Both the position numbers and the translations under genes were made by a program. Below the pieces are notes generated by a model that worked only from the letters and a program-made list of their open reading frames with translations, ran no database searches and had not been told where the DNA came from. A DNA stretch of 64,000 bases from Myxococcales bacterium 68-20 (GTDB lineage Bacteria; Myxococcota_A; Polyangia; Polyangiales; Polyangiaceae), in assembly GCA_001899635.1 (NCBI GenBank), contig MKVQ01000017.1, positions 153,018-217,017 on the forward strand. Reading direction: 5' to 3'. Positions 1-64,000 of the stretch are shown here, one piece after another (positions within the stretch are counted from its first letter, which is position 1; each line of letters starts with the position of its first letter).

Positions 1-2888
1 GCACGGCGATTGTCGAGCTCGCAGACCATGAGCGTGACCGGGTTCCGCCGCGGTTCCTGCGCGACGAGCGCCTGGACGAGCGCCCCACGGAAGCGAGCCT
101 CCACCCGCTCGGCCTCCTCGCGCAGCGCCTCGAGCGAGCGTCGGCCATCGCTCTCGGCGGAGAGGAATCCCACGAGCGCAAGCTCCTCGATCGCGCAGAT
201 CTCCGCGAAGAGCTCGTCGAGTCGGTCGGTCAGTGCCGCGAGACGGGCATGCTCGCCGGTCATCTGCGCGATCTCTACGCCGTCGCGCGGTTGCGAGCGC
301 TCATGCTTCTTGCGTCTGCTGCCGTAGCCGAGCTGGGCGACCAGGTAGCCGACGTGATCCCGGAGCTGAACGATGCGATCGAGCCGGAGCTGCCTGTGCG
401 TGCGCCGGCGGATGTTCGTCACTGTCTCGAGTGCGTGGGCAGCCTGGTTGCTCCGCTTGCTCGGCATGCGCACGACGCCGAAACGAAGGCCCCCCTGAGC
501 TTCCCCGGGCTCCTCTCCCGGTTGCGTTGGTTCGTCCTCACGGGCGACGGAGATGCGGTCGCCTTCGATGTAGCCGCGTGCGGAGATGAGCCGGCCGACC
601 GGCGTGACGAGCTCACGCTCGACGTGGCGGCGGAGTGCCCGCGCTCCGTACGCTTCACTATTTCCGCCTTCGGCGAGGTGGGCGAGTGCCGTCTCCGAGA
701 TCGCGAGATCGAGGCCACGCTCGACGAGCCCGCGGCGCCGTGTGGCGCGGTCGGTCGTGATCCGGGTCACCTCACGGATGTCTTCCTCGCCGAGCGAGGG
801 GAACGCCACGATGCGATCGATGCGATTGACGAGCTCGGGTCGGAACGTCTCGCGGACGACCTTCACGTAGTGGCTGTCGTCGTCGCTCTTGCCGCCACCG
901 AAGCCGGTCTGCGCGCGGCGGTGCGATGCGCCGAGGTTCGAGGTGAGGATGACGATGGCGTTGTGGAACCAAGCCGTCTTGCCGCGGCCGTCCGTGAGGC
1001 GACCCTCGCCGCAGACTTGAAGGAGGAGATCGAAGGCTGCCGGATCGGCCTTCTCGATCTCGTCGAGGAGGATCACGGAGAAGGGCTGCTCGCGAACCTT
1101 GCGTGTGAGCAGGCCCTCGCCGCCATCCGCGCCGCGGAAGAGGCGCTCGGTGGCATGAGGGCTCGCGTATTCGCTCATGTCGAAGCGAACCAAGCGGTCC
1201 TCGCTCCCGAAGAGCAAGGTCGCGAGGGCACGGGCGAGCTCGGTCTTGCCGACGCCGGTTGGCCCGACGAAGAGCAACGTGGCGAGCGGCTTTCCCGCCG
1301 GCTGCAGGCCTGCCTTGACCACGCAGACGAGCTCGGCGACGCGCCGAACCGCCTCGTCTTGCCCGACGAGACGTCTCCGTAGCACGTCGAAGACTTCCTC
1401 GATCCGCAGCGCGTGGTCGTCACGCAGGAGGAACGTCGGCACGCCTGTCCGCACGCTGAAGAACTCATGAACGGCGTCGGGTCCGATCGGGGCGCCTGAG
1501 GTCTCGGAACCGAGCGCGATCTCGCGCGAGGCGCGAAGCTCCGCGGCGAGGCGGACGGCCTTGCCGGGGAACGACTCGTACGGAAGATAGCGATCGGCGA
1601 GCTCCACGAGCGTCGCGTTCCCCTCGGGCGTCAGCACCGGACGATCCGGCTCGCGAGTGGCTTGCTCGGTCGAGAGCTCGAAGAGCACCTTCAGCGCTCG
1701 GGCAGCGTCGAAGGGCTCGAGGCGAACACGCCCGAAGCAGGAGAAGAAGCCGCCGTTACGCGACTCGACCCGCTCGAGCACGTCTTCGCGGATCTCGCCG
1801 ACCACACGGACGCGGGAGTCTTCGAGCCAGGGCCGCATCGCGCTTGCGATGTCGACGTGGCCGCCTGGTCGATCGGCGAAGAGATCGGCAAGGTCGTCGA
1901 AGTACAGGATCGCATCGAGCAGGTGCGCGGCCTCCATCACGCGCCGCACACGCTCCTGCCATTGGCCGAAGCCGCTCATCCCGGCGATCAACCGCGCGCC
2001 CGACGTGGCGTACACGAAGCGCGGACGATTCACCTCGTGCTCGCGTTCGAGCCAGGTGCGAAAGAGCCCGGTCTTGCCGACTCGTTCCTTGCCGACGAGG
2101 AGCACGCTCGACCGATCCTCGCTACCGAGCATGCGCCGCAGCATCTCGAGCTCGTCGTCGCGGAGCGGGAACGAGCGCGGGGTCATCCGTCGCCCTCGTG
2201 CGAGACCCGCGTGATAGGGCTCGGCGACCGACTCGAGCACGCCGACGGCGTGCTTGCGCGCTTCGTGCTCGGCGATGCGCTTCCGAATGTTGGCGCCGGC
2301 GGTGATCGCGAGGCTGCCGCTGCGCTCGAAGCTCACCTCGAGACGAGCCAGCTGCTCGTGCCGCGGCGGAAGGAGGTCGAGCCACTCGAGAGGCGTGAGC
2401 TCGCGCGCCGCGACGATCCGCTTCACCTCGGAGGTGATGGCCTCGTCGAGATCTTCGGTGGCCGTCGCGAAGAACGTGTGCCCGAGGGGGACGACCATCA
2501 CCCAGCGGTCGCGCTGCCCCTTCGTGTTCGGGACGGTGGGAATGACGAGGCAGCTGACGCGGATCGGCGTGTCGACGTTCCAGCGTCGCGGGAGATCGGC
2601 GCGCGGAATGGGCACGTCGAGGGCGTGCAGCGTCGTCCCCTCCGGAAGGGCGAAGCGGAGCGCGGTCTCCGGCTCCGCCTTGGCGAGGTGCTCCGTCAGG
2701 AACATCTTCGCCTCGAGCAAGGCGTTCTCTTCTTCGCCGAAGCTGGCAAGCGATGGCTGGGCGGCAAGGGCGACGATTGAATCGCCGCTGCCGAGGTCCC
2801 GCACGAGCCCTAGAGTGACGAGGTCGATCTTCGGCACGGGCACCGCAAGATAGCGCAGCCACAAGACACTGCACGGGTCCCCGTGCAC
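1..2888 (-). CDS. Divergent Hsp100/Clp-type double AAA+ ATPase (C-terminus cut by window edge)
   Basis: An uninterrupted minus-strand frame of about 962 codons runs off the window at position 1. It has two ATPase modules. The first has Walker A GKERVGKT near residue 266 and a weak Walker B (ILYFDDL). The second has Walker A GPTGVGKT near residue 542 and Walker B VILLDEIEKAD near residue 605, followed by a Clp small domain. The roughly 250-residue N-terminus does not look like the Clp N-repeat. About 200 further residues after the small domain are charged and coiled-coil-like. Hsp100 proteins use ATP to thread and unfold proteins, and this one presumably does so in the cytoplasm with unknown clients. 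The GTG at 2888 is the first start after an in-frame TAG; GTGs at 2843 and 2837 are alternatives. It is not a standard ClpA, ClpB or ClpC, and no type VI secretion genes are visible beside it. Confidence 0.85.
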   Translation of the reverse strand, partial: MHGDPCSVLWLRYLAVPVPKIDLVTLGLVRDLGSGDSIVALAAQPSLASFGEEENALLEAKMFLTEHLAKAEPETALRFALPEGTTLHALDVPIPRADLPRRWNVDTPIRVSCLVIPTVPNTKGQRDRWVMVVPLGHTFFATATEDLDEAITSEVKRIVAARELTPLEWLDLLPPRHEQLARLEVSFERSGSLAITAGANIRKRIAEHEARKHAVGVLESVAEPYHAGLARGRRMTPRSFPLRDDELEMLRRMLGSEDRSSVLLVGKERVGKTGLFRTWLEREHEVNRPRFVYATSGARLIAGMSGFGQWQERVRRVMEAAHLLDAILYFDDLADLFADRPGGHVDIASAMRPWLEDSRVRVVGEIREDVLERVESRNGGFFSCFGRVRLEPFDAARALKVLFELSTEQATREPDRPVLTPEGNATLVELADRYLPYESFPGKAVRLAAELRASREIALGSETSGAPIGPDAVHEFFSVRTGVPTFLLRDDHALRIEEVFDVLRRRLVGQDEAVRRVAELVCVVKAGLQPAGKPLATLLFVGPTGVGKTELARALATLLFGSEDRLVRFDMSEYASPHATERLFRGADGGEGLLTRKVREQPFSVILLDEIEKADPAAFDLLLQVCGEGRLTDGRGKTAWFHNAIVILTSNLGASHRRAQTGFGGGKSDDDSHYVKVVRETFRPELVNRIDRIVAFPSLGEEDIREVTRITTDRATRRRGLVERGLDLAISETALAHLAEGGNSEAYGARALRRHVERELVTPVGRLISARGYIEGDRISVAREDEPTQPGEEPGEAQGGLRFGVVRMPSKRSNQAAHALETVTNIRRRTHRQLRLDRIVQLRDHVGYLVAQLGYGSRRKKHERSQPRDGVEIAQMTGEHARLAALTDRLDELFAEICAIEELALVGFLSAESDGRRSLEALREEAERVEARFRGALVQALVAQEPRRNPVTLMVCELDNRR

Positions 2889-3164
2889 GACGCAGCGTGA
2901 TTCGGCCGGCTCACCGTCCGCCTCCCCACCCCGCGTTCGAACGATCTACGCGCTCGGCGCTACCACGCCCTTGGCGCAGCAAGCCGAAGATGATCTCGAA
3001 CGCGGCTCACGCGGACGAGCCTAGAAACCGTTGTGCACATCGCAGGCATCGGGAACGGGGAACCGCGCTCTCGATCCGGCAGCGCGGCTCGCGGAAAGCG
3101 GCGGATTTCTCGACCGCTTTGACGTGCCGTTCGGTGCGCCGACCGTGATACCTTGCTCGGCCTC

Positions 3165-4004
3165 ATGAGCGAGCATCAGAGCGTCGTCGAGCGCCTCGAG
3201 GAGACCGTGAAGGCCGTGCGTGCGCGCACCAGCATCACGCCCCGCGTGGGCGTCGTCCTCGGGAGCGGGCTTGGTGCGTTCGCGGACACGCTCCGCGGCG
3301 TCGAGAAGATCCCCTACGCGGAGATCCCTCACATCCCGCCGCCGAAGGTGATCGGTCATGCGGGCAACCTGTGCTTCGGTCACGTCGACGACGTGCCGGT
3401 CGTCTGCATGCAGGGTCGCGTGCACCTCTACGAGGGGCACCCGATCTGGCAGGTGGTCCACGGCGTCCGCGTGATGGCTCGCCTCGGAGTCTCGTGCGTG
3501 CTCGTTACCAACGCGGCCGGCGGTGTCGACCCCACCTGGGCGGCCGGCGATCTGATGGTCGTCACCGACCACATCAACTTGATGTACCACCACCCGCTGA
3601 TCGGGCCGAACGAGGAGGCGCTCGGCACGCGCTTCCCCGACATGTCGAACGCCTACGACAAGGCGCTTCGGGCCAAGCTCGCCGCGGTGTCGGAGCACGA
3701 GAAGCTCCCGCTTCGCGAGGGCGTCTACGCCGGCCTCCTCGGTCCGTCCTACGAGACCCCCGCCGAGATCCGGATGCTCCGCGTGCTCGGCGCGCAGGCG
3801 GTCGGCATGAGCACGGTGCCCGAGGTGATCGCACTCCGCCACATGCGCGTCCCCGTCGCGGCGCTCTCCTGCATCACGAACCTCGCCGCCGGCGTCGGCA
3901 GCGGCGAGCTCGATCACTCCGAGGTCGAGGCGATCGCGAAGGCTCGCCGCGAAGATCTCCAGCGCCTCCTGCGCGGTTGGATCGTGGAGGCAGGAAAGCC
4001 GTGA
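3165..4004 (+). CDS. punA: Purine nucleoside phosphorylase (trimeric class)
   Basis: This 279-residue protein has the hallmarks of the trimeric PNP family: the phosphate loop GSGLGAFAD near the N-terminus, GRVHLYEGH, VTNAAGGV, GPSYETPAE, and the C-terminal MSTVPE and TNLAAG motifs that contact the purine. The Asn in TNLAAG fits preference for 6-oxopurines. It would split inosine or guanosine with phosphate into base and ribose-1-phosphate in the cytoplasm. The length is normal for the family. The ATG at 3165 is chosen over an upstream TTG at 3153. Its stop overlaps the start of the cytidine deaminase gene, so the two are translationally coupled nucleoside-salvage genes. The symbol is by family resemblance. 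Confidence 0.95.
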   Translation: MSEHQSVVERLEETVKAVRARTSITPRVGVVLGSGLGAFADTLRGVEKIPYAEIPHIPPPKVIGHAGNLCFGHVDDVPVVCMQGRVHLYEGHPIWQVVHGVRVMARLGVSCVLVTNAAGGVDPTWAAGDLMVVTDHINLMYHHPLIGPNEEALGTRFPDMSNAYDKALRAKLAAVSEHEKLPLREGVYAGLLGPSYETPAEIRMLRVLGAQAVGMSTVPEVIALRHMRVPVAALSCITNLAAGVGSGELDHSEVEAIAKARREDLQRLLRGWIVEAGKP

Positions 4005-4552
4005 GCGCGAAGAAGAAGGCGCTCCCGCGCCCGCCCGCCAAGACCGCGAAGAAGAAGGCCGCGAGCTCGAAGGCGGTGAGCAGCAAAGCCGTGCGCAACA
4101 AGGCAGCGAGCAAGAGCCCCGTGCGCAAGCAGCCCGATCCCCACGCATCGCTGCTCGACGAGCTCGTGCAGCGCGCGACGGCGGTCCGCAAGAACGCGTA
4201 CGCTCCGTATTCGCGCTACAGCGTCGGCGCGGCGATCGCGACGAAGAGCGGGCGCATCTTCGAGGGCTGCAACGTCGAGAACGCATCCCTCGGCGCCACC
4301 ATCTGCGCCGAGCGCGGCGCGATCATGCAGATGATCGCGGCCGGCGAGCGCGAGCCGATCGCCTGCGCGGTGGTCACCGGCGGCGAAGACGGCGCGTCGC
4401 CGTGCGGCATCTGCCGCCAGGTCCTCGCCGAGTTCGCGAAGGACATGCCCATCGTCCTCGTGGGCCTCGGCGCACGCGACGGCGAGACCGGCCACGTCGT
4501 CCAGCTCGCCGATCTCCTCCCGCTCGCATTCGACGGCTCCGCGCTTCGCTGA
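4001..4552 (+). CDS. cdd: Cytidine deaminase with Lys/Ala-rich N-terminal tail
   Basis: The last 135 or so of 183 residues form a tetrameric-type cytidine deaminase: NVENASLGATICAERGAI carries the first zinc cysteine and the catalytic Glu, and PCGICRQVL gives the other two cysteines. It converts cytidine or deoxycytidine to uridine forms. The first ~46 residues are an added basic tail of AKKK and SSKAV-like repeats resembling histone H1 tails, absent from ordinary bacterial deaminases. The GTG start at 4001 overlaps the purine nucleoside phosphorylase stop by 4 bases (GTGA), which supports coupled translation. The tail might bind nucleic acid or polyanions, but that is inference. Confidence 0.93.
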   Translation: MSAKKKALPRPPAKTAKKKAASSKAVSSKAVRNKAASKSPVRKQPDPHASLLDELVQRATAVRKNAYAPYSRYSVGAAIATKSGRIFEGCNVENASLGATICAERGAIMQMIAAGEREPIACAVVTGGEDGASPCGICRQVLAEFAKDMPIVLVGLGARDGETGHVVQLADLLPLAFDGSALR

Positions 4553-4634
4553 GCTCACGTCGCGTCGCGTGACGCGCGAGCGCGTGACGCCCGCGGACTC
4601 GGTCGTCCTGGTCGCCTAGATCTCCGAGCCCACA

Positions 4635-4663
4635 GATCGGCGCCGTATCGAGCGGCGCCGATC
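4635..4663. terminator. Hairpin between convergent genes
   Basis: A perfect 11-bp inverted repeat (GATCGGCGCCG / CGGCGCCGATC) with a 7-base loop lies between the end of the deaminase gene and the end of the convergent lipoprotein gene. It can fold on either strand and is probably a bidirectional terminator. There is no clear T-run. Confidence 0.6.
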
Positions 4664-4682
4664 CGCGAATCTCACGCCGCGG

Positions 4683-6482
4683 TCAGTTGATCGGCGCGAG
4701 CGGCGTCGGCACGAGCTTCCGGAGCGCCATCCCACCGGGATACGCGTAGCTCGTCGAGTAGCCCCACCCCCAAACCGTCGCCGTGAACGGGCCGTCGCTC
4801 CGCATGCGGTGGCGGCCGCTCGTGCAGGAGGCCTCGCCGGGACCGAAGTTGCGGATCAGGTCGACGCGGGCCCACTCGTACTCGCCCCGCGTTCCGACGG
4901 GGCGGAACTCGGTCACGTTGCCGGCGCACTCGAGCCAGACGTCGTGGAAGATGCCGTCGCTCTTCGCCCTCACGATGACGAGCGACGTCTCGCGGTACGT
5001 CGGATCGGCGAAGAAGGTATACGAGCTCAGGTACTGCCCGGCGGGGACCACGTTGACGAACTCCGGATCTCCCATGAAGGCGAAGGGACGCACCGGAAAA
5101 TGCTGCGCCGCTTCCTTCCCGCTGCCGGACATGTACGCCGCGACGTAGATCGGATGATCGGCGTCCTGTGAGCGAACGACGAACGGCCGTCCCACCGAGG
5201 TGTAGAGGGTCGCGATCTCCCCCGCCGACATGGTGAGGGGAGCGCCGGCCGGCGCGACGGGATCGTAGTCGAGCTGCGTTCCGTCCTTCGCTGCGACGAT
5301 GCGATAGGCCATCGGCTCGCTCTCGTCGCCGTCGACACGCGGACGGTAGCCCGCGGCGACGTACTCCGATCCCCAGCTCTCGAACGCGGGGACCTGCTGA
5401 GACGCGTAATCACAGGACGTGCGCGTCGAAGGAACGTTCATGCATTCATGTCCGCCGAAGATGCTCGTCGGCTTGTTCGACATGACCACGCTCCCGGAGA
5501 GCTCCTCGCGCTGATTGATCTGGAGCACCTGCCCCTTGTCGAGACGGTAGGTCGCCGGCGCGTGCGCGGCCGTCCCCACGACCCCGTGCCCATCCTGGAT
5601 GGCGCGCGTTGGACGGATGGTGACCTCCGTGCCGTCCTCCGACGCGACGATCTGCGCGGAGGGGCCACCGATGCTCGTGACGGTACCGCCCCAGGCGTTG
5701 ACGAGAAGATGCTGCGTTCCCCACGTCGGGACCGGGAGTAGAAGCGTCGCCGACGGCGTCGCGCTCTCGGCTCCCATCGGGTAGATCGCCGAGAGGTTCA
5801 CCGGTGCGTTCGTCGTGAGGCGGAACGCGGAGCCAATCCCGGTCCTGTCCGGGAGCGCGTCTTCGTACGTGGCCGGGATGACCCCGTCCGGACAAGGCGC
5901 GGCCCCCTCGCCGCTCCCTGGAAGGTCGGGAGAGCGGTCGGAGACGACGAGGATGGCGCTGTCACCTGCAGCGATCGGGCCGACGTGCGGGGTCAGCGTG
6001 GGATCGCCGGGCTTCGCGTCGTAGAGCGACTTCGAGATGTCGAGCGGCTTGCCCCCGAGCTCGAGCGCGACCTCGAGCGGTTGGTTCGACGTGTTGACGA
6101 CGTAGACCGCATAGCAGGCTTGTTGAAAGACCTTCGTGAAGCGCGGCGGCTGGAAGTAGAACTCGCAACCGTTCGAGCTGCGGTCCGCGGCGGCTGCCTC
6201 GCACGGCTCCCGGCACGCGCCCGCGCCGCACGCGAGCTCCGCCGGGCACGTCTCGGCGATCGATCCATCGCACGCTCGGATGACCGAGCGCCCGTCGAGC
6301 GAGCATTGGAGCAAGCACTCCGGCCCGTCGGCAGAGACGGAGGCGTCCTCCACGAAGGTCTCCTTGCGCTCCTCGAAGCCGCCCCGGTCCTCCCGGCAGG
6401 CAGCGACGGACACGGCCGCGAGGGCAGAGCCGAGCAGGGCGACCGCTGCGAATACAGCGCGCGGTTCTTTGCGATTCATCAT
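4683..6482 (-). CDS. IgGFc-binding-domain-like exported protein, last gene of a five-gene operon
   Basis: This 599-residue protein starts with a lipoprotein-type signal (hydrophobic stretch ending VSVAAC, then Arg-Glu-Asp). A short Cys-rich section around residues 55-105 leads into a large beta-rich region containing LSAIYPMG, LLLPVPTWGTQHLLVNAWGG and QVPAFESWGSEYVAAGY. These motifs recur in bacterial proteins assigned to the IgGFc-binding family, which are surface proteins of unknown role in myxobacteria. Its ATG overlaps the stop of the upstream RCC1-like gene by 4 bases (ATGA), so it is translationally coupled. The family name is historical and does not imply antibody binding here. Confidence 0.8.
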   Translation of the reverse strand: MMNRKEPRAVFAAVALLGSALAAVSVAACREDRGGFEERKETFVEDASVSADGPECLLQCSLDGRSVIRACDGSIAETCPAELACGAGACREPCEAAAADRSSNGCEFYFQPPRFTKVFQQACYAVYVVNTSNQPLEVALELGGKPLDISKSLYDAKPGDPTLTPHVGPIAAGDSAILVVSDRSPDLPGSGEGAAPCPDGVIPATYEDALPDRTGIGSAFRLTTNAPVNLSAIYPMGAESATPSATLLLPVPTWGTQHLLVNAWGGTVTSIGGPSAQIVASEDGTEVTIRPTRAIQDGHGVVGTAAHAPATYRLDKGQVLQINQREELSGSVVMSNKPTSIFGGHECMNVPSTRTSCDYASQQVPAFESWGSEYVAAGYRPRVDGDESEPMAYRIVAAKDGTQLDYDPVAPAGAPLTMSAGEIATLYTSVGRPFVVRSQDADHPIYVAAYMSGSGKEAAQHFPVRPFAFMGDPEFVNVVPAGQYLSSYTFFADPTYRETSLVIVRAKSDGIFHDVWLECAGNVTEFRPVGTRGEYEWARVDLIRNFGPGEASCTSGRHRMRSDGPFTATVWGWGYSTSYAYPGGMALRKLVPTPLAPIN

Positions 6483-7888
6483 GGCAGCACCACCTCACGC
6501 GGGACGAGCGTCGGGTTCTTGTGTCCGCCGCCGAGCTGTCCGAACCGATCACCGCCCCAGCAATGGACCTTGCCCGTCGTCAGGAGGGCACACGTCGACG
6601 TATCCAGCGTCCTGACCTCCACGGCGGGACCGGGGAGGCCGACGACCTTGACCGGCAGAGGCGCGTCTTTCGTCGTTCCGTCTCCGAGCACACCGTTCGT
6701 GTTCTTCCCCCAGCAGTAGACGTCGCCCGAGACGCCGGTCGCGCATCCACGCGCGTTGGTCCGGGACGTGGTCGAGATCTGGACGACCGGCTCGGGCGTC
6801 GGGATGCGCTCGGGGAGGGCGTGCTCGATGAACGACTCCTCGGGGACGGGGTCGCCGTCGATGATGAACATCGGCTCGGCGGGAGCTCGCCAACAGTAGG
6901 CGATCCCTTCGGCCACTGCGCACGCCGCGCCCTCGAGCACGTCGACGCTCGAGACGCCGGTGAGGGCGACGGCTCTCGGGTACGGATCGGGGAACAGCGA
7001 CGATACGCGGCCGATCGTCGGGTTCATGCCCCAGCTCAGGAGGGTCCCATCTTCGCGGAGGAGGAAGGACGCCATGCCGAGATGGATGCTCCGGATCTTC
7101 GCCCCCTGTGGGATCGCGACCGGTTGCGGAGCAAGCAGCTCGTTCCCCGGAGGCCTGTCGAACGGAGCGATCTGACCAAAGCCGTTCCGTCCCCAGCAGA
7201 GGAGGCCGTCGTCCACCGCGGCGCAGGCCACGCCGGTGTCCAAGAAGAAGCCGAGCGGGCTGTTGTGCACGGCCACCCTCGTTGCAGGCGGAATCGGGAG
7301 CTTCACGGGCGTGTGCTCGTTCGTGAACGACGACGTGCTGCGAAGGAACGGGCCCTTTCCCCAGCACCACGTCGCGCCGTCCTCGTCGATGGCGCACGTA
7401 TGATCGAGGGCGACGACGTTCGAGAGTCCTTCGACACGCGTGGCGATTGCGCTGTTGGCGACGCCATAGCCGGCCTCGCCGCGCCCGAGCTGGCCATCCT
7501 GGTTCTGCCCCCAGCATGCCACCGTGCCGTCGTGCAGAAGCGCGCAGTAGCCCTCACGGTCGTGGAGACCGAGCGTCGTCACGAGCGAGGTCGCACACGA
7601 AGCCGAAGCACAGACGACGGGGCGCGGCCCCGCATCCGACGTCGCCGCGTCCGGACGCGACGGCCCGGCGTCGATCACGCCGCCGCCATCGTGGAGCTCG
7701 GCCACGTCAGGAGCGGCCGAAGCGTCGGTGTGGGCAGCGTCGGGCCCGTCGGCTCCCGCGATCACGTCGCTGTCGCTCGAGCAGCTCGCCATCATGCCCC
7801 CCGCTCCCGCAGCGAGCAGGGTCAGGACGAGCGCGCCCGACAACCGACGGTCAAGGAGTCTTCTTGTAGAATGCACTATTCGCTCCAA
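6479..7888 (-). CDS. RCC1-repeat lipoprotein
   Basis: After an N-terminal hydrophobic segment ending MMASC and an Asp/Ala-rich linker to about residue 90, the 469-residue protein consists of RCC1-type propeller blades. Each carries a variant of CALLHDGTVACWGQNQDGQLG, with repeated Cys and CWG or CWGRNGFGQ elements. The Cys pairs suggest disulphides, which suits an exported protein. RCC1-like propellers are protein-binding scaffolds; no partner can be named. The gene begins inside the last 38 bases of the upstream gene and its stop overlaps the next start, so it sits in the middle of a compact operon. ATG 7888 is used; an in-frame GTG twelve bases later is possible. Confidence 0.85.
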   Translation of the reverse strand: MERIVHSTRRLLDRRLSGALVLTLLAAGAGGMMASCSSDSDVIAGADGPDAAHTDASAAPDVAELHDGGGVIDAGPSRPDAATSDAGPRPVVCASASCATSLVTTLGLHDREGYCALLHDGTVACWGQNQDGQLGRGEAGYGVANSAIATRVEGLSNVVALDHTCAIDEDGATWCWGKGPFLRSTSSFTNEHTPVKLPIPPATRVAVHNSPLGFFLDTGVACAAVDDGLLCWGRNGFGQIAPFDRPPGNELLAPQPVAIPQGAKIRSIHLGMASFLLREDGTLLSWGMNPTIGRVSSLFPDPYPRAVALTGVSSVDVLEGAACAVAEGIAYCWRAPAEPMFIIDGDPVPEESFIEHALPERIPTPEPVVQISTTSRTNARGCATGVSGDVYCWGKNTNGVLGDGTTKDAPLPVKVVGLPGPAVEVRTLDTSTCALLTTGKVHCWGGDRFGQLGGGHKNPTLVPREVVLP

Positions 7889-9188
7889 CGGCCCAGAGGT
7901 TGGTGTTCGACGTCCCGCGAATTCGCTGCAGCGCCTTGGAGTTCGGCAAGCCGTTCAGAGCGAGCGTCGAGTATTGGAATCCCCCGCCATCGGCCCAGAT
8001 GTTCGTGCCCCGCACGATGCTCGCGTTGAAGCTGTCGGTGGTGCTCGTCGGAGGGGCAACGACGAACCAGAGGTCGTCCTCGGAAGCTCCCCACACCGAG
8101 CGCAGCGCAACGCTCAGCTCGGGCGACGGGCTCGTGACGTCGACCGCGTATCCGCCAGCGCCGTTCGGCGCGATCCTCACGACGTCGTTGTTCGGCACCG
8201 TCCCGAACGACACGCCGATGAAGCGGTCCTTCGCCGGCGCGTGGATCGCGTCGCCCGTAGCGCGACCAAAGGCGCCCGCGATCGGAATGGCCTCCGAGCC
8301 GGCCTTCTGTCCGCAGCCGCGGCTCGGGTTGCCGTCGACGACCGGCTCGTAGCCCGCGGCCGTCTTGCGCACGACGACGGCGCACCTGCCTCCCCTGAAC
8401 CCGCCCGCCCGCGTGCCGACGAACCAGGCGTCGTCGCGAGACGTTCCCGTGGCGCCGTGGAACGTCACCGGATACACCGCGTCGTCATCGACGTACGCTT
8501 CGATCCATGGCGAAGCGCCGGCGTCATCGGCATCGCCGGCGAGGCGATGGATCTTCGCGCACGACATGACGAAGACGTCGCTCTTGCTCGTACCCCAGAC
8601 GCGAGGTGTCTCGGTGGCATTGCACTCGAACGAGAAGCGTTTCCACGACCAATCGGTCGCCGGCGGGATGGGCCGCTTGCCGTAGTGGACCAGGCCTCCC
8701 GGCGAGCTCCAGCTCGACGTCGTGAAGTAGACCTCGTCGGCGTTCGGCGCCCAGACGCTTCCCGCCACCGCATCGACGTAGTGGAGCGTGTCGTCGTCGA
8801 TGGCCGACCATCGATTGCTGGCGTCGCTCCACTCGAGAAACCTCACGCTCCCGAGCTGCGTGCCCGCGATCGCGAAGGCGCTACCTGCGAGTGGCCAGAC
8901 GTCGTTGAGCTCGAGCTCGTCGCTATAGGTCGGCAACTCCGTGAGGCACCAGCCGTCCGGGCTGCAGGTCGCCGATCCGGCACCGTCGGGCCCCGCATCG
9001 AGGATGGCACCACCGTCGGGCCCTGCTTCACGAGCCTCCCCGCCATCTTCGGTGGGCACCGTCGTTCCACCCTCGGGAACGTCGCGCGGAGCCGCAGAGG
9101 TCTCGTCGTCGTTTCCCGAGGCCACGCACGCGACGGCGGCGGCCATCGAGATCGACACGCCCGCGATGCGGAAGACCAGCGACTTCAT
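7851..9188 (-). CDS. Secreted propeller-like lipoprotein of unknown function
   Basis: The 445-residue product has a signal sequence with lipobox-like AVACVAS, a linker of PDGG/DAG repeats, one Cys pair, then repeated blades such as LNDVWPLAG, SVWAPNADEVYFTTSS, RVWGTSKSDVFVMS, TSRDDAWFVG, SVWGASEDDLWFVV and NLWAVG. These resemble the blades of the neighbouring upstream protein, so the two are probably distant paralogues. ATG 9188 is preferred to an ATG at 9236 because AAGGAG lies about 7 bases upstream and the signal peptide then starts at the N-terminus. The 9236 start would overlap the upstream stop by 4 bases, so it stays possible. No enzymatic motif is visible. Confidence 0.8.
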   Translation of the reverse strand: MKSLVFRIAGVSISMAAAVACVASGNDDETSAAPRDVPEGGTTVPTEDGGEAREAGPDGGAILDAGPDGAGSATCSPDGWCLTELPTYSDELELNDVWPLAGSAFAIAGTQLGSVRFLEWSDASNRWSAIDDDTLHYVDAVAGSVWAPNADEVYFTTSSWSSPGGLVHYGKRPIPPATDWSWKRFSFECNATETPRVWGTSKSDVFVMSCAKIHRLAGDADDAGASPWIEAYVDDDAVYPVTFHGATGTSRDDAWFVGTRAGGFRGGRCAVVVRKTAAGYEPVVDGNPSRGCGQKAGSEAIPIAGAFGRATGDAIHAPAKDRFIGVSFGTVPNNDVVRIAPNGAGGYAVDVTSPSPELSVALRSVWGASEDDLWFVVAPPTSTTDSFNASIVRGTNIWADGGGFQYSTLALNGLPNSKALQRIRGTSNTNLWAVGANSAFYKKTP

Positions 9189-9232
9189 TCTCGAGGCTCC
9201 TTCGGGTTGCCTCTCCGGCCTTCGGCCGTTCC

Positions 9233-10441
9233 TCATGGCTTGCCTCCAAGCGAAAGAAAGACGCCTTCACCGGCCGCCCAGACACGTCCCGGCGCGGCTG
9301 CGTACACGGTGTAGAGGTCCGGCCGAGGCTCCGGAACACCGGCGACCTCTACCTCGGACCACGTCTTGCCGTCGAAGTGCAGCACGACGGACTTGTCGCC
9401 GACGGCCCAGATGTCCGTCGGTGACGTCCCCCACACGGCGCGGAGCGTCTCGTTCGTGGGCACGTTCGAGACGATCTCCGAGATAGTCGAGCCACGGGTG
9501 AAGCGAAGGATCGTGCCCTTCGCCCCCACGCCCCATGCTTCGGTCTCCGACGCCGCCCAGACTCCGTGGAGATCGGTCCAGGTCTGGCTGTCGATCGGCG
9601 TGATCTTCGGCGACTCGCCCTGTGCATTCGTGATGTGGACCGTCGCGCCGGTGAATCCGACGGCCCAGAGCTCGTTCGCCGTGACACCGTGGATGCTCTT
9701 CAGGTGGCGGCACGGAAACGTGTTGCACGTGCCGAGGGGAGCCACCTCGCCTATCTCGAGGGCGTCCGCCGACGGCGCGACGCGGAGACGCCAGAGCCCG
9801 TTGTACGGAAGGGGCCGCGCATCCTCCATCGTCGTGCACCACAGCCACTCCGCGCCCGGCACCGCCCACGTCGACGTGAGCCACCCACGACCGAGGCTGC
9901 CGATCTCGGGTAGCGGTCGAGCCGTCCACCCCCCAGCCGAAGGCCCGGCATCAACGCCACCGTCGAGCTCGATCCCTCGCGTGTAAGCTGCGGCCATCAG
10001 CGAGCTGAGCGCGACCTCCCCCGTATCGCGCGGCCAAATCGCGTTGATCGAGCTCTCGGTACCGGGATCGGACCGCTCCCATGACGTCCCGTCGAAGTGG
10101 AGGATCGTCCCAAGCGCTCCGACAGCCCAGACATCGTTGGCCGATCGACCGCGGATCGTCGCGATGCGCACGCGAGGGTCGAGACTTCCGGCGGGCTTCT
10201 GGGGACCGAAGCTCTCACTCGGGCAGAAGGCGTCGGGCGGGCACGGTTCTGCGAAGGCCCCTCCGTCATCGGTCGAGGCCTCGACGCTCCCGTCCAACGC
10301 GCCGCTGTCCGGCTCGGGCACGGAGGTCGCTGCGTCGGGCTCGGCGAAAGACACGCTGTCGTCGGTCGCGCAGGCGACGAGGATCGACGACGCACACGCG
10401 CACGCGGCCATCGTGGAGACGATCAAGAATCGAGCACTCAC
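9233..10441 (-). CDS. Secreted beta-propeller lipoprotein with DVWAVG blades
   Basis: This 402-residue protein has a signal peptide ending near LVACATDD, a Pro/Asp/Gly/Ala linker, and at least five blades with the consensus (D/E)(V/I/L)WAVG followed by LHFDGTSW or a variant, for example NDVWAVGALGTILHFDGTSW. Such Ycf48/Asp-box-like propellers are frequent in myxobacterial exported proteins. The GTG at 10441 overlaps the stop of the cysteine-repeat gene (GTGA) and follows GAGAGGAAACGAA, a good ribosome-binding site. A longer open frame upstream of this start reads out of phase over the cysteine-repeat gene and is not used. The role is unknown. Confidence 0.85.
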   Translation of the reverse strand: MSARFLIVSTMAACACASSILVACATDDSVSFAEPDAATSVPEPDSGALDGSVEASTDDGGAFAEPCPPDAFCPSESFGPQKPAGSLDPRVRIATIRGRSANDVWAVGALGTILHFDGTSWERSDPGTESSINAIWPRDTGEVALSSLMAAAYTRGIELDGGVDAGPSAGGWTARPLPEIGSLGRGWLTSTWAVPGAEWLWCTTMEDARPLPYNGLWRLRVAPSADALEIGEVAPLGTCNTFPCRHLKSIHGVTANELWAVGFTGATVHITNAQGESPKITPIDSQTWTDLHGVWAASETEAWGVGAKGTILRFTRGSTISEIVSNVPTNETLRAVWGTSPTDIWAVGDKSVVLHFDGKTWSEVEVAGVPEPRPDLYTVYAAAPGRVWAAGEGVFLSLGGKP

Positions 10442-11598
10442 TTCGTTTCCTCTCCCGACTTGCACGGCTCGACGGCGCACCGACCGGCGATGCACGGTTG
10501 ACCGGCGACCAGATCGCAGGAGCTTCCGCAGGCCCCGCAGTTGCTCGGATCGGCCTCGAGGTTCGTCTCGCAGCCATCCTTGGTGTTGCCGTTGCAGTCC
10601 GCCCAGCCTTCCTTGCAGGCGACGCCACACGATCCGTGCGAACAGATGGCAGCCGCATTCGGACCGGCGAAGCCTCCGCACGCGCTCAAGCAGGCACCGC
10701 AATGATCAGGGTCCGTCTTCAGATCGACACAGACGTCCAAGCAGAGCGTCTTGCCCGTCGGACACCTGCACTCGGGCTTGCCGTCGGAATTGAGCACGCA
10801 CGCCTGGCCAGGGTCACAGGCAATGCCGCATCCTCCGCAGCTCTCCGGTGACAGGAGCGAGGTCTCGCAGCCGTTTGCGATGTTGCCGTCGCAGTCGGCG
10901 AAGTTCGGCAGGCACTTGGCACTCCCACACCTGCCGCCCGCGCACCCGTAGTAGCCGTTGGCGATGGCTTCAGCACCACCGCCGGTCGGATCGCAGGCGA
11001 CCCCGCATGCGCCGCAGTTCATGTCGGACGACTTCGGGTCGACGCAGCCACCACCACAGTACAGGCTGCCGGGATCGCAACCGCACTGCTTACCCACTCC
11101 GCGCACATCGCGGATGCACGGGTTCGCCGGATCGGCACACGTGTCCCCGCACGCCTTGCAGTTGTCGTTCGTGCCGAGCTCGGTCTCGCAGTCGTCGTCG
11201 ACGAGCCCGTTGCAGTCGGCCCAGGTCTTGAACGGCCGCCCCGCGGCGACCACGCACGTCATCTTGCACGCACCTTCGATGCAGGCGAACTCGCCGTTGC
11301 CCCGTCGGCCCGGGCACACGACGCCGCAAGCGCCGCAGTTCCTGGGGTCAGTCTTGAGATCGACGTCGCAGGGGAAGCGCGAGTCCGGGCATGTCGCCGT
11401 GCTCTCCGTGCACGTCGTGCTCGCGCAGTACGTGATCGACTCGGCCTCGACGTCGGCCGAGGCATCCACGCCCGAGAAGTTCGGCGCCTCCACCGGTCCC
11501 GCGGGAGGAGGCTCGAACTCGATCGTCCTGTGGGAGCAGGAGAAAACCATGGCGAGCGCCGCAGCGCAGAAGGCCGAGGCTACGAGGCGTTTCGTCAT
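10438..11598 (-). CDS. Cysteine-repeat lipoprotein, first gene of the five-gene operon
   Basis: The 386-residue protein opens with MTKRLVASAFCAAALAMVFSC, a lipoprotein signal, and then has about eight blocks with NCGACGxxC and CNGNxxDGCETxL motifs separated by 25-45 residues. The cysteines are regularly paired and probably form disulphide-linked knots outside the cytoplasm. Such repeats are widespread in Polyangia-type myxobacteria, where they are sometimes wrongly named after an enzyme; I see no catalytic domain. No gene lies upstream on this strand for over 150 bases, so the operon promoter should be in 11599-11767. Confidence 0.85.
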   Translation of the reverse strand: MTKRLVASAFCAAALAMVFSCSHRTIEFEPPPAGPVEAPNFSGVDASADVEAESITYCASTTCTESTATCPDSRFPCDVDLKTDPRNCGACGVVCPGRRGNGEFACIEGACKMTCVVAAGRPFKTWADCNGLVDDDCETELGTNDNCKACGDTCADPANPCIRDVRGVGKQCGCDPGSLYCGGGCVDPKSSDMNCGACGVACDPTGGGAEAIANGYYGCAGGRCGSAKCLPNFADCDGNIANGCETSLLSPESCGGCGIACDPGQACVLNSDGKPECRCPTGKTLCLDVCVDLKTDPDHCGACLSACGGFAGPNAAAICSHGSCGVACKEGWADCNGNTKDGCETNLEADPSNCGACGSSCDLVAGQPCIAGRCAVEPCKSGEETK

Positions 11599-11767
11599 CT
11601 CGTGATTCCGGAGGGTCGTGGGGTTGAGACGCTCGAATCGACGTAGCGAAGAGTCGTCCGGTTACGTTCGAACAGTGGCGAGGACAGAGAACGACTCGCG
11701 ACTGGTGGAAAGGAGCAAGGGGAGCCCGCGGCGAGGCTGGGCTCGACTCACGGAGCTCCGGGGATGG

Positions 11768-12529
11768 TCAGGGCTCGCAGGCGCGCATCAAACCGAGGAC
11801 GCGATCTCGGTGCGCCGACGTCGGATGAGCGTCGAGGAACGCCCTTCCGGTAGAGCAGGCTCGGGCATGGTCGCCGAGGCCTCGAAGCGCCTCGATCTCC
11901 AGGACGGCGACCTCTTGGGTGAGGACGCCGTGCGGGAACGAAGCGCGGTGGACGCGGGCTGCGTCGCGCGCACTCGCGTGTTCGTGCGCTGCGATCCTCG
12001 CTCGGATCTTGGCGACGCTGGCGAGCTCTCTCGCGAGGTCGTCCTCCGATGAAGCGGTCGTTGCCGAAGTCGGTGCCATCGCACGGCGCACGCGCGGAGA
12101 GGGTGGCGGCGCCGAAGGCAGCGCATCGACGGAGGTCGTCGAGACGCCCGATTCCGTCGTGAGCAATTGCGACGGAGCTGCAGGAGCCTCCGCCACCGGA
12201 GCAACCGCGTGCGCAAGGACAGCGTTCTCTCCGACGAGGGCTTCGCCGGAAGCCTGGGTGGAGCCTCGATCGGACGGCGCTCGATCCGTCGTCGCCAGGT
12301 ACACGGCTCCGGCCCCGACGGACGCGACCAGGGCGACGGTCGCAGTGCCGAGGATCGATCGGGAGACCAACGAGGAACACGCGTGCGCGACACGTGATGC
12401 GAGCAGCGCGGTCGAGCCGCCGAGGCGGAGGTGGCGAAAGAGGTCGCGTTGCGACTGCCACCGCTGCGGCGGTCGGTCGGCGCGCCCCGAACGGAAGAGA
12501 TCGTCGAGATCGATATCGCGATCGCTCAT
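11768..12529 (-). CDS. Membrane protein coupled to ECF sigma factor, possible anti-sigma regulator
   Basis: The 253-residue protein has a charged cytoplasmic N-terminus beginning MSDRDIDLDDLFRSGR, one membrane span near residues 57-79 (ILGTATVALVASVGAGAVYL), a low-complexity periplasmic section, and a C-terminal helical region that looks TPR-like (LARELASVAKIRARI, GVLTQEVAVLEIEALRGLGDHARACSTG). Its ATG overlaps the sigma-factor stop by 4 bases. Position and topology suit an anti-sigma factor, but no zinc-binding ZAS motif is visible, so that role is inferred from context only. Confidence 0.75.
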   Translation of the reverse strand: MSDRDIDLDDLFRSGRADRPPQRWQSQRDLFRHLRLGGSTALLASRVAHACSSLVSRSILGTATVALVASVGAGAVYLATTDRAPSDRGSTQASGEALVGENAVLAHAVAPVAEAPAAPSQLLTTESGVSTTSVDALPSAPPPSPRVRRAMAPTSATTASSEDDLARELASVAKIRARIAAHEHASARDAARVHRASFPHGVLTQEVAVLEIEALRGLGDHARACSTGRAFLDAHPTSAHRDRVLGLMRACEP

Positions 12530-13089
12530 GGTTCGTCGTTCCTGGATTTCGAGATGGCTGCGGTGAGCAGGGCGCGCGCCCGCCGTAGACGCGAAGCCAC
12601 CGTGCCCTGGGGGATGTCGAGCATCGCGGCGACCTCCGCGAGCGTCATGCTCTCGAGCTCGCAAAGGATGACGACGGCGCGAAGCTCGTCCGGAAGCGAT
12701 GCCAGGAGGGCATCCAGCATGCGCAGGCGTCCGCTCATGTCGGCGAGCGACTCGGGGGTCGGCTGCGGGTCCGGATGGACGTCGAGGTCCCCCTCCCCGC
12801 TCTCGGCCGAGAGGCGCGTGCGCCGCCGCCTGTAGTTGGCGGCAACGCGCGTCACGGTCTGGAAGAGGTAGGACTTCTCCGCTCCTTGCGCGACGTTGCC
12901 GATCTTCGATGCGAGGACGGCGAAGACCTCTTGCGTGGCGTCGCTGATGTCGTTGGGCGACACGCCCAGGCGCCGGAGGCCACGCCATACGAAGTCGTAG
13001 TGAGCCACGGTCGCCCCCTTCAGGCGTGCGCGCTCCGCGACCGTGAGGTCGGGGACCGTCATGCTGGACGGGGTCACGAGCGTGGTCAC
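12526..13089 (-). CDS. ECF-family RNA polymerase sigma factor
   Basis: This 187-residue protein has sigma region 2 (VSPNDISDATQEVFAVLASKI) and region 4 (LPDELRAVVILCEL then MTLAEVAAMLDIPQGTVASRLRRARALL), the organisation of extracytoplasmic-function sigma factors. Region 4 is a helix-turn-helix for the -35 element. GTG 13089 is the first possible start, and an ATG at 13062 would remove nine residues. It lies between a predicted secreted protein and a single-span membrane protein, all on the minus strand with a gap of about 30 bases and then a 4-base overlap. The three genes are probably one regulatory unit responding to an envelope signal. Confidence 0.92.
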   Translation of the reverse strand: MTTLVTPSSMTVPDLTVAERARLKGATVAHYDFVWRGLRRLGVSPNDISDATQEVFAVLASKIGNVAQGAEKSYLFQTVTRVAANYRRRRTRLSAESGEGDLDVHPDPQPTPESLADMSGRLRMLDALLASLPDELRAVVILCELESMTLAEVAAMLDIPQGTVASRLRRARALLTAAISKSRNDEP

Positions 13090-13120
13090 TCCGATAGAAT
13101 GTCGGCCCTCGCCGATCTGA

Positions 13121-14176
13121 TCATGGGCGCCCGAAAGAATGTCCGAGACCGAGACCGAGCTCTCCGACCACGGGCGAGACGGAGTCCCTGACCGCGGCGC
13201 TGTCCCTCGAAACGGTCTCGAACGTCGTCAAGGCAGAGCTCACGTTGCCGAAGAGCTCTGCGTAGAAGGCCTTGCCGATGTGCCACCGGACGCGCGCTCC
13301 GGCGCCGAGCGAGAGCCATGGGTGGACCTGGCGACTGCCCGTCGGCCCGGTACTGAAGGCTTCGAAGGAGCCGCTCGTCGCTCCCACACAGCCTTCGACC
13401 GAGATCGTGACGTACGCGCGGCGAGACGCGCAGCCTTCCAGGCGGGCGGTCCACATGTGGACTAGGACGTTGAGCCTCGACGTCCCCGGCAAGGGCGCTC
13501 TCGCGTGCGCCAGGGACAGGCGCATGCCGACGGCGGACACGCCGAAAGCGCGCTGCACGTCGACGTAACCTCGGTAGCCCATCACCGGACGAGGCAGGCT
13601 GCCGAGAACGAGCTCGGTGCCGAGCCCCACGCCGCCGCTCCACGCCGAAGACTCGTCCGGCTCACGCGCATGACGCGATCGGCGAAGCGCCTTGCTCGCG
13701 CTTCGCGACGGAGTCCCCGCCGCCGGAGCGTCTTCCGACGGCGCGGCCTGGGGCTCGTCTTTCGCGGGCGCGCCGGGTGGGACGCCATCACCATCCGGCC
13801 CGCGTCGCTCGAACGGGACGAGGTTGCTCGCGACGGCAGCCACGACCGCGAGGGCGCGCGTCAGCGTCGGGCAGTCGCGGGCCGTGACCGTTCGCGAGTA
13901 CGACCGTCCGTCGATCGCGGTCACGACGACTTCACCGGCGAGGGCGTCTCGATCACGACGGATGTGAAAGTCGAACGTGCGCGCGCGACCGCCTTCAGGC
14001 GCCAGCGTCAGGCTCGGATGCTCCGCACGGAGGAGCTGCATGAAGCGCTCGGGGCCGGGGCACTGCCTCGCGAGCGACTCTTCGACCTCGAAGCGAAGAT
14101 GGATGGCCTCGGGAGCCTCTTCGGCGGCGACGCGCGTCGAGGCAGCCGCGACGCAGAGGAAGCTGCTCAGGGCCAT
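13121..14176 (-). CDS. Predicted secreted or outer-membrane protein, first gene of the sigma operon
   Basis: This 351-residue protein has an N-terminal signal (MALSSFLCVAAASTRVAAEE) and a domain of about 110 residues with one Cys pair (ESLARQCPGPERF, ARDCPTLTRAL). A Pro/Ala/Asp linker follows, and then a C-terminal region of alternating hydrophobic and Gly/aromatic residues (LGTELVLGSLPRPVMGYRGY, LSLGAGARVRWHIGKAFYAE, ELGLGLGHSFGRP) that looks like a small beta-barrel. Proteins of this layout often sit beside ECF sigma genes in myxobacteria. It may act as the sensing or effector part of the unit. The function is unknown. Confidence 0.75.
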   Translation of the reverse strand: MALSSFLCVAAASTRVAAEEAPEAIHLRFEVEESLARQCPGPERFMQLLRAEHPSLTLAPEGGRARTFDFHIRRDRDALAGEVVVTAIDGRSYSRTVTARDCPTLTRALAVVAAVASNLVPFERRGPDGDGVPPGAPAKDEPQAAPSEDAPAAGTPSRSASKALRRSRHAREPDESSAWSGGVGLGTELVLGSLPRPVMGYRGYVDVQRAFGVSAVGMRLSLAHARAPLPGTSRLNVLVHMWTARLEGCASRRAYVTISVEGCVGATSGSFEAFSTGPTGSRQVHPWLSLGAGARVRWHIGKAFYAELFGNVSSALTTFETVSRDSAAVRDSVSPVVGELGLGLGHSFGRP

Positions 14177-14607
14177 GAGCCGGCCGCGGCCCCGAGCGAC
14201 GATCAGCGCACCGCTCCGTCCGTGCGCCGGAGCTTCTCGGCGACTCCACGCAGCGGGGAGACACCGGCGTGGGAAGCACGCTCTGCGTCGCTCGCCATGG
14301 CGAGCTGGACTCTACACGCCCACCACTCGAGCCGCCAGCGTAGGGCCCCTACGGTGGAGCTCGGTGCTCGTCAGCGCCGACCACCGCAAGTCACTTCTTG
14401 CAGGCGCAGATCGAGGGATGCGTGAAGACGTCCGGAGCCGATTCTGCTCCGCGTCGCCATCTTCGGTTGCGGTCGAACGCCTTCGTAGGAGCCTCTCGCG
14501 CAGGTGGTCACAATCGAAGCGAGGGTATCCTCGAAATCACCGCGTGCGGAGCCTCGCGGGTGCTGCGACTCGTACAAGCCAGCTTCACGAGTGATAGCGT
14601 CCAGCTC
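14177..14607. other. Divergent intergenic region, no gene seen
   Basis: These 431 bases separate the start of the minus-strand sigma-operon gene from the start of a plus-strand lipoprotein gene. I find no frame with convincing coding character and no RNA gene. It should hold the promoters for both directions, but no consensus element stands out. Confidence 0.5.
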
Positions 14608-15498
14608 ATGGGTCACTGGAACCGCAATCGCTCGCCGAGGCTGACGCGCACGCTCGCCGCCGGAGGACTGAGCGCAGCGCTCGCGGCCGGCCTCTTCGCA
14701 TGTGTCGGAGAAGATCCGGAGATCGTGACCCCCACTCCTTCACCGGAGGGAGACGCCGCGTCTGCGGGCGACGCTGCGCCTGCAGACGCCGCTCCTGGCG
14801 CGGATGCGGGGCTCGACGCACGAGGTCCGGACGCATCGGACCGGTTCTGCGATACGCAGAAGCCGGCCGTAGGAGTGAGCGACTTCTTCTGCGCCGATTT
14901 CGACGGAGCGGATGTTGCCGAAGGCTTCACCAAGGCGAACGTCCCGGATGGCGGCTCCCTCGTTCGTGTCACCGACGTGGCCTTCTCGCCGCCGGCGTCG
15001 CTCGCGACCAACGGCGACGCAACGCTCGTATGGGAGAAGATCGGCGCGTCGACCATCAGTGAGGTCGAGGTGACGTTTCGTGTGAACGTCTCCAACCTCG
15101 GTGCGGCGCCACCACCCGCGAGCGGCTTCATGTCGATCATCGACATTGGCTCGGTCGACACGAACGTGAGGCTCGCCTTCGCGCGAGGCGCGACGATCGA
15201 CGGCGCAGCGCACACTGGCTACTTCGTGCAGACGTCGTCGTGCCCCAGCGCGTGCACCTCGAACGCAAAGCGCATCGCCGCGACGCTCACAGCCAACGTG
15301 TGGACTACGGTGAGGATCGTCTGGACACGCGCCGGCGACGTCGACGTCTGGTTCGACGGCACGAAGGTCTTCGACCAGGCGCTGTTCGGATCGACATCGA
15401 CGAGGGTCACCGTGACCACCGGTCTCCGCGGCAACGGCCCCCCGCCGGCAACGGCGCGTCACGCCATCGACGACCTCATGATCTCGGTGAAACGATAA
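14608..15498 (+). CDS. Lipoprotein with concanavalin/LamG-like fold
   Basis: The 296-residue product has a lipoprotein signal (LAAGGLSAALAAGLFAC), a long Asp/Ala linker, and a beta-sandwich-like C-terminal domain with FFCADFDGADV, ATLVWEKIG, VWTTVRIVWTRAGDVDVWFDGTKVF and AIDDLMISVK. The pattern VWTxVxI...VxVWFDGxKVF is typical of laminin-G/concanavalin-like modules that often bind sugars. ATG 14608 places the signal peptide at the N-terminus; the open frame extends upstream but without a signal. No partner gene is adjacent. Confidence 0.8.
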   Translation: MGHWNRNRSPRLTRTLAAGGLSAALAAGLFACVGEDPEIVTPTPSPEGDAASAGDAAPADAAPGADAGLDARGPDASDRFCDTQKPAVGVSDFFCADFDGADVAEGFTKANVPDGGSLVRVTDVAFSPPASLATNGDATLVWEKIGASTISEVEVTFRVNVSNLGAAPPPASGFMSIIDIGSVDTNVRLAFARGATIDGAAHTGYFVQTSSCPSACTSNAKRIAATLTANVWTTVRIVWTRAGDVDVWFDGTKVFDQALFGSTSTRVTVTTGLRGNGPPPATARHAIDDLMISVKR

Positions 15499-15555
15499 GG
15501 GCGCGGGTAGCTCGCTCTGGCTTGGCTCCCCGAGACGGCGTGGTATTCCGCTTTC

Positions 15556-15876
15556 ATGAGCAAACGTCTCGCCGTCCTCTCGTCCCTCCTCTTGCTCGCA
15601 GCATGCGGTGGCTCCGCGGCCCCCGCGGCCGGTACGCCGGCGGCGCCTCCTGCGACGACGGCGGAGTCTCCGGCGCCCCAGAGCGCGGAGGCTGGCTCCG
15701 CGCTCACCGCCGAGGAGTGCGAGAAGCAGGGCGGACACGTCGTCGGTGACATCGGCGACGGCGCGATCCACCGTCCGGGCTATCGCTGTCCGGGCAGCGG
15801 CCAGCCGCCGGTTGGGCCGATCAAGCTCGAGCCGGGGCGTCCGGTTCCGATCGAGGGCTCGGTCTGCTGTCGCTGA
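15556..15876 (+). CDS. Small lipoprotein
   Basis: This 106-residue protein has a clear lipobox (LLLLAACGG), an Ala/Pro linker, and a compact C-terminal part with Cys in EECEKQGGHVVGD, YRCPG and the terminal VCCR. The four cysteines suggest a small disulphide-bonded domain of unknown function. The broken gene at 25607-25935 ends in a similar Cys-Cys tail (FCCNR). Confidence 0.75.
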   Translation: MSKRLAVLSSLLLLAACGGSAAPAAGTPAAPPATTAESPAPQSAEAGSALTAEECEKQGGHVVGDIGDGAIHRPGYRCPGSGQPPVGPIKLEPGRPVPIEGSVCCR

Positions 15877-16155
15877 GCTGAGACGAACGTTTTCGAACGA
15901 GCGACACGGACGTCGAAACCCCGTCGGAGCAGCGGAGGGATCGCCGCTGCCCCCGGCAGGCGCGGACAGGCGGACGAGCCGGATGGCGACCGCCTGCCGA
16001 CGATGCGATGCGGCTTCGCCTTTGTCTTCGCCACGAGAGTCAGCAAACGAGCGTCAGCTTCCGCACGGCGCCTCGAGCCCGCTCGTGAGCGGGTCACCTT
16101 ACACCGTAAAATCCAAGCTCAACCGTACGGCACGTCGCTTGCTCCGGTGCGCGCC

Positions 16156-17424
16156 ATGCGTCTCGTTCTCTTGTCCACCGCGGCCCTCGTCGGCTGCGCG
16201 GCCCTCGTCGGCTGCAGCAGCGCGACCGAACCTCCAGCAAGCGCGCCTCCGGCCACGGAAGCGGCCGCGACATGCGAAGCGCCCACCCTCGACCATGCCG
16301 TCACGCTGCCGCTCGACGGTGAGAAGACCGAGCTCGAATGCACGATGCGCGCGCTCGACGCCCCGCTCACCGATGCCACGGTCGTTTGTTCCGCTGAGTA
16401 TGCGCACGGCGTAGCCGAGACCTCGCTCGTCCACGAAGCCCTCATCCGGCACCTCGTCGTCGGCGCGAAGTTTCGGACGATCGCCTACGAGGTCGACGAT
16501 GCGACGATGCGCTTCGTCGATGCGTACGTGAACGACGGCGACGCCTCCGCGCTCGACGAGTACGTGAAGGCCGCGGGAAGCACGCTCGGCAACACGAAGA
16601 ACGTGCTCGCGCTGTTCGAGGCGTTTCGCGAGATGAAGCTCGCGCTGCCCGCCGGCGAGCGCCTCACCGTGCGCGGCATCGACGTCGCCATCACCCAGCA
16701 GCCGGCGCTCGACGCCGTGTTCGCGTACCTCCAGAAGGCCGAGCCCGCGATCGTCGAGGAGTGGAAGCCGAAGCTCACGGCGAGGGATCGCGCGGCGGCT
16801 CGCGAGGCGGCGACGACGCTGCGCAAGTACGTCGACGACCACAAGGCCGACTACGTCGCGAAGACGGACGAGGCGTCGTTCTCACGCTGCGATCTCGACC
16901 TCGAGGCGCTCGCCGAAGGATCGGCGTTCCTGGAGAAATACCAGGCCGACAGCTTCATCGCGGGCAACGCGGAGTTCCGCGATCCGGCGATGTCGCGGAA
17001 CCTCCTTCGCATCGCAGCGGACGGGACCAAGATCGTCGTCGTCACGCACATCGGGCACTGCGCCAAGGATTGGCCCTCGTCGGGCCTGCCGCGATCGGGA
17101 GGGTTCTTCGCGTTCGGAAAGGCCGTCCACGAATCGCTCGGCGATCGATACCGCGTCGTCGCGCAGATCCCGGGCAGCGGCACGGAGCTCACGATCGAGG
17201 GGAAGACCTCACCCTTCGAGTTCTCGGCGAAGGGCCTGGAGAAGGCGCTCTCCGAGGCCGTCGAGGGACCGTTCGCGCTCCTACCGGTGCGCGGAAGCGA
17301 TCCCGTGAACCTCGACAAGGCGTGGCCGCTCGAGCGTCTTCCCGAGGAGAACGTGAAGCTCGGACAACAGGCCGACGTCCTCGCGTTCATCAAGAGCGCG
17401 ACGCCCGCGAAGAAGAACTGGTAG
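16156..17424 (+). CDS. Erythromycin-esterase-like lipoprotein
   Basis: A 422-residue protein begins with a lipoprotein signal (LLSTAALVGCAALVGCSS) and continues as an erythromycin esterase family domain. SAEYAHGVAETSLVHEALIRH matches the family GExxHG region, FRTIAYEVD supplies the conserved Glu, RDPAMSRNLLRIA matches the RDxxMAxN block, and VVVTHIGHCAKD matches the second catalytic His region. Ere enzymes hydrolyse the macrolide lactone, but many family members have other, unknown substrates, and an exported lipoprotein form is unusual. ATG 16156 starts the signal peptide. The gene stands alone and faces a kinase gene. Confidence 0.85.
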   Translation: MRLVLLSTAALVGCAALVGCSSATEPPASAPPATEAAATCEAPTLDHAVTLPLDGEKTELECTMRALDAPLTDATVVCSAEYAHGVAETSLVHEALIRHLVVGAKFRTIAYEVDDATMRFVDAYVNDGDASALDEYVKAAGSTLGNTKNVLALFEAFREMKLALPAGERLTVRGIDVAITQQPALDAVFAYLQKAEPAIVEEWKPKLTARDRAAAREAATTLRKYVDDHKADYVAKTDEASFSRCDLDLEALAEGSAFLEKYQADSFIAGNAEFRDPAMSRNLLRIAADGTKIVVVTHIGHCAKDWPSSGLPRSGGFFAFGKAVHESLGDRYRVVAQIPGSGTELTIEGKTSPFEFSAKGLEKALSEAVEGPFALLPVRGSDPVNLDKAWPLERLPEENVKLGQQADVLAFIKSATPAKKNW

Positions 17425-17437
17425 CGGCGCAGCGTGG

Positions 17438-17467
17438 CGCGACGCCGATCACGGCCTTCGCGTCGCG
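17438..17467. terminator. Weak hairpin between convergent genes
   Basis: An 8-bp perfect inverted repeat (CGCGACGC / GCGTCGCG) with a 14-base loop lies just after the erythromycin-esterase-like gene and before the end of the convergent kinase gene. There is no T-run, so this is a tentative terminator. Confidence 0.35.
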
Positions 17468-17531
17468 TGAGGACCAACCCAACCTGATCGCGGTGAGGAG
17501 GTCTCGAGCGGAGCTCGGCGTCCGCGGATGC

Positions 17532-19076
17532 TCAGGATCCGTCCGAGTCGTTTCGTGGGGTCTGCGCCGAAGCTCGGTGACGCTCCCAGAAGAGGGCCGC
17601 TTCCGAGACCGACCACGGGTCCGCCGCAGCGCACGCCTCGAGCCGCCGCACGAGCTCGATGGCGCTGTCGAGGCGCTTGTCGGGCGCCTTCGCCAGGCAC
17701 TCGAGCACCACGGACTCGAGCTCGCTCGAGACGTTGGCATGAGCGCTCGGAGGTACCGGAGCCGTGTGCAGGTGATGGCTGCAGAGCTCGATCATGTTGT
17801 GTCCGTCGAACACCGGCCGTCCCGTCAGCAAGTAGTAACCCACGGCACCGAGCGCGTAGAGATCGGCTCTACCGTCGATGTTCTCGGGAGACACGATCAT
17901 CTCCGGCGCCATGTACCCCGGCGTCCCCGCGACGATGTTGGCGTTGCTGACGTAGGCATTCTCCGGGAGGACCACCTTCGCGAGCCCGAAGTCCACGACC
18001 TTGACGAAGTCGGGCACGCACCCTCGCTCGCAGAGCAGGATGTTCGCCGGCTTGATGTCGCGATGGATGAGGCCGAGATGATGCGCCTCGACGAGGGCCG
18101 AAGCGACCTGCCGGAGGATGTGGATGACCCGCGAGGAGGAGACCTTCCCGTAGCGCTCGACGAGCTGCTCGAGCGACAGGCCATCGACGAACTCCATCGC
18201 GTAGTAGAGCGTCCCGTCCTCGGCACGTCCGTAGTCGAACACGGCCACGGTATTCTGATGGGTGAGCGTGCTCGTGAGCTGCACCTCGCGCTCGAAGCGA
18301 GCGAGGTCGACGGCCGTCTTTCGCTCGTCGGCCAGCAACTTCACTGCGGTGGGCCGCCGGAGCATGGCGTGCCGGGCACGCCACACCGAGCCCATGCCTC
18401 CCTCGCCGATCTTCTGGACGAGCTGGTACTGGCCCATTCGAACGACGTCCTCGATCCGCTCGTGGAGCCCGTAGATCACCCTCGACGTCGCTGCGGTGAT
18501 GGCCGAGGTGAGGGCGCCATGCGCCACGACGGTGACGACGACGAGCGGGGGCGTCGTCCAGTCGCCGAGAATCCGAGCCATCGCGTCGATGCCCACGGTG
18601 AAGAGCGACATCGTCGAGGCGAGCATTCCGATGATGAACGTTCGCCGCGGTGGGCTCGGCACGATCGCAGCGCGCAGCATCAACGTCGAGGCGAATGTGA
18701 TGCTCGTGAGGTGTGAGGCGGCGATGGTCTCGGGCAGAAACCGGCTCCCGATCCCGAACACGGAGGTGACAAAAAGGCTGACCCCCAGATCGAGCACCGC
18801 GAGGGCCTTCTCAGTGAGCGTGAGCCGCCCGAGCACACGTCCACCGGCGACGAGCGTGCTCGAGACCACGACGTTCATGACGAGGACGGGCGCTAGCCCC
18901 GATCGCTCTCCGGGCGAGACGACCCCGACGAGAACGAACAGGGCGAGGACGGCGATGCCGGCGTGAAAGACCCCCTGGAGCCGGAGGAAGTACCGAAAGC
19001 GCTCTTGCACCTGCTTGCGCAGGTCGTCGCCGAGGTGAAAGTCGAACCGCCGGAAGCGCAGCGCCGCGCGGTTCAC
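17532..19076 (-). CDS. Ser/Thr protein kinase with six N-terminal membrane spans
   Basis: The first ~205 of 514 residues hold six hydrophobic segments (for example GIAVLALFVLVGVV, VLVMNVVVSSTLVAGG, LAVLDLGVSLFVTSVFGI). A complete Hanks-type kinase follows: the Gly loop IGEGGMGSVW, Lys246 in AVKLL, catalytic HRDIKPAN with Asp340, DFG at 362-364, and GTPGYMAPE. All catalytic residues are present, so it should phosphorylate proteins in the cytoplasm. The membrane part at the N-terminus is the reverse of the usual layout, in which the kinase comes first and a span follows. GTG 19076 is used. The membrane domain may sense or anchor. Confidence 0.92.
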   Translation of the reverse strand: MNRAALRFRRFDFHLGDDLRKQVQERFRYFLRLQGVFHAGIAVLALFVLVGVVSPGERSGLAPVLVMNVVVSSTLVAGGRVLGRLTLTEKALAVLDLGVSLFVTSVFGIGSRFLPETIAASHLTSITFASTLMLRAAIVPSPPRRTFIIGMLASTMSLFTVGIDAMARILGDWTTPPLVVVTVVAHGALTSAITAATSRVIYGLHERIEDVVRMGQYQLVQKIGEGGMGSVWRARHAMLRRPTAVKLLADERKTAVDLARFEREVQLTSTLTHQNTVAVFDYGRAEDGTLYYAMEFVDGLSLEQLVERYGKVSSSRVIHILRQVASALVEAHHLGLIHRDIKPANILLCERGCVPDFVKVVDFGLAKVVLPENAYVSNANIVAGTPGYMAPEMIVSPENIDGRADLYALGAVGYYLLTGRPVFDGHNMIELCSHHLHTAPVPPSAHANVSSELESVVLECLAKAPDKRLDSAIELVRRLEACAAADPWSVSEAALFWERHRASAQTPRNDSDGS

Positions 19077-19337
19077 GTTTCGCCCGTTCGCTTCCGGAAG
19101 CAGTCACGAGCAGCACGCGCACGCGTGCTCGAGCCCGGCGAGCCGGTTACCGGACGATGTTCGCAGTTCGGCTGGGGATCGGTCACCTACGCCACCGAAG
19201 CATCGGCGCCCTGCCGAGCAGGGTGTCTCTCCGTCAGATGCTCGTCGAGAACCTGCGTTGCGTCGCGAACGTGCACGCGTCGATGAGCGAGTGTGCCGCC
19301 CCGCGTCGGACTTCGCCGGCCTCCTCGCGAGGGTCGC

Positions 19338-19784
19338 TCAGCGCGCCCAGGTCGACGGATCGATCTCGACGATCTCCGGCACGTCCTTCGTGAAGTCGCT
19401 GACGCGAATCCACGTCGGGCGCGCGCGAAAGTAGGCGAGCCCTTCCCAACGCTCGCGCTCCACGCCGTCGGGGAACTTCGCGAAGTAGGCTTGCTTGATC
19501 CGCGCGAGCTCGTCGCCCTGCGGCTCGTCCGCCACGCCCTCGTACTGGACGGTCTTGCCTTCGTCCCACCCGATCACGAAGGCGATGCGAGGATTCGCGC
19601 GAAGGTTCTTCGCCTTCCGCGTGTCGCCCATCGTGTCGAAGACGAGCTCGAACGCGTCCGTCACCGCGACGCCGATCACGGCTGCTTGAGGCGCGTTCGC
19701 GTCGGACACCGACGCCTCGACGGCCCACTTCTGTGCACGCATGAACTGGAGGAGCTGATCGCGATCCACGGCGCTTCGTAGCAC
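19338..19784 (-). CDS. Pyridoxamine-phosphate-oxidase-like (split-barrel flavin-binding) protein
   Basis: The 148-residue product matches the small split-barrel family: AAVIGVAVTDAFELVFDT, KAKNLRANPRIAFVIGW, TVQYEGVADEPQG and the C-terminal WIRVSDFTKDVPEIVEID. The NLRANPRIAFVIG segment is the classic strand-turn pattern of the fold. Members bind FMN, F420 or haem and reduce small molecules; the cofactor cannot be told from this sequence. The GTG at 19784 has GGGGAC just upstream, and GTG 19769 is an alternative. It lies downstream of an SDR gene on the same strand with a gap of about 90 bases. Confidence 0.85.
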   Translation of the reverse strand: MLRSAVDRDQLLQFMRAQKWAVEASVSDANAPQAAVIGVAVTDAFELVFDTMGDTRKAKNLRANPRIAFVIGWDEGKTVQYEGVADEPQGDELARIKQAYFAKFPDGVERERWEGLAYFRARPTWIRVSDFTKDVPEIVEIDPSTWAR

Positions 19785-19871
19785 ATGTCCCCGACGCGAC
19801 GAGGGCGACGCGGAACGGCGAGAGGCCCGAGCGTTCCAAACAATTTGGAGCTCGCGCCCCCCCCGCAAAGG

Positions 19872-20636
19872 CTACGTTCGGCTGATCGAGACGCCCCCGT
19901 CCGCGAGGAGGGCGATGCCAGTCGTGAAGCTCGACGCGTCGGAGGCAAGGTAGAGCGCCGAACGAGCGATCTCTTCGGGGGATGCGATCCGCTTCATGGC
20001 GTGAAGCCCGCGGACGAGCTCGAGCACCTCCGGCGTATTCGCGACCTCACGGCCCATGGCCGTATCGGTGCCGCCCGGCAGAAGGGCGTTCACGCGGACG
20101 CCGCGCGGGGAGAACTCGGCGGCGAGGGCCTGGGTGAGGCCGACGAGACCAGCCTTGCTCGCCGCGTAGGACGCCATGTTCGGCATCCCGACCGTGTAAC
20201 CGACGAACGTCGACGTGAAGACGATCGACCCGGCGCCCCGCTTCAGCATCGCAGGGATCTGGTACTTGGCCGCGAAGAACGCGCTCGTCAGGTTCGTCCG
20301 CATCGCAGCGTCCCACTCTTCGGCTGTGAGGTCGGGCGTCGGGCGCATCGCGCCGAGCGTACCGGCGTTGTTGAACGCAACGTCGAGGCCTCCGAACCTC
20401 TCGACCGCGAGATCGACCAAGGCCTTGGCGAATGGCTCGTCGTCGACGTCGCCCGCGAGTGCGACGGCGTGCTGGCCGTCACGCGTGATCGCGTCCACGA
20501 GGGCGTCGAGCTCGCGCTGTCGTCGAGCGGCGACGACGACGCGCGCGCCGTCTTGCGCAAACAGCCTCGACGTCGCGTATCCGATACCCGAGCTCGCGCC
20601 AGTGACGATTGCAACCTTGTTATCGAGAGAACCCAC
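19872..20636 (-). CDS. Short-chain dehydrogenase/reductase
   Basis: A complete classical SDR of 254 residues: cofactor motif TGASSGIG near the N-terminus, GDVDD, NNAG, catalytic Tyr-x3-Lys in SYAASKAG, and the C-terminal ALLADGGVSI. It should oxidise or reduce a hydroxyl or carbonyl group using NAD(P); an Arg pair in VVVAARRQRE suggests NADP. The substrate is unknown. GTG 20636 follows AGGAAGGAG by a few bases, a strong ribosome-binding site that fixes the start. A longer in-frame opening upstream has no domain. Confidence 0.93.
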   Translation of the reverse strand: MGSLDNKVAIVTGASSGIGYATSRLFAQDGARVVVAARRQRELDALVDAITRDGQHAVALAGDVDDEPFAKALVDLAVERFGGLDVAFNNAGTLGAMRPTPDLTAEEWDAAMRTNLTSAFFAAKYQIPAMLKRGAGSIVFTSTFVGYTVGMPNMASYAASKAGLVGLTQALAAEFSPRGVRVNALLPGGTDTAMGREVANTPEVLELVRGLHAMKRIASPEEIARSALYLASDASSFTTGIALLADGGVSISRT

Positions 20637-20821
20637 GCTTCGACTCCTTCCTCTCGCGCGCGAGATCGGCGCGAGGGATGGAGCCTTTGATACGTCTCGC
20701 TCGAAGCGCAGCCACTCCGATTCTTGCTCTCCAACTCGAAGAGCTCCGTAGGCGCACCACTGCGGGTGGTTGGGGCGCGAGAGGAGCGAGCGCCGCGACT
20801 CGCTCCTCCGACCGCCACGTC

Positions 20822-22666
<1,845 letters not shown>

Positions 22667-22851
22667 GTCCGAGATTCCTTGTCGTAAGCGACACGAGCAA
22701 AGGCGCACCGCCTCGAAGGACAGCGTCGACGCTCGTGCCGGGCGCTCTTCGCCCAGGCTCGGATACCTAACACAGCGGCGCGGTATCGATTTCGCTCGTT
22801 CGCGGTGCTCGCCGCCGCCCACCGCGCGCGGTCGGTGCTGATCGACGAGCG

Positions 22852-23196
22852 CTACTCGCCGCGCTGGGCGCGATCGACGGCGTCGACGGCGGCGCCCACG
22901 ATCCAGACCGTGTCGCTCGTTCGCACGACGCTCGTGAGCGGGATCGCGTTGCCCACGTTGGCGGTAGCCCGCGCTCGCGCGAACGCCGCGGCGTTGTCGT
23001 CGACATCGACGACCGCGAACGCGATCTTTCGCTCCGCGAGGCCGCTCTGGAGCGTTCGGCAGGCGCTGCACCACTTCGCGCTGTAGACCGTCACGGGCGC
23101 GGAGGTCAGCGAGGACACGCCCGCGTCCGCCGCGCTCGCGATGAGCGAAGCTCCGAGGAGGCCAACCAAACAGAGAGTCCTGCGCACCAAACTCAC
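22852..23196 (-). CDS. Exported thioredoxin/glutaredoxin-like protein
   Basis: The ~114-residue product has an N-terminal signal (LVGLLGASLIASAADA) and then a short thioredoxin-fold domain with the redox motif in YSAKWCSACRTL, an acidic strand VVDVDDN, and the cis-proline region GNAIPLTSVV. The CSAC active site suggests disulphide exchange in the periplasm. It is shorter than standard thioredoxins and closer to the glutaredoxin-like type. The start could be GTG 23196 or GTG 23187; the AGGTGAG sequence fits the latter at short spacing. The gene is divergent from the sugar dehydrogenase gene. Confidence 0.8.
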   Translation of the reverse strand: MSLVRRTLCLVGLLGASLIASAADAGVSSLTSAPVTVYSAKWCSACRTLQSGLAERKIAFAVVDVDDNAAAFARARATANVGNAIPLTSVVRTSDTVWIVGAAVDAVDRAQRGE

Positions 23197-23314
23197 CTCA
23201 TCAGGGTAGCTCACGATCGAAAGCGGCGCCCACATGACGTTCGATCTTCTCCAAGATCACGCGTGCGTCGGCTTGCTCGTGAACCCTGGAGCTCGGTTGT
23301 GTAACGTGCGGCGG

Positions 23315-25555
23315 ATGCGTCGTGTGCTCATCGGGTCGTTGATCGCGCTCGCCTATGCCGCGCCTGCGGCGGCGGCCGTGCCCAGCGGGTTTGCTCAGGA
23401 GAGCTACACGAGCAACGAGCTGAAACCGGCCACCGGCGCGGCCTGGGCGACCGACGGATCGGGTCGGCTCTTCGTACTCCGCAAGGACGGCAGCATCCGG
23501 GTGGTGCGCACGGTGGGAGGTCGACCGCAGACACAACCCGGCGGTGGCATGACCCTCGAAGTCAGCACGTTCGCGACCGAGCCAGCCGTGCACACGAGCT
23601 CCGAGTCGGGGCTGCTCGGCATCGCGCTCGATCCGAACTACGTCGTCAATCGCTACCTCTACGTGTTCGTCTCGGTCTCCGCGAGCCAGCAGCAGATCGT
23701 CCGTTACATCGACGTGGACGGGGGGACCGATGCTCCAGGGATCGGAACGGACCGCACGGTGATCGTGGCCAACCTACCCACGAAGGGCGGCATCAATGTC
23801 GGAGGTGGCCTCGCCATCGGCGGCGACGGCAAGCTCTACTTCTCGATCGGCGACCTCGGCGATGGCACGGGCGTCGACGCCGACCTCACCAGCCTCGCCA
23901 GCAAAGTCGGCCGCGCAAACCTCGATGGGACCCCGGCCAACGACAATCCGTTCAACGACGGAGTGGGACCCAACAACGAGTACATCTGGGCCCGCGGCCT
24001 TCGCAACCCGTTCGGGCTGTCGCGACAACCGAGCACCGGCAAGCTTTGGACCACCGTCGCTGGCACGAGCTACGAGCAAGTCTTCCTGCTCGAGGCCAGA
24101 GCACATGCAGGTTACAACGATTACGAGAACAACCAGCCCGCGAGCTACCTGGCGCCGAAGATCGCGTACCGAACGAACGGCACCGATACTCGAAACGTCG
24201 CCTCCGCGGTGCGCGCAGGCGGGACGCTGACGGTCACCACCACCACTGCACACGGATTCCGTGTCGGTCAGTCGATCGAGATCGCGGGAGTGGCCAACGC
24301 CTCGTTCAACGGCAACGTCTACGTGCGAAGCGTGTCGGCGACGTCGTTCACCGCCGCGCAAGCAGGCGCGGACGCCAGCGCCGGCGCGGGGGGAACCGCG
24401 AAAACGAAGGACCTCGGCGGCGCCATCACGCGCGGAACGTTCTACGACGGCACCGCATTTCCAACCGAGTACCGGGGGAACTTCTTCTTCGGTGACTACA
24501 ACACCGGCAATCTCGTGCGCGCGGTCTTGTCGGCGACGAACGAGGTCGAGCGCGTCGACGTCTGGGGCACCGGGTTCAACGCAAACGTGCAGGTGGCGAC
24601 CGGTGACGACGGCGCGCTCTACGCTTTGGGGTACACGACGGGCGTGCTCCATCGCGTGAGCGCGACGACGGCCACACCAAGGTTGGTCGTGTCCAACACG
24701 ACGCCGCACGTGCTCGAGGGCGGCCGCGCCGCGTTCACGGTGGCGCTCTCGGCGGCGCCTGCTGCCAACGTGACGGTGACGGTCGCGAGGAGCGGCGGCG
24801 ACGCCGACATCGACGTGCTCACGGGTGGCTCGCTGACCTTCACCCCGACCGACTGGCAACAGCCTCGCGCCGTGATCCTGGCGGCGGCCAGTGATGCGGA
24901 CAGCGTCGCCGACGTCACCGACTTCGACGTGTCGGCGCCGGGCCTCGCCACCGAACGCGTGGTGGCCACCTCGATCGAGGCGAACGGACCGCAGCTCGTG
25001 CTCTCGACCGACACGCTCCACGTCCCCGAGGGCGGGCAAGCGACGATCACGGTCGCTTGGTCAGCGGCTCTGAGCCGGGCGACGACGGTGACCGTGAGAC
25101 GCGTCGGCGGCGATCCGGACGTGACCGTCGTGGAGCCGGCGACGTTGTCCTTCACACCGGCAAACTCGAAGACTCCGCAGACGGTGACCTTCGCAGCTGC
25201 GCATGACGACGACGGCATTGCAGGTCGTGCACAGATCGCCGTGGCGTCCCCACTGGGCGCGCGCGCGCTCGAGGTGATCGAGGTCGACGACGAGGCGCCG
25301 CCGCCGTCCCCCGATGCCGGCCCCGACGACGGCGGAACGCAGGACGCTTCGGTGCCGGATGCGGCGACGGTCGACCCGTCGCGTCCGCAGGAACCTGGTC
25401 CCGCTCCGTCGACCCCGGACGCGTCTGCGGAAGTCACTTCGGCCGAGTCCGAAGGCGGCTGCAACTGCAATGCGCATGGAAAGGCCGGAAGCGGTGCGCT
25501 GTGGATCGCGCTCGGCCTCCTCTTTGCGCGTCGCCGTCGCGCGAGCCGTGAGTGA
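23315..25555 (+). CDS. PQQ-type glucose/sorbosone dehydrogenase-like surface protein with MYXO-CTERM tail
   Basis: A signal peptide (LIGSLIALAYAAPAAAA) precedes a GSDH-type six-blade propeller: SGRLFVLRKDGSIRVV, ESGLLGIALDPNYVVNRYLYVFVS, GGLAIGGDGKLYFSIGDLGD, NEYIWARGLRNPFGLSRQP. The family oxidises sugars with PQQ at the membrane or outside. Residues ~292-363 interrupt the propeller with a module of the E1-FCCH type (TTAHGFRVGQSIEIAGV, NASFNGNVYVRSVSATSF). Two Calx-beta-like repeats follow (VLEGGRAAFTVALS, VPEGGQATITVAWS), then a Pro/Asp/Ala linker and a MYXO-CTERM end (GGCNCNAHGKAG, span, RRRRASR). The 746-residue length is much more than a plain GSDH. ATG 23315 is chosen at the signal peptide. 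Confidence 0.9.
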   Translation: MRRVLIGSLIALAYAAPAAAAVPSGFAQESYTSNELKPATGAAWATDGSGRLFVLRKDGSIRVVRTVGGRPQTQPGGGMTLEVSTFATEPAVHTSSESGLLGIALDPNYVVNRYLYVFVSVSASQQQIVRYIDVDGGTDAPGIGTDRTVIVANLPTKGGINVGGGLAIGGDGKLYFSIGDLGDGTGVDADLTSLASKVGRANLDGTPANDNPFNDGVGPNNEYIWARGLRNPFGLSRQPSTGKLWTTVAGTSYEQVFLLEARAHAGYNDYENNQPASYLAPKIAYRTNGTDTRNVASAVRAGGTLTVTTTTAHGFRVGQSIEIAGVANASFNGNVYVRSVSATSFTAAQAGADASAGAGGTAKTKDLGGAITRGTFYDGTAFPTEYRGNFFFGDYNTGNLVRAVLSATNEVERVDVWGTGFNANVQVATGDDGALYALGYTTGVLHRVSATTATPRLVVSNTTPHVLEGGRAAFTVALSAAPAANVTVTVARSGGDADIDVLTGGSLTFTPTDWQQPRAVILAAASDADSVADVTDFDVSAPGLATERVVATSIEANGPQLVLSTDTLHVPEGGQATITVAWSAALSRATTVTVRRVGGDPDVTVVEPATLSFTPANSKTPQTVTFAAAHDDDGIAGRAQIAVASPLGARALEVIEVDDEAPPPSPDAGPDDGGTQDASVPDAATVDPSRPQEPGPAPSTPDASAEVTSAESEGGCNCNAHGKAGSGALWIALGLLFARRRRASRE

Positions 25556-25606
25556 GAACGCTCGGGAGCCGGCTGCCTCGAAGCGTCCTCGCTCGAAGGC
25601 CGGCGC

Positions 25607-25935
25607 TCAGCGGTTGCAGCAGAACGTGATCGGATCCTTGTCCGTGACCCGACCGGACGGCGCTCCGCCTTGCGCCTCGCACGCGGAGCTCGCCACGCCC
25701 ATCCCGGCGATGTTCAGGAAACTGCCTGCGGTCTGACACGCGCCGACCTGCGCATCGACGTTGTCGGTCGAGCAGACGTCGGAGCCGGCCCGTCGTAGAT
25801 CGCGATCGGTCCGGTCCATCCGGCAGGTGCGGGCGGAAGGCCTCCGAGCGACGGCGCCGCATCTGGAGCGAGCGCACCTCCATCTCCCGCCGGTGCCCCG
25901 CTCGGAAGGAGTGGCGCAGCGTCCGGCCGAAGCTC
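25607..25935 (-). pseudogene. Frameshifted remnant of a small lipoprotein gene
   Basis: Two adjoining minus-strand frames both look like parts of one myxobacterial lipoprotein. The first carries a linker of the PDAAP/GDGGA type and GWTGPIAIYDG. The second carries Cys-rich DVCSTDNVDAQVGACQ and TFCCNR and ends at a TGA at 25607. The join would need a one-base shift near 25780. No in-frame signal peptide or start lies before the first part, where a TGA occurs. This fits a decayed gene, or an assembly error. It is the only candidate gene in the 645 bases between the sugar dehydrogenase and the HzsA-like cluster. Confidence 0.4.
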
Positions 25936-26200
25936 ACTCGATCAGTCAAGTCGAGCCCAGCAGTTCTAGGGGAAACCCCGTCGTTCTCGGAAGCCAAGGC
26001 TCTCCGTGCTCCCGGACGCGGCCTGGTCGGGTGACTTCCGGGGCTCGCACGCCCGCGTCGGCTTGGGGGGATGCGCCCACGAGAAGCGTGGGCCGCGAGC
26101 CCCTTGCAGCATGCACGGAAGGCTTCGACAGGCGCGGAATCCCGCGAAAGCTCGGGCCTACCGCGCTGGCGTGACTCCTGCTCTCATCCGTTCCAGGCCA

Positions 26201-28540
26201 ATGAAGAACATCACCCGGCTCACCGCGCTCGCTCTGGTCGTAGGGGTCCTCCCGGCCAGTCACGCCTTCACGACCGGCTGCGACTCGGAGGGCACCGCCG
26301 ACACCGGAGCCGGTGTGGGTGCCATCGTCTTCATCAAGCGCCAGCACACGGCAGGCTCGGGGGCCGGCGCCACGGTCAACGTCGCGGGCGGCAACGGCCA
26401 GGTGCTCGACTACGAGCGCTTCGAGCCGGGCGGACAGCTCGTGATGCTGACGCCGCCGCGTCACGACGGCGTCCTCAAGGTGATCACGTCCGAGTTCACG
26501 ACCGCCGACTTCAACGGGGCCGACGTCTCCTTCGACGCGAAGCAGGTCGTCTTCTCGATGAAGCGCGACGCCGACGATCACTATCACATCTACACCGCGC
26601 AGCTGACCGAGGGCGCGGACGGCAAGTTCGAGATCCACCAGCGCACCGGCGGCCCGCACGACGACATCAATCCGATCTACATCCCCGGCGGTCGCATCGC
26701 GTTCGTGACGAACGAGATGTACACCGAGATGGGGACGCGCCACGACGAGTACAACCACGGGCGCGGCGTCACCCAGCTCGCGACGATCTCGGTCGATGGC
26801 GGTGACGCCGATCGGCGCCTCGCCTCGCAGAACCTCTCGCACACGGTCGCGCCGTGGCTGCGCTTCGACGGCAAGATCGGCTACTCGCGCTGGGAGCACC
26901 TCGGCGGCGTCAACGACGTGAAGCTCTTCGCCGCGAACCCCGACGGCACGCAGATGCTCGGCCTCGCCGGCCAGCACGCGAAGCCGTCGAACTCGCTCTT
27001 CAGCGTCCGCGAGCTCGAGCCGAACGTCATGATCGGCATCGCGACGACGCGCGAGCGCACGATCCACGCCGGCGCCCTCGTGAGGATCGACGCGCGTAAC
27101 AGGAACGACGAAGTCTGCATGAACCCCAAGATCCTCGACAAGGGCGCCCGCCCTTGCGTGGACGAGGAAAACGTCGAGTACACGATCCTCACGCCGGAGG
27201 TCCCGACCTCGAGCGGACCGTCGCCGGTCGGCCGCTACCGCGAGCCGTCGGCGCTGCCGGACGGGCGCATCCTCGTGTCGTGGGCGGAGGGCCCGGTGAA
27301 CGATCTGTCGGAGCAGTCGATCACCCCGCCCGACTTCGGCGTCTACGTCTTCGACCCCGCCACCCGGAAGAACAAGCTCATCTACAACGACCGCACGACG
27401 TGGGAGCTCAACGCGATCGCGGTCGCTCCGCGCGTCGAGCCGCCGCTCATTCGCGACATCATCGGCCCGAACGTGGACCCGGGCACGCCGGTGCGCATCG
27501 GCTCGGTCGACATCACGAAGACGAGCCTCAAGGACGTCGTGAAGGGCGCGCAGTTCGGCGACCAAGGCGTGCCGCTAGCGGAGGCGCTGAAGCAGGCCGT
27601 GAAGGTCCGCGTCATCGAAGGCTTCTCCAGCGAGGGCGCGAAGGGCGTCACGATGTTCGGCCTCACGATGGACGAGGGCGCGGCGATCCTCGGCGAGGCA
27701 GACGTGAACCCGGACGGGAGCTGGCTCGCCGAGATCCCGCCGTACGTCCCGGTCCACCTCCAGCCGATCGACAAGTTCGGCCTTTCGATCCGCAACCAGC
27801 GCCTCTGGATCCAGGGCATGCCCGGCGAGAACCGCCGCTGCATCGGCTGTCACGAGCAGCGCTCCGGCATCGGGGCTCCGTCGATGGGCCAGAACCCGAC
27901 CGTCGCGGAGCAGCGCCAGGCGCAGCAGTTCCTCGCTCCGATCGCGGACCGCGTCGAGCTGCCGTGGGCGCTGAAGGCCGCCGATTATCCGCTCACCCAG
28001 AAGCCGAAGATCGTCATCCAGGACATCCTCGACAAGAAGTGCGTGCAGTGTCACTCGGGCGGCTCGAACGATCCCTTCGCCGGCCGCACCTATCAGATGT
28101 CGGCGACGATCCCGGGAACGGGCGCGGCGCAGACCTTCACCATCCCCTACCTCGATCTGTCGGACGCCGAGATCGACGTCGTCTACGACCGCATGCCAGC
28201 GAGCTACCCCAAGTCGTACGTCTCGCTGTTCTTCCCGGCGACGATGGAGATGGGAATGGGCGTCTCGCAGCTCGGCGGCGAGCAGCCACCGCTCTGGGCG
28301 ATCCCGAACAACGCGCGTGAGTCGGCGATGATCAAGAAGCTCAACGTCCGCGCTGCGGACGGCACCTTCGCGTACGGCAACCCGACGATGCATCCCGAAG
28401 ACAAGGGGGTCGAGCTGACGGACGCCGAACGGCTCGCGCTCATCCAGTCCATCGACGTGGGAGGCCAGTTCTACGCTCGGCAGAACACCGGCTTCGTTCC
28501 CTTTGCCAACAACCCGGTCGCCCCCGGCCGGAAGTACTGA
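26201..28540 (+). CDS. HzsA-like di-haem propeller protein (hydrazine synthase alpha-related)
   Basis: This 779-residue exported protein has an N-terminal signal ending near HAFTTGC and a propeller of PD40-like blades to about residue 430 (VSFDAKQVVFSMKRD, NPIYIPGGRIAFVTNEMY). A middle part carries GVPLAEALKQ, ILGEADVNPDGSWLAEIPPYVP and PGENRRCIGCHEQR, with haem motif CIGCH at 547-551. A second haem motif, CVQCH, is at 614-618. This order of propeller, LGEAxVxxDGSWxAxIP, PGExRxCxGCHE and a later CxxCH is that of HzsA-like proteins. True HzsA is part of the anammox hydrazine synthase; relatives outside anammox bacteria have no known reaction. The Arg/His-rich blades may bind an anionic ligand, which is inference. 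The HEAT-repeat gene follows 13 bases later. Confidence 0.85.
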   Translation: MKNITRLTALALVVGVLPASHAFTTGCDSEGTADTGAGVGAIVFIKRQHTAGSGAGATVNVAGGNGQVLDYERFEPGGQLVMLTPPRHDGVLKVITSEFTTADFNGADVSFDAKQVVFSMKRDADDHYHIYTAQLTEGADGKFEIHQRTGGPHDDINPIYIPGGRIAFVTNEMYTEMGTRHDEYNHGRGVTQLATISVDGGDADRRLASQNLSHTVAPWLRFDGKIGYSRWEHLGGVNDVKLFAANPDGTQMLGLAGQHAKPSNSLFSVRELEPNVMIGIATTRERTIHAGALVRIDARNRNDEVCMNPKILDKGARPCVDEENVEYTILTPEVPTSSGPSPVGRYREPSALPDGRILVSWAEGPVNDLSEQSITPPDFGVYVFDPATRKNKLIYNDRTTWELNAIAVAPRVEPPLIRDIIGPNVDPGTPVRIGSVDITKTSLKDVVKGAQFGDQGVPLAEALKQAVKVRVIEGFSSEGAKGVTMFGLTMDEGAAILGEADVNPDGSWLAEIPPYVPVHLQPIDKFGLSIRNQRLWIQGMPGENRRCIGCHEQRSGIGAPSMGQNPTVAEQRQAQQFLAPIADRVELPWALKAADYPLTQKPKIVIQDILDKKCVQCHSGGSNDPFAGRTYQMSATIPGTGAAQTFTIPYLDLSDAEIDVVYDRMPASYPKSYVSLFFPATMEMGMGVSQLGGEQPPLWAIPNNARESAMIKKLNVRAADGTFAYGNPTMHPEDKGVELTDAERLALIQSIDVGGQFYARQNTGFVPFANNPVAPGRKY

Positions 28541-28553
28541 GGAGATGAAGACC

Positions 28554-29519
28554 ATGCGTATCTCCTCTTCGGAAGGCAGCGCTCGCTCGCGTCGCTCGCG
28601 CACCGAGGCCAAGCTCGGGTACTTCGGGCTCATCGCGTCGATGGCGTTCGCATGCGCCTCGATCGTCTCGAGCGGCGATGCGACGGCGAACACCTCCGAG
28701 AACATCGCGGGGACGCAGCGCGTCTACGGCGCGATCCCACCGGACCAGATCGAGCACATCTCCACGAGCGATCGCATCAAGAGCGTCGCGGCGTCGGGCT
28801 CGATGATGGCGATCTGGGAGACGCTCGAGCACGGCGAGCGCGTCGAATGCCTCGACTGCATCCCGGTGATCGAGCCGCTCCTCTACGACGCGAACCCGCG
28901 CACGCGCGAGATCGCTGCGTGGTGGCTCCGCCGCCGCATCTTCGGCGTCTTCGGCAAAGGCCAGGTCTACGAGCGCACCGTCCGGACGCTCGAGAGCGAC
29001 ACCGATCCGGTGCGCCGTATGTACGCCGCGAACGCGCTCGGCGAGTTCCTCGCTCTCCCTGGGATCGACGCCTGCGCGGCCGCGCTCGAGCGCGATTCCG
29101 ACCCCACCGTGCGCGCGGCAGCGGCCAGCGCGCTCGGACGCCTCAACGACACCGGAAACGGCGCGCTCGCGAAGGCACTCAGCGACGTCGACTCTCGCGT
29201 CAAGCTCGCGGCCCTCCGCAGCGCGAGCCGGCTCAACGCATTCACGGACGTGTCCGCCGTCGCGCGGCTCTCCGGCGACGGCGACCCCATCGTCCGCCGC
29301 AACGCGGCCGAGCTCATCGGTCACCTCCGCGCTCCCGAGGGCGTCGACAGCCTCCTCGCGCTCGCGAAGGATCCCGATGCGAACGTACGCAACGCCGCCT
29401 GCCACTCGCTCGGAGCTCTCCACGATCAGCGCGCGCGGGGCGTCCTCGAAGACCTGGCGAACAACGACCCGAACACGCTCGTGCGCGACCAGGCTCGGAT
29501 CGCCCTGCGCCGACTCTAG
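28554..29519 (+). CDS. Exported or membrane-anchored HEAT-repeat protein
   Basis: The 321-residue product has an N-terminal hydrophobic segment (YFGLIASMAFACASIVSS) and then about six HEAT/PBS-lyase-type helical repeats, such as DPVRRMYAANALGEFLALP, DPTVRAAAASALGRLND, DSRVKLAALRSASRL, DPIVRRNAAELIGHLR and DANVRNAACHSLGALHDQ. A section with CLDCIP lies before the repeats. HEAT arrays bind other proteins, and its place between two HzsA-like genes suggests it scaffolds or matures them. ATG 28554 is preceded by GAGGAG at suitable spacing; ATG 28545 is possible. It has no haem motif of its own. Confidence 0.85.
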   Translation: MRISSSEGSARSRRSRTEAKLGYFGLIASMAFACASIVSSGDATANTSENIAGTQRVYGAIPPDQIEHISTSDRIKSVAASGSMMAIWETLEHGERVECLDCIPVIEPLLYDANPRTREIAAWWLRRRIFGVFGKGQVYERTVRTLESDTDPVRRMYAANALGEFLALPGIDACAAALERDSDPTVRAAAASALGRLNDTGNGALAKALSDVDSRVKLAALRSASRLNAFTDVSAVARLSGDGDPIVRRNAAELIGHLRAPEGVDSLLALAKDPDANVRNAACHSLGALHDQRARGVLEDLANNDPNTLVRDQARIALRRL

Positions 29520-29626
29520 CCGGGCTAGCAAGCACGTCCGAAGGACGCAGACGAAGCGAGCCGTGCATCAGGCGAAGCCGTGTCGATGCCCCCGCAACCG
29601 ACCTGACCCCGTGTAACCTTGGAAGC

Positions 29627-32600
29627 GTGAAGGGCTTGCTGCATCTCCGCCTGCCGGCGCTCGCCGCCTGTATCGCCGCGCTGGCCGCCGCGTGCTCGAC
29701 CAAGGAGCCGACGAAGTCGACGTACTTCGAGCGGACGATCAGCCCGATCCTCACGACGTCGTGCGTGCGCACCAACACGGGTGCGGGCTGCCACGTCGCC
29801 GACGCGCGCGGCAACGCGCTCGGCAACCTCGACGCCGCGAGCTACGAGGGCGTGCTGAAGCGGAAGGACCTGCTCCTCGATTACGGCCCGTACGGACAGC
29901 CCGGCTTCCTCCTCAAGAACGTCGCGCCGTCCCAGATCGAGGTGCAGGGCTACGACGGCGTGAAGTCGGTCATCACGACGGACATCAAGCACGCCGGCGG
30001 CTCGATCCTCGATCCCACCGGCACGGCGTACCAGACGCTTCGGCGATGGATCCAGAACGGCACGACCGAGAACAACACCGGCCCCGCCCCGACGAACATC
30101 GAGCGCCTGCCGTGCTCCACCTTCGTGCCGGGCCGCGCCGACTTCGATCTCGGCACCGACCCGGCGCGCCCCGACTTTGCGACCTTCCGCGATCGCGTCA
30201 ACGGCCTCCTCTCGGGGACGGCCGACGACGACGGCTTGAAGAAGCTCGCATGCGCCGCATCGAACTGTCACGGCAACCTCTCGAACTCGCTCTACCTGAC
30301 CTGCGGGAGCACGCCCGAGCAGCTCCGCTGGAACTACCTCGCGGCCCAGGAGTACCTCGCCCAGACGCCGGAGCAGAGCGAGCTCCTCCGCCGCCCGCTC
30401 GCGCCCGCGCAGGGCGGCGCGTACCACGAGGGCGGCATCATGTTCTCCTCGCCCGCCGACGAGGGCTATCGCCGCTTGGAGGAGTGGGCGCGCCAACACG
30501 GACCGGCGACCGCCACCGACGACGACGGCCCCGGATTCGCGTTCTTCGCGCACAAGGTGCAGCCCGTGCTCGTGAAGAAGGGCTGCATGATGATGCAGTG
30601 CCACTCGGCGTCGATGTTCCACGACTACCGGCTCCGCGGCGGGTCCGCGGGGAGCTTCTCCCTCTCGGCGACGCGGCAGAACTACGAGCTGTCGCTCGCT
30701 CAGATGTCGATCGAGAGCGAAGACCCGAACGCCAGCCGCTTGGTGCGGAAGAACCTGTATCGACCTGAGGTCTGCGGCGTCGCCGGCTGCGACAAGCCCG
30801 CCGGCATCGCGCATCGCGGCGGTCCGCTCTTCGAGGACTTCGGCGCGGAGCGCGCGAGCCCCGAGGCCTGCGCGGCGGGCAACCACGACTACGACAACGG
30901 CGACCTCGACAAGATCCCCGCCTACTGCGTGATCCTCGAATGGCTGAAACGCGAGCGCGACCTCCACAAGCTCGCGCCGCTGAGCGGCATCGTCTACGTG
31001 AAGCGCCCGATCGGGAGCCTCACACGCGCGCAGGATTTCGACGTCTACGCGCCCGGCGCCGATCTCCGCCGCGTCGACACAACGATCGCGAGCGGCGCGC
31101 TCGGCGTCACCGACGGGACCGACAAGTCGCTCACCGCCGGCTGCGGGCTCGATCCAAGGACCGCCGACATCCGGAGGCCGCAGGTCTCGTGGGACGGCAC
31201 GCGCGTCGCGTTCGCGGCCCGATCGAGCGCCAGCGAGCCGCTCGCCGTCTACGAGATGAACGCCGACGGCTCGAGCTGCTCGAAGCATCCGGGGATCAAC
31301 ACCACGCCTCCGTCCGAGAACGGCCTCCTCGTCCACAACTTCGATCCGACCTACGCTCCGCCCGACGGCGGCTTCTCGCGCATCGTCTTCGCGTCGACGC
31401 GCGGGAACCTCTCGAACGCGGCGTACGACTACCAGGGCCCGCAACGCACGCCTGCGGACCCGACCAAGCCGAACTCGAACCTCTACGTGCTCGAGCCGAA
31501 CCCAGCCGCGCCGGCGCAGACCCGCGTTCGCCAGCTCACGTTCCTGCTCAACATGGAGCGCCAGCCCTCGTTCATGAACGACGGGCGCATCATCTTCACC
31601 GCCGAGAAGCGCGCGCCGGGCTTCTACCAGCTCTCGCTCCGGCGACTGAACCTCGACACCGGCGACTACCACCCGCTCTACGCCCAGCGCGGCTCGATCG
31701 GCTTCCCCGAGGCCACCCAGGTGGTCGAGCTCGCGGACAAGGACTTCGCCACGATCTTCTCGGTGCAGGCGAGCCCGGGCGGCGCCGGCACCCTCGGCGT
31801 CTTCAATCGATCGATCGGGATCGACTTCACGAGCAGCGATCCAGCCGACTATCCCGTCGACCCCGGGGTGCTCGATCCGGCACAGCTCCAGGCGCCCGAT
31901 CCGGCGTTCTTCCTCCGCTCGCTCCGCTTCCCCGACCGCGCTGCGAACCCGCGCCCGGGGCAGCCGACGAGCGGCTTCTACACGTCGCCGGCAGCATTGC
32001 CGTCGACCTCGCTCCTCGTGAGCTTCGATCCCGGCGGCGGCGACTACGACGTCTACGTGATGGAGCCGGGCAGCGGCGCGAAGACCAAGCTGTTCGGGGA
32101 TCCGTCGAGCGCCGAGGTCGATGCCGTCGCCGTGTACGCGCGCTTCCCGCGTCGCATCTACCGCTCGAGGCTCGACGAGCCGAACGGGCACGTCCTCATG
32201 TTCGAGGACAAGCAGGAGGCGGAGATCCACGTCCTCGACTTCCACGTCCTCGCCTCTCTGCTCTTCCAGAACACCCCGACGGGTCGCCAGATCGATCCCG
32301 ACATCTCGACGTTCAACGTCTACGAAGACATGCCTCCGCCGCTCGAGGTCGACTCGATGGACAAGGGCGGCACGTTCGTCGCGAACGACGCCTTCGGCCG
32401 CGTCTACGTCCGCCGCCGCCTGCTCGGTACGGCGGCCGTGGAGGCCGACGGCTCGACGAAGCTCTCCGTCCCGGGCGGCGTTCCGATCGTGCTGGAGCTA
32501 CCGCCGACGAAGCTCTCGCAGGAGAAGGGGCTCCCGCGCGTGCAGCGGGAGGCGATGTCGTTCTCTCCGGGCGAGTACGCCCATCAGTCGTTCCGCGCGA

Positions 32601-32785
32601 ACCTCTTCGATGGGCTCTGCGGACAGTGCCACGGCTCGATCTCGGGCCGCCCGATCGACGCCGCGCTCCAGCCCGACTTCGTCACCCAGGCGTCCAGCAC
32701 GCTGTCGCGCTTCAAGGGTTCGTTCGACATGAACAAGCCTCCCGCCGCCCGCGGTGCGATCACCGGTCCGCCGGCCACCCCCTGA
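29627..32785 (+). CDS. Large multi-haem HzsA-like lipoprotein with unusual CXnCH motifs
   Basis: The 1052-residue product starts with a lipobox (AALAAACSTKE, Cys23). Four candidate haem-attachment motifs follow: CX8CH at 46-56 (ending GAGCH), CAASNCH at 209-215, CMMMQCH at 320-326 and CGQCH at 998-1002. The central and C-terminal parts form a PD40-type propeller (RPQVSWDGTRVAFAARSS, QPSFMNDGRIIFTAEKRAPG) ending in FRANLFDGLCGQCHGSISGRP. It shares its layout with the protein two genes upstream, so the two are probably paralogues or partners. CX4CH and longer spacings are accepted for haem c in some multihaem proteins. GTG 29627 starts the lipoprotein signal and has GGAAG just before it. Confidence 0.8.
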   Translation: MKGLLHLRLPALAACIAALAAACSTKEPTKSTYFERTISPILTTSCVRTNTGAGCHVADARGNALGNLDAASYEGVLKRKDLLLDYGPYGQPGFLLKNVAPSQIEVQGYDGVKSVITTDIKHAGGSILDPTGTAYQTLRRWIQNGTTENNTGPAPTNIERLPCSTFVPGRADFDLGTDPARPDFATFRDRVNGLLSGTADDDGLKKLACAASNCHGNLSNSLYLTCGSTPEQLRWNYLAAQEYLAQTPEQSELLRRPLAPAQGGAYHEGGIMFSSPADEGYRRLEEWARQHGPATATDDDGPGFAFFAHKVQPVLVKKGCMMMQCHSASMFHDYRLRGGSAGSFSLSATRQNYELSLAQMSIESEDPNASRLVRKNLYRPEVCGVAGCDKPAGIAHRGGPLFEDFGAERASPEACAAGNHDYDNGDLDKIPAYCVILEWLKRERDLHKLAPLSGIVYVKRPIGSLTRAQDFDVYAPGADLRRVDTTIASGALGVTDGTDKSLTAGCGLDPRTADIRRPQVSWDGTRVAFAARSSASEPLAVYEMNADGSSCSKHPGINTTPPSENGLLVHNFDPTYAPPDGGFSRIVFASTRGNLSNAAYDYQGPQRTPADPTKPNSNLYVLEPNPAAPAQTRVRQLTFLLNMERQPSFMNDGRIIFTAEKRAPGFYQLSLRRLNLDTGDYHPLYAQRGSIGFPEATQVVELADKDFATIFSVQASPGGAGTLGVFNRSIGIDFTSSDPADYPVDPGVLDPAQLQAPDPAFFLRSLRFPDRAANPRPGQPTSGFYTSPAALPSTSLLVSFDPGGGDYDVYVMEPGSGAKTKLFGDPSSAEVDAVAVYARFPRRIYRSRLDEPNGHVLMFEDKQEAEIHVLDFHVLASLLFQNTPTGRQIDPDISTFNVYEDMPPPLEVDSMDKGGTFVANDAFGRVYVRRRLLGTAAVEADGSTKLSVPGGVPIVLELPPTKLSQEKGLPRVQREAMSFSPGEYAHQSFRANLFDGLCGQCHGSISGRPIDAALQPDFVTQASSTLSRFKGSFDMNKPPAARGAITGPPATP

Positions 32786-32853
32786 GCGTGCACCAGCGTC
32801 CTCCGCCCCGCCGCACTGGCGCGGTCCCCGAGGCGCGCTACACCTCTTCGCCT

Positions 32854-33363
32854 GTGCTTGCTTCTCTTCTTCGGCCGGCACGACGCGGCCTGGCTCCACT
32901 CGTTCTCCTCACGCTCGCGAGCGGGTGCAAGGTCGGCGGCTGCGCGGCGAACGTCCTCGGAGACATCGTCGGCCAGACGGGTGACGTCTATTGCGATCGC
33001 CGCTTCGTCGACAGCCCGAGCAAGCAGCCCGCGCCGTTCTGCCAGGAGGTGATCGATACGATCGCCGTGGGCGAGATCGAGGACGACTGCCGCGAGAAGC
33101 ACGCCGCGCGCGCGAGCGAGGGCAAGTGCCCGCGCGCGAACATCATCGCCGGCTGCAAGCTCCACAAGGACAACGACGACGGCTCGGAGGTCTGGGACTG
33201 GTACTACGACGTGTCCGATCTCGAGGACGCGAGCGCGCAGGACGCCGACAGCGAGGCCGGTCCGCTGTTCAAGGACCCGATCCGGACGAAGGAAGAAGTG
33301 AAGGAGCTCTGCGCGGATCCGAAACGGTACGAAGAGGGCGCGACGTTCGTCGAGAGCCCCTGA
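32854..33363 (+). CDS. Small acidic lipoprotein at the end of the HzsA-like cluster
   Basis: This 169-residue protein has a lipobox (LVLLTLASGCKVGGC) followed by a Cys-containing domain (VYCDRRF, APFCQEVIDTI, DDCREKH, KCPRANIIAGC, LCADPKRY). The cysteines are at least seven, mostly paired along the sequence, and the C-terminal half is acidic. I do not recognise the family. GTG 32854 is the likely start, 68 bases after the large haem lipoprotein, so it may be co-transcribed. A hairpin at 33406-33422 would end the unit. Confidence 0.75.
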   Translation: MLASLLRPARRGLAPLVLLTLASGCKVGGCAANVLGDIVGQTGDVYCDRRFVDSPSKQPAPFCQEVIDTIAVGEIEDDCREKHAARASEGKCPRANIIAGCKLHKDNDDGSEVWDWYYDVSDLEDASAQDADSEAGPLFKDPIRTKEEVKELCADPKRYEEGATFVESP

Positions 33364-33405
33364 CGCGTGCTCGTCGGCTGCCGCCGGACACTCTGGCGCC
33401 GTACG

Positions 33406-33422
33406 CTCGTTCCTCGAACGAG
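33406..33422 (+). terminator. Hairpin after the HzsA-like cluster
   Basis: A 7-bp perfect stem (CTCGTTC / GAACGAG) with a 3-base loop lies 43 bases after the small lipoprotein stop and before the response regulator. It lacks a T-run. Confidence 0.4.
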
Positions 33423-33462
33423 AGCGCGCTCCGAGCACACTCGCGGGGCGAATACGCCAAGA

Positions 33463-33491
33463 ATTGCCTACTCGCAATACCCCTAGGGGTA
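33463..33491. promoter_or_regulatory. Nested palindromes upstream of the response regulator
   Basis: A perfect 14-bp palindrome TACCCCTAGGGGTA (33478-33491) directly abuts an inverted repeat ATTGC-N6-GCAAT (33463-33478). They lie about 40 bases before the response-regulator start, in an AT-richer stretch for this genome. This is a plausible operator for the regulator itself or another dimeric DNA-binding protein. Confidence 0.5.
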
Positions 33492-33530
33492 AAGACTGGC
33501 GCGCGGCTGCCGTGAGATCGTTCAGGCTCC

Positions 33531-34145
33531 ATGGACGATTCCCTCGCCTTCCTTGTCGTGGAAGACGACGACATGCTCAGGCGTGCCCTCGTGAAAGCCC
33601 TGTCGGCGCACGGGCGCGCGGAAGGCGCGGCGACGTGTGCCCAGGCTCGAACTGTGCTCCGCGCTCGCAAGTACGACTCTCTCGTCGTCGACATCTCGCT
33701 CCCGGATGGGAACGGACTCGACCTCGTCCCTCGTGCGCGCCAGATCTGGCCGTCGATCTGGGTGCTCGTGCTCACTGGCAGCATCGAGCATGCGAGCGTG
33801 ACGCGCGCACACGCGCTCGGCGTGCGCTACCTCCTCAAGCCGTGCGCTCCGGAGCACATCAAGGTGCACGTGGAGGAGACCCGCGCTCGACGGAACGCCG
33901 GTGACCGCCGTGTGTCCGTGGCGCTCGATCGGTGGACACGCGGACACAACCTCACCGCGGCCGAGAGCGAGCTGCTCGCGCTCGGCGCACGGGGCGTCCC
34001 GCGTGAGGAGTTCGCCATCGTGCGAGGAGTGCGCCCGGACACGATCCGGAAGCAGATCCAGTCACTCCTGATGAAGACGGGCGACGATACGTTCGAGGGC
34101 GCGGTGAACAGCCTGCTCCGGGAGGCGGTGGCGGAGCCTCACTGA
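33531..34145 (+). CDS. Orphan response regulator with HTH output domain
   Basis: The 204-residue protein has a receiver domain (residues ~5-120) with the acidic pocket FLVVEDDD, phospho-acceptor Asp in VVDISLPDG, Thr in LTGS and Lys in LLKP. The C-terminal ~70 residues resemble a LuxR-type helix-turn-helix (LTAAESELLALGARG, VRPDTIRKQIQSLLMK). No histidine kinase gene is adjacent. The palindromes just upstream suggest autoregulation. Confidence 0.9.
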   Translation: MDDSLAFLVVEDDDMLRRALVKALSAHGRAEGAATCAQARTVLRARKYDSLVVDISLPDGNGLDLVPRARQIWPSIWVLVLTGSIEHASVTRAHALGVRYLLKPCAPEHIKVHVEETRARRNAGDRRVSVALDRWTRGHNLTAAESELLALGARGVPREEFAIVRGVRPDTIRKQIQSLLMKTGDDTFEGAVNSLLREAVAEPH

Positions 34146-34167
34146 CGCGCGGCTCACCCTCCACGCT

Positions 34168-35304
34168 TCACCACACGACGAGCTCGTCGCGATGGATGAG
34201 GACACCGGGCTCCTCACCGGTCGCGCCGAGGCGGTCCTTCTTCCCCGCCACGAGGACGGCGTCGGTCGACGAACAGCGCGCGAGGCCGCGGCCGATCTCG
34301 ACGCCGTCGAGCGCGAGGACCCGGACGGAGTCGCCGGCGCGGAAATCACCGCGGACGCCCGCCACCCCGACGGAGAGGATGCTCGTGCCCTTGCTCCTGA
34401 CCGCTGCCGACGCGCCGGCGTCGAGCCACACGTCGCCGCGCGGCCTCAGCGTGAACGCGATCCAGTGCTTCTTGGCAGGGAGCCGGCGCGCCGCCGCGAG
34501 GAAGAGGGTGCCCTCGTCCTCGCCCGCGAAGATGCGTCCGACGACGTCCTTCTTTCCCGCATCGGCGATCACGACGTGCGCTCCGGCGAGCGTCGCCCGT
34601 CGCGCCGCTTCGATCTTGCTCGCCATGCCGCCGCTGCCGACGCCGCTCTTCTTCAAGCCCGAGCGGGCCGCGGCGCGACCCGAGCGAACGAGAGGGAGCG
34701 CCTCGGAGGCGACGTCATGCACGACGGACACGCGCGCGCCCGTCGCGTCGAGCAGCCCGGAGACGTCGGAGAGCAAGACGAGCACGTCGGCGGCGATGAG
34801 CGGAGTGACCATCGCGGAGAGCTCATCGTTGTCGCCGAACTTGATCTCTTCCACCGCGACGGCGTCGTTCTCGTTCAGGATCGGGACCGCGCCGGCGTCG
34901 AGCAACGCCGTGAGCGCCGCGCGTGCGTTGTTGGCGCGTACGCGATCGGCGAGGTCGGCGTGCGTGAGGAGCACCTGCGCGACCGGTATCTTCGTGCGGT
35001 CGAACGCTTCCTCGTAGGCGCGCATGAGCAAGCTCTGCCCGGCCGACGCCGCGGCCTGGAGCTTTGCCATCTCCTTCGGGCGCGTGCGGTAGCCGAGCTT
35101 CCTCGCTCCGAGCGCGATCGCGCCGCTCGAAACGAGCACGACCTGCCGGCCCTCCTCGCGGAGCGCGTGGATCGCGCGGGCGAGACGGTCGTGCGCGCTG
35201 TCCTTGCGGCCGGCCGCCGACGGCTCCTCCCGCGCCAGCGTGCTCGACCCGATCTTGATGACGACACGACGGGCTCGCCGCAAGGCGGCGCGTTGATCGC
35301 TCAT
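34168..35304 (-). CDS. proB: Glutamate 5-kinase
   Basis: A 378-residue, full-length ProB: amino acid kinase domain starting RRVVIKIGSSTL, with VVLVSSGAIALG, PILNENDAVAVEEIKFGDNDEL and VGSGGMASKIEAA, and then a C-terminal PUA domain from about residue 290 (GDVWLDAGASAAVRSKGTSIL, RVLALDGVEIGRGLA). It phosphorylates L-glutamate in the first step of proline synthesis, in the cytoplasm. The ATG overlaps the stop of the upstream gene (ATGA). No proA is visible in the window. Confidence 0.97.
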   Translation of the reverse strand: MSDQRAALRRARRVVIKIGSSTLAREEPSAAGRKDSAHDRLARAIHALREEGRQVVLVSSGAIALGARKLGYRTRPKEMAKLQAAASAGQSLLMRAYEEAFDRTKIPVAQVLLTHADLADRVRANNARAALTALLDAGAVPILNENDAVAVEEIKFGDNDELSAMVTPLIAADVLVLLSDVSGLLDATGARVSVVHDVASEALPLVRSGRAAARSGLKKSGVGSGGMASKIEAARRATLAGAHVVIADAGKKDVVGRIFAGEDEGTLFLAAARRLPAKKHWIAFTLRPRGDVWLDAGASAAVRSKGTSILSVGVAGVRGDFRAGDSVRVLALDGVEIGRGLARCSSTDAVLVAGKKDRLGATGEEPGVLIHRDELVVW

Positions 35305-35987
35305 ATGCGTACTGCGCTCACGGTCTCGTCGAACGCGGCATCGAGACGGCGGACGAGCCACCCGGGCGCGCTCGCGATCGAGATGAAGACACCGTCGACG
35401 AACTGGGTGGATTGATCGCGCAGGTCCTCGGGCGCGATCGGACGGTTCTCTCGCGAGCCCTTGCCCTCGGTGGTGAGGGCGTAGACGAGCGCCTGGTCGA
35501 TCGCGCGACGCACACGCCGCGCTTCTTCGACGTCGATGCGCACGGAACGGATGACACGCGCGGTGTCGATGTAGCGCTCGAGCAGGTGCCCGAGGACGAA
35601 CGTGCCGAGCGCGGTCCGAACGGGACCGAGCATCGCGAGCGGACCGAACCGTCCGAGCACGCGCGTCACCGCGAACGTGACGCCTTGCTGGAGGTAGCTC
35701 TTCGCACCGTCCGTCCCGATCGGCTCGATCAGCACCGTGCGGGCTTCGGGCGTGAGCGAGAGCCCGTGACGCGACGTGAGATCGTGCACGAGCGCGCCGC
35801 GAACGCGCCGGACAATTGCGTCGGGTACCCACGGGAGCGGCACCACCCCCGAGGCGGCGCCGAGCATCGTGTACGTGCCGAGCCTGCCCCCGCCGAACTG
35901 CGGGCGCCCGAGCGACTCGCTCCGGCGCGAAGCGATCCCGTCCTCGGCATCCTCCACGCTCGCGGTGGCGGCCCTGTCCTTGCTCAT
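35301..35987 (-). CDS. Conserved protein of unknown function coupled to proB
   Basis: The 228-residue product has a moderately hydrophobic centre (MLGAASGVVPLPWVPDAIVRRV, LLERYIDTARVI) but no clear transmembrane topology. A long helical region with Arg/Glu follows. The Pro-rich loop followed by DAIVRRVRGALVHDL recalls small membrane-associated domains found next to GTPases, but I cannot assign a family. ATG 35987 is chosen; the frame remains open upstream. It overlaps proB by 4 bases and shares its promoter. Confidence 0.65.
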   Translation of the reverse strand: MSKDRAATASVEDAEDGIASRRSESLGRPQFGGGRLGTYTMLGAASGVVPLPWVPDAIVRRVRGALVHDLTSRHGLSLTPEARTVLIEPIGTDGAKSYLQQGVTFAVTRVLGRFGPLAMLGPVRTALGTFVLGHLLERYIDTARVIRSVRIDVEEARRVRRAIDQALVYALTTEGKGSRENRPIAPEDLRDQSTQFVDGVFISIASAPGWLVRRLDAAFDETVSAVRI

Positions 35988-36009
35988 CGGGGCCACATTA
36001 CCCCAAACC

Positions 36010-36969
36010 TCAGGTGAGCGCGCGAAACGCCGGCACGAGCTCGACGACGGAGACGTTCGCCCCATCGCAGAGCGCGATGAGCTCTCCCGTGGTCATCTCG
36101 CTACCGAGGTCGAGGAGGATGTGCGATCCGGCGTCGAGCTCCATCCTCGCGCCACGGCTGGCGAGGGCAGGTGCGAGCGCATCGACCGGACCGATCATGC
36201 GCGCCACGAAGCGCCGCCCCGCCGCCGCGAGCTCGGCCGGCGGCCCCTGCCCCTCCACACGGAGCGCCGAGGCCACGATCGCCTCGTCGGCGCTCTGCGC
36301 GAGCGGACTAGTGAGCGGCATGCGGGGCGCGAAGACGATCCACGCGTGATCGCCACCGAGCGCCTCGGCCAGGACCTTCGCGTACGCCATGGCGAGCTCG
36401 TCCGGCAGTCCGCCGAGGGGATCCTCGAGCGCGATCACCTCGGCGCCCGTCGCGAGCGCCGAGGCAACGACGGTCGCGCGCCGCGCGTGCGGAACGAGCC
36501 TCGCCAGCTCGGTCCGCGCCATCGCGTCGAGGTGGAGCTTCGCGATCGCGGCCTGCGCGCTCGCGCGCGCCTCGGACGCGGGCACGCCTGCCAGACGCGC
36601 GCTCCACTGGACGTATTCCGTGACCGTCCAGCGAGGCGGCACCGGCGGGTCCATCGGAGCCCCGGCGACGACACCTCGGGCAGCCGCCTCGCCGGCTGCG
36701 ACTCCGCGGACGTCGAGCGATCCCCGAACGACGGCGGCGAGCCCGGTCACCGCATCGAACAGCGCGCGCGGCGCTCCGAGGACGAGCACGTGCTCGCCCG
36801 TCGTCCGGAGCGTGATCCCGTCGCACGCCGGCAGGCCGGCGACGTCGACGCGAAGATCGTTCGCGACGAGGAGCGGCTCGGAACGGGTAGCGGCAGCGGA
36901 GCTCACTCGCTCGGACGATAGCACGGGCGAGTCCTGCACCTCGGTCGAGCGCCGCATGCACGCATCCAC
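36010..36969 (-). CDS. ABC-type ATPase-like protein lacking Walker A and signature motifs
   Basis: A 319-residue protein shows the fold order of an ABC ATPase. A first strand segment (LLVANDLRVDVAGLPACDGITL) leads to GEHVLVLGAPRALFDAVTGL where Walker A should be, then WTVTEYVQWSARLAGVP, AKLHLDAMARTELARLVPHARRATVVASALATG in place of the signature helix, and VIALEDPLGGLPDELA as a Walker B-like strand. The Lys-Ser/Thr of Walker A and the LSGGQ motif are absent, so ATP hydrolysis is unlikely. It could be a regulatory or structural partner of an active ABC protein. No permease gene is nearby. ATG 36969 and 36957 are both possible starts. Confidence 0.7.
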   Translation of the reverse strand: MDACMRRSTEVQDSPVLSSERVSSAAATRSEPLLVANDLRVDVAGLPACDGITLRTTGEHVLVLGAPRALFDAVTGLAAVVRGSLDVRGVAAGEAAARGVVAGAPMDPPVPPRWTVTEYVQWSARLAGVPASEARASAQAAIAKLHLDAMARTELARLVPHARRATVVASALATGAEVIALEDPLGGLPDELAMAYAKVLAEALGGDHAWIVFAPRMPLTSPLAQSADEAIVASALRVEGQGPPAELAAAGRRFVARMIGPVDALAPALASRGARMELDAGSHILLDLGSEMTTGELIALCDGANVSVVELVPAFRALT

Positions 36970-37008
36970 GCATCACCAACACGTCTCCCGCCCGAGCGGG
37001 ATAGCTAG

Positions 37009-37028
37009 GCAACTTGGCGCAACTTGGC
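37009..37028. repeat. Perfect 10-bp tandem duplication in a divergent promoter region
   Basis: GCAACTTGGC occurs twice in immediate succession between the divergent ABC-like gene and a lipoprotein gene, about 30 bases before the latter's ATG. A small hairpin (CCCGC-CCGA-GCGGG) lies just upstream at 36987-37000. One helical turn of spacing would suit binding of a regulator in tandem. Confidence 0.6.
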
Positions 37029-37059
37029 CAACGATGGGCGCCGCGCTAGCGTCGACTCC

Positions 37060-37659
37060 ATGGGGAAGCCCGTCATCTTTTTCGCGCTGGCGCTCGCGTT
37101 CGCGGCCGTTTCCGGCACCGCATGCAGCGATGATCCGACGCGACCGGCCGTGCTCACCGACGGTCCGGCTCGGCCGGGGGTGGCCGGCGGCGGCGGTGGT
37201 GACGGCGGCAGCTCCGAGGCCGGGCCGACGGACGCCGGCGACGGCGGCACGTGCACGGACCTGGAGAACACGGGGTTCGTGGTCGACGAGAGCGTGGTGA
37301 ACGACGAGCTGCCCGCGGGCACCGGCGGGGCGATCGCGGACGGTACGTACGACATCACCGGGGTCCGCCTGCACCAGGGCGTCGCCGCACTGCCCGGACC
37401 GACGGGGAGCTCCTATCAGGGCTCCATCCGGGTGACCGGCGCGACCTACGAGCGCGTCCTCGTATTCAAGAGCTCGGCCGGCGCGGGCTCGGAGGTCCGT
37501 AGCACCGGCACCCTCACCCCGAGCGGTATCAACGCGACCATCGCCCTCACCTGTCCAAGCCCGACCCAGGAACACGTGACCTATTCGGTCCTGAACGACA
37601 CCCTGACGGTGTCGAACCTGGTCACGAAGGCGTCCTTCGTATTCACGAAGAGGCCTTGA
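37060..37659 (+). CDS. Lipoprotein with beta-rich domain
   Basis: This 199-residue protein has a lipobox-type signal (LAFAAVSGTACSD), a Gly/Asp/Ser linker, and a domain of ~130 residues with AIADGTYDITGVRLHQG, SYQGSIRVTG and NDTLTVSNLVTKASFVFTK. The pattern GTYxITxVxxxQG recurs in small myxobacterial lipoproteins of unknown function. ATG 37060 starts the signal. The next lipoprotein gene begins 33 bases after its stop. Confidence 0.75.
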   Translation: MGKPVIFFALALAFAAVSGTACSDDPTRPAVLTDGPARPGVAGGGGGDGGSSEAGPTDAGDGGTCTDLENTGFVVDESVVNDELPAGTGGAIADGTYDITGVRLHQGVAALPGPTGSSYQGSIRVTGATYERVLVFKSSAGAGSEVRSTGTLTPSGINATIALTCPSPTQEHVTYSVLNDTLTVSNLVTKASFVFTKRP

Positions 37660-37691
37660 TTTCGGATTCTTTTGGTAAGCTCCCGCCCGCC

Positions 37692-38216
37692 ATGAGCCTC
37701 GTCCAGTCCTTCCGCCACGTCGCCCTCGCCACTGCCGTCACCACGTTCGCCGCGATCAGCGTCGTCGGCTGCGGAGGAGGCGCCGACCCGAAGACGGCCA
37801 ACGTCGCCTCCAGCCCGATGCCGGAAGGCGAGGTGTGGACCGGCGTCTACTTCCACCCCGTGTACGGCTACCTCCACATGCAGGAGGAGGGCGCCAACGT
37901 GGTCGCTCGCTGGAAGCGCACCGATCAGAGCCACTGGGGCGAGCTCAGCGGAACGACGACCGGCAACGTGTTCCGCTACACGTGGAAGGAGCACAAGATC
38001 GGCATGGTCGGCGCGAGCGCCACGACGAAGGGCAAGGGCTACTTCGTCTACTCGGTGAACAAGGAAGGCATCGGCGCGCTCGACGGCGAGTTCGGCCTCA
38101 ACGACTCCGAGGTCGGCAGCAGCTGGAAGAACATCAAGCAGGTTCGTATGCCCGTGGACCTCAAGTCGATCGGCGGCGACGCCGAGGGCGTCACGCCCGG
38201 CCAGCTCGGCAACTGA
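37692..38216 (+). CDS. Lipoprotein with calycin-like C-terminal half
   Basis: The 174-residue product has a lipoprotein signal (TFAAISVVGCGGG) and then a beta-rich domain: GEVWTGVYFHPVYGYLHMQEEGANVVARWKRTDQSHWGEL, GNVFRYTWKEHKIG and GYFVYSVNKEGI are aromatic-rich strands repeated at intervals. The family is unknown to me. It is probably co-transcribed with the preceding lipoprotein gene. Confidence 0.75.
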   Translation: MSLVQSFRHVALATAVTTFAAISVVGCGGGADPKTANVASSPMPEGEVWTGVYFHPVYGYLHMQEEGANVVARWKRTDQSHWGELSGTTTGNVFRYTWKEHKIGMVGASATTKGKGYFVYSVNKEGIGALDGEFGLNDSEVGSSWKNIKQVRMPVDLKSIGGDAEGVTPGQLGN

Positions 38217-38262
38217 GCGACGAGCTCGGTACCAGCCTCGTCCGCGATCGCTTCGAACGATC

Positions 38263-38279
38263 CGAGCGCCGCGCGCTCG
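38263..38279. terminator. Hairpin between convergent lipoprotein genes
   Basis: A 7-bp GC-rich stem (CGAGCGC / GCGCTCG) with a 3-base loop lies about 50 bases after the plus-strand lipoprotein stop and before the end of the convergent gene at 38395. It is a plausible bidirectional terminator. Confidence 0.45.
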
Positions 38280-38394
38280 CCGCGTCCGTCAATCTGCAGT
38301 GCAGCGACGGAGCGGCGACGGCGGCGTTTTCTTCATCAGCGCCCTGACGGCGCCGACCTCGGGTGAGGGCTCGCAGCGGCGAGCCGCGCAAGCT

Positions 38395-39978
38395 TCACTT
38401 CTTCCAGGGCACGAGGAAGCCGTTGTAGACGTTGGGGTCGACGCTCTGCGCCTCGACGCCGTCGCCGAGAATTGCCGTGCCCTGGAAGATACCGGCATGA
38501 AGGACGGCGTTGGCGAGCGGGTTGACCTCCACCGCCGTCGGCTCGAGGTTCTCGCCGCGAATGGCGCGAACCCAGCCCGTGTTCTTGCCCGTCATCGACG
38601 CCTCGAACGCGACCGTCGCGCCGATGCCGTCAGGTCCGGCAGGCAGCGAGACACCTTCGAGGTCGATCGGCCCCGGGCCGTACGTCGCCACCACGTACGT
38701 CCGGCTGTCTCGCCGCGTGATCGCGACCGGAGCATCGTCGTTCGCACCGCCGTAGCGGATGAGCGAGGTGATGTCGGCGGTCACGGAGAGCTCGCCGACC
38801 ACGATGTCCGTGCCGCCTGCGGACGTGTACGTCTTGCCTCCGATCGTGGTGAAGCTCCCGGTCAGCGTCGCCGTGAACGCCACGCCCGCGCCCCCTCCGC
38901 GGCTCGCGAGCCGGCCAACGCGCAGCTGCCCGGCCGCGGTCTCCGGCATCTCCGCCGCGCCCATGCGCGCCCCGGTCGACGCGCTGAGGCGCACGATGAC
39001 GTCGCGGCGCGTGTCGTCGGTGAGGTCGGCGCTGCCCTTCGAGTCCTTGAGCGGGCGGGCGGCGATCCGGAGCGCAGCAAAGACGTCGCCGTTGGTCGCC
39101 AAGGCGACGCCGCGGACCGAGTTCTGGGCCGACGACGCGCCGATCCGGTTCACCCACTTGGCGCGGAGCGTCGACGGATCGAGAGAGGCGACGACGGCGT
39201 TCGAGGAGTCGAGCACGGCCGGGATGGTCTCCGTGCCGCTCGGGCTGATGTCGACCGTGATGCTGCCGAGCGCCCGGTACGCCAGGACGAGGCCATTATC
39301 GGCGAGCGCGAGGTGCGCACCGCTCCCGCCCGACGTGCCGGAGATGGTGCTCGCGGCGATCCCTTCGCCATCCGACGCCTTCAGGCGAGCGATGTACGGA
39401 GCACCGCGACCGGGCTGCATCGCATAGGTGACGCTGGCCCCGCCGCCGAACGAGAGCGTGTCGCTGGCGAAGGTGCCGGCGATGTACACGTTGGAGCCCG
39501 CGTCGACCGCGAGCGCGTCGACGCTGTCCGAAGCGCTGCCACCAAAGACGCGGTTCCACAGCACCACACCGGCGGGGGAGATCTTGAGCACCGCGATGTC
39601 GGACTGGCCGCCGCTCGCCGCGAGGGTCACGCCGAGGATCGTCGTGGGCCGATCGAACGTGAACGCGAGGAACGTATTCCCCGCTCCGTCGATGGCGACG
39701 TGCGGCCCATTCGAGGCCGTTGCCGATTTCGGAAAGTGGAGCGGAGCTCCGGCGTGCTGCGTGACGACGACGGCGGCGTCGGCGTCGACCGCGGCGTCAT
39801 CGCCAGTCGCCGCGTCGTCCCCCGGAACGCTACCGTCCGCTTCCCCGGTCCCGGCGTCGCCGCCCTGAGCTCCAACCGGAACGACGTTCGGCTCGTCCCC
39901 GACGCACCGTACCTCGCCGAGCGCGACGAGTGACAACGCGATGACAGGAAGCACCCTGATGGACGAACGACGAAGCAT
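38395..39978 (-). CDS. SBBP-type repeat propeller lipoprotein
   Basis: The 527-residue protein has an N-terminal signal (VLPVIALSLVALGEVRC), an Asp/Ala linker, and repeats of the form VAIDGAGNTFLAFTFDR, LAVDAGSNVYIAGTFASD and VALATNGDVFAALRIAAR, which are SBBP-like propeller units (strands separated by Asp-Gly-Asn turns). Such proteins are surface or secreted scaffolds. ATG 39978 is chosen as the signal-peptide start; a GTG at 39996 is also open. It is divergent from gcvP. Confidence 0.8.
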   Translation of the reverse strand: MLRRSSIRVLPVIALSLVALGEVRCVGDEPNVVPVGAQGGDAGTGEADGSVPGDDAATGDDAAVDADAAVVVTQHAGAPLHFPKSATASNGPHVAIDGAGNTFLAFTFDRPTTILGVTLAASGGQSDIAVLKISPAGVVLWNRVFGGSASDSVDALAVDAGSNVYIAGTFASDTLSFGGGASVTYAMQPGRGAPYIARLKASDGEGIAASTISGTSGGSGAHLALADNGLVLAYRALGSITVDISPSGTETIPAVLDSSNAVVASLDPSTLRAKWVNRIGASSAQNSVRGVALATNGDVFAALRIAARPLKDSKGSADLTDDTRRDVIVRLSASTGARMGAAEMPETAAGQLRVGRLASRGGGAGVAFTATLTGSFTTIGGKTYTSAGGTDIVVGELSVTADITSLIRYGGANDDAPVAITRRDSRTYVVATYGPGPIDLEGVSLPAGPDGIGATVAFEASMTGKNTGWVRAIRGENLEPTAVEVNPLANAVLHAGIFQGTAILGDGVEAQSVDPNVYNGFLVPWKK

Positions 39979-40120
39979 TCTCCCAGTGTAGTGCACGGTC
40001 GAGCTTCGACGTTCGATTCGTAGCGCCGCCGCGCGTGCCCCGCCCGGCGCTCTGCGTCATCGTGTAGGTGACCGAATGGCGGTGGAAGCGCGGCTTCGGA
40101 AACGCTAAGAAGCGCGCATC

Positions 40121-42991
<2,871 letters not shown>

Positions 42992-43006
42992 CTCGCCTGT
43001 CGATCC

Positions 43007-43034
43007 CGGCGCCGGGACCTCCCTCCCGGCGCCG
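43007..43034 (+). terminator. Hairpin after gcvP
   Basis: An 11-bp perfect stem (CGGCGCCGGGA / TCCCGGCGCCG) with a 6-base loop starts 16 bases after the gcvP stop. It shares the CGGCGCCG core with the hairpin at 4635-4663. There is no T-run. Confidence 0.6.
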
Positions 43035-43105
43035 TCATCACTTCCGCGGTGCGGGCTCGAGCGCTCGCGTTTGACGGCGGTGTCGTGGCGGTACGATGTT
43101 CCGTC

Positions 43106-43570
43106 ATGCCGCCGCCGCGCTTTTTCTGCGACGCGATGCTCGGAGGACTGTCGCGCTGGCTCCGGGCCGCCGGCTACGACGCCGCGTTCGAATACGGCAT
43201 CGACGACGGCAGCCTCGTGCGCTCGGCCGCCGAGCAAGGGCGCATCGTGCTGTCCTCGGACGGCGGCGTCTTCGAGCGCAACGTGATCAAGGGCGGAGCC
43301 GTTCGCGCTCTCCGCGTTCCGCGAGCGTCACCGCCCGTCGAACAGCTTGCCTTCGTCCTTCGCACGCTGAGCCTCGTGCGGTGCGCACCGAGATGCATGG
43401 CCTGTGGCGGCGAGCTGCGCGAGACCTCGAAGCTCGAGGTCGAAGGCCGCGCTCCGCCTCGCTCGTACGCCGCGTACGACCGCTTCTGGACGTGTGCGGT
43501 ATGCAACAAGCTCTACTGGCACGGCACGCACTGGTCGCGGATCACAAAGGCGCTCGAGGCGATGAGCTGA
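43106..43570 (+). CDS. Mut7-C family PIN-fold RNase-like protein with zinc ribbon
   Basis: The 154-residue product matches the Mut7-C family: FFCDAMLGGLSRWLRAAGYDA at the N-terminus carries the conserved metal-binding Asp, RIVLSSDGGVFER gives another acidic residue, and a C-terminal zinc ribbon has CMACGGEL and CAVCNKLYWHGTHW. The family has a PIN-like nuclease fold and is thought to act on RNA. ATG 43106 starts just before the conserved strand. The gene is not obviously linked to its neighbours. Confidence 0.9.
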   Translation: MPPPRFFCDAMLGGLSRWLRAAGYDAAFEYGIDDGSLVRSAAEQGRIVLSSDGGVFERNVIKGGAVRALRVPRASPPVEQLAFVLRTLSLVRCAPRCMACGGELRETSKLEVEGRAPPRSYAAYDRFWTCAVCNKLYWHGTHWSRITKALEAMS

Positions 43571-43591
43571 GGCGCGTTCCGAGGACTGCGC

Positions 43592-44119
43592 TCAGGCGGG
43601 GTCGATGTCGACGTCGCAGTTGAGCTGGTCGCCCAGATCCTCGAGCGCTTGACGGAGCCCTTTCACGCTCACGTTCTTCGGGACGAGGATGAGGATCTCC
43701 ATCGTGAAGACGGGCGTGCCCATGAACGGCGCCGACTCGAGGCGGGTAACGAGCTCCTCGACGTTCACGCCGTGCTCGCGGAGGTAGGACGTGATCCGAT
43801 GGACGATCCCGGGCTGATCCATCGAGTACGTCTTGAGCCGAAACGGGACGCCCTCGCGCTGCGTCGGCTCCTTCGGAGCAGGCGTCGAGTACCCCATCGT
43901 CAGGCCGATTCGAGGCGCTGCCTCCGTCAGGCGCCGCTTCACGTCGTCGAGCACGGACCTCGTCCCCTCGACGAGCGCGATGAGCGCGAACTGGCCGCGG
44001 AGGTTCACCATTCGCGTATCGGCGAGGTTCGCGCCTGCAGCGTGGACTTGTCCGGTGAAGTCGGAGGCGATCCCGGGTCGATCCGGCCCAACGGCGGTGA
44101 TGACGAGCTCGAGCGGCAT
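43592..44119 (-). CDS. Double-ACT-domain protein of the GcvR type
   Basis: The 175-residue protein consists of two ACT domains: residues 1-80 (LELVITAVGPDRPGIASDFTG, GANLADTRMV, GQFALIALVEG) and ~92-170 (FRLKTYSMDQPGIVHRITSYL, GVNVEELVTRLESAPF, FTMEILILVP). This is the layout of GcvR, the glycine cleavage repressor that binds glycine and blocks the activator GcvA in enteric bacteria. The link to gcvP, one gene away, supports a glycine-related role. No gcvA-like regulator is visible, so the target is unknown. Confidence 0.85.
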   Translation of the reverse strand: MPLELVITAVGPDRPGIASDFTGQVHAAGANLADTRMVNLRGQFALIALVEGTRSVLDDVKRRLTEAAPRIGLTMGYSTPAPKEPTQREGVPFRLKTYSMDQPGIVHRITSYLREHGVNVEELVTRLESAPFMGTPVFTMEILILVPKNVSVKGLRQALEDLGDQLNCDVDIDPA

Positions 44120-44501
44120 TGGTTCCTCCGATTACCCTCATGGTACATCGCTCCCTCGGGAGGAGAGGGGCGGCAGGAGGAACTTCGGGGAGCGCGGGGT
44201 CAGAGCGCAGTCATGGCGACGGAGCGAGCTCCGCAGCGCGCTCGGCGCCTCACTGCCCTTGCGGTGCTGGGCCTCACACCCGTCGTCTTCCCCCCGCTCA
44301 TCATCCGCACGCGCTCCATGGTGATCGGCGACAGGCGGTAGCCCGCGTGTCCGATCAAGGTAATCCGAGGCGTGAGCCACGCGTGCCACCCCGTGCCGCG
44401 CCCGCATTCGTGATCATGGCGGCTGGATCTTCGTGGGAGTCTCTCAGCGGTTTCGGCTCGTGTATTCTCGGGCGGCACGCGGCGTGCTCTGTTGTCGACC
44501 G
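44120..44501. other. Divergent intergenic region, no gene seen
   Basis: These 382 bases lie between the GcvR-like gene and a plus-strand surface protein gene. Open frames here have no signal peptide, domain or codon pattern supporting them. Promoters for both directions are expected, but no element can be named. Confidence 0.5.
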
Positions 44502-45470
44502 ATGCGGCGCTGGTCTCTTCCTACCCTCGCAGTTACCGGGCCCCTGATCACCTCCCTCGGCTGCCCGTCCCCCGCCGAGGCGTGCGAGCCGAACGACTGC
44601 ATGGATCGTCCCGCCTTCGCGGGCGAGACTCTTCCGCCGGGGACCCGCAAGGTCCCCTTGCCGATCAACATCTGGCAAGTCGACGAGAAGGACGCCGCGT
44701 ATGCGAACCATGCGCAGCTCCGGCACGATGGCGAACCGGTCGCCGGTCGAGTCGAGCGGGTCGCGGGGACCCCGATCTTCGTGGCCGACGCGCCTCTCGC
44801 AGACGGACGCTACGAGTACGTTCCGGACCCGCGCGACCTGGTCTGCGACGGCACGGCATTGACGTTCGAGGTCGGCGGGGAAGTGCCGCCGCGTCCGGTT
44901 CGGACAGGGACGCTTTCGGTCGTGAAGTCGTTCGAGCCAGCCGCCGACCACATGTGCGGGCCTGAGCACGACACGGAGTACGCAAAGGTTCTCCTCGAGC
45001 TCCCGGAGCACGTGTCCTCGTGGAAGGCGCTCACGCGGATCCGCATCGACGTCATCGAGGCTCCGACCCCCGCGCCGCGGCGATCGTACGATGTCAGTCT
45101 GACTCGAGCCACGAGCACCGGTGAGCTCTTTTCGGCGGAGTGCAGCGGCGAGAGCTTCGAAGTTGCAAAATACAAGGTTCGCTACACGGCGATCCTCGTC
45201 GACGAGGATGAGTCGCTCGAGCCAGTGGAGGTCGCGTTCGATCTCGACTGTAGCTCCGCTCCATCGAAGGCTCCGCAGCGGCCATCGAACGGTCCGGAGG
45301 GGCCATCGAACGGTCCGGAGCAAGGCCTCGCTCCGGACGCGGCGAGCGGCTGCTCGCTCGCCGCGCCTCTAGGAGCACCTTCGTGGCCGACGCTCGCCGC
45401 TCTCGTCTCCGCCGCGGCGCTCGTTGCCGTGCGTCGTCGCGCGCGAGCGGGAAGGCTCCGCTCCAGCTAG
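44502..45470 (+). CDS. Surface protein with MYXO-CTERM sorting signal
   Basis: The 322-residue protein has an N-terminal signal (LAVTGPLITSLGCPSPAEAC), a region of about 230 residues with several Cys (ACEPNDCMD, DLVCDG, HMCGPEH, SAECSGES) and two beta-rich modules. A Pro/Ser/Asn-rich 21-bp repeat linker follows, then the C-terminal GCSLAAPLGAPS, a membrane span and RRRARAG. The tail matches the MYXO-CTERM class. Its body resembles no family I know. ATG 44502 begins the signal. Confidence 0.85.
   Translation: MRRWSLPTLAVTGPLITSLGCPSPAEACEPNDCMDRPAFAGETLPPGTRKVPLPINIWQVDEKDAAYANHAQLRHDGEPVAGRVERVAGTPIFVADAPLADGRYEYVPDPRDLVCDGTALTFEVGGEVPPRPVRTGTLSVVKSFEPAADHMCGPEHDTEYAKVLLELPEHVSSWKALTRIRIDVIEAPTPAPRRSYDVSLTRATSTGELFSAECSGESFEVAKYKVRYTAILVDEDESLEPVEVAFDLDCSSAPSKAPQRPSNGPEGPSNGPEQGLAPDAASGCSLAAPLGAPSWPTLAALVSAAALVAVRRRARAGRLRSS
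45259..45320 (+). repeat. Imperfect 21-bp tandem repeat in the linker
   Basis: About three copies, the last two identical over 20 bases (45280-45299 and 45301-45320), encode the PSNGPEG-type linker before the MYXO-CTERM tail. The unit is a multiple of three, so copy change keeps the frame. Confidence 0.75.
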
Positions 45471-45500
45471 AACGTACTTCGGGCGTTACGTCCACTCCGG

Positions 45501-45521
45501 GAGCGGTCGGTCGAACCGCTC
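45501..45521. terminator. Hairpin between convergent genes
   Basis: A 7-bp stem (GAGCGGT / ACCGCTC) with a 7-base loop lies between the MYXO-CTERM gene and the convergent lipoprotein gene. Two flanking G-T pairs extend it. Confidence 0.55.
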
Positions 45522-45551
45522 TTGCCCGCCTGCCCGCCGTGTGATCGACGG

Positions 45552-46682
45552 CTACTTGTTCACGCGGTAGAGGCGACCGTCGAGCGAATACCCCGTCAAA
45601 TAGTGGAAATAGAGGTGCGTCGCATCGGTGCGCAGGCGCGCAAAGATCTTCGAGCCGCCGCCGCTGCGAAAACCGAGCTTCGCGACGATCGTCGTCGTCG
45701 GGCCGCCGGCGAGGGGACGCCGCTTGATCGTGCCGCCTTCGTCGACGTCCGGATCCAGGTTTCCGCTGGCCCAGTACACGTAGGTGTCGTCGGCGGTCAC
45801 GGCATGAATCGGGGCCTCCTTGGGCTCCCTCGCAAGGACCTCAGCGGGACCGCCGTCCATCGGGATGCTCAGGACCTCGGTGTCAGTGCCCGCGTAAACA
45901 CGACCGTTGCGCACCGTGGGCGATCCGGCGGGCGATCGCTTCAATCGACGAAGGACGACCGGGTCGCCACCGCTCGTCGCCACCTTCGTGAGCGCGCCCT
46001 CCAACGAGTGCCAGTAGACGAAGCCCTCATCGACGACGAGCTCCGTTGACAGGCTGGTGGCCCCGAGTGTGGTCGGCGCACCGCCGGACTTCGACGCCTT
46101 CATCACGGCCGAGCTCGTCGCCCAGTAGACGTTGTCGTCGTCGGTGGCGACGGCTCTCGCTCCCGGCTGTCTGGCCGCGATCACCTTCGAAGGCCCGTCG
46201 TCGAGGACGAACGATTGCACGGAGCCATCGTCGTAGGTCGGCATCCTCGAAAGCGAACCGAACTCCGAAAAGAAGAGGAGGCCTCGATCGACGGCAATCC
46301 CCACCGGCCTGTTGAGATCTCGAACGAGGGTCGTCGCTGCTCCGCCTCCCACCGGCATGCGCTCGATGGTCCCCTCATACGTGTTCGTCCAGTAGAAGAA
46401 AGAACCGTCGAGCTCGAACGTGCCGATCATTTGCTGGTCGACGAGCGTCGTGAGGATTCGGCACACGCCATCGAGGACGAGCGCCTTCGAGCGCGCGTCT
46501 GGAGCGACGCATCGACCGGACCTTTCGCCGTTGCCAGTCCCGTTCTCGCCGCTTCGGCCACCGCTCGTGTCGTCGACGAGCATGCCTCCGCAGGAGACCA
46601 ACGCGGTAAGAAGTGCCAACGCGACAACCGACGGCCATCGGCCCCCCTGCGCGGCAGTGGTGGCATCGGTCAAAGAGGGCAT
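45552..46682 (-). CDS. Beta-propeller lipoprotein
   Basis: The 376-residue product has a lipoprotein signal (VVALALLTALVSCGG) and about six short blades of one type: FFYWTNTYEGTIERMPVGGG, GLLFFSEFGSLSRMP, NVYWATSSAVMKASKSGG, FVYWHSLEGALTKVATSGG, RVYAGTDTEVLSIPMDGG and YVYWASGNLDP. The unit (V/F)YWxxxxxGxxxxxxxxGG is typical of large families of myxobacterial propeller lipoproteins. ATG 46682 is used; the frame upstream is open but lacks a signal. The function is unknown. Confidence 0.85.
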   Translation of the reverse strand: MPSLTDATTAAQGGRWPSVVALALLTALVSCGGMLVDDTSGGRSGENGTGNGERSGRCVAPDARSKALVLDGVCRILTTLVDQQMIGTFELDGSFFYWTNTYEGTIERMPVGGGAATTLVRDLNRPVGIAVDRGLLFFSEFGSLSRMPTYDDGSVQSFVLDDGPSKVIAARQPGARAVATDDDNVYWATSSAVMKASKSGGAPTTLGATSLSTELVVDEGFVYWHSLEGALTKVATSGGDPVVLRRLKRSPAGSPTVRNGRVYAGTDTEVLSIPMDGGPAEVLAREPKEAPIHAVTADDTYVYWASGNLDPDVDEGGTIKRRPLAGGPTTTIVAKLGFRSGGGSKIFARLRTDATHLYFHYLTGYSLDGRLYRVNK

Positions 46683-46830
46683 TGCGCGCAGCCTACCAAA
46701 GGGCCCGCCGCACGTCCCTGTCGACGCTCGCGCGAACGAACGAGCGTCCGGCCCGCGCGCTCGCTTTCTGTGCGACGCTACGGGACGAGGCGGCTCAGGA
46801 AAGGGCGATGCTTCACTGCGAGGGAACGAC

Positions 46831-47343
46831 ATGCACTATCCGGATCTCGGCACCGAGTGTCAGATCGCGCGTGGCCCTCGCGTGCGGGCCGTCGGTTGGC
46901 TCGCGGCGGGTCTCGACTTCGGCTGCGGTGAGATCGACGGCAAGGTCGTCGAAGTCCTGACGCATCTGCGAGAAGAGGGCTGGGTTCACATCGCGATGCC
47001 GGGGATTCATGAATGCGAGCTCTGCCACCAGGCACGAGAAGCTCGGAACATTCTGGTTCCGTCGCGCGACGTGCTCTACGTCGCCCCGGCGATGGTGATT
47101 CACTACATCGCGGAGCACGCATACCTTCCACCCTCCGAGTTCTGTGCAGCGGTTCTCGGGTGCCCGGCCCCGACAACGGACGCGTACTACGAGGAGTTGC
47201 GCCGCTTCATCGATGTCTACTCCGTCGGCCACCCCGTGACCGCCGCCGACTTCGACCGGTCCACGCGCGCGCACCGAGAGTGGCGTGAACAGATCGCTGC
47301 TAATCGCAGAGCAGACGCCGAACGAAAGCGATTCACATGGTGA
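46831..47343 (+). CDS. Uncharacterised cytoplasmic protein with CxxC motif
   Basis: The 170-residue product has no signal peptide. Notable features are HYPDLGTECQ, VGWLAAGLDFGCGEIDG, GIHECELCHQAREARN with a CxxCH-like element, and VIHYIAEHAYLPPSEFC followed by a basic C-terminus. CELCH could bind a metal, but in a cytoplasmic protein it is unlikely to hold haem c. I do not recognise the family. ATG 46831 fits the start of the conserved-looking part and follows GAGGGAACGAC. Confidence 0.7.
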   Translation: MHYPDLGTECQIARGPRVRAVGWLAAGLDFGCGEIDGKVVEVLTHLREEGWVHIAMPGIHECELCHQAREARNILVPSRDVLYVAPAMVIHYIAEHAYLPPSEFCAAVLGCPAPTTDAYYEELRRFIDVYSVGHPVTAADFDRSTRAHREWREQIAANRRADAERKRFTW

Positions 47344-47352
47344 CGTGCTCAC

Positions 47353-47378
47353 GCGCGTGGCAATGCAGCCTCACGCGC
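47353..47378. terminator. Weak hairpin between convergent genes
   Basis: A 7-bp stem (GCGCGTG / CACGCGC) with a 12-base loop lies just after the uncharacterised CxxC protein gene. There is no T-run; tentative. Confidence 0.3.
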
Positions 47379-47434
47379 TCATCGCGCGCCGCTTGTCGTC
47401 ACGTGAGAGCTCGCGACGACGCCCGAGTCTGTGG

Positions 47435-48598
47435 CTACCAGCCGTAGACGCCGAAACCGACGCTGAGCAGAACCCGCGCACCGAGGAGGTTCACCGATGG
47501 ACCAAGCACCTCCGTGCCGCGCTTGTCGTCCAGACGCCAACTGCCGTCCACGAACTGAGCGACGACGCCCCCGCGCAGATCGAAGACGAGGTTCCACCCC
47601 TCCGCCCCGGATGCTCGCCCGAGCGGGATGATCTGCTCCGCCCCGAGGTCCAGCGTCACGACGCCGGATTCTTGCTTGACGCGATCGTCCTTCTCCCCGA
47701 CTCGGAGCACATGGGCGTCGGTCTGAATCGTCGAGACCCCTGCGCCGGCCAAGCCGAATAGGGAGAACCCGCCCGTGCGAAAGACGTCGTACCCAGCGGC
47801 AAAGATGATGTCCCCGATGGACGTCCACACGTCCGCTTCGTCGCGGCTCGATCTGGACTTCTTGCCGCTCACGTTCACGACGAAGTCGAATCGAATACGA
47901 CCAAGGTTGCCACCGCCGCCGATACCGAACAGCGTCGGCGACACCCCCGATACTCCGGAGTATCCACGTTCCTCGAGCAACCTGTCGATCCGACCGACGG
48001 AGATGGACCGGGCACCGCCGCCCAACCTCAGCGCGATGCTCACCACCCGCCTCTCCGGCGAAGCAAGCGCAGGAGCTGGGGGTGGCTCCGGGACGGCTTC
48101 GTGCTCCACCGTCCGGAACCCGAAGAGCATCAAGCGGCTCTCCCCGGCCGGCCACATTTCGAAACCATGCCCCGTGGGGGGAATGTCGAGCACGCCTGTG
48201 GGGATGGCGATCCGCGCCCGCCCATGAAGGAAGGCGGCTCGATATCGGATCCATCGAGACGAAGACGACTGCACCTCCAGCACGGTCGTCGTCTCCGCTT
48301 TGCGGAATGCGAACTTCAAGAGGGTCGGCTCGCCGCTCGCTTCGTCGGCGAGATGCAAATCCATCACCTCACCTTCTGCATCGACCGTTCCAGCCAAGCA
48401 GAGCGTCTCGCCCAGCTCGATGATCGTGTCGACGCGTCGGCCCTCCGCCGGCGGCTCGTCGTCGACGGGGACGAGGATCGCCTCGTCCGGACGCGTGGTC
48501 ACCCCATGGCACTGCATCGGGGATGCGGCTTCGGCACGAGCCACACCGGAACGGCAACACCACAGGGCCAGCGCCACGCCGATCGAGACGAACCTCAT
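47435..48598 (-). CDS. Predicted outer-membrane beta-barrel protein
   Basis: The ~387-residue protein has a signal peptide (RFVSIGVALALWCCRSGVARAEA), an N-terminal beta domain of about 180 residues, and a C-terminal part of repeated amphipathic strands ending in an aromatic residue: RRVVSIALRLGGGARSI, FGIGGGGNLGRIRFDFVVNVS, FSLFGLAGAGVSTI, RVLLSVGFGVYGW. A C-terminal Trp is common in outer-membrane proteins. It is probably a barrel anchoring a periplasmic or surface domain. ATG 48598 starts the signal; 48634 and 48640 are alternatives. The function is unknown. Confidence 0.75.
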   Translation of the reverse strand: MRFVSIGVALALWCCRSGVARAEAASPMQCHGVTTRPDEAILVPVDDEPPAEGRRVDTIIELGETLCLAGTVDAEGEVMDLHLADEASGEPTLLKFAFRKAETTTVLEVQSSSSRWIRYRAAFLHGRARIAIPTGVLDIPPTGHGFEMWPAGESRLMLFGFRTVEHEAVPEPPPAPALASPERRVVSIALRLGGGARSISVGRIDRLLEERGYSGVSGVSPTLFGIGGGGNLGRIRFDFVVNVSGKKSRSSRDEADVWTSIGDIIFAAGYDVFRTGGFSLFGLAGAGVSTIQTDAHVLRVGEKDDRVKQESGVVTLDLGAEQIIPLGRASGAEGWNLVFDLRGGVVAQFVDGSWRLDDKRGTEVLGPSVNLLGARVLLSVGFGVYGW

Positions 48599-48811
48599 GA
48601 ACGACTGCGCCAGAAGCTTCTCCTCTCGTCTCATCGACATCGTCTCGTCGACACGCGACATCCCGAGCTTGGCTCGTCCGACTGCGCCGCTTCCCAAACC
48701 GCGAAGACTACGAGATCGCTCCTTGACCGGAAACGACGTTTCACGCACGAAACACAGACACGCGACCAACGGCGGAGCTTGGCCTTCGACGTGCAAACAA
48801 GCGGACGACGC

Positions 48812-49279
48812 ATGTACAGTCGACGCGTGCCCGGTCCGCAGCGTCTCTTCCACGCCATCGTCGTCCTGGGGACCGCTCTCTCGAGCTGCGGAGGAAGGTT
48901 GGATCGCCCCGACGACGGCAAGGACGCCGAAGGCAACGACGGCGGCGTTGCCGATTCCGGACGACAAGCCGACGCGGGCAACACCTGCGTGGGCTCGGCG
49001 GACAAGCCGGAGGACTGTGCGTCGCCGGCCGATTTCTTCTGCGAGTATTGCTCGCCGACCGGAAGGAAGTGCCACTGCAACGCGAGCGCCCCCGACGACG
49101 CGACCGCCTGCGAGAAGACGCAGGACTATCACTGCCAGAGCTACGAGCCGATGACGGGATGCACGTGCGTGCGCGGCTCGCCGGCGAACCCGAGCGAGTG
49201 TGAGGCGTCGGCTTTCTTCTTCTGCCGCGTCGAGCAGCCCCTCATCGGTTGCGAATGCATCACGGTCATCACGCGATGA
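48812..49279 (+). CDS. Cysteine-rich lipoprotein
   Basis: The 155-residue product has a lipobox (VVLGTALSSCGG), a Gly/Asp linker, and then a small domain with about twelve cysteines in paired spacing: NTCVG, DCASPADFFCEYCSPTGRKCHC, ACEKTQDYHCQS, GCTCVRG, ECEASAFFFC and GCECIT. The repeated F-[FY]-C-x-C spacing suggests three tandem disulphide modules. The family is unknown. ATG 48812 or GTG 48827 could be the start. Confidence 0.75.
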   Translation: MYSRRVPGPQRLFHAIVVLGTALSSCGGRLDRPDDGKDAEGNDGGVADSGRQADAGNTCVGSADKPEDCASPADFFCEYCSPTGRKCHCNASAPDDATACEKTQDYHCQSYEPMTGCTCVRGSPANPSECEASAFFFCRVEQPLIGCECITVITR

Positions 49280-49310
49280 GCCCGCGAACGAGTGCGTCCC
49301 TGCGAGCCGC

Positions 49311-50051
49311 GTGTTGAAGGCCTTCCCGGAGCTCGCGAAGGCGGCGCGACGGCCCCTCCCTGACGGTGCCGAGGAGATCGGGCGACTCGATGCCACGAGC
49401 CGCGCCCTCCTTGCGAACGCGTGGGCCACGCGGGCGCGTTCCGAGCTCGACGCGTCGTCGGCGTTTGCGACGATGCTCCATGGAATCATCACCCTCGATG
49501 TGGAGCCGAGCGTGCGGTGGCTGGCGGCTCGTGCGGTCTGCGACGAGCTGAGGCACAGCGAAATCTGCCGGCACATGGCCGCCTGCTATGGCGCTGACGT
49601 CCCTGCCCTTGCACCGCCCCGGCGCGTGGAGCAAGCGACGGCGGGCCCCGTCGTGCACGCGATCGCGAACTGCGCGATCAGCGAGACCATCGCAAGCGCG
49701 TTCCTTTCGCGCTCGCTCGACGAAGCGCAGAGCGCGCTGTCGCATGCCGTCGTCCGTGAGCTCCTCGAAGACGAAGTCGATCACTCGCGCATCGGCTGGG
49801 CGCTCCTTGCGGGGATGGACAAAGGTGAGCAGCGGGCCCTGACAGCAGTCCTTCCACAAATCGTGCGGATCGTCCGGAACCTTTGGCTCGATGCCGCCGA
49901 GAAGACCGGCGACGATCTCCCCCGCGGACACGGATGCCTCCGTGGGACGGATCTCCTCACGGTGGTGGACGACGCGTTCCGCGAGCTGGTGATCCCGGGC
50001 TTGTCCTACGCAGGCATCGACCCGACGAGCGTCCGCCGCGAGCTCGGCTGA
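49311..50051 (+). CDS. Ferritin-like domain protein
   Basis: The 246-residue protein is all-helical with the myxobacterial ferritin-like pattern LDATSRALLANAWATRARSELDASSAFATM. The iron-ligand candidates are Glu in RARSELD, Glu and His in CDELRHSEIC, and Glu/His in EDEVDHSRIGWALL. The E...ExxH and E...ExxxH spacing suggests a di-iron site, used for oxidation or storage. The GTG at 49311 is the likely start. An ATG at 49276 overlapping the upstream stop reads only 13 codons to a stop in another frame. It is the first of a possible pair with the VWA gene. Confidence 0.8.
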   Translation: MLKAFPELAKAARRPLPDGAEEIGRLDATSRALLANAWATRARSELDASSAFATMLHGIITLDVEPSVRWLAARAVCDELRHSEICRHMAACYGADVPALAPPRRVEQATAGPVVHAIANCAISETIASAFLSRSLDEAQSALSHAVVRELLEDEVDHSRIGWALLAGMDKGEQRALTAVLPQIVRIVRNLWLDAAEKTGDDLPRGHGCLRGTDLLTVVDDAFRELVIPGLSYAGIDPTSVRRELG

Positions 50052-50260
50052 CGAGCTCATCGCCGATCGAGGCCGAAAACCGAGGGCGTGCGATGAGCGC
50101 CCAAACAACCGCCACTGTCGGCGCAGTCCAAGCCGCTTTGACGCTTATTCCCCCTCTAGCGCGAGCGTGTCCAGCGGTCGCTCATGGGGCAACGAGTGTC
50201 CCCGCGGCCTCGAGACACGATAGGCCAAGCAGGCGCCGGTCGACTCCGTGGATCCGAGGT

Positions 50261-51829
50261 ATGCTCGCCGACGCGATGCCCGTCTCGGCAGCACACGCGA
50301 AGGATCCCGTCGTCGCCGGACCGCTCGGAGGCCTTGCGCTCTCGGCGGTCCGTGCGGCCACGCCGATGATGATCGTGCGCGCGGTGCGCTGGTACCGCGA
50401 CCTCGCGCGCCTCGGGATCCACCTGCCCTTCTTCCTCGTGCATGACTTCGGGCTCCTCTACGCAGCGCCGAAGGAGCAGCTCGAGATCGGAGCGCGGCCC
50501 GGGCTCGATCACGTCGCGGCTCGGGTCCCGCGCTCGGCCGAGCTCCTCGCGACCTACCGCTCCGTCCTTGGCGAGATCGCTCAGAGCGAGGCCAGCGTGC
50601 GCGCCCGGAGCATGCGGCTCAGCGATGACCTCGTCGTCGTCGTGCTCGCGCGTGTCCTCGGCTCGCTCGTCCAGCGCACCAACAACATCAAGCCGCCCTA
50701 CGCCGCGTCGCTCCCGCTCGATCCCGAGATGGTGCGCGATCTCGACTCCCAGCTCGCCGGGCTCTTCGCATCGCTGCCCCGCAACTTCGAGATGGCGGTG
50801 CTCGACGGCCTCGCACGGTCGCGCCTCCACATCCTCACGCTGGCGGACGCACTCGACCTCGACACGCTCCGCCTTCTCGGCATGCTCGGTCCGGAGTCGA
50901 CCGCCGCGGGGGCGCTCGCGCACGTCGATCTGCTCGCCGCGATCTCGAGCCCGGCCGCGAACGACATCGTCAACTTCTCACTCGAGCTCCTCCCGAGCGT
51001 GCTCGAGACGCATCGCGCGAAGGCGACCGGCACACACGCGGTGCACGGCTACGCCGGGATCGGCAACAAGGGCTCGCTCGACTCGCTCGTCCTCACCGAG
51101 CTCGCCTGGGACGAGAACGAGTTCGCCCGCCGGATGATCGAGAACGAGATCCTCTATTACACGCGCGAGCAGGCGCCGGACGAGGCGCGTCGCCTCCACT
51201 ACCTCCTCATCGACGCGTCCGCCTCGATGCGCGGCGACCGCCAGGTGTTCGCGCGCGGGCTGTCGATCGCGCTCGGAAAGAAGCTCCAGCTCGCGGGCGA
51301 AGAGGTGTGGATGCGCTTCTTCGACTCCCGCCTCTACGACGTCCAGCGTTCGCGCCCGGGCCAGCTGCCCGCCGCCTACATCCTAGGGTTCAAGGGCGAG
51401 CGCGGGCGCAATCCGGCGCGCGTCTTCGCGCAGCTCGCGACCGAGCTCGCCCTGCTCCGCGCGCGCGATCAGCGCGACCCGGTCGTGCACCTCATCACGC
51501 ACGCGGCGCTGCACGTCCCGAGACAGCTCGTGCAGGAGGTACGTCGCCAGGCGCACCTCTTCGGCGTGTTCATCCTGCCGAGCGGCGGCGAGCTCGATCT
51601 CGAGTACCTCGACCTGCTCGAGGGCCACGCCGTGGTCGACCACGCCACGCTCACGGAGAAGACGGCGCGCGCGGCAGCCGCGACGAAGATCGTCGACGCC
51701 GCCGCGGAGCTGAACGATCGCGTCCCGCCGTCGCTCGCTCCGCGAAGCATGCGTCCCGGCGGCGGGGCCGACGAGGCGCCGCCCTCGCTCCGCCCGCCGC
51801 GGACGTCGATGCCGCCGCCCGGTCGCTGA
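50261..51829 (+). CDS. VWA-domain protein with intact MIDAS
   Basis: A 522-residue protein without a signal peptide. An N-terminal helical region of about 300 residues (AATPMMIVRAVRWYRDLARLG, DFGLLYAAPKEQLEIG) precedes a von Willebrand A domain with the metal-ion site DASAS (Asp318, Ser320, Ser322), VWMRFFDSRLYD and VHLITHAALHVPRQL. The C-terminus is Pro/Arg-rich. VWA proteins bind partner proteins through Mg; in bacteria they often work with AAA+ ATPases, but none is adjacent. ATG 50261 or 50276 is chosen because the 170 bases upstream are AT-richer and lack coding bias. An ATG at 50093 would give a longer form. Confidence 0.8.
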   Translation: MLADAMPVSAAHAKDPVVAGPLGGLALSAVRAATPMMIVRAVRWYRDLARLGIHLPFFLVHDFGLLYAAPKEQLEIGARPGLDHVAARVPRSAELLATYRSVLGEIAQSEASVRARSMRLSDDLVVVVLARVLGSLVQRTNNIKPPYAASLPLDPEMVRDLDSQLAGLFASLPRNFEMAVLDGLARSRLHILTLADALDLDTLRLLGMLGPESTAAGALAHVDLLAAISSPAANDIVNFSLELLPSVLETHRAKATGTHAVHGYAGIGNKGSLDSLVLTELAWDENEFARRMIENEILYYTREQAPDEARRLHYLLIDASASMRGDRQVFARGLSIALGKKLQLAGEEVWMRFFDSRLYDVQRSRPGQLPAAYILGFKGERGRNPARVFAQLATELALLRARDQRDPVVHLITHAALHVPRQLVQEVRRQAHLFGVFILPSGGELDLEYLDLLEGHAVVDHATLTEKTARAAAATKIVDAAAELNDRVPPSLAPRSMRPGGGADEAPPSLRPPRTSMPPPGR

Positions 51830-51977
51830 CTCGCTCGCGCGCGTGTTTCTGGCTGCCCTTTCGCCCAGATCCCACCCCGATTGGTAGGGGCGATGTCTCA
51901 TCGACTCGTTTCAGCGGGGCATATCGAGTCTCGCCCGCTCTCGCCGACGGCATACGACATGCTCCACCGAGACCTCG

Positions 51978-54308
51978 ATGCGACGTCTGCGACAGATGGC
52001 TGGAGCGATGTTCATGGTTGTCGGGTTTGCGCTCGGATGCGATTCCGCGCCCGGGTCCGGCTCCAAGGTATCGAAGCAGGGTAACGGCGCCCCTGGCGAC
52101 GCCGGCGGCCTCGGCGACGCCGGCGGCCTCGGCAACTACGGCAACTACGGCGACTACGGCGACCACCCAGTCGCGGTGACGACGACGATCTCGGCAGAGC
52201 GGCGGGGCGAGCTCGCCAAGCTTCAAACGCAGCTCGACACGGTGAAGGACCTCGACGCGGCAGGCTTCGCCGCGTCCTACGCGGTGCCGTTCACGACGAC
52301 GCTCGGTTACGACCCGCTGACCGCGAACGGCGTCGATCGGATCGCGGCATCGAGCTTCGCGCTCGACGAGGACGAGAAGGCGGCGCTCGGTACGAACGGA
52401 TTCGTCATCAGTGAGCGCAAACGCTTTCCGACCTTCGGTTACGGCTATCTGAGCATCTACAGCGACGACCTGCCCGTCTACGTGTCGGCGGACTCGATGC
52501 TCTATGCCGTGCACTCTTCATTCGACGACATCTTGAAGGCGATCGAGGAGAGCGTGCTCCGCACGAAGCTCGCGAAGCTTCTCGACCGCATGCGCTCCGC
52601 GCTCGCTGGCGGTGCGGGATCGGGGCTCTCTCCCAGGGCCCGCGCCGACGCAGATGTGTACCTCTCCGTCGCTGCGAGCTTGCTCGCTGGCCGGTTCGAT
52701 GGTCCCACGGCCGGAGGTGACGCTGCCGCTGCGGGGATGCTGTATTCGAACGCGGCCAAGGCATCGGACCCCACGACGGTCAAAATCTTCGGCGTCGCGC
52801 GCAACATCGACTTCTCGCAATTCAAGCCACGCGGCCACTACACCAAAAGCGAGAAGCTCAAGACGTACTTCCAAGCAATGATGTGGCTCGGACGCATCGA
52901 TCTGCGCCTCCTGGAGACGATGCCCGACTCCACTCAGGTGTTTCGGCGAAACCAGCTCGAGGCCGCGTACGTACTCCGTGCGCTCATGGACGAAGCCGCG
53001 CTCGCGGAGTGGAGGCAGATCGACGCGACGATCGGGGGGTTCGTCGGCGAGCCGGACAACATGACGCTCCCGCAGCTCGATCGCCTGCTCGCGGACCTGA
53101 AGATCGACAGCCCATCGCAACTCGCGGGGCTCCCGGATGCCACGATCGCCCAGGCGATCGTCGACGGCGCCTACGGCGCGCAGCGCATCTCGAGCCACAT
53201 CATGGTGAACGGTCTCGGCAGCGGGACGATGCCGCTCTCCAGCACGTTCCTCCTCCTCGGTCAGCGCTACGTGCTCGACAGCCACGTCTTCTCGAATGTC
53301 GTCTACGACCGCGTCAAGCACGGCGCCGTGCCCCGAATGATGCCAAACCCGCTCGACGTCGCTTTCGCCGCATTCCGCAACGATCAGGCGGGCCAGCTGC
53401 TCGGTCCCGAGCTCGAGCGCTACGACTACGCCTCCGACCTCGCATCGATGCGCGTCCTCGCCGAGGCCCACCCGCAGACGTACTGGGAGGCGAACCTCTA
53501 CAACGAGTGGCTGTCGATGTTGCGGACGCTCTCGCCGACGTCCGACGTCGCGAGCCCATCCGCCGTCGGGCTGCCGCGCGTCACCGGCACGGAAGCATGG
53601 GGGCGACGGCTCCTCTCCGCCCAGCTCGCATCTTGGGCGGAGCTCCGTCACAACACGATCCTCTACGTGAAGCAGTCGTACACGAGCGAGGCTTCCTGCG
53701 AGTATCCCGACGCCTACGTCGACCCGTATCCGGAGCTCTTCACCAAGCTGGCGGCCTTTGCGGCTCGTGGCTCGACGTTGATGGCCGAGCTGGAGCTCCC
53801 CGACGATCTCCTCGTCCAGGCCGTAGCCACGTACTTCGAGCGCGTCCGCCGCGTCGCCGCGACCCTGGGGGCGATGGCGAAGAACCAGCGCACCGGCGCA
53901 CCGCACACGGCCGAGCAGCTCGCATTCATCAACGAGCTCAACTTCCGCCCGAGCGGAGGCTGTGGCGGCGGGCCGCCGAGGCTCAATGGCTGGTACGCGA
54001 AGCTCTTCTTCGACGTGAGCGCTGCGACGGAATCCAATCCGATCGTCGCCGACGTCCACACCCAGCCGACCGACGAGAGTGGCGCGGTGGTAGGGCGGAT
54101 CCTCCACGTCGGTACCGGCACACCGCGAACGATGGTCGTGACGGTGGAGAGCTGTTCGGGCCCGCGCGCGTACGTCGGCCTGGTGTCGAGCTACCACGAG
54201 CGCATCACGGAGGACTTCGAACGACTGACCGACGAGAGCTGGGGGACGGGCTTCATCGAGAATCCGCCTCCGGACGTCGGCTGGATCAAGGACCTCGTTC
54301 AGCGCTGA
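51978..54308 (+). CDS. DUF3160-type lipoprotein
   Basis: The 776-residue protein has a lipobox (MVVGFALGCDS), a Gly/Asp/Asn/Tyr repeat linker, and a long helical domain resembling the DUF3160 family: LPVYVSADSMLYAVHSSFDDIL, RGHYTKSEKLKTYFQAMMWLGRIDLRLL, QRYVLDSHVFSNVVYDRV, SWAELRHNTILYVKQSYT. A C-terminal beta-rich domain (GRILHVGTGTPRTMVVTVESCSG) ends it. The family function is unknown; a predominantly alpha-helical repeat body is expected. ATG 51978 starts the signal peptide. Confidence 0.85.
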   Translation: MRRLRQMAGAMFMVVGFALGCDSAPGSGSKVSKQGNGAPGDAGGLGDAGGLGNYGNYGDYGDHPVAVTTTISAERRGELAKLQTQLDTVKDLDAAGFAASYAVPFTTTLGYDPLTANGVDRIAASSFALDEDEKAALGTNGFVISERKRFPTFGYGYLSIYSDDLPVYVSADSMLYAVHSSFDDILKAIEESVLRTKLAKLLDRMRSALAGGAGSGLSPRARADADVYLSVAASLLAGRFDGPTAGGDAAAAGMLYSNAAKASDPTTVKIFGVARNIDFSQFKPRGHYTKSEKLKTYFQAMMWLGRIDLRLLETMPDSTQVFRRNQLEAAYVLRALMDEAALAEWRQIDATIGGFVGEPDNMTLPQLDRLLADLKIDSPSQLAGLPDATIAQAIVDGAYGAQRISSHIMVNGLGSGTMPLSSTFLLLGQRYVLDSHVFSNVVYDRVKHGAVPRMMPNPLDVAFAAFRNDQAGQLLGPELERYDYASDLASMRVLAEAHPQTYWEANLYNEWLSMLRTLSPTSDVASPSAVGLPRVTGTEAWGRRLLSAQLASWAELRHNTILYVKQSYTSEASCEYPDAYVDPYPELFTKLAAFAARGSTLMAELELPDDLLVQAVATYFERVRRVAATLGAMAKNQRTGAPHTAEQLAFINELNFRPSGGCGGGPPRLNGWYAKLFFDVSAATESNPIVADVHTQPTDESGAVVGRILHVGTGTPRTMVVTVESCSGPRAYVGLVSSYHERITEDFERLTDESWGTGFIENPPPDVGWIKDLVQR
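52095..52163 (+). repeat. In-frame tandem repeats in the DUF3160 lipoprotein linker
   Basis: An 18-bp unit encoding GDAGGL is present twice in perfect copy, followed by a 9-bp unit encoding GNY/GDY in three near-perfect copies and a partial fourth. All units are multiples of three, so copy number could vary without a frameshift. Confidence 0.85.
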
Positions 54309-54329
54309 TCCTACCGTGCCACCCGGCGA

Positions 54330-55160
54330 TCAACGGCCGACGCCGAGGTCGTGGTGCGCCTTCACGCGATCGGCGGACAAGGCTTTGTCGTACACGGCGA
54401 CCTCGTCGAGGACGCCTTCGAAGTCCTTGCCGCCCAGGAAGAGGATGACGTCGGCGGCGCGCGCCTCACGCGCGTCGGGAGCACGGCCCGCCGCGATGCC
54501 GTCTCGGTAGAGGACGAGCTCGTCGCCGTCGTAGGTGGCGACCACGTGCGTGAACGCTCCGAGCTTCGGCGCCGAGGACGAGACCGAGGTGCTGACGTCG
54601 TCCACGTGACGTTCGAACGTCAGGCCGACCGGATCGAGCAGCGACAGCCCCACGTTCTGACGTCCCGCGGGGCTCGACCATTCACGGCTGACGAAGTAGC
54701 GGACGGTCGGCTCGATGCGGAGCGGCTTCACCCAGCCCTCGATCGAGAAGGGCTTTCGGCCGCCGAAGTCGAAGCCGCTGCCGAGGGCGGAGACGCCCGC
54801 GACCGTGCCGTCGAACCCGACCGCGCTGTTCGGGTCCGCTGCGATCGCTCCGGGCGCTCCGAACACGCAATTCCCCGAGTAGGCAGCGTGGTTACCGTGC
54901 CCGGACTCGTCGAGGGCGACCGCTCCGCTCGTCTCGCCGAACCGCCAGTACGCGATCGGCGCATCGGCGATCACCGCATCACGGTAGGCAGGGCTCGCGA
55001 CGTCGCGCTCCGGAGGGGCGACCTCGCTGACACCGGCGTCCGGGCCGCCGTCGCTCGCCGCCGGGGCGAGGTCGGCAATGTGGACGAGGCACCCCGTGAA
55101 GGACACGATGATTCCCCCGACGAACAGCAGCGCGCGAGAGGACGATGCCCGCGACGTCAC
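54330..55160 (-). CDS. LamG-like lipoprotein
   Basis: The 276-residue product has a lipobox (GGIIVSFTGCLV), a short linker, and a complete laminin-G/concanavalin domain: PIAYWRFGETSGAVALDESG, GFDFGGRKPFSIEGWVKPL, FTHVVATYDGDELVLYRDG and FEGVLDEVAVYDKALSADRVKAH. The WxF, EGWVK and DEVAVYDxAL motifs are diagnostic of the LamG family, which often binds carbohydrate. It is convergent with the DUF3160 gene, with only 21 bases between. Confidence 0.9.
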   Translation of the reverse strand: MTSRASSSRALLFVGGIIVSFTGCLVHIADLAPAASDGGPDAGVSEVAPPERDVASPAYRDAVIADAPIAYWRFGETSGAVALDESGHGNHAAYSGNCVFGAPGAIAADPNSAVGFDGTVAGVSALGSGFDFGGRKPFSIEGWVKPLRIEPTVRYFVSREWSSPAGRQNVGLSLLDPVGLTFERHVDDVSTSVSSSAPKLGAFTHVVATYDGDELVLYRDGIAAGRAPDAREARAADVILFLGGKDFEGVLDEVAVYDKALSADRVKAHHDLGVGR

Positions 55161-55187
55161 GCGACGAGCGTACCAGAGTCGTGATCG

Positions 55188-56561
55188 TCAGCGATCGTGG
55201 CGCGCGCGGATCATGTTGAGATAGCGCCTTCCGATGCCGAGCGCCGCGGCGGCGCGCTGGGTATCGCCCCCGTGCTCGGCAAGCGCCTGGGCGAGGTAGG
55301 CGCGCTCGAACGTATCGAGCACGATCTGCTTCGCCCGCGTGAACGGCAGCTTGCTGGCGAGGACACGCCGGAGCACGTCGAGATCGAGCTCGGCGCCGCG
55401 CGCGCTCGCCGCCCCGGTCTCGACCTCGGCGGCCTGACTGACGGGCTCGCCCTCCGTACCGAGGACGAGCTGGCGAGTCACCGCGTTACGGAGCTCGCGG
55501 ACGTTCCCCGGCCACGAGTAGGCCTCCCACCTTCGAAGGATGTCGGGGCTCAGCGCGTGCTCGTTTCCTCCGAGCTCCTTCCAGAAGTGGCGCGCGAGCA
55601 GCCCGATGTCGCCACGTCGATCGCGGAGCGGCGGGAGCTCGATGCGCGCGATGGCGAGACGATGAAACAGATCATCGCGGAACCGTCCCGCCTGGACCTC
55701 GTCGTCGAGGTTACGCCGCGTCGCTGCGATGAGGCGGACGTCGACGCGGATGGTCTGCGTGCCACCGACGCGACGGAACTCCGCGCGCTCGATCGCGCGC
55801 AGGAGCTTCGACTGGAGCGGGAGCTCGAGGTCGCCGATCTCGTCGATGAGCAGCGTCCCCTCGTGTGCCTGCTCGAACACCCCCTTGCGCTGCCCGACAG
55901 CACCGGTGAACGCGCCGCGCTCGTGACCGAAGAGCTCGCTCTCGACGAGAGACGGCGGAACGGCGGTGCAATCGAACACCACGAACGGGCCGCGTGAACG
56001 AGGCCCCTCCTCGTGGAGCGCCTCGGCGAGGACCTCCTTGCCGGTGCCCGTCTCCCCCTCGATGATCACGCCGATCGTGGACGCAGAGAGGCGCTTGCAG
56101 AGGCCGTACAGGCGACGCATCTCCGTACTGGCCCCGAGCAAGCGGCCGAACTGCATCTGCGGCTCGAGCGGGACGGGGGCGGAGCCGGCGGAACGCTCGA
56201 CGTAGAGCTCGGTCTCTCCCACGCGGATGCGCTCGCCTCCGCGGACGAAGGCATCCTTGACGGCGATGCCATTGATCCAGGTGCCGTTCGTCGAGCCGAG
56301 ATCGGTGATGCGGAGCGCGTCGCCAACGAGATCGATCGCCGCGTGGCGGCGGGAGACGAGGCGATCCTGGATCCGGATCGGGCAGACGGAGCTCTGACCG
56401 ATCAGGAGCCGGGACGGCTGCGACCCGTCGATCGTGAAGGAGTGCGCGGCATGTGCGACATCGCGAAGGAGGAAAGTTGCGCTCGGCTCCGGCGTCGGAT
56501 CGAACCTGCTCGCCGTCTGGGTCGAGAGATCGTCGAAGTCATCGTCGAAGTCGTCCGGCAC
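55188..56561 (-). CDS. Sigma54-dependent transcriptional activator with N-terminal FHA domain
   Basis: The 457-residue protein has an FHA domain (residues ~50-122: LLIGQSSVCPIRIQD, LVSRRHAAI, DLGSTNGTWING). An AAA+ activator domain follows (Walker A GETGTGKE, ESELFGHERGAFTGA with the sigma54-contacting GAFTGA, Walker B TLLIDEIGDL, SWPGNVREL). A Fis-type HTH ends the protein (DTQRAAAALGIGRRYLNMIRA). FHA domains bind phosphothreonine, so the activator is likely switched by a Ser/Thr kinase. The divergent kinase gene starts only 73 bases away and is the obvious candidate. Confidence 0.95.
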   Translation of the reverse strand: MPDDFDDDFDDLSTQTASRFDPTPEPSATFLLRDVAHAAHSFTIDGSQPSRLLIGQSSVCPIRIQDRLVSRRHAAIDLVGDALRITDLGSTNGTWINGIAVKDAFVRGGERIRVGETELYVERSAGSAPVPLEPQMQFGRLLGASTEMRRLYGLCKRLSASTIGVIIEGETGTGKEVLAEALHEEGPRSRGPFVVFDCTAVPPSLVESELFGHERGAFTGAVGQRKGVFEQAHEGTLLIDEIGDLELPLQSKLLRAIERAEFRRVGGTQTIRVDVRLIAATRRNLDDEVQAGRFRDDLFHRLAIARIELPPLRDRRGDIGLLARHFWKELGGNEHALSPDILRRWEAYSWPGNVRELRNAVTRQLVLGTEGEPVSQAAEVETGAASARGAELDLDVLRRVLASKLPFTRAKQIVLDTFERAYLAQALAEHGGDTQRAAAALGIGRRYLNMIRARHDR

Positions 56562-56634
56562 GCGGCGATCCTACCAGGCGCCAGGCGATCGCGTCCGGGC
56601 CGTCCGCGTGGATCGGTTAGAATGGGCGATCGCC
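56562..56634. promoter_or_regulatory. Shared divergent promoter region
   Basis: Seventy-three bases separate the start of the FHA-sigma54 activator gene from the start of the divergent kinase gene. Both promoters or a shared operator must lie here or within the genes. No clear -24/-12 sigma54 element is visible. Confidence 0.5.
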
Positions 56635-58119
56635 GTGCGGGCCAGCTCCGAGAACACCGAGGGCTTTCCGGAGCGGGTGGGGAGATACGAGCTCCTCGTC
56701 CCCGTCGCGAGCGGCGGCATGGCAACGGTGTACCTCGCGCGCCATCGCGGCGTCGGCGGCTTCGAGCGCGACGTCGCGCTGAAGCTGACGCATGCGTCCC
56801 TCGGCACCGAGCCCGACACGGCGTACGAGCTCATCGAAGAGGCGAAGCTCGCATCGCGGATCCGTCATCCGAACGTGGTCGCGGTCCTCGATGCCGGAGA
56901 CGATCAGAACGGCGTCTTCCTCGTCATGGAGTACATCGAAGGCGACACGCTCGCCGGCCTGCTCCGCGCCCATCGCAGAGGCGAGCAGGAGCTACCGCTC
57001 GAGATCGCGTTGCGCGCCCTCCTGGACGCCCTCGCCGGCCTTCACGCAGCGCACGAGCTGCACGGCGAGGACGGTACGCCGCTCGGGCTCGTGCATCGTG
57101 ACTTCTCTCCCCAGAACGTCCTCGTCGGCATCGACGGGCTCGGCAGGTTGAGCGACTTCGGGATCGCGAAGGCGATCAGCCGTGCCGGCTTCACCGGCAC
57201 CGGGACGATCAAGGGCAAGCTCGGGTACATGTCGCCCGAACAGGTGCGTGGCCGGCCGCTCGATCGGCGGTCCGACGTGTGGGCAGCAGGCGTCGTGGCC
57301 TGGGAGCTCCTCACGCGGCGGAGGCTCTTCACGGGTTCGGATCAATCGGCGATCTTCTTCAAGATCGTGAGCGAGGACGCCCCACGCATCCGGTCGGTGA
57401 AGCCGGACGTTCCGCAGAGGCTCGACGAGGTCGTCGCAAGCGCCTTGGTACGAGAGCCCGATGGCAGGACGCGAAGCGCCGACGAGCTCCGGCGCCGAAT
57501 CGAAGAAGCGTGCACGGCTGCGAACCTGCGATTGGCGAGCACGTCCGAGGTCGCCTCGTTCATGGAGGCGGGTCTTGCCGAAAGGCTCGCGACGCGACGC
57601 GCGCAGATCGCCGAGGTGCGTGCACGACGCGGCGCGCCTCCGGTGGACGAGGAGACGAAGACTGAAACGTTCGTGCATCGCCGGGTGCCCGAGCCGGCGA
57701 GACCTGCCACCCCCACCCCGACGGGCGGAGCGCGTCGCGCCCTCCGAGCGGGCCTGATCGCGGCGGCGATCGTCGTCCCCGCCGGTGTCCTCGCTGCGCG
57801 AGCCGCAGGCACGTCGGTGACGGGCACGGCCGCGACGGCCGTCATTGCCTCGACGCCGCAAACCAGCGTGGCGGATGCACCGAGCGGCACCACGACGAGC
57901 GTCGACGAAGAAGCTGGCGCGCTTCAGGCAGGCGCGACACCGGCGCCGATGCGCCCGGGCGCTCGTTCCGGCAGCGCACCGCGACGGGCCGGACCTCCTC
58001 CTCGGCGCCCGATTGCCGAGACGACCGCGTCATCGCGAAGCCCACACGAGGGAGCGGCAACCGCGCCCCTCACGCAGCCGAGGTCACCGTTCCGGAACCC
58101 CTACGAGGACGGGCGTTGA
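56635..58119 (+). CDS. Ser/Thr protein kinase of the myxobacterial HRDFSP type
   Basis: A 494-residue kinase: Gly loop VASGGMATVY, Lys50 in DVALKL, catalytic HRDFSPQN with Asp156, DFG at 174-176, and KLGYMSPEQVRG. All core residues are present. After the kinase domain (to ~290) comes a charged helical stretch, a membrane span near residue 375 (GLIAAAIVVPAGVLAARA), and a low-complexity Ser/Thr/Pro/Arg C-terminus outside. GTG 56635 is used. Its substrate is probably the FHA protein encoded divergently, but this is from context. The next gene overlaps the stop (TTGA). Confidence 0.92.
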   Translation: MRASSENTEGFPERVGRYELLVPVASGGMATVYLARHRGVGGFERDVALKLTHASLGTEPDTAYELIEEAKLASRIRHPNVVAVLDAGDDQNGVFLVMEYIEGDTLAGLLRAHRRGEQELPLEIALRALLDALAGLHAAHELHGEDGTPLGLVHRDFSPQNVLVGIDGLGRLSDFGIAKAISRAGFTGTGTIKGKLGYMSPEQVRGRPLDRRSDVWAAGVVAWELLTRRRLFTGSDQSAIFFKIVSEDAPRIRSVKPDVPQRLDEVVASALVREPDGRTRSADELRRRIEEACTAANLRLASTSEVASFMEAGLAERLATRRAQIAEVRARRGAPPVDEETKTETFVHRRVPEPARPATPTPTGGARRALRAGLIAAAIVVPAGVLAARAAGTSVTGTAATAVIASTPQTSVADAPSGTTTSVDEEAGALQAGATPAPMRPGARSGSAPRRAGPPPRRPIAETTASSRSPHEGAATAPLTQPRSPFRNPYEDGR

Positions 58120-58991
58120 GACGATCGCTGCTCTCCACCATCGCGTGCTCGGCGCTCGTCCTCGTCACGCTCGTGATGGAGCGCGAGGCCTTCGCCGATG
58201 ACGCACGCTCCGCCGGCGAGCTGTTTCGGAGCGGCGAGGAGGCCTACGCCGAGCGACGCTTTCGGGACGCCGCCTCCGCGTTCGACGAGGCGAACCGAAA
58301 AGCGCCTCGCGGTGCGACCGCATATGCGGCCGGAGTCTCGTGGCACGAGGCAGGCGAGCCCGCTCGCGCGGCTGATGCGCTGGAGCTCGCGCTCGAGACC
58401 GGCGGCCTCGACGACGAGTCGCGCGTCGATGCACGGACTCGCCTCGCGCGTATCTCGCCGCTCTTGGCGACGATGACCGTGGATGGGCCGCCGGGCGCGC
58501 GCGTGACGCTGGCGCACATGACGGACGCAGCCGTTCCGCTGAAGATCCACCTCGCGCCGGGACGGCACGTCGCGAAGCGCGCCGACGTCGCCGGCGCTCC
58601 GTCGATCAAGATCGTCGTCGCGGCCGGCGAGTCTGCCCGCGTCGTGCTCTCGGATGTTTCGATCGTCGAGGACGATCCGCCGCCGCCTTCCTCATTCACG
58701 AGAACGGCAGGCTGGGTGGGCATCGGCGCTGCGGGGGTGTTCTCCGCAAGCGCGGTCGTGCTGGGGCTCGCGACACTGAAGGCGCGCGACGACTTCTCCG
58801 ACTCGGGAAACACCGATGCGTCAATGCGCGATCGCGCGCTGTCGTTCCGGACGATGACGAATGTTGCATGGGCAGCCGCGGCCGCCTCCGGTCTCGGCGG
58901 GATCACGTTGCTCGTCCTCTCGCCACGCGCGAGCGCCGCCAAGGTGCAGCTCGGCGCCACGGAGCTTCGCTGCACGATCCCATTCCTCTGA
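58116..58991 (+). CDS. Exported TPR/PEGA-like membrane protein coupled to the kinase
   Basis: The 291-residue product has a signal segment (LLSTIACSALVLVTLV), a TPR-like region (AGELFRSGEEAYAERRFRDAASAFDEAN, AGVSWHEAGEPARAADALELAL), and then a beta-rich PEGA-like part (TMTVDGPPGARVTLAHM, IHLAPGRHVAKRADV) and two C-terminal membrane spans. Kinase-linked TPR/PEGA proteins are common in myxobacteria and may be the sensing partner. TTG 58116 overlaps the kinase stop by 4 bases. Confidence 0.8.
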   Translation: MRRSLLSTIACSALVLVTLVMEREAFADDARSAGELFRSGEEAYAERRFRDAASAFDEANRKAPRGATAYAAGVSWHEAGEPARAADALELALETGGLDDESRVDARTRLARISPLLATMTVDGPPGARVTLAHMTDAAVPLKIHLAPGRHVAKRADVAGAPSIKIVVAAGESARVVLSDVSIVEDDPPPPSSFTRTAGWVGIGAAGVFSASAVVLGLATLKARDDFSDSGNTDASMRDRALSFRTMTNVAWAAAAASGLGGITLLVLSPRASAAKVQLGATELRCTIPFL

Positions 58992-58996
58992 GATGT

Positions 58997-59024
58997 AACG
59001 CTCGAGCACGTGACGTCGAGCGTT
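58997..59024. terminator. Hairpin between convergent genes
   Basis: A 9-bp perfect stem (AACGCTCGA / TCGAGCGTT) with a 10-base loop fills the 35-base gap between the TPR gene and the convergent LamG-like lipoprotein gene. It can end transcription from both sides. Confidence 0.6.
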
Positions 59025-59026
59025 GC

Positions 59027-60025
59027 TCAGGGTCGTGGCCAGCGCGCCATGAGGTACCGCGCCACCTGCACCGCCTCCGCGTCTTCGAGCGCGCGCCGAT
59101 AGACGAGGATCTCTCCGATCTTCCCGTTGAAGAAGTCCTCGGGGTAGTACCACGACCGTCCAATCCTGCCCTCGGTACGGACCCCCTTCGTGAGCGTGCG
59201 GGCCGGGCCGGTCTTCGCCACGGCGTCGCCCACACGCAGCGTTGCGGTCGTGGCGGCGGGACATTTCGCCTGGCCCTTCCACCCCTCGTGGACGGCGGAG
59301 AAGACATCCCAGCCACGCCCGTCGCTTACGCCGGCAGCAAATACGACGTCCGTCTCTGCACGGTAGTCGAGAGAATATTCATCGATGGTGAGCTCGCTGA
59401 GGCGAGCGCACTCGTCCTGCACGGGCGGCCGACCAAGCGCGAGGATCGGCCCCGCCGTCCCTTTGCCATCGAGCTGTGGCCAAACCGCTACGAAGTAACT
59501 GAGGCCGGCGGAGAAGTCGTTGAAGCCCGGTGGGAGCTCGAGCACGTCGTCCGCCGCGAAGGCCACGGTCGCTCCCGCCGCGTCGGTGACCCGCAGCGGC
59601 TGGGCTGCGCTGTTGGACTGCTTGGCGTCGTTGCCGACGGTGCCGGGCCGAAGCTTCGGGAGCGCGTCGCGCCATACCGTCACGTGTCCGTCGGCGGTGG
59701 TCTCGACGCCGTCGTCAGCACGGAGCCACATGATCAGGTCGTCGGTCGGGAACCGCTTCGCGAGGCACTCCGTCGACGACGCGGCGGCTCCCTCACATTC
59801 CGCAGGCGAGACGACGTCGGGCGCCGCTACGTCGGCCCCGGCCTCGGCCCCGGACTCGGCCGGTAGCACCGGTCCGCCGTCGATGCCTGGTGCCTCTCCC
59901 CCTAGCTGGCTCGTATCGACGAAGAGGGTGCAGGACGCCAGAGCGACAGCGCCCGTGACGATGGCCCAGCGAGAACGCGAGCGAGTCGGTTGCGGCACGG
60001 TGATGCGGCGAGCGGCACGTTTCAT
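59027..60025 (-). CDS. LamG-like lipoprotein downstream of the DUF1552 gene
   Basis: The 332-residue product has a lipobox (VTGAVALASCTLF), an Asp/Gly/Ala linker, one conserved Cys pair, and a concanavalin-like domain: LIMWLRADDGVETT, VWRDALPK, FNGKIGEILVYRRALEDAEAVQVARYL. The last motif is the usual LamG end (GEILVYxRAL). ATG 60025 begins the signal. It is the third gene on this strand after the DUF1592 and DUF1552 genes, with a 76-base gap, so it may belong to their unit. Confidence 0.85.
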   Translation of the reverse strand: MKRAARRITVPQPTRSRSRWAIVTGAVALASCTLFVDTSQLGGEAPGIDGGPVLPAESGAEAGADVAAPDVVSPAECEGAAASSTECLAKRFPTDDLIMWLRADDGVETTADGHVTVWRDALPKLRPGTVGNDAKQSNSAAQPLRVTDAAGATVAFAADDVLELPPGFNDFSAGLSYFVAVWPQLDGKGTAGPILALGRPPVQDECARLSELTIDEYSLDYRAETDVVFAAGVSDGRGWDVFSAVHEGWKGQAKCPAATTATLRVGDAVAKTGPARTLTKGVRTEGRIGRSWYYPEDFFNGKIGEILVYRRALEDAEAVQVARYLMARWPRP

Positions 60026-60101
60026 CCCCAGGTCGAGGATGGCACCGAGACGGCGGCAGGTCAAAGCACCGACTCGCTCCGGTGGGCGTTCACCCGGATC
60101 T

Positions 60102-61466
60102 TCAGGCCTTCAGGTTCGGCAGCGGCCCGGTGCAGCTCGCCGGATCGCCGTACGTGGTGTCGGGCAGGCCGAACGCGTTCAGGATCGAGACGAGCATGTT
60201 GTTGTGCGACACGTGCGGATACGTCAGGTAGCGCCCTGTCTTGAAGTACCCGCCTGCGCTGCCGAGCAGGAAATAGGGCATATCGATATAGTTGTGATAA
60301 TCCGCCTCGGCGTTCTCGGCCCCCTGGAGCATGAGGACGGAATCGAAGAGCGAGCCTCCGAGCCCGTCGGGGGTGTCCTTCAACTTCTGCGCGAAGTAGG
60401 CGGTCTGGCCGAGGAACCACTGCGTGATCTTGAGCAGCTGCGCCCGGTATCGGCTCGGTTGATGGGACATCTCGTGGTGCTCGTTCGCGAGCGGGTCGTT
60501 CTGGTTCTCCGGGAGACCGAGCCAGGGGAAGTAGCTGAGCCCACCGCCGCCATGGCGGATCGTCATCGTGACCGAGCGGGTGATGTCGCAGCTCAGCGCG
60601 ATCACGGCGAGGTCGATGAGCGACTTCACCTTGTTCGGGAGGTTGCCGAAGTTGTCGCCCTCGGGGAAGCCGGAGACGGGGCCGGGGTTGCCGCACGAGG
60701 CCGAGATCGAGAGCCTGGTCTCGAGATCGCGGATCTGCGTGAGGTGAGCGTCGAGACGAGCGGCGTCGGACGCGCTCACCTTGCCCTTGAGCGCCGTGTA
60801 GTCGCCAATCACGCTGTCGAGGATGCTCTTCCGGCGCGCGAGCTGGGCCTGGATCTGCGCCTCGGTGAGCTTCGCATCGGCGAAGATCTTGTTGTAGAGG
60901 GCCACCGGCGAGGTCTGAGCGGGCACGTCCTGCTTGAACTCGTCGACCGAGAACGTGTGGGGCTCGGATCCGATCGCGAGGGAGCGGATCTTCGTCTGCA
61001 CCCCCAGCTTCTTCATCATGTACTGGTCGATCGTCGTCCCGGGGTTCGGGTAGTTGAAGGCGTCGCTGCCGGGGATCGCGTGTCCGGAGAGGAACGCCGT
61101 CGCGCCTTCGTAGTGGCCGTTCATCGGCCCCTTCGTCGCGACCGAGCAGTCGATCCCCTTGAAGACGATCATGTCCTGCTTGTGCGCCGCGAGCGCGCTC
61201 ATCGCGGGAGCGAGCGTGAAGCTGCTCTCGCTTCCCGTCGGGAACCAATCGGCAGCGACGCGGCCGTTGTTGTGAAGGATCGCGACGAAACGCTTCGCGG
61301 TCGAGAGACCGCTCCGGGCACGCCCGACGTTCTCGCTTTCCACGTCGCGCGACGGAGGACCGTCGTTGTCACGATTGCAGCCCATCGCCTCGAGGAGCGG
61401 GAGCCCGATGGCGATGCTTCCAAGCCCGCGAAGGACATGGCGACGACTCAGCTCGAACTTGCTCAT
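60102..61466 (-). CDS. DUF1552 family exported protein
   Basis: The 454-residue protein has a twin-arginine-type signal (LSRRHVLRGLGSIAIGLPLL), so it is probably exported folded. DUF1552 motifs follow: RFVAILHNNGRVAADWFPTG, NGHYEGATAFLSGH, TIDQYMMKKLG, DAHLTQIRDLETRL, SVTMTIRHGGGG, and HHEMSHQPSRYRAQLLKITQWFLGQTAYFAQKL. The family function is unproven; members are consistently encoded beside DUF1592/DUF1588 proteins. GGAGAGTGACC before ATG 61466 is a good ribosome-binding site. The upstream partner ends 64 bases before. Confidence 0.93.
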   Translation of the reverse strand: MSKFELSRRHVLRGLGSIAIGLPLLEAMGCNRDNDGPPSRDVESENVGRARSGLSTAKRFVAILHNNGRVAADWFPTGSESSFTLAPAMSALAAHKQDMIVFKGIDCSVATKGPMNGHYEGATAFLSGHAIPGSDAFNYPNPGTTIDQYMMKKLGVQTKIRSLAIGSEPHTFSVDEFKQDVPAQTSPVALYNKIFADAKLTEAQIQAQLARRKSILDSVIGDYTALKGKVSASDAARLDAHLTQIRDLETRLSISASCGNPGPVSGFPEGDNFGNLPNKVKSLIDLAVIALSCDITRSVTMTIRHGGGGLSYFPWLGLPENQNDPLANEHHEMSHQPSRYRAQLLKITQWFLGQTAYFAQKLKDTPDGLGGSLFDSVLMLQGAENAEADYHNYIDMPYFLLGSAGGYFKTGRYLTYPHVSHNNMLVSILNAFGLPDTTYGDPASCTGPLPNLKA

Positions 61467-61530
61467 GGTCACTCTCCGAAGACGGAACCGAAGGAGATTC
61501 GATGACGCGCGTGGCCGTCGACGACCGCGC

Positions 61531-63204
61531 TCATGGGCTCGGGGCCCGGTAGAGGAAGCCGTCGGTCTGCGTGAGAGCGACGAGGAGCTCCTGGACCTTG
61601 AAGCCGGAAGCCTTGAAGCCGGCGTCGAGCTGCTGGAGCGTGCACTTGTCGGCCTTGCTCTCGATGCGCCCGGCCTGAAAGCGGAACCACTGCCGCGCCA
61701 CGCACGTCTGCGCTTCGGGGCTCTCGGCCAGCTTCGATGCGAGCTCGACGGCGCCGTCGAACTTGCCGATGGCGGTACCGAACACCTCGCCCGTCGCATC
61801 GATCGGCCCCTGGTCGTCGGTGCGCCAGCGGCCGATCGCGTCGTAGTGCTCGAAGCCGAAGCCGACCGGATCGAGCATCGTGTGACAGCCCGTGCACGCC
61901 TGCGCCTTCGTGAGCTCGGTGATGCGCTCACGGGTCGACTGGCCATCCTTCGGCTCGGGCAGCGCGAGCGATACGCCCGCGGGCGCCGAGGGCATCGACT
62001 GGCAGAGGATCTGCGTGCGGACGAACTTGCCGCGGAGGATGGGCGACGTCTGGTTCGCCTTCGCCATGGAGCTCATGAGACCGAGCTGGGTGAAGATGCC
62101 GGCGCGCTGGCTCGGATCGAGGTCCACCTTCCGCAGCTCGGATCCCGTGACGCCCTGGACGCCGTAGAGGGGCGCGAGCAGGTCGTTCGCGAAGGTGTAC
62201 GGCGCGGTGAAGAGGCCCTTCAGGTCGCCGGTGCCTTCGAACACGACGTGCTCGGCGAAGCGCTCGGTCTCCGCCTTCATGAGCGGGATCATGGCGTCGG
62301 AGAACTCGGGGTAGGCCGTGCTGCTCTTGACGACGGTGTCGACCTTGTCGACGCTCAGCCAGCCGCGGTGGAACTTCTTCACGACCGCGTGAGCCCGGGG
62401 ATCGTTCAGCATGCGTCGCGCTTGTTCGGCGACCTTGTCCTTCGACGCGAGCGCGTTCGACTCGGCAGCGGCGAAGAGCGCGTCGTCGGGCATCGTCCCC
62501 CAGAGGAAGTAGGAGAGGCGCGACGCGAGCTCCCATCCGGAGAGCGGGATCATCGCGTCCGCCGTGCTGCCGCCGGTGTTCGTCTCGATTCGGTAGAGGA
62601 AGCTCGGCGACTGGAGCATGCGCTGGATCACGTAGCGGACGCCCGAGTCGAAGCCGCCTGCGGCCTTGCCGGCGTCGAACGTCGTCAGCAGCGAGTCGAT
62701 CTCCGCAGGCTCGAGCGGGCGCCGGTAGGCACGCTTGCCGAACGTCGTGATGAACTGCCGCGCGCACTGCGCAACATCCGTCTTGGTCGCGTCGCACGGG
62801 ACGATCTTCGAGATCGTCACGCCCGCGGCGATCTTCTCCGCCGCGTACATGTATTGCGTGGCGAGATCGAGCGAGACACCGCGGTCGGTCGCGTGGTTGT
62901 CGAAGCCGTAGAAGACCTCCTCCGAGGGGAAGTCGCTCGTGGGCGCGTTCGTGTCGCCGAGCAGATCGCGGATCGTGTTGTCGTACTCGAATCGCGTCAG
63001 GCGGCGTGACGCCGACGGCCCCGCGTAGGTCTCGTCGCAGCTCGGCTCTCCGTCCGCTTCTCCAGGAGGAGGAGGAGGCGCCTCGGTGCCGTTTCGCCGG
63101 GCGCGGTCCTTCTCGTCGCTCTCGTCGGCGCATCCGGCGACGGCGCCGGCGCTCGTGGCGAGCAGTACTGCGATCGCGATCAGCGAAGGTAGCTCGTACC
63201 TCAT
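61531..63204 (-). CDS. DUF1587/1595/1592/1588/1585 haem-associated lipoprotein
   Basis: The 557-residue protein has a lipoprotein-type signal (AIAVLLATSAGAVAGC) and then the characteristic domain series: DUF1587 (RRLTRFEYDNTIRDLLG), DUF1595 (QCARQFITTFGKRAYRRPL), DUF1592 (LASRLSYFLWGTMPDDAL, FHRGWLSVDKVD), DUF1588 (FTQLGLMSSMAKANQTSPILRGKFVR then CTGCHTMLDPVGFGFEHYD) and DUF1585 at the C-terminus. CTGCH is a haem c motif. Related proteins of planctomycetes and myxobacteria are thought to take part in extracellular oxidation, but the substrate is unknown. GGAGGAAAGGG before ATG 63204 is one of the strongest ribosome-binding sites in the window. Confidence 0.94.
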   Translation of the reverse strand: MRYELPSLIAIAVLLATSAGAVAGCADESDEKDRARRNGTEAPPPPPGEADGEPSCDETYAGPSASRRLTRFEYDNTIRDLLGDTNAPTSDFPSEEVFYGFDNHATDRGVSLDLATQYMYAAEKIAAGVTISKIVPCDATKTDVAQCARQFITTFGKRAYRRPLEPAEIDSLLTTFDAGKAAGGFDSGVRYVIQRMLQSPSFLYRIETNTGGSTADAMIPLSGWELASRLSYFLWGTMPDDALFAAAESNALASKDKVAEQARRMLNDPRAHAVVKKFHRGWLSVDKVDTVVKSSTAYPEFSDAMIPLMKAETERFAEHVVFEGTGDLKGLFTAPYTFANDLLAPLYGVQGVTGSELRKVDLDPSQRAGIFTQLGLMSSMAKANQTSPILRGKFVRTQILCQSMPSAPAGVSLALPEPKDGQSTRERITELTKAQACTGCHTMLDPVGFGFEHYDAIGRWRTDDQGPIDATGEVFGTAIGKFDGAVELASKLAESPEAQTCVARQWFRFQAGRIESKADKCTLQQLDAGFKASGFKVQELLVALTQTDGFLYRAPSP

Positions 63205-63379
63205 GGCCCTTTCCTCCGCGCTGCCTCGGCCGCGGTCCCTCCGGACCGCTCGCATCGTCAGCGCCGCTGGGCGACGAAGCACTCATCGTGCCGCGACGTC
63301 GGAATCGGCTCGCGCTCGGTATTTTCCCGGTGGAACGGCTGCACGGAGGCATCCGCGGAGGAACGATCGCTTCCCGTCG

Positions 63380-63411
63380 CCGACCTCGGGGAACGATTCG
63401 TTCCCCGTCGG
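63380..63411 (-). terminator. Hairpin after the small lipoprotein gene
   Basis: A 10-bp stem around CGGGGAACGA / TCGTTCCCCG, extended by four further pairs beyond a 3-base bulge, lies about 36 bases after the small lipoprotein stop on its strand. The loop is a single base, so the real fold would open a few central pairs. It could instead be an operator for the DUF1592 operon. Confidence 0.5.
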
Positions 63412-63446
63412 GCGGACCGTGGCCATGGTGGCCGGTTGGTCCGGGC

Positions 63447-63854
63447 CTACTGCGGCGCCACCCACTTCGTGTTCGAGCCGCACTCCTTCTTCGCGTCTTC
63501 CTCGGTCTTGTATTTGTCGCCCTTGTAGAACCAGTTCGTCTGCAGCGAGCCGTCACCGTGCTCGGTCTGGCAGCCGCCCCACATGTCCGCTGTGGGGCAG
63601 GTCGCGTCCTCCTGGTATCCGGTCACGTCCTTCGCCGCGGCCTCGAGCGACCCGCACACGCCCTGGAACGTGACGAGCGATGGGCCCTTGAACTTGCGAA
63701 TGTCGGTGCACTGAGGATCCCCTGGCCGGAGATCGCAGCGGGCCTCCTTCTCCGAGAACGGGCTCGCGCTCTGCACGATGTCGGAACAGCCCACCGACGA
63801 TACGAATGCGATGCCACCTGCAACGAGGATGCGTAGGGACGAAGCTCCAATCAT
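63447..63854 (-). CDS. Small cysteine-containing lipoprotein
   Basis: The 135-residue product has a lipobox (GGIAFVSSVGCSD) and a domain with cysteines at RCDLRPGDPQC, GVCGSLEAAAK, TCPTADMWGGC and KECGSNTKW. The family is unknown. It lies upstream of the DUF1592 operon on the same strand, but a hairpin and 240 bases separate them. ATG 63854 is used. Confidence 0.75.
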   Translation of the reverse strand: MIGASSLRILVAGGIAFVSSVGCSDIVQSASPFSEKEARCDLRPGDPQCTDIRKFKGPSLVTFQGVCGSLEAAAKDVTGYQEDATCPTADMWGGCQTEHGDGSLQTNWFYKGDKYKTEEDAKKECGSNTKWVAPQ

Positions 63855-63936
63855 CGCGCCACCGTAGAAGCTCGGCCCAGTAAAAGCGCCCGCACGATCA
63901 TGCAGTGCCGTTCACCCCCCTCAGGCTCGGGTGCGC

Positions 63937-64000
63937 TCAGCGCTTGAACGTGATCGCGCCGGTGACGGACTTCGGCGAGCCGCCGGATCCATTGAAGACG
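63937..64000 (-). CDS. C-terminal end of a protein cut by the window edge
   Basis: The last 20 codons of a minus-strand frame enter from the right edge and end at a TGA at 63937-63939, giving a beta-type tail (GGSPKSVTGAITFKR). The fragment is too short to name, but this kind of end is usual in the small lipoproteins of this genome. Confidence 0.5.
   Translation of the reverse strand, partial: VFNGSGGSPKSVTGAITFKR

Follow-up and report, generated by a model that had tools for sequence, protein, structure and literature searches.

Hydrazine synthase alpha and related proteins

Hydrazine synthase alpha (HzsA) is usually treated as an anammox speciality; the HzsA fold itself is widespread, with no assigned reaction. 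Six non-myxobacterial genomes were examined with the HZS_alpha family model (PF18582), and four of them gave 14 to 42 matches; of 392 genomes in the phylum of a Planctomycetota genome, 27 reached the NF052339 equivalog cut-off (800 bits). Among 48 other loci that we compared, two planctomycete loci, L118 with one such open frame and L127 with two, join HEAT_2 repeats and HZS_alpha in a single chain; one of the three chains also has an F5/8-type domain. In PMC12758564, HzsA homologs of clades I–IV are described as co-located with fused beta-gamma homologs, and Cys303 of the HzsA zinc site is reported to be missing from some anammox bacteria; its main text contains neither "Myxococc" nor "HEAT". 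The PSCyt/PSD proteins of PVC bacteria (DUF1588/1592 with DUF1552) resemble the unit described below in being haem-motif envelope proteins with no known reaction, but their domains differ, and PSCyt/PSD Pfam domains found no match in A, B or any of 27 C proteins.

A three-gene unit in Myxococcota

In a 64-kb window of a myxobacterial genome (the whole stretch of DNA analysed) three adjacent genes, A, B and C, make up a conserved unit whose recurrence across the class is far beyond chance and which resembles a cell-envelope redox machine of a kind not described before. Gene A (26201..28540, + strand) encodes a 779-residue HzsA-fold di-haem protein, a probable lipoprotein; gene B (28545..29519, + strand) an exported HEAT-repeat protein of 324 residues; and gene C (29627..32785, + strand), with a GTG start, a probable tetra-haem lipoprotein of 1052 residues. 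Gene D (32854..33363, + strand), for a small Cys-rich probable lipoprotein, adjoins A-B-C. All four open frames were found on one strand at the positions given in the first-pass annotation, which had counted D as part of the set; by tblastn, D matched in only four of 29 A-bearing relative loci, a few of which end too soon to show it, and we place it outside the conserved unit. No Pfam or NCBIfam match was found for D.

The suggestion that the three remaining genes would be conserved together in relatives held up in a survey of 377 genomes of the phylum, using thresholds of E ≤ 1e-90 for A, at least 232 bits for B and a best match of at least 496 bits for a strong C (some strong C matches being cut by contig ends). 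A was identified in 43 genomes, B in 41, strong C in 42 and all three in 41; none of the 377 had B or a strong C without A, full-length B profile matches occurred only in genomes having A, and in the two A genomes lacking B the A gene is cut by a contig end. Of 52 loci, 50 have B adjoining A with both genes on one strand, and the two exceptions lie at contig ends; C directly follows B in 41. The commonest order is A-B-C on a single strand. In some genomes C lies apart from A-B (L052/L077, L078 and L054/L083), B remaining beside A where C has moved (L052, L054); C copies elsewhere lack an adjoining B (L068, L070), ten genomes have a second strong C elsewhere, and in 36 genomes that lack a strong A there are C-like matches of lower score (274 bits at most), most of them covering the profile from about position 170 onward. 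C-type proteins can thus work without A and B. A porin-cytochrome conduit of the Mtr type would call for an outer-membrane barrel partner; no extra recurrent partner of the unit was recognised across the loci.

By inspection A and C resemble lipoproteins and B a Sec-exported protein, which places the unit in the envelope, not necessarily at the surface; it may, as first proposed, be extracellular. Cys27 of A is kept in all 44 aligned Myxococcota A proteins. A canonical lipobox is missing from A of the window, which reads FTTGC; when the first 50 residues were screened with a simple lipobox pattern, 27/44 A and 26/44 C proteins matched, in part off-site.

Gene A and its comparison with HzsA

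A passes the curated cut-off of PF18582 (59 bits against 26.6), and in a six-frame scan its locus was the sole match in the genome (62.7 bits). By both sequence and fold its best PDB match is HzsA. A structure model of A (pLDDT 85.4) aligned with HzsA of Kuenenia stuttgartiensis (PDB 5c2v) over residues 38–764 (Z 35.8, 576 residues aligned, rmsd 3.0), whereas the best propeller-only entry, TolB, reached Z 27.2 over 276 residues. The resemblance proposed from the sequence is therefore more than that of a generic propeller, and extends over all three domains in the same succession: propeller, middle domain and C-terminal haem domain. The motif order first reported for A was also present, with the propeller followed by LGEADVNPDGSW (27689..27724, + strand; residues 497–508 of the translation, in the HZS middle domain and within the PF18582 match at 489–552), CIGCHE and a later CVQCH.

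Both CxxCH sites are common to A and HzsA. CIGCH (27839..27853, + strand; residues 547–551) is equivalent to the alpha-I haem site, aligning with HzsA CTGCH, and is CX2CH in 44/44 aligned Myxococcota A proteins. CVQCH (28040..28054, + strand; residues 614–618) is equivalent to alpha-II, aligning with HzsA CASCH, and is CX2CH in 42 and CX4CH in two of the 44. His731 (28391..28393, + strand), which may serve as distal ligand to the alpha-II-type haem, is His in all 44 and aligns with a His of six HzsA proteins above the NF052339 cut-off; in this alignment Cys614, Cys617, His618 and His731 appear to match the alpha-II CxxCH and its candidate distal His, and the C-terminal His of HzsA is likely the alpha-II distal ligand. 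Clade I homologs are reported in PMC12758564 to lack the distal alpha-II His772, of which myxobacterial A appears to keep a counterpart.

A also departs from HzsA in several respects. Where the six HzsA proteins read CTGCHWGSY, A reads CIGCHEQRS, lacking both an equivalent of Tyr591, four residues past the CxxCH His, and the ~30-residue insert found after this site in HzsA. Glu473 and Glu543 of A are Asn and Gly in the six HzsA (in one alignment the Kuenenia chain has Gln and His instead). Across phyla, Glu473, Asp524, Glu543 and His551 are invariant in 55/55 proteins, which suggests a shared pocket around the middle-domain haem and not a binding surface alone. A scored 43.7 bits and C 25.8 against NF052339, far from its 800 bits. 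HzsA is accompanied by HzsB and HzsC, whereas the lipoprotein-like A lies beside a HEAT protein and another protein like HzsA; HzsB and HzsC had no match on the window's contig and weak matches elsewhere in the genome (best E 4.5e-5 for HzsB and 2.7e-5 for HzsC). The first-pass caution that hydrazine chemistry is not implied is thus supported, and with no Tyr ligand, so low an equivalog score and no HzsB or HzsC nearby, hydrazine synthesis by the unit seems unlikely. According to PMC12758564, clade I–IV homologs share with A the HZS_alpha domain, the lack of a Tyr591 equivalent and the lack of an assigned reaction, but adjoin beta-gamma-like genes (clades I–III also FG-GAP protein genes), where A adjoins B.

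Gene C: a probable tri-haem module joined to an HzsA-type region

C has three tandem haem domains followed by an HzsA-type propeller and middle domain. Its score against PF18582 on its own was 20.1 bits, below the 26.6 cut-off (at E ≤ 0.01 the model finds 12 of 27 C proteins), and its kinship to HzsA therefore rests on profile and fold comparisons. In a profile comparison C matched A over the common propeller and middle domain (E 7.8e-45), and a model of C (pLDDT 86.7) aligned with HzsA at Z 33.4 over 482 residues, against 26.6 for TolB, so that here, too, the likeness goes past the propeller. The two proteins had been described as sharing one motif order with a later haem site; in C, however, the late site is the HZS-type CGQCHG near the C-terminus, there is no alpha-II domain, and three further haem-type motifs, previously missed, lie upstream of the propeller.

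The first of these (29762..29794, + strand; residues 46–56) is CX8CH in the window and in 25 of 44 aligned proteins, and CX6CH in the other 19; both spacings are unusual for haem c. The second (30251..30271, + strand; residues 209–215) and third (30584..30604, + strand; residues 320–326) are CX4CH in 44/44. Each is followed by a candidate distal ligand invariant in 44/44: His122 (HAGG; 29990..29992, + strand) for haem 1, aligned with the HEGG of domain 2; His267 (HEGG; 30425..30427, + strand) for haem 2, aligned with the HRGG of domain 3; and His396 (HRGG; 30812..30814, + strand) for haem 3. The domains are mutually homologous (E 9.5e-14 for domains 2 and 3, 7.2e-6 for 1 and 2, and 5.8e-6 over only 36 columns for 1 and 3). 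The fourth motif, CGQCH (32618..32632, + strand; residues 998–1002), is equivalent to alpha-I, aligns with CIGCH of A and is present in 43/44, the remaining row being cut by a contig end. Glu900, a possible counterpart of Glu473 in A, is kept in only 31/44, and C's own HZS-type site may therefore be degenerate.

Gene B: a HEAT protein with an invariant CxxC

The HEAT assignment of B was confirmed (HEAT_2, 1.8e-31), but B proved more than a generic repeat protein: its CLDC (28848..28859, + strand; residues 102–105), a CxxC with no His following, has both Cys invariant in 29/29 aligned B proteins. From its sequence and distribution B appears to be dedicated to the A-B-C unit. A Pfam scan of B gave HEAT-type and weaker Cnd1 and Arm matches and no CcmH match. 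We also considered a phycobilin lyase of the CpcE/F type, and rejected it (40.2 bits, versus 330 for the CpcE equivalog). In the planctomycete chains HEAT repeats and the HzsA fold occur together, as in A-B, but in one polypeptide with only one CxxCH and no CxxC outside the haem motif, unlike A and B.

Proposed function and alternatives

The conserved haem motifs suggest a redox role. Sequence and models show a three-gene unit whose members co-occur exclusively, an HzsA fold in both A and C, and conserved haem motifs and histidines; on these grounds we consider it fairly probable that A, B and C form one envelope haem redox complex with A as catalytic subunit, B as scaffold and C as electron wire. 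Haem, presumably covalently attached, would be catalytic at the alpha-I-type site in the middle domain of A, which lacks a Tyr ligand at the HzsA position and has the three invariant acids Glu473, Asp524 and Glu543 in or just before this domain; the alpha-II-type haem, putatively bis-His (His618/His731), would pass electrons on. C would be a lipid-anchored partner whose own tri-haem module, with three bis-His haems, would link A and the periplasmic carriers of the cell, and B a periplasmic clamp of HEAT repeats, dedicated to the unit, that would bind A and keep the A-C pair together. The HEAT-HZS fusions and the retention of B beside A where C lies elsewhere favour a link between B and A, and the genome has Ccm-type genes for haem attachment. 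The unusual CX8CH/CX6CH spacings, the partial retention of Glu900 in C, the patchy lipobox matches, the C copies away from A-B, and the rarity of the fusions (two of 48 other loci) and their want of a separate CxxC weigh against this reading. Neighbouring genes of any operon are expected to co-occur, which is no proof of contact, and A and C could instead be independent cytochromes under common control.

B might, with a low probability, be a maturation factor and not a structural subunit, its CxxC and helical repeats working like CcmH (CxxC) joined to the TPR chaperone CcmI or NrfG, so as to reduce the oddly spaced haem motifs or present them when haem is attached. The CxxC is found in every aligned B; all 41 genomes with B have A and a C with atypical motifs, three of the four motifs of C having atypical spacing; and in five related loci a gene cluster lies upstream of A, which in the one member scanned (L056) encodes DsbD-TM and thioredoxin domains. 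There are precedents: SirA, with a CX12NKGCH motif, depends on SirE, encoded in its gene cluster, and on two chaperones, CcmI and SirG (PMC6976685), and CcmH/CcmI and NrfF/NrfG combine a CxxC with a helical-repeat chaperone (PMC3601427), a logic that B shares; B, however, has HEAT and not TPR repeats, lacks a CcmH match and is tied to A. B also follows A, a protein with canonical motifs in almost every case, and stays with it where C has moved; C copies elsewhere have no B alongside; Ccm-type haem-attachment genes are already present in the genome; and the chains in which HEAT and HZS are fused suggest a structural role. We regard as similarly improbable that A and C are scaffolds with no catalytic haem, their TolB-like propellers binding a surface polymer and their haems passing electrons. 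TolB is the next-best fold for both, F5/8-type galactose-binding-like domains occur in two of eight scanned non-myxobacterial relatives (L118, L123), and PMC5615132 ties PSCyt proteins of Verrucomicrobia to carbohydrate use by gene context; the invariance of the four residues around the middle-domain haem argues against it. A variant hydrazine or hydroxylamine-type nitrogen enzyme would share the fold, two haem sites and aligned alpha-II-type distal His with HzsA, but the missing Tyr and insert, the exchanged Glu residues, the low equivalog score and the weak, distant HzsB/HzsC matches make this very improbable.

We tentatively raise the broader possibility that A-B-C exemplifies, in well-delimited form, a class of HzsA-fold haem enzymes, very large and so far unstudied, that use conserved acids beside the haem, anammox HzsA (Tyr, zinc) being a derived specialist and the myxobacterial enzyme a hetero-pair of HzsA-fold paralogs, held by a dedicated HEAT protein and wired by a tri-haem CX8CH/CX4CH module. 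If so, discovery of the substrate would reveal envelope haem catalysis of a new class, as well as the ancestry of hydrazine synthase. The unit offers a compact, strictly co-occurring three-gene test system in environmental myxobacteria for substrate, haem and the role of the HEAT protein, and the Tyr and Glu differences provide a simple sequence test of hydrazine synthase labels in metagenomes. Separately, one PSCyt/PSD pair (DUF1588/1592 with DUF1552) lies within the same window.

Conservation and gene order of A, B and C

The unit under study comprises three + strand genes of the window: A (26201-28540, +, a 779 aa open frame), encoding a putative di-haem protein of the HzsA fold; B (28545-29519, +, 324 aa), a probably exported HEAT-repeat protein; and C (29627-32785, +, 1052 aa, GTG start), a probable tetra-haem HzsA-like lipoprotein; the genome is 11.9 Mb in size. 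The first-pass annotation had taken these genes to belong together, and a scan of 377 genomes of the phylum bore this out: 43 had A, 41 had B and 42 had a strong C match; 41 of the 43 A-bearing genomes had all three, and neither B nor strong C occurred without A in any of the 377. In the two exceptions (G376, lacking B, and G038, lacking both B and C) A ends at a contig end. In this tally, compiled by hand from the genome lists for A, B and C, the A count excludes six of 49 genomes with weak matches alone (E 1.9e-16 to 2.6e-11), the B count excludes, from 217 genomes with a match, those lacking one of at least 232 bits, and a strong C is a best match of at least 496 bits, excluding 36 of 78 genomes whose best match was 274 bits or less.

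Gene order is similarly conserved. In 50 of 52 relative loci B adjoins A with the same orientation, the remaining two ending at the contig, and C comes after B in 41; the gap between A and B ranges from -77 to 131 bases, with six overlaps of -4, these values being rough since the relatives' start codons were chosen by script (those for locus L056 are an artefact of a wrong B frame). Among 80 loci from named genomes, 32 carried Myxococcota-type, Deltaproteobacteria or Proteobacteria titles, the other 48 belonging elsewhere. A B match directly follows A in all 32 (a 19-bit fragment in L095) and C is next in 25 (in L089 and L101 as a fragment); four of the seven loci without C end at the contig, and the other three (L077, L078 and L083) have room for it, so C can move away and B stays with A. 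Across 25 loci, the distances between pairs of loci computed for A, for B and for C correlate at 0.92-0.97, which fits co-inheritance, although shared ancestry alone could yield such values.

No further member of the unit was recognised. The small Cys-rich probable lipoprotein D (32854-33363, +, 169 aa open frame) had also been counted as a member, a proposal that failed in a tblastn search of the relative loci with D, and an additional conserved partner gene was rejected after clustering the neighbours at 36 loci: the clusters present in at least 19 loci, identified through their window members, were A, C, and frames that overlap A, B, C and D or lie antisense to them (identities were read off coordinates, and B's own frame formed no separate cluster).

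Protein A and its relation to hydrazine synthase

A scored 59 bits against PF18582 (HZS_alpha; cut-off 26.6), and its sole PDB sequence match, when searched alone, was hydrazine synthase alpha (5c2v, E 1.8e-5), which a profile of 27 proteins matched at 1.5e-16. The predicted structure of A (pLDDT 85.4) matched HzsA over residues 38-764 (Z 35.8, 576 residues, rmsd 3.0), the next fold match being a TolB propeller (Z 27.2 over 276 residues); on this basis A is a full-length three-domain relative of HzsA, its likeness exceeding that of a generic propeller, as had been proposed from the sequence. Among named genomes, the relative of A closest in sequence (91% identity) comes from a Labilithrix sp. 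assembly, and assemblies of Myxococcales and Polyangiaceae rank next, which points to a polyangial myxobacterium as the host and hence to Myxococcota as its probable phylum. In an alignment of 44 of the 53 Myxococcota A proteins (the window's included; fragments and some close relatives omitted), both haem motifs are kept in all 44, the second as CX4CH in two, as are Cys27, His233, His551, His618 and His731, and His519 is present in 43. Glu473, Asp524 and Glu543 are invariant in 55 aligned A-type proteins, these 44 and 11 from other phyla. The lipobox of the window's A is poor, and a simple lipobox pattern fits 27 of the 44.

Six HzsA proteins scoring over the NCBIfam hydrazine synthase alpha equivalog cut-off have the motif CTGCHWGSY at alpha-I, one of the two HzsA haem sites, with a Tyr four residues after the motif His and an insert of ~30 residues after the motif; A has CIGCHEQRS, without Tyr at that position and without the insert. 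This Tyr corresponds to Tyr591, described as the proximal haem ligand in Kuenenia hydrazine synthase in PMC12607021, and its absence from A agrees with its absence from HzsA homologs outside anammox bacteria, as stated in PMC12758564. The same source describes clade I HzsA homologs as lacking the distal His of alpha-II, the second haem site; unlike these, A keeps a His aligned with a C-terminal His of all six HzsA, which we read from the alignment as that paper's His772. Where A has Glu473, Asp524 and Glu543, the six HzsA have Asn, Asp and Gly, and the Kuenenia HzsA chain as aligned to A has Gln at the Glu473 position and His at the Glu543 position. A reached 43.7 bits against the equivalog cut-off of 800; in the phylum of a planctomycete, 27 of the 392 genomes have a match that reaches this cut-off. 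HzsC and HzsB queries from an anammox-type locus gave no match on the window's contig and only weak ones in its genome (best E 2.7e-5 and 4.5e-5, respectively). With no Tyr ligand, no insert, a low equivalog score and no HzsB or HzsC neighbours, we reject hydrazine chemistry as unlikely, and the initial caution that it was not implied was well placed. At 141921-143585 of contig C3 in the window's genome, the HzsB and HzsC queries both had weak matches, each within an open frame given as 646 aa; this may therefore be a single fused homolog of beta-gamma type, at a distance from A-B-C.

Protein C

C is a paralog with a different architecture. A profile comparison aligned A 36-584 onto C 449-1044, spanning the propeller and middle domain (E 7.8e-45), and the C model (pLDDT 86.7) was closest in fold to HzsA (482 residues aligned at Z 33.4; TolB 26.6), from which it differs in having no alpha-II domain. 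The first 450 residues contain three tandem haem domains. Domain 2 aligns with domain 3 at E 9.5e-14 and with domain 1 at 7.2e-6, and in both alignments the CXnCH and an H-x-G-G farther along the chain fall in register; domains 1 and 3 align around CXnCH alone (E 5.8e-6, 36 columns). Among 44 of the 47 Myxococcota C proteins (window included; fragments and some close relatives omitted), haem motif 1 is CX8CH in 25 and CX6CH in 19, motifs 2 and 3 are each CX4CH in all 44, and motif 4, after the propeller, is CX2CH in 43, the remaining row ending at the contig. His122, His267 and His396 are invariant in all 44, and we infer that C carries three bis-His haems for electron transfer and one HZS-type haem. 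Cys23 is also invariant, as expected of a lipoprotein, and a simple lipobox pattern fits 26 of the 44.

A second strong C occurs in ten genomes, and C copies without an adjoining B were seen in L068, L070 and other genomes of the phylum. C-like proteins exist outside the A-B-C unit, since 36 phylum genomes without strong A have weaker C-like matches, mostly covering the profile from about position 170 on.

Protein B and HEAT fusions outside the myxobacteria

B matched HEAT_2 (1.8e-31) and by inspection appears to carry an export signal. Most of its repeats are preceded by a CxxC and a WW pair, both invariant in all 29 proteins aligned (26-83% identical to B; 29 of 51 Myxococcota B proteins, window included, fragments and some close relatives omitted). 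The next match listed below the group of at least 232 bits scores 121 bits, and among the matches listed all those under 121 bits leave out the CxxC region, their alignments beginning no earlier than position 90 of the profile; because the group of at least 232 bits stands apart in this way, we regard B as a dedicated protein, distinct from the many other HEAT proteins of these bacteria. A CpcE-like bilin lyase identity was rejected, the similarity being weak and generic to HEAT, and a plasmid search for B gave no match.

The 48 loci from other phyla (Planctomycetota, Verrucomicrobia, Lentisphaerae, Armatimonadetes, Nitrospirota and others) encode A-like proteins of 24-29% identity, and none of their genes matches B or C with a comparable score; one L110 frame matches B at 24 bits, and is a different multi-domain protein. 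Two planctomycete loci contain three open frames that combine HEAT and HZS_alpha in a single chain (L118 6700-10476; L127 3101-7117 and 6952-10473), one with an F5/8-type domain, and this fusion supports a likely physical association of the HEAT module with the HzsA fold. PF18582 matches numbered 38, 42, 14 and 14 in four of six genomes examined and 2 and 1 in the others. In a Lentisphaerae locus, an open frame (L139, 8506-11871) has HZS_alpha and a ribose/galactose isomerase domain, possibly fused.

Probable working of the unit

Judged from this anatomy, A and C most likely belong to one envelope complex, anchored by lipid, in which B would hold them together. The middle-domain haem of A would be the catalytic site, and electrons would pass from the alpha-II-type haem of A to the three haems of C and on to periplasmic carriers, or in the reverse direction. 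The main rival is that B is a haem-attachment factor, for which CcmH/CcmI and NrfF/NrfG (PMC3601427) and SirG (PMC6976685) offer models. B itself has no His after its CxxC, and therefore no usual haem c site there. Against an attachment role, B is associated with A and not with C.

HzsA-fold proteins as such are already known. The A-B-C trio was named in none of the papers listed by searches of the open-licence PMC literature, covered for most papers by titles and the beginnings of abstracts; the closest, PMC12758564, covers HzsA homologs beside beta-gamma genes, and neither "Myxococc" nor "HEAT" turned up in its main text. Within the open PMC literature searched, the combination of a hetero-paralog pair with both a tri-haem module and its own HEAT gene thus appears to be undescribed.

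Gene neighbourhood

Ten members of the smaller neighbour clusters were scanned against Pfam, giving a kinase (12 loci), cytidine deaminase (8), OmpA (7), DsbD-TM/thioredoxin (5), PRA-CH (5) and a response regulator (5); four had no Pfam match, three of these belonging to clusters of 7 loci each that are confined to single lineages. The scanned DsbD-TM and thioredoxin gene lies upstream of A on the opposite strand (L056, 7301-8686), with counterparts by clustering in L053, L057, L059 and L082. Just upstream of A in the window is a glucose/sorbosone dehydrogenase-like protein (23234-25555, +) that resembles the "PVC-type heme-binding CxxCH protein", with a weak MYXO-CTERM match under its cut-off; tblastn of 40 relative loci with this protein gave no match. 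Elsewhere, a DUF3160 protein (51978-54308, +) scored 528 bits, and ~27 kb from A-B-C a DUF1552 protein (in frame 60102-61946, -) lies beside a PSD3/PSD5/PSD4/PSCyt3/PSD2 protein (frame 61531-63282, -), the two (60102-63282) forming a PVC-type envelope cytochrome pair.
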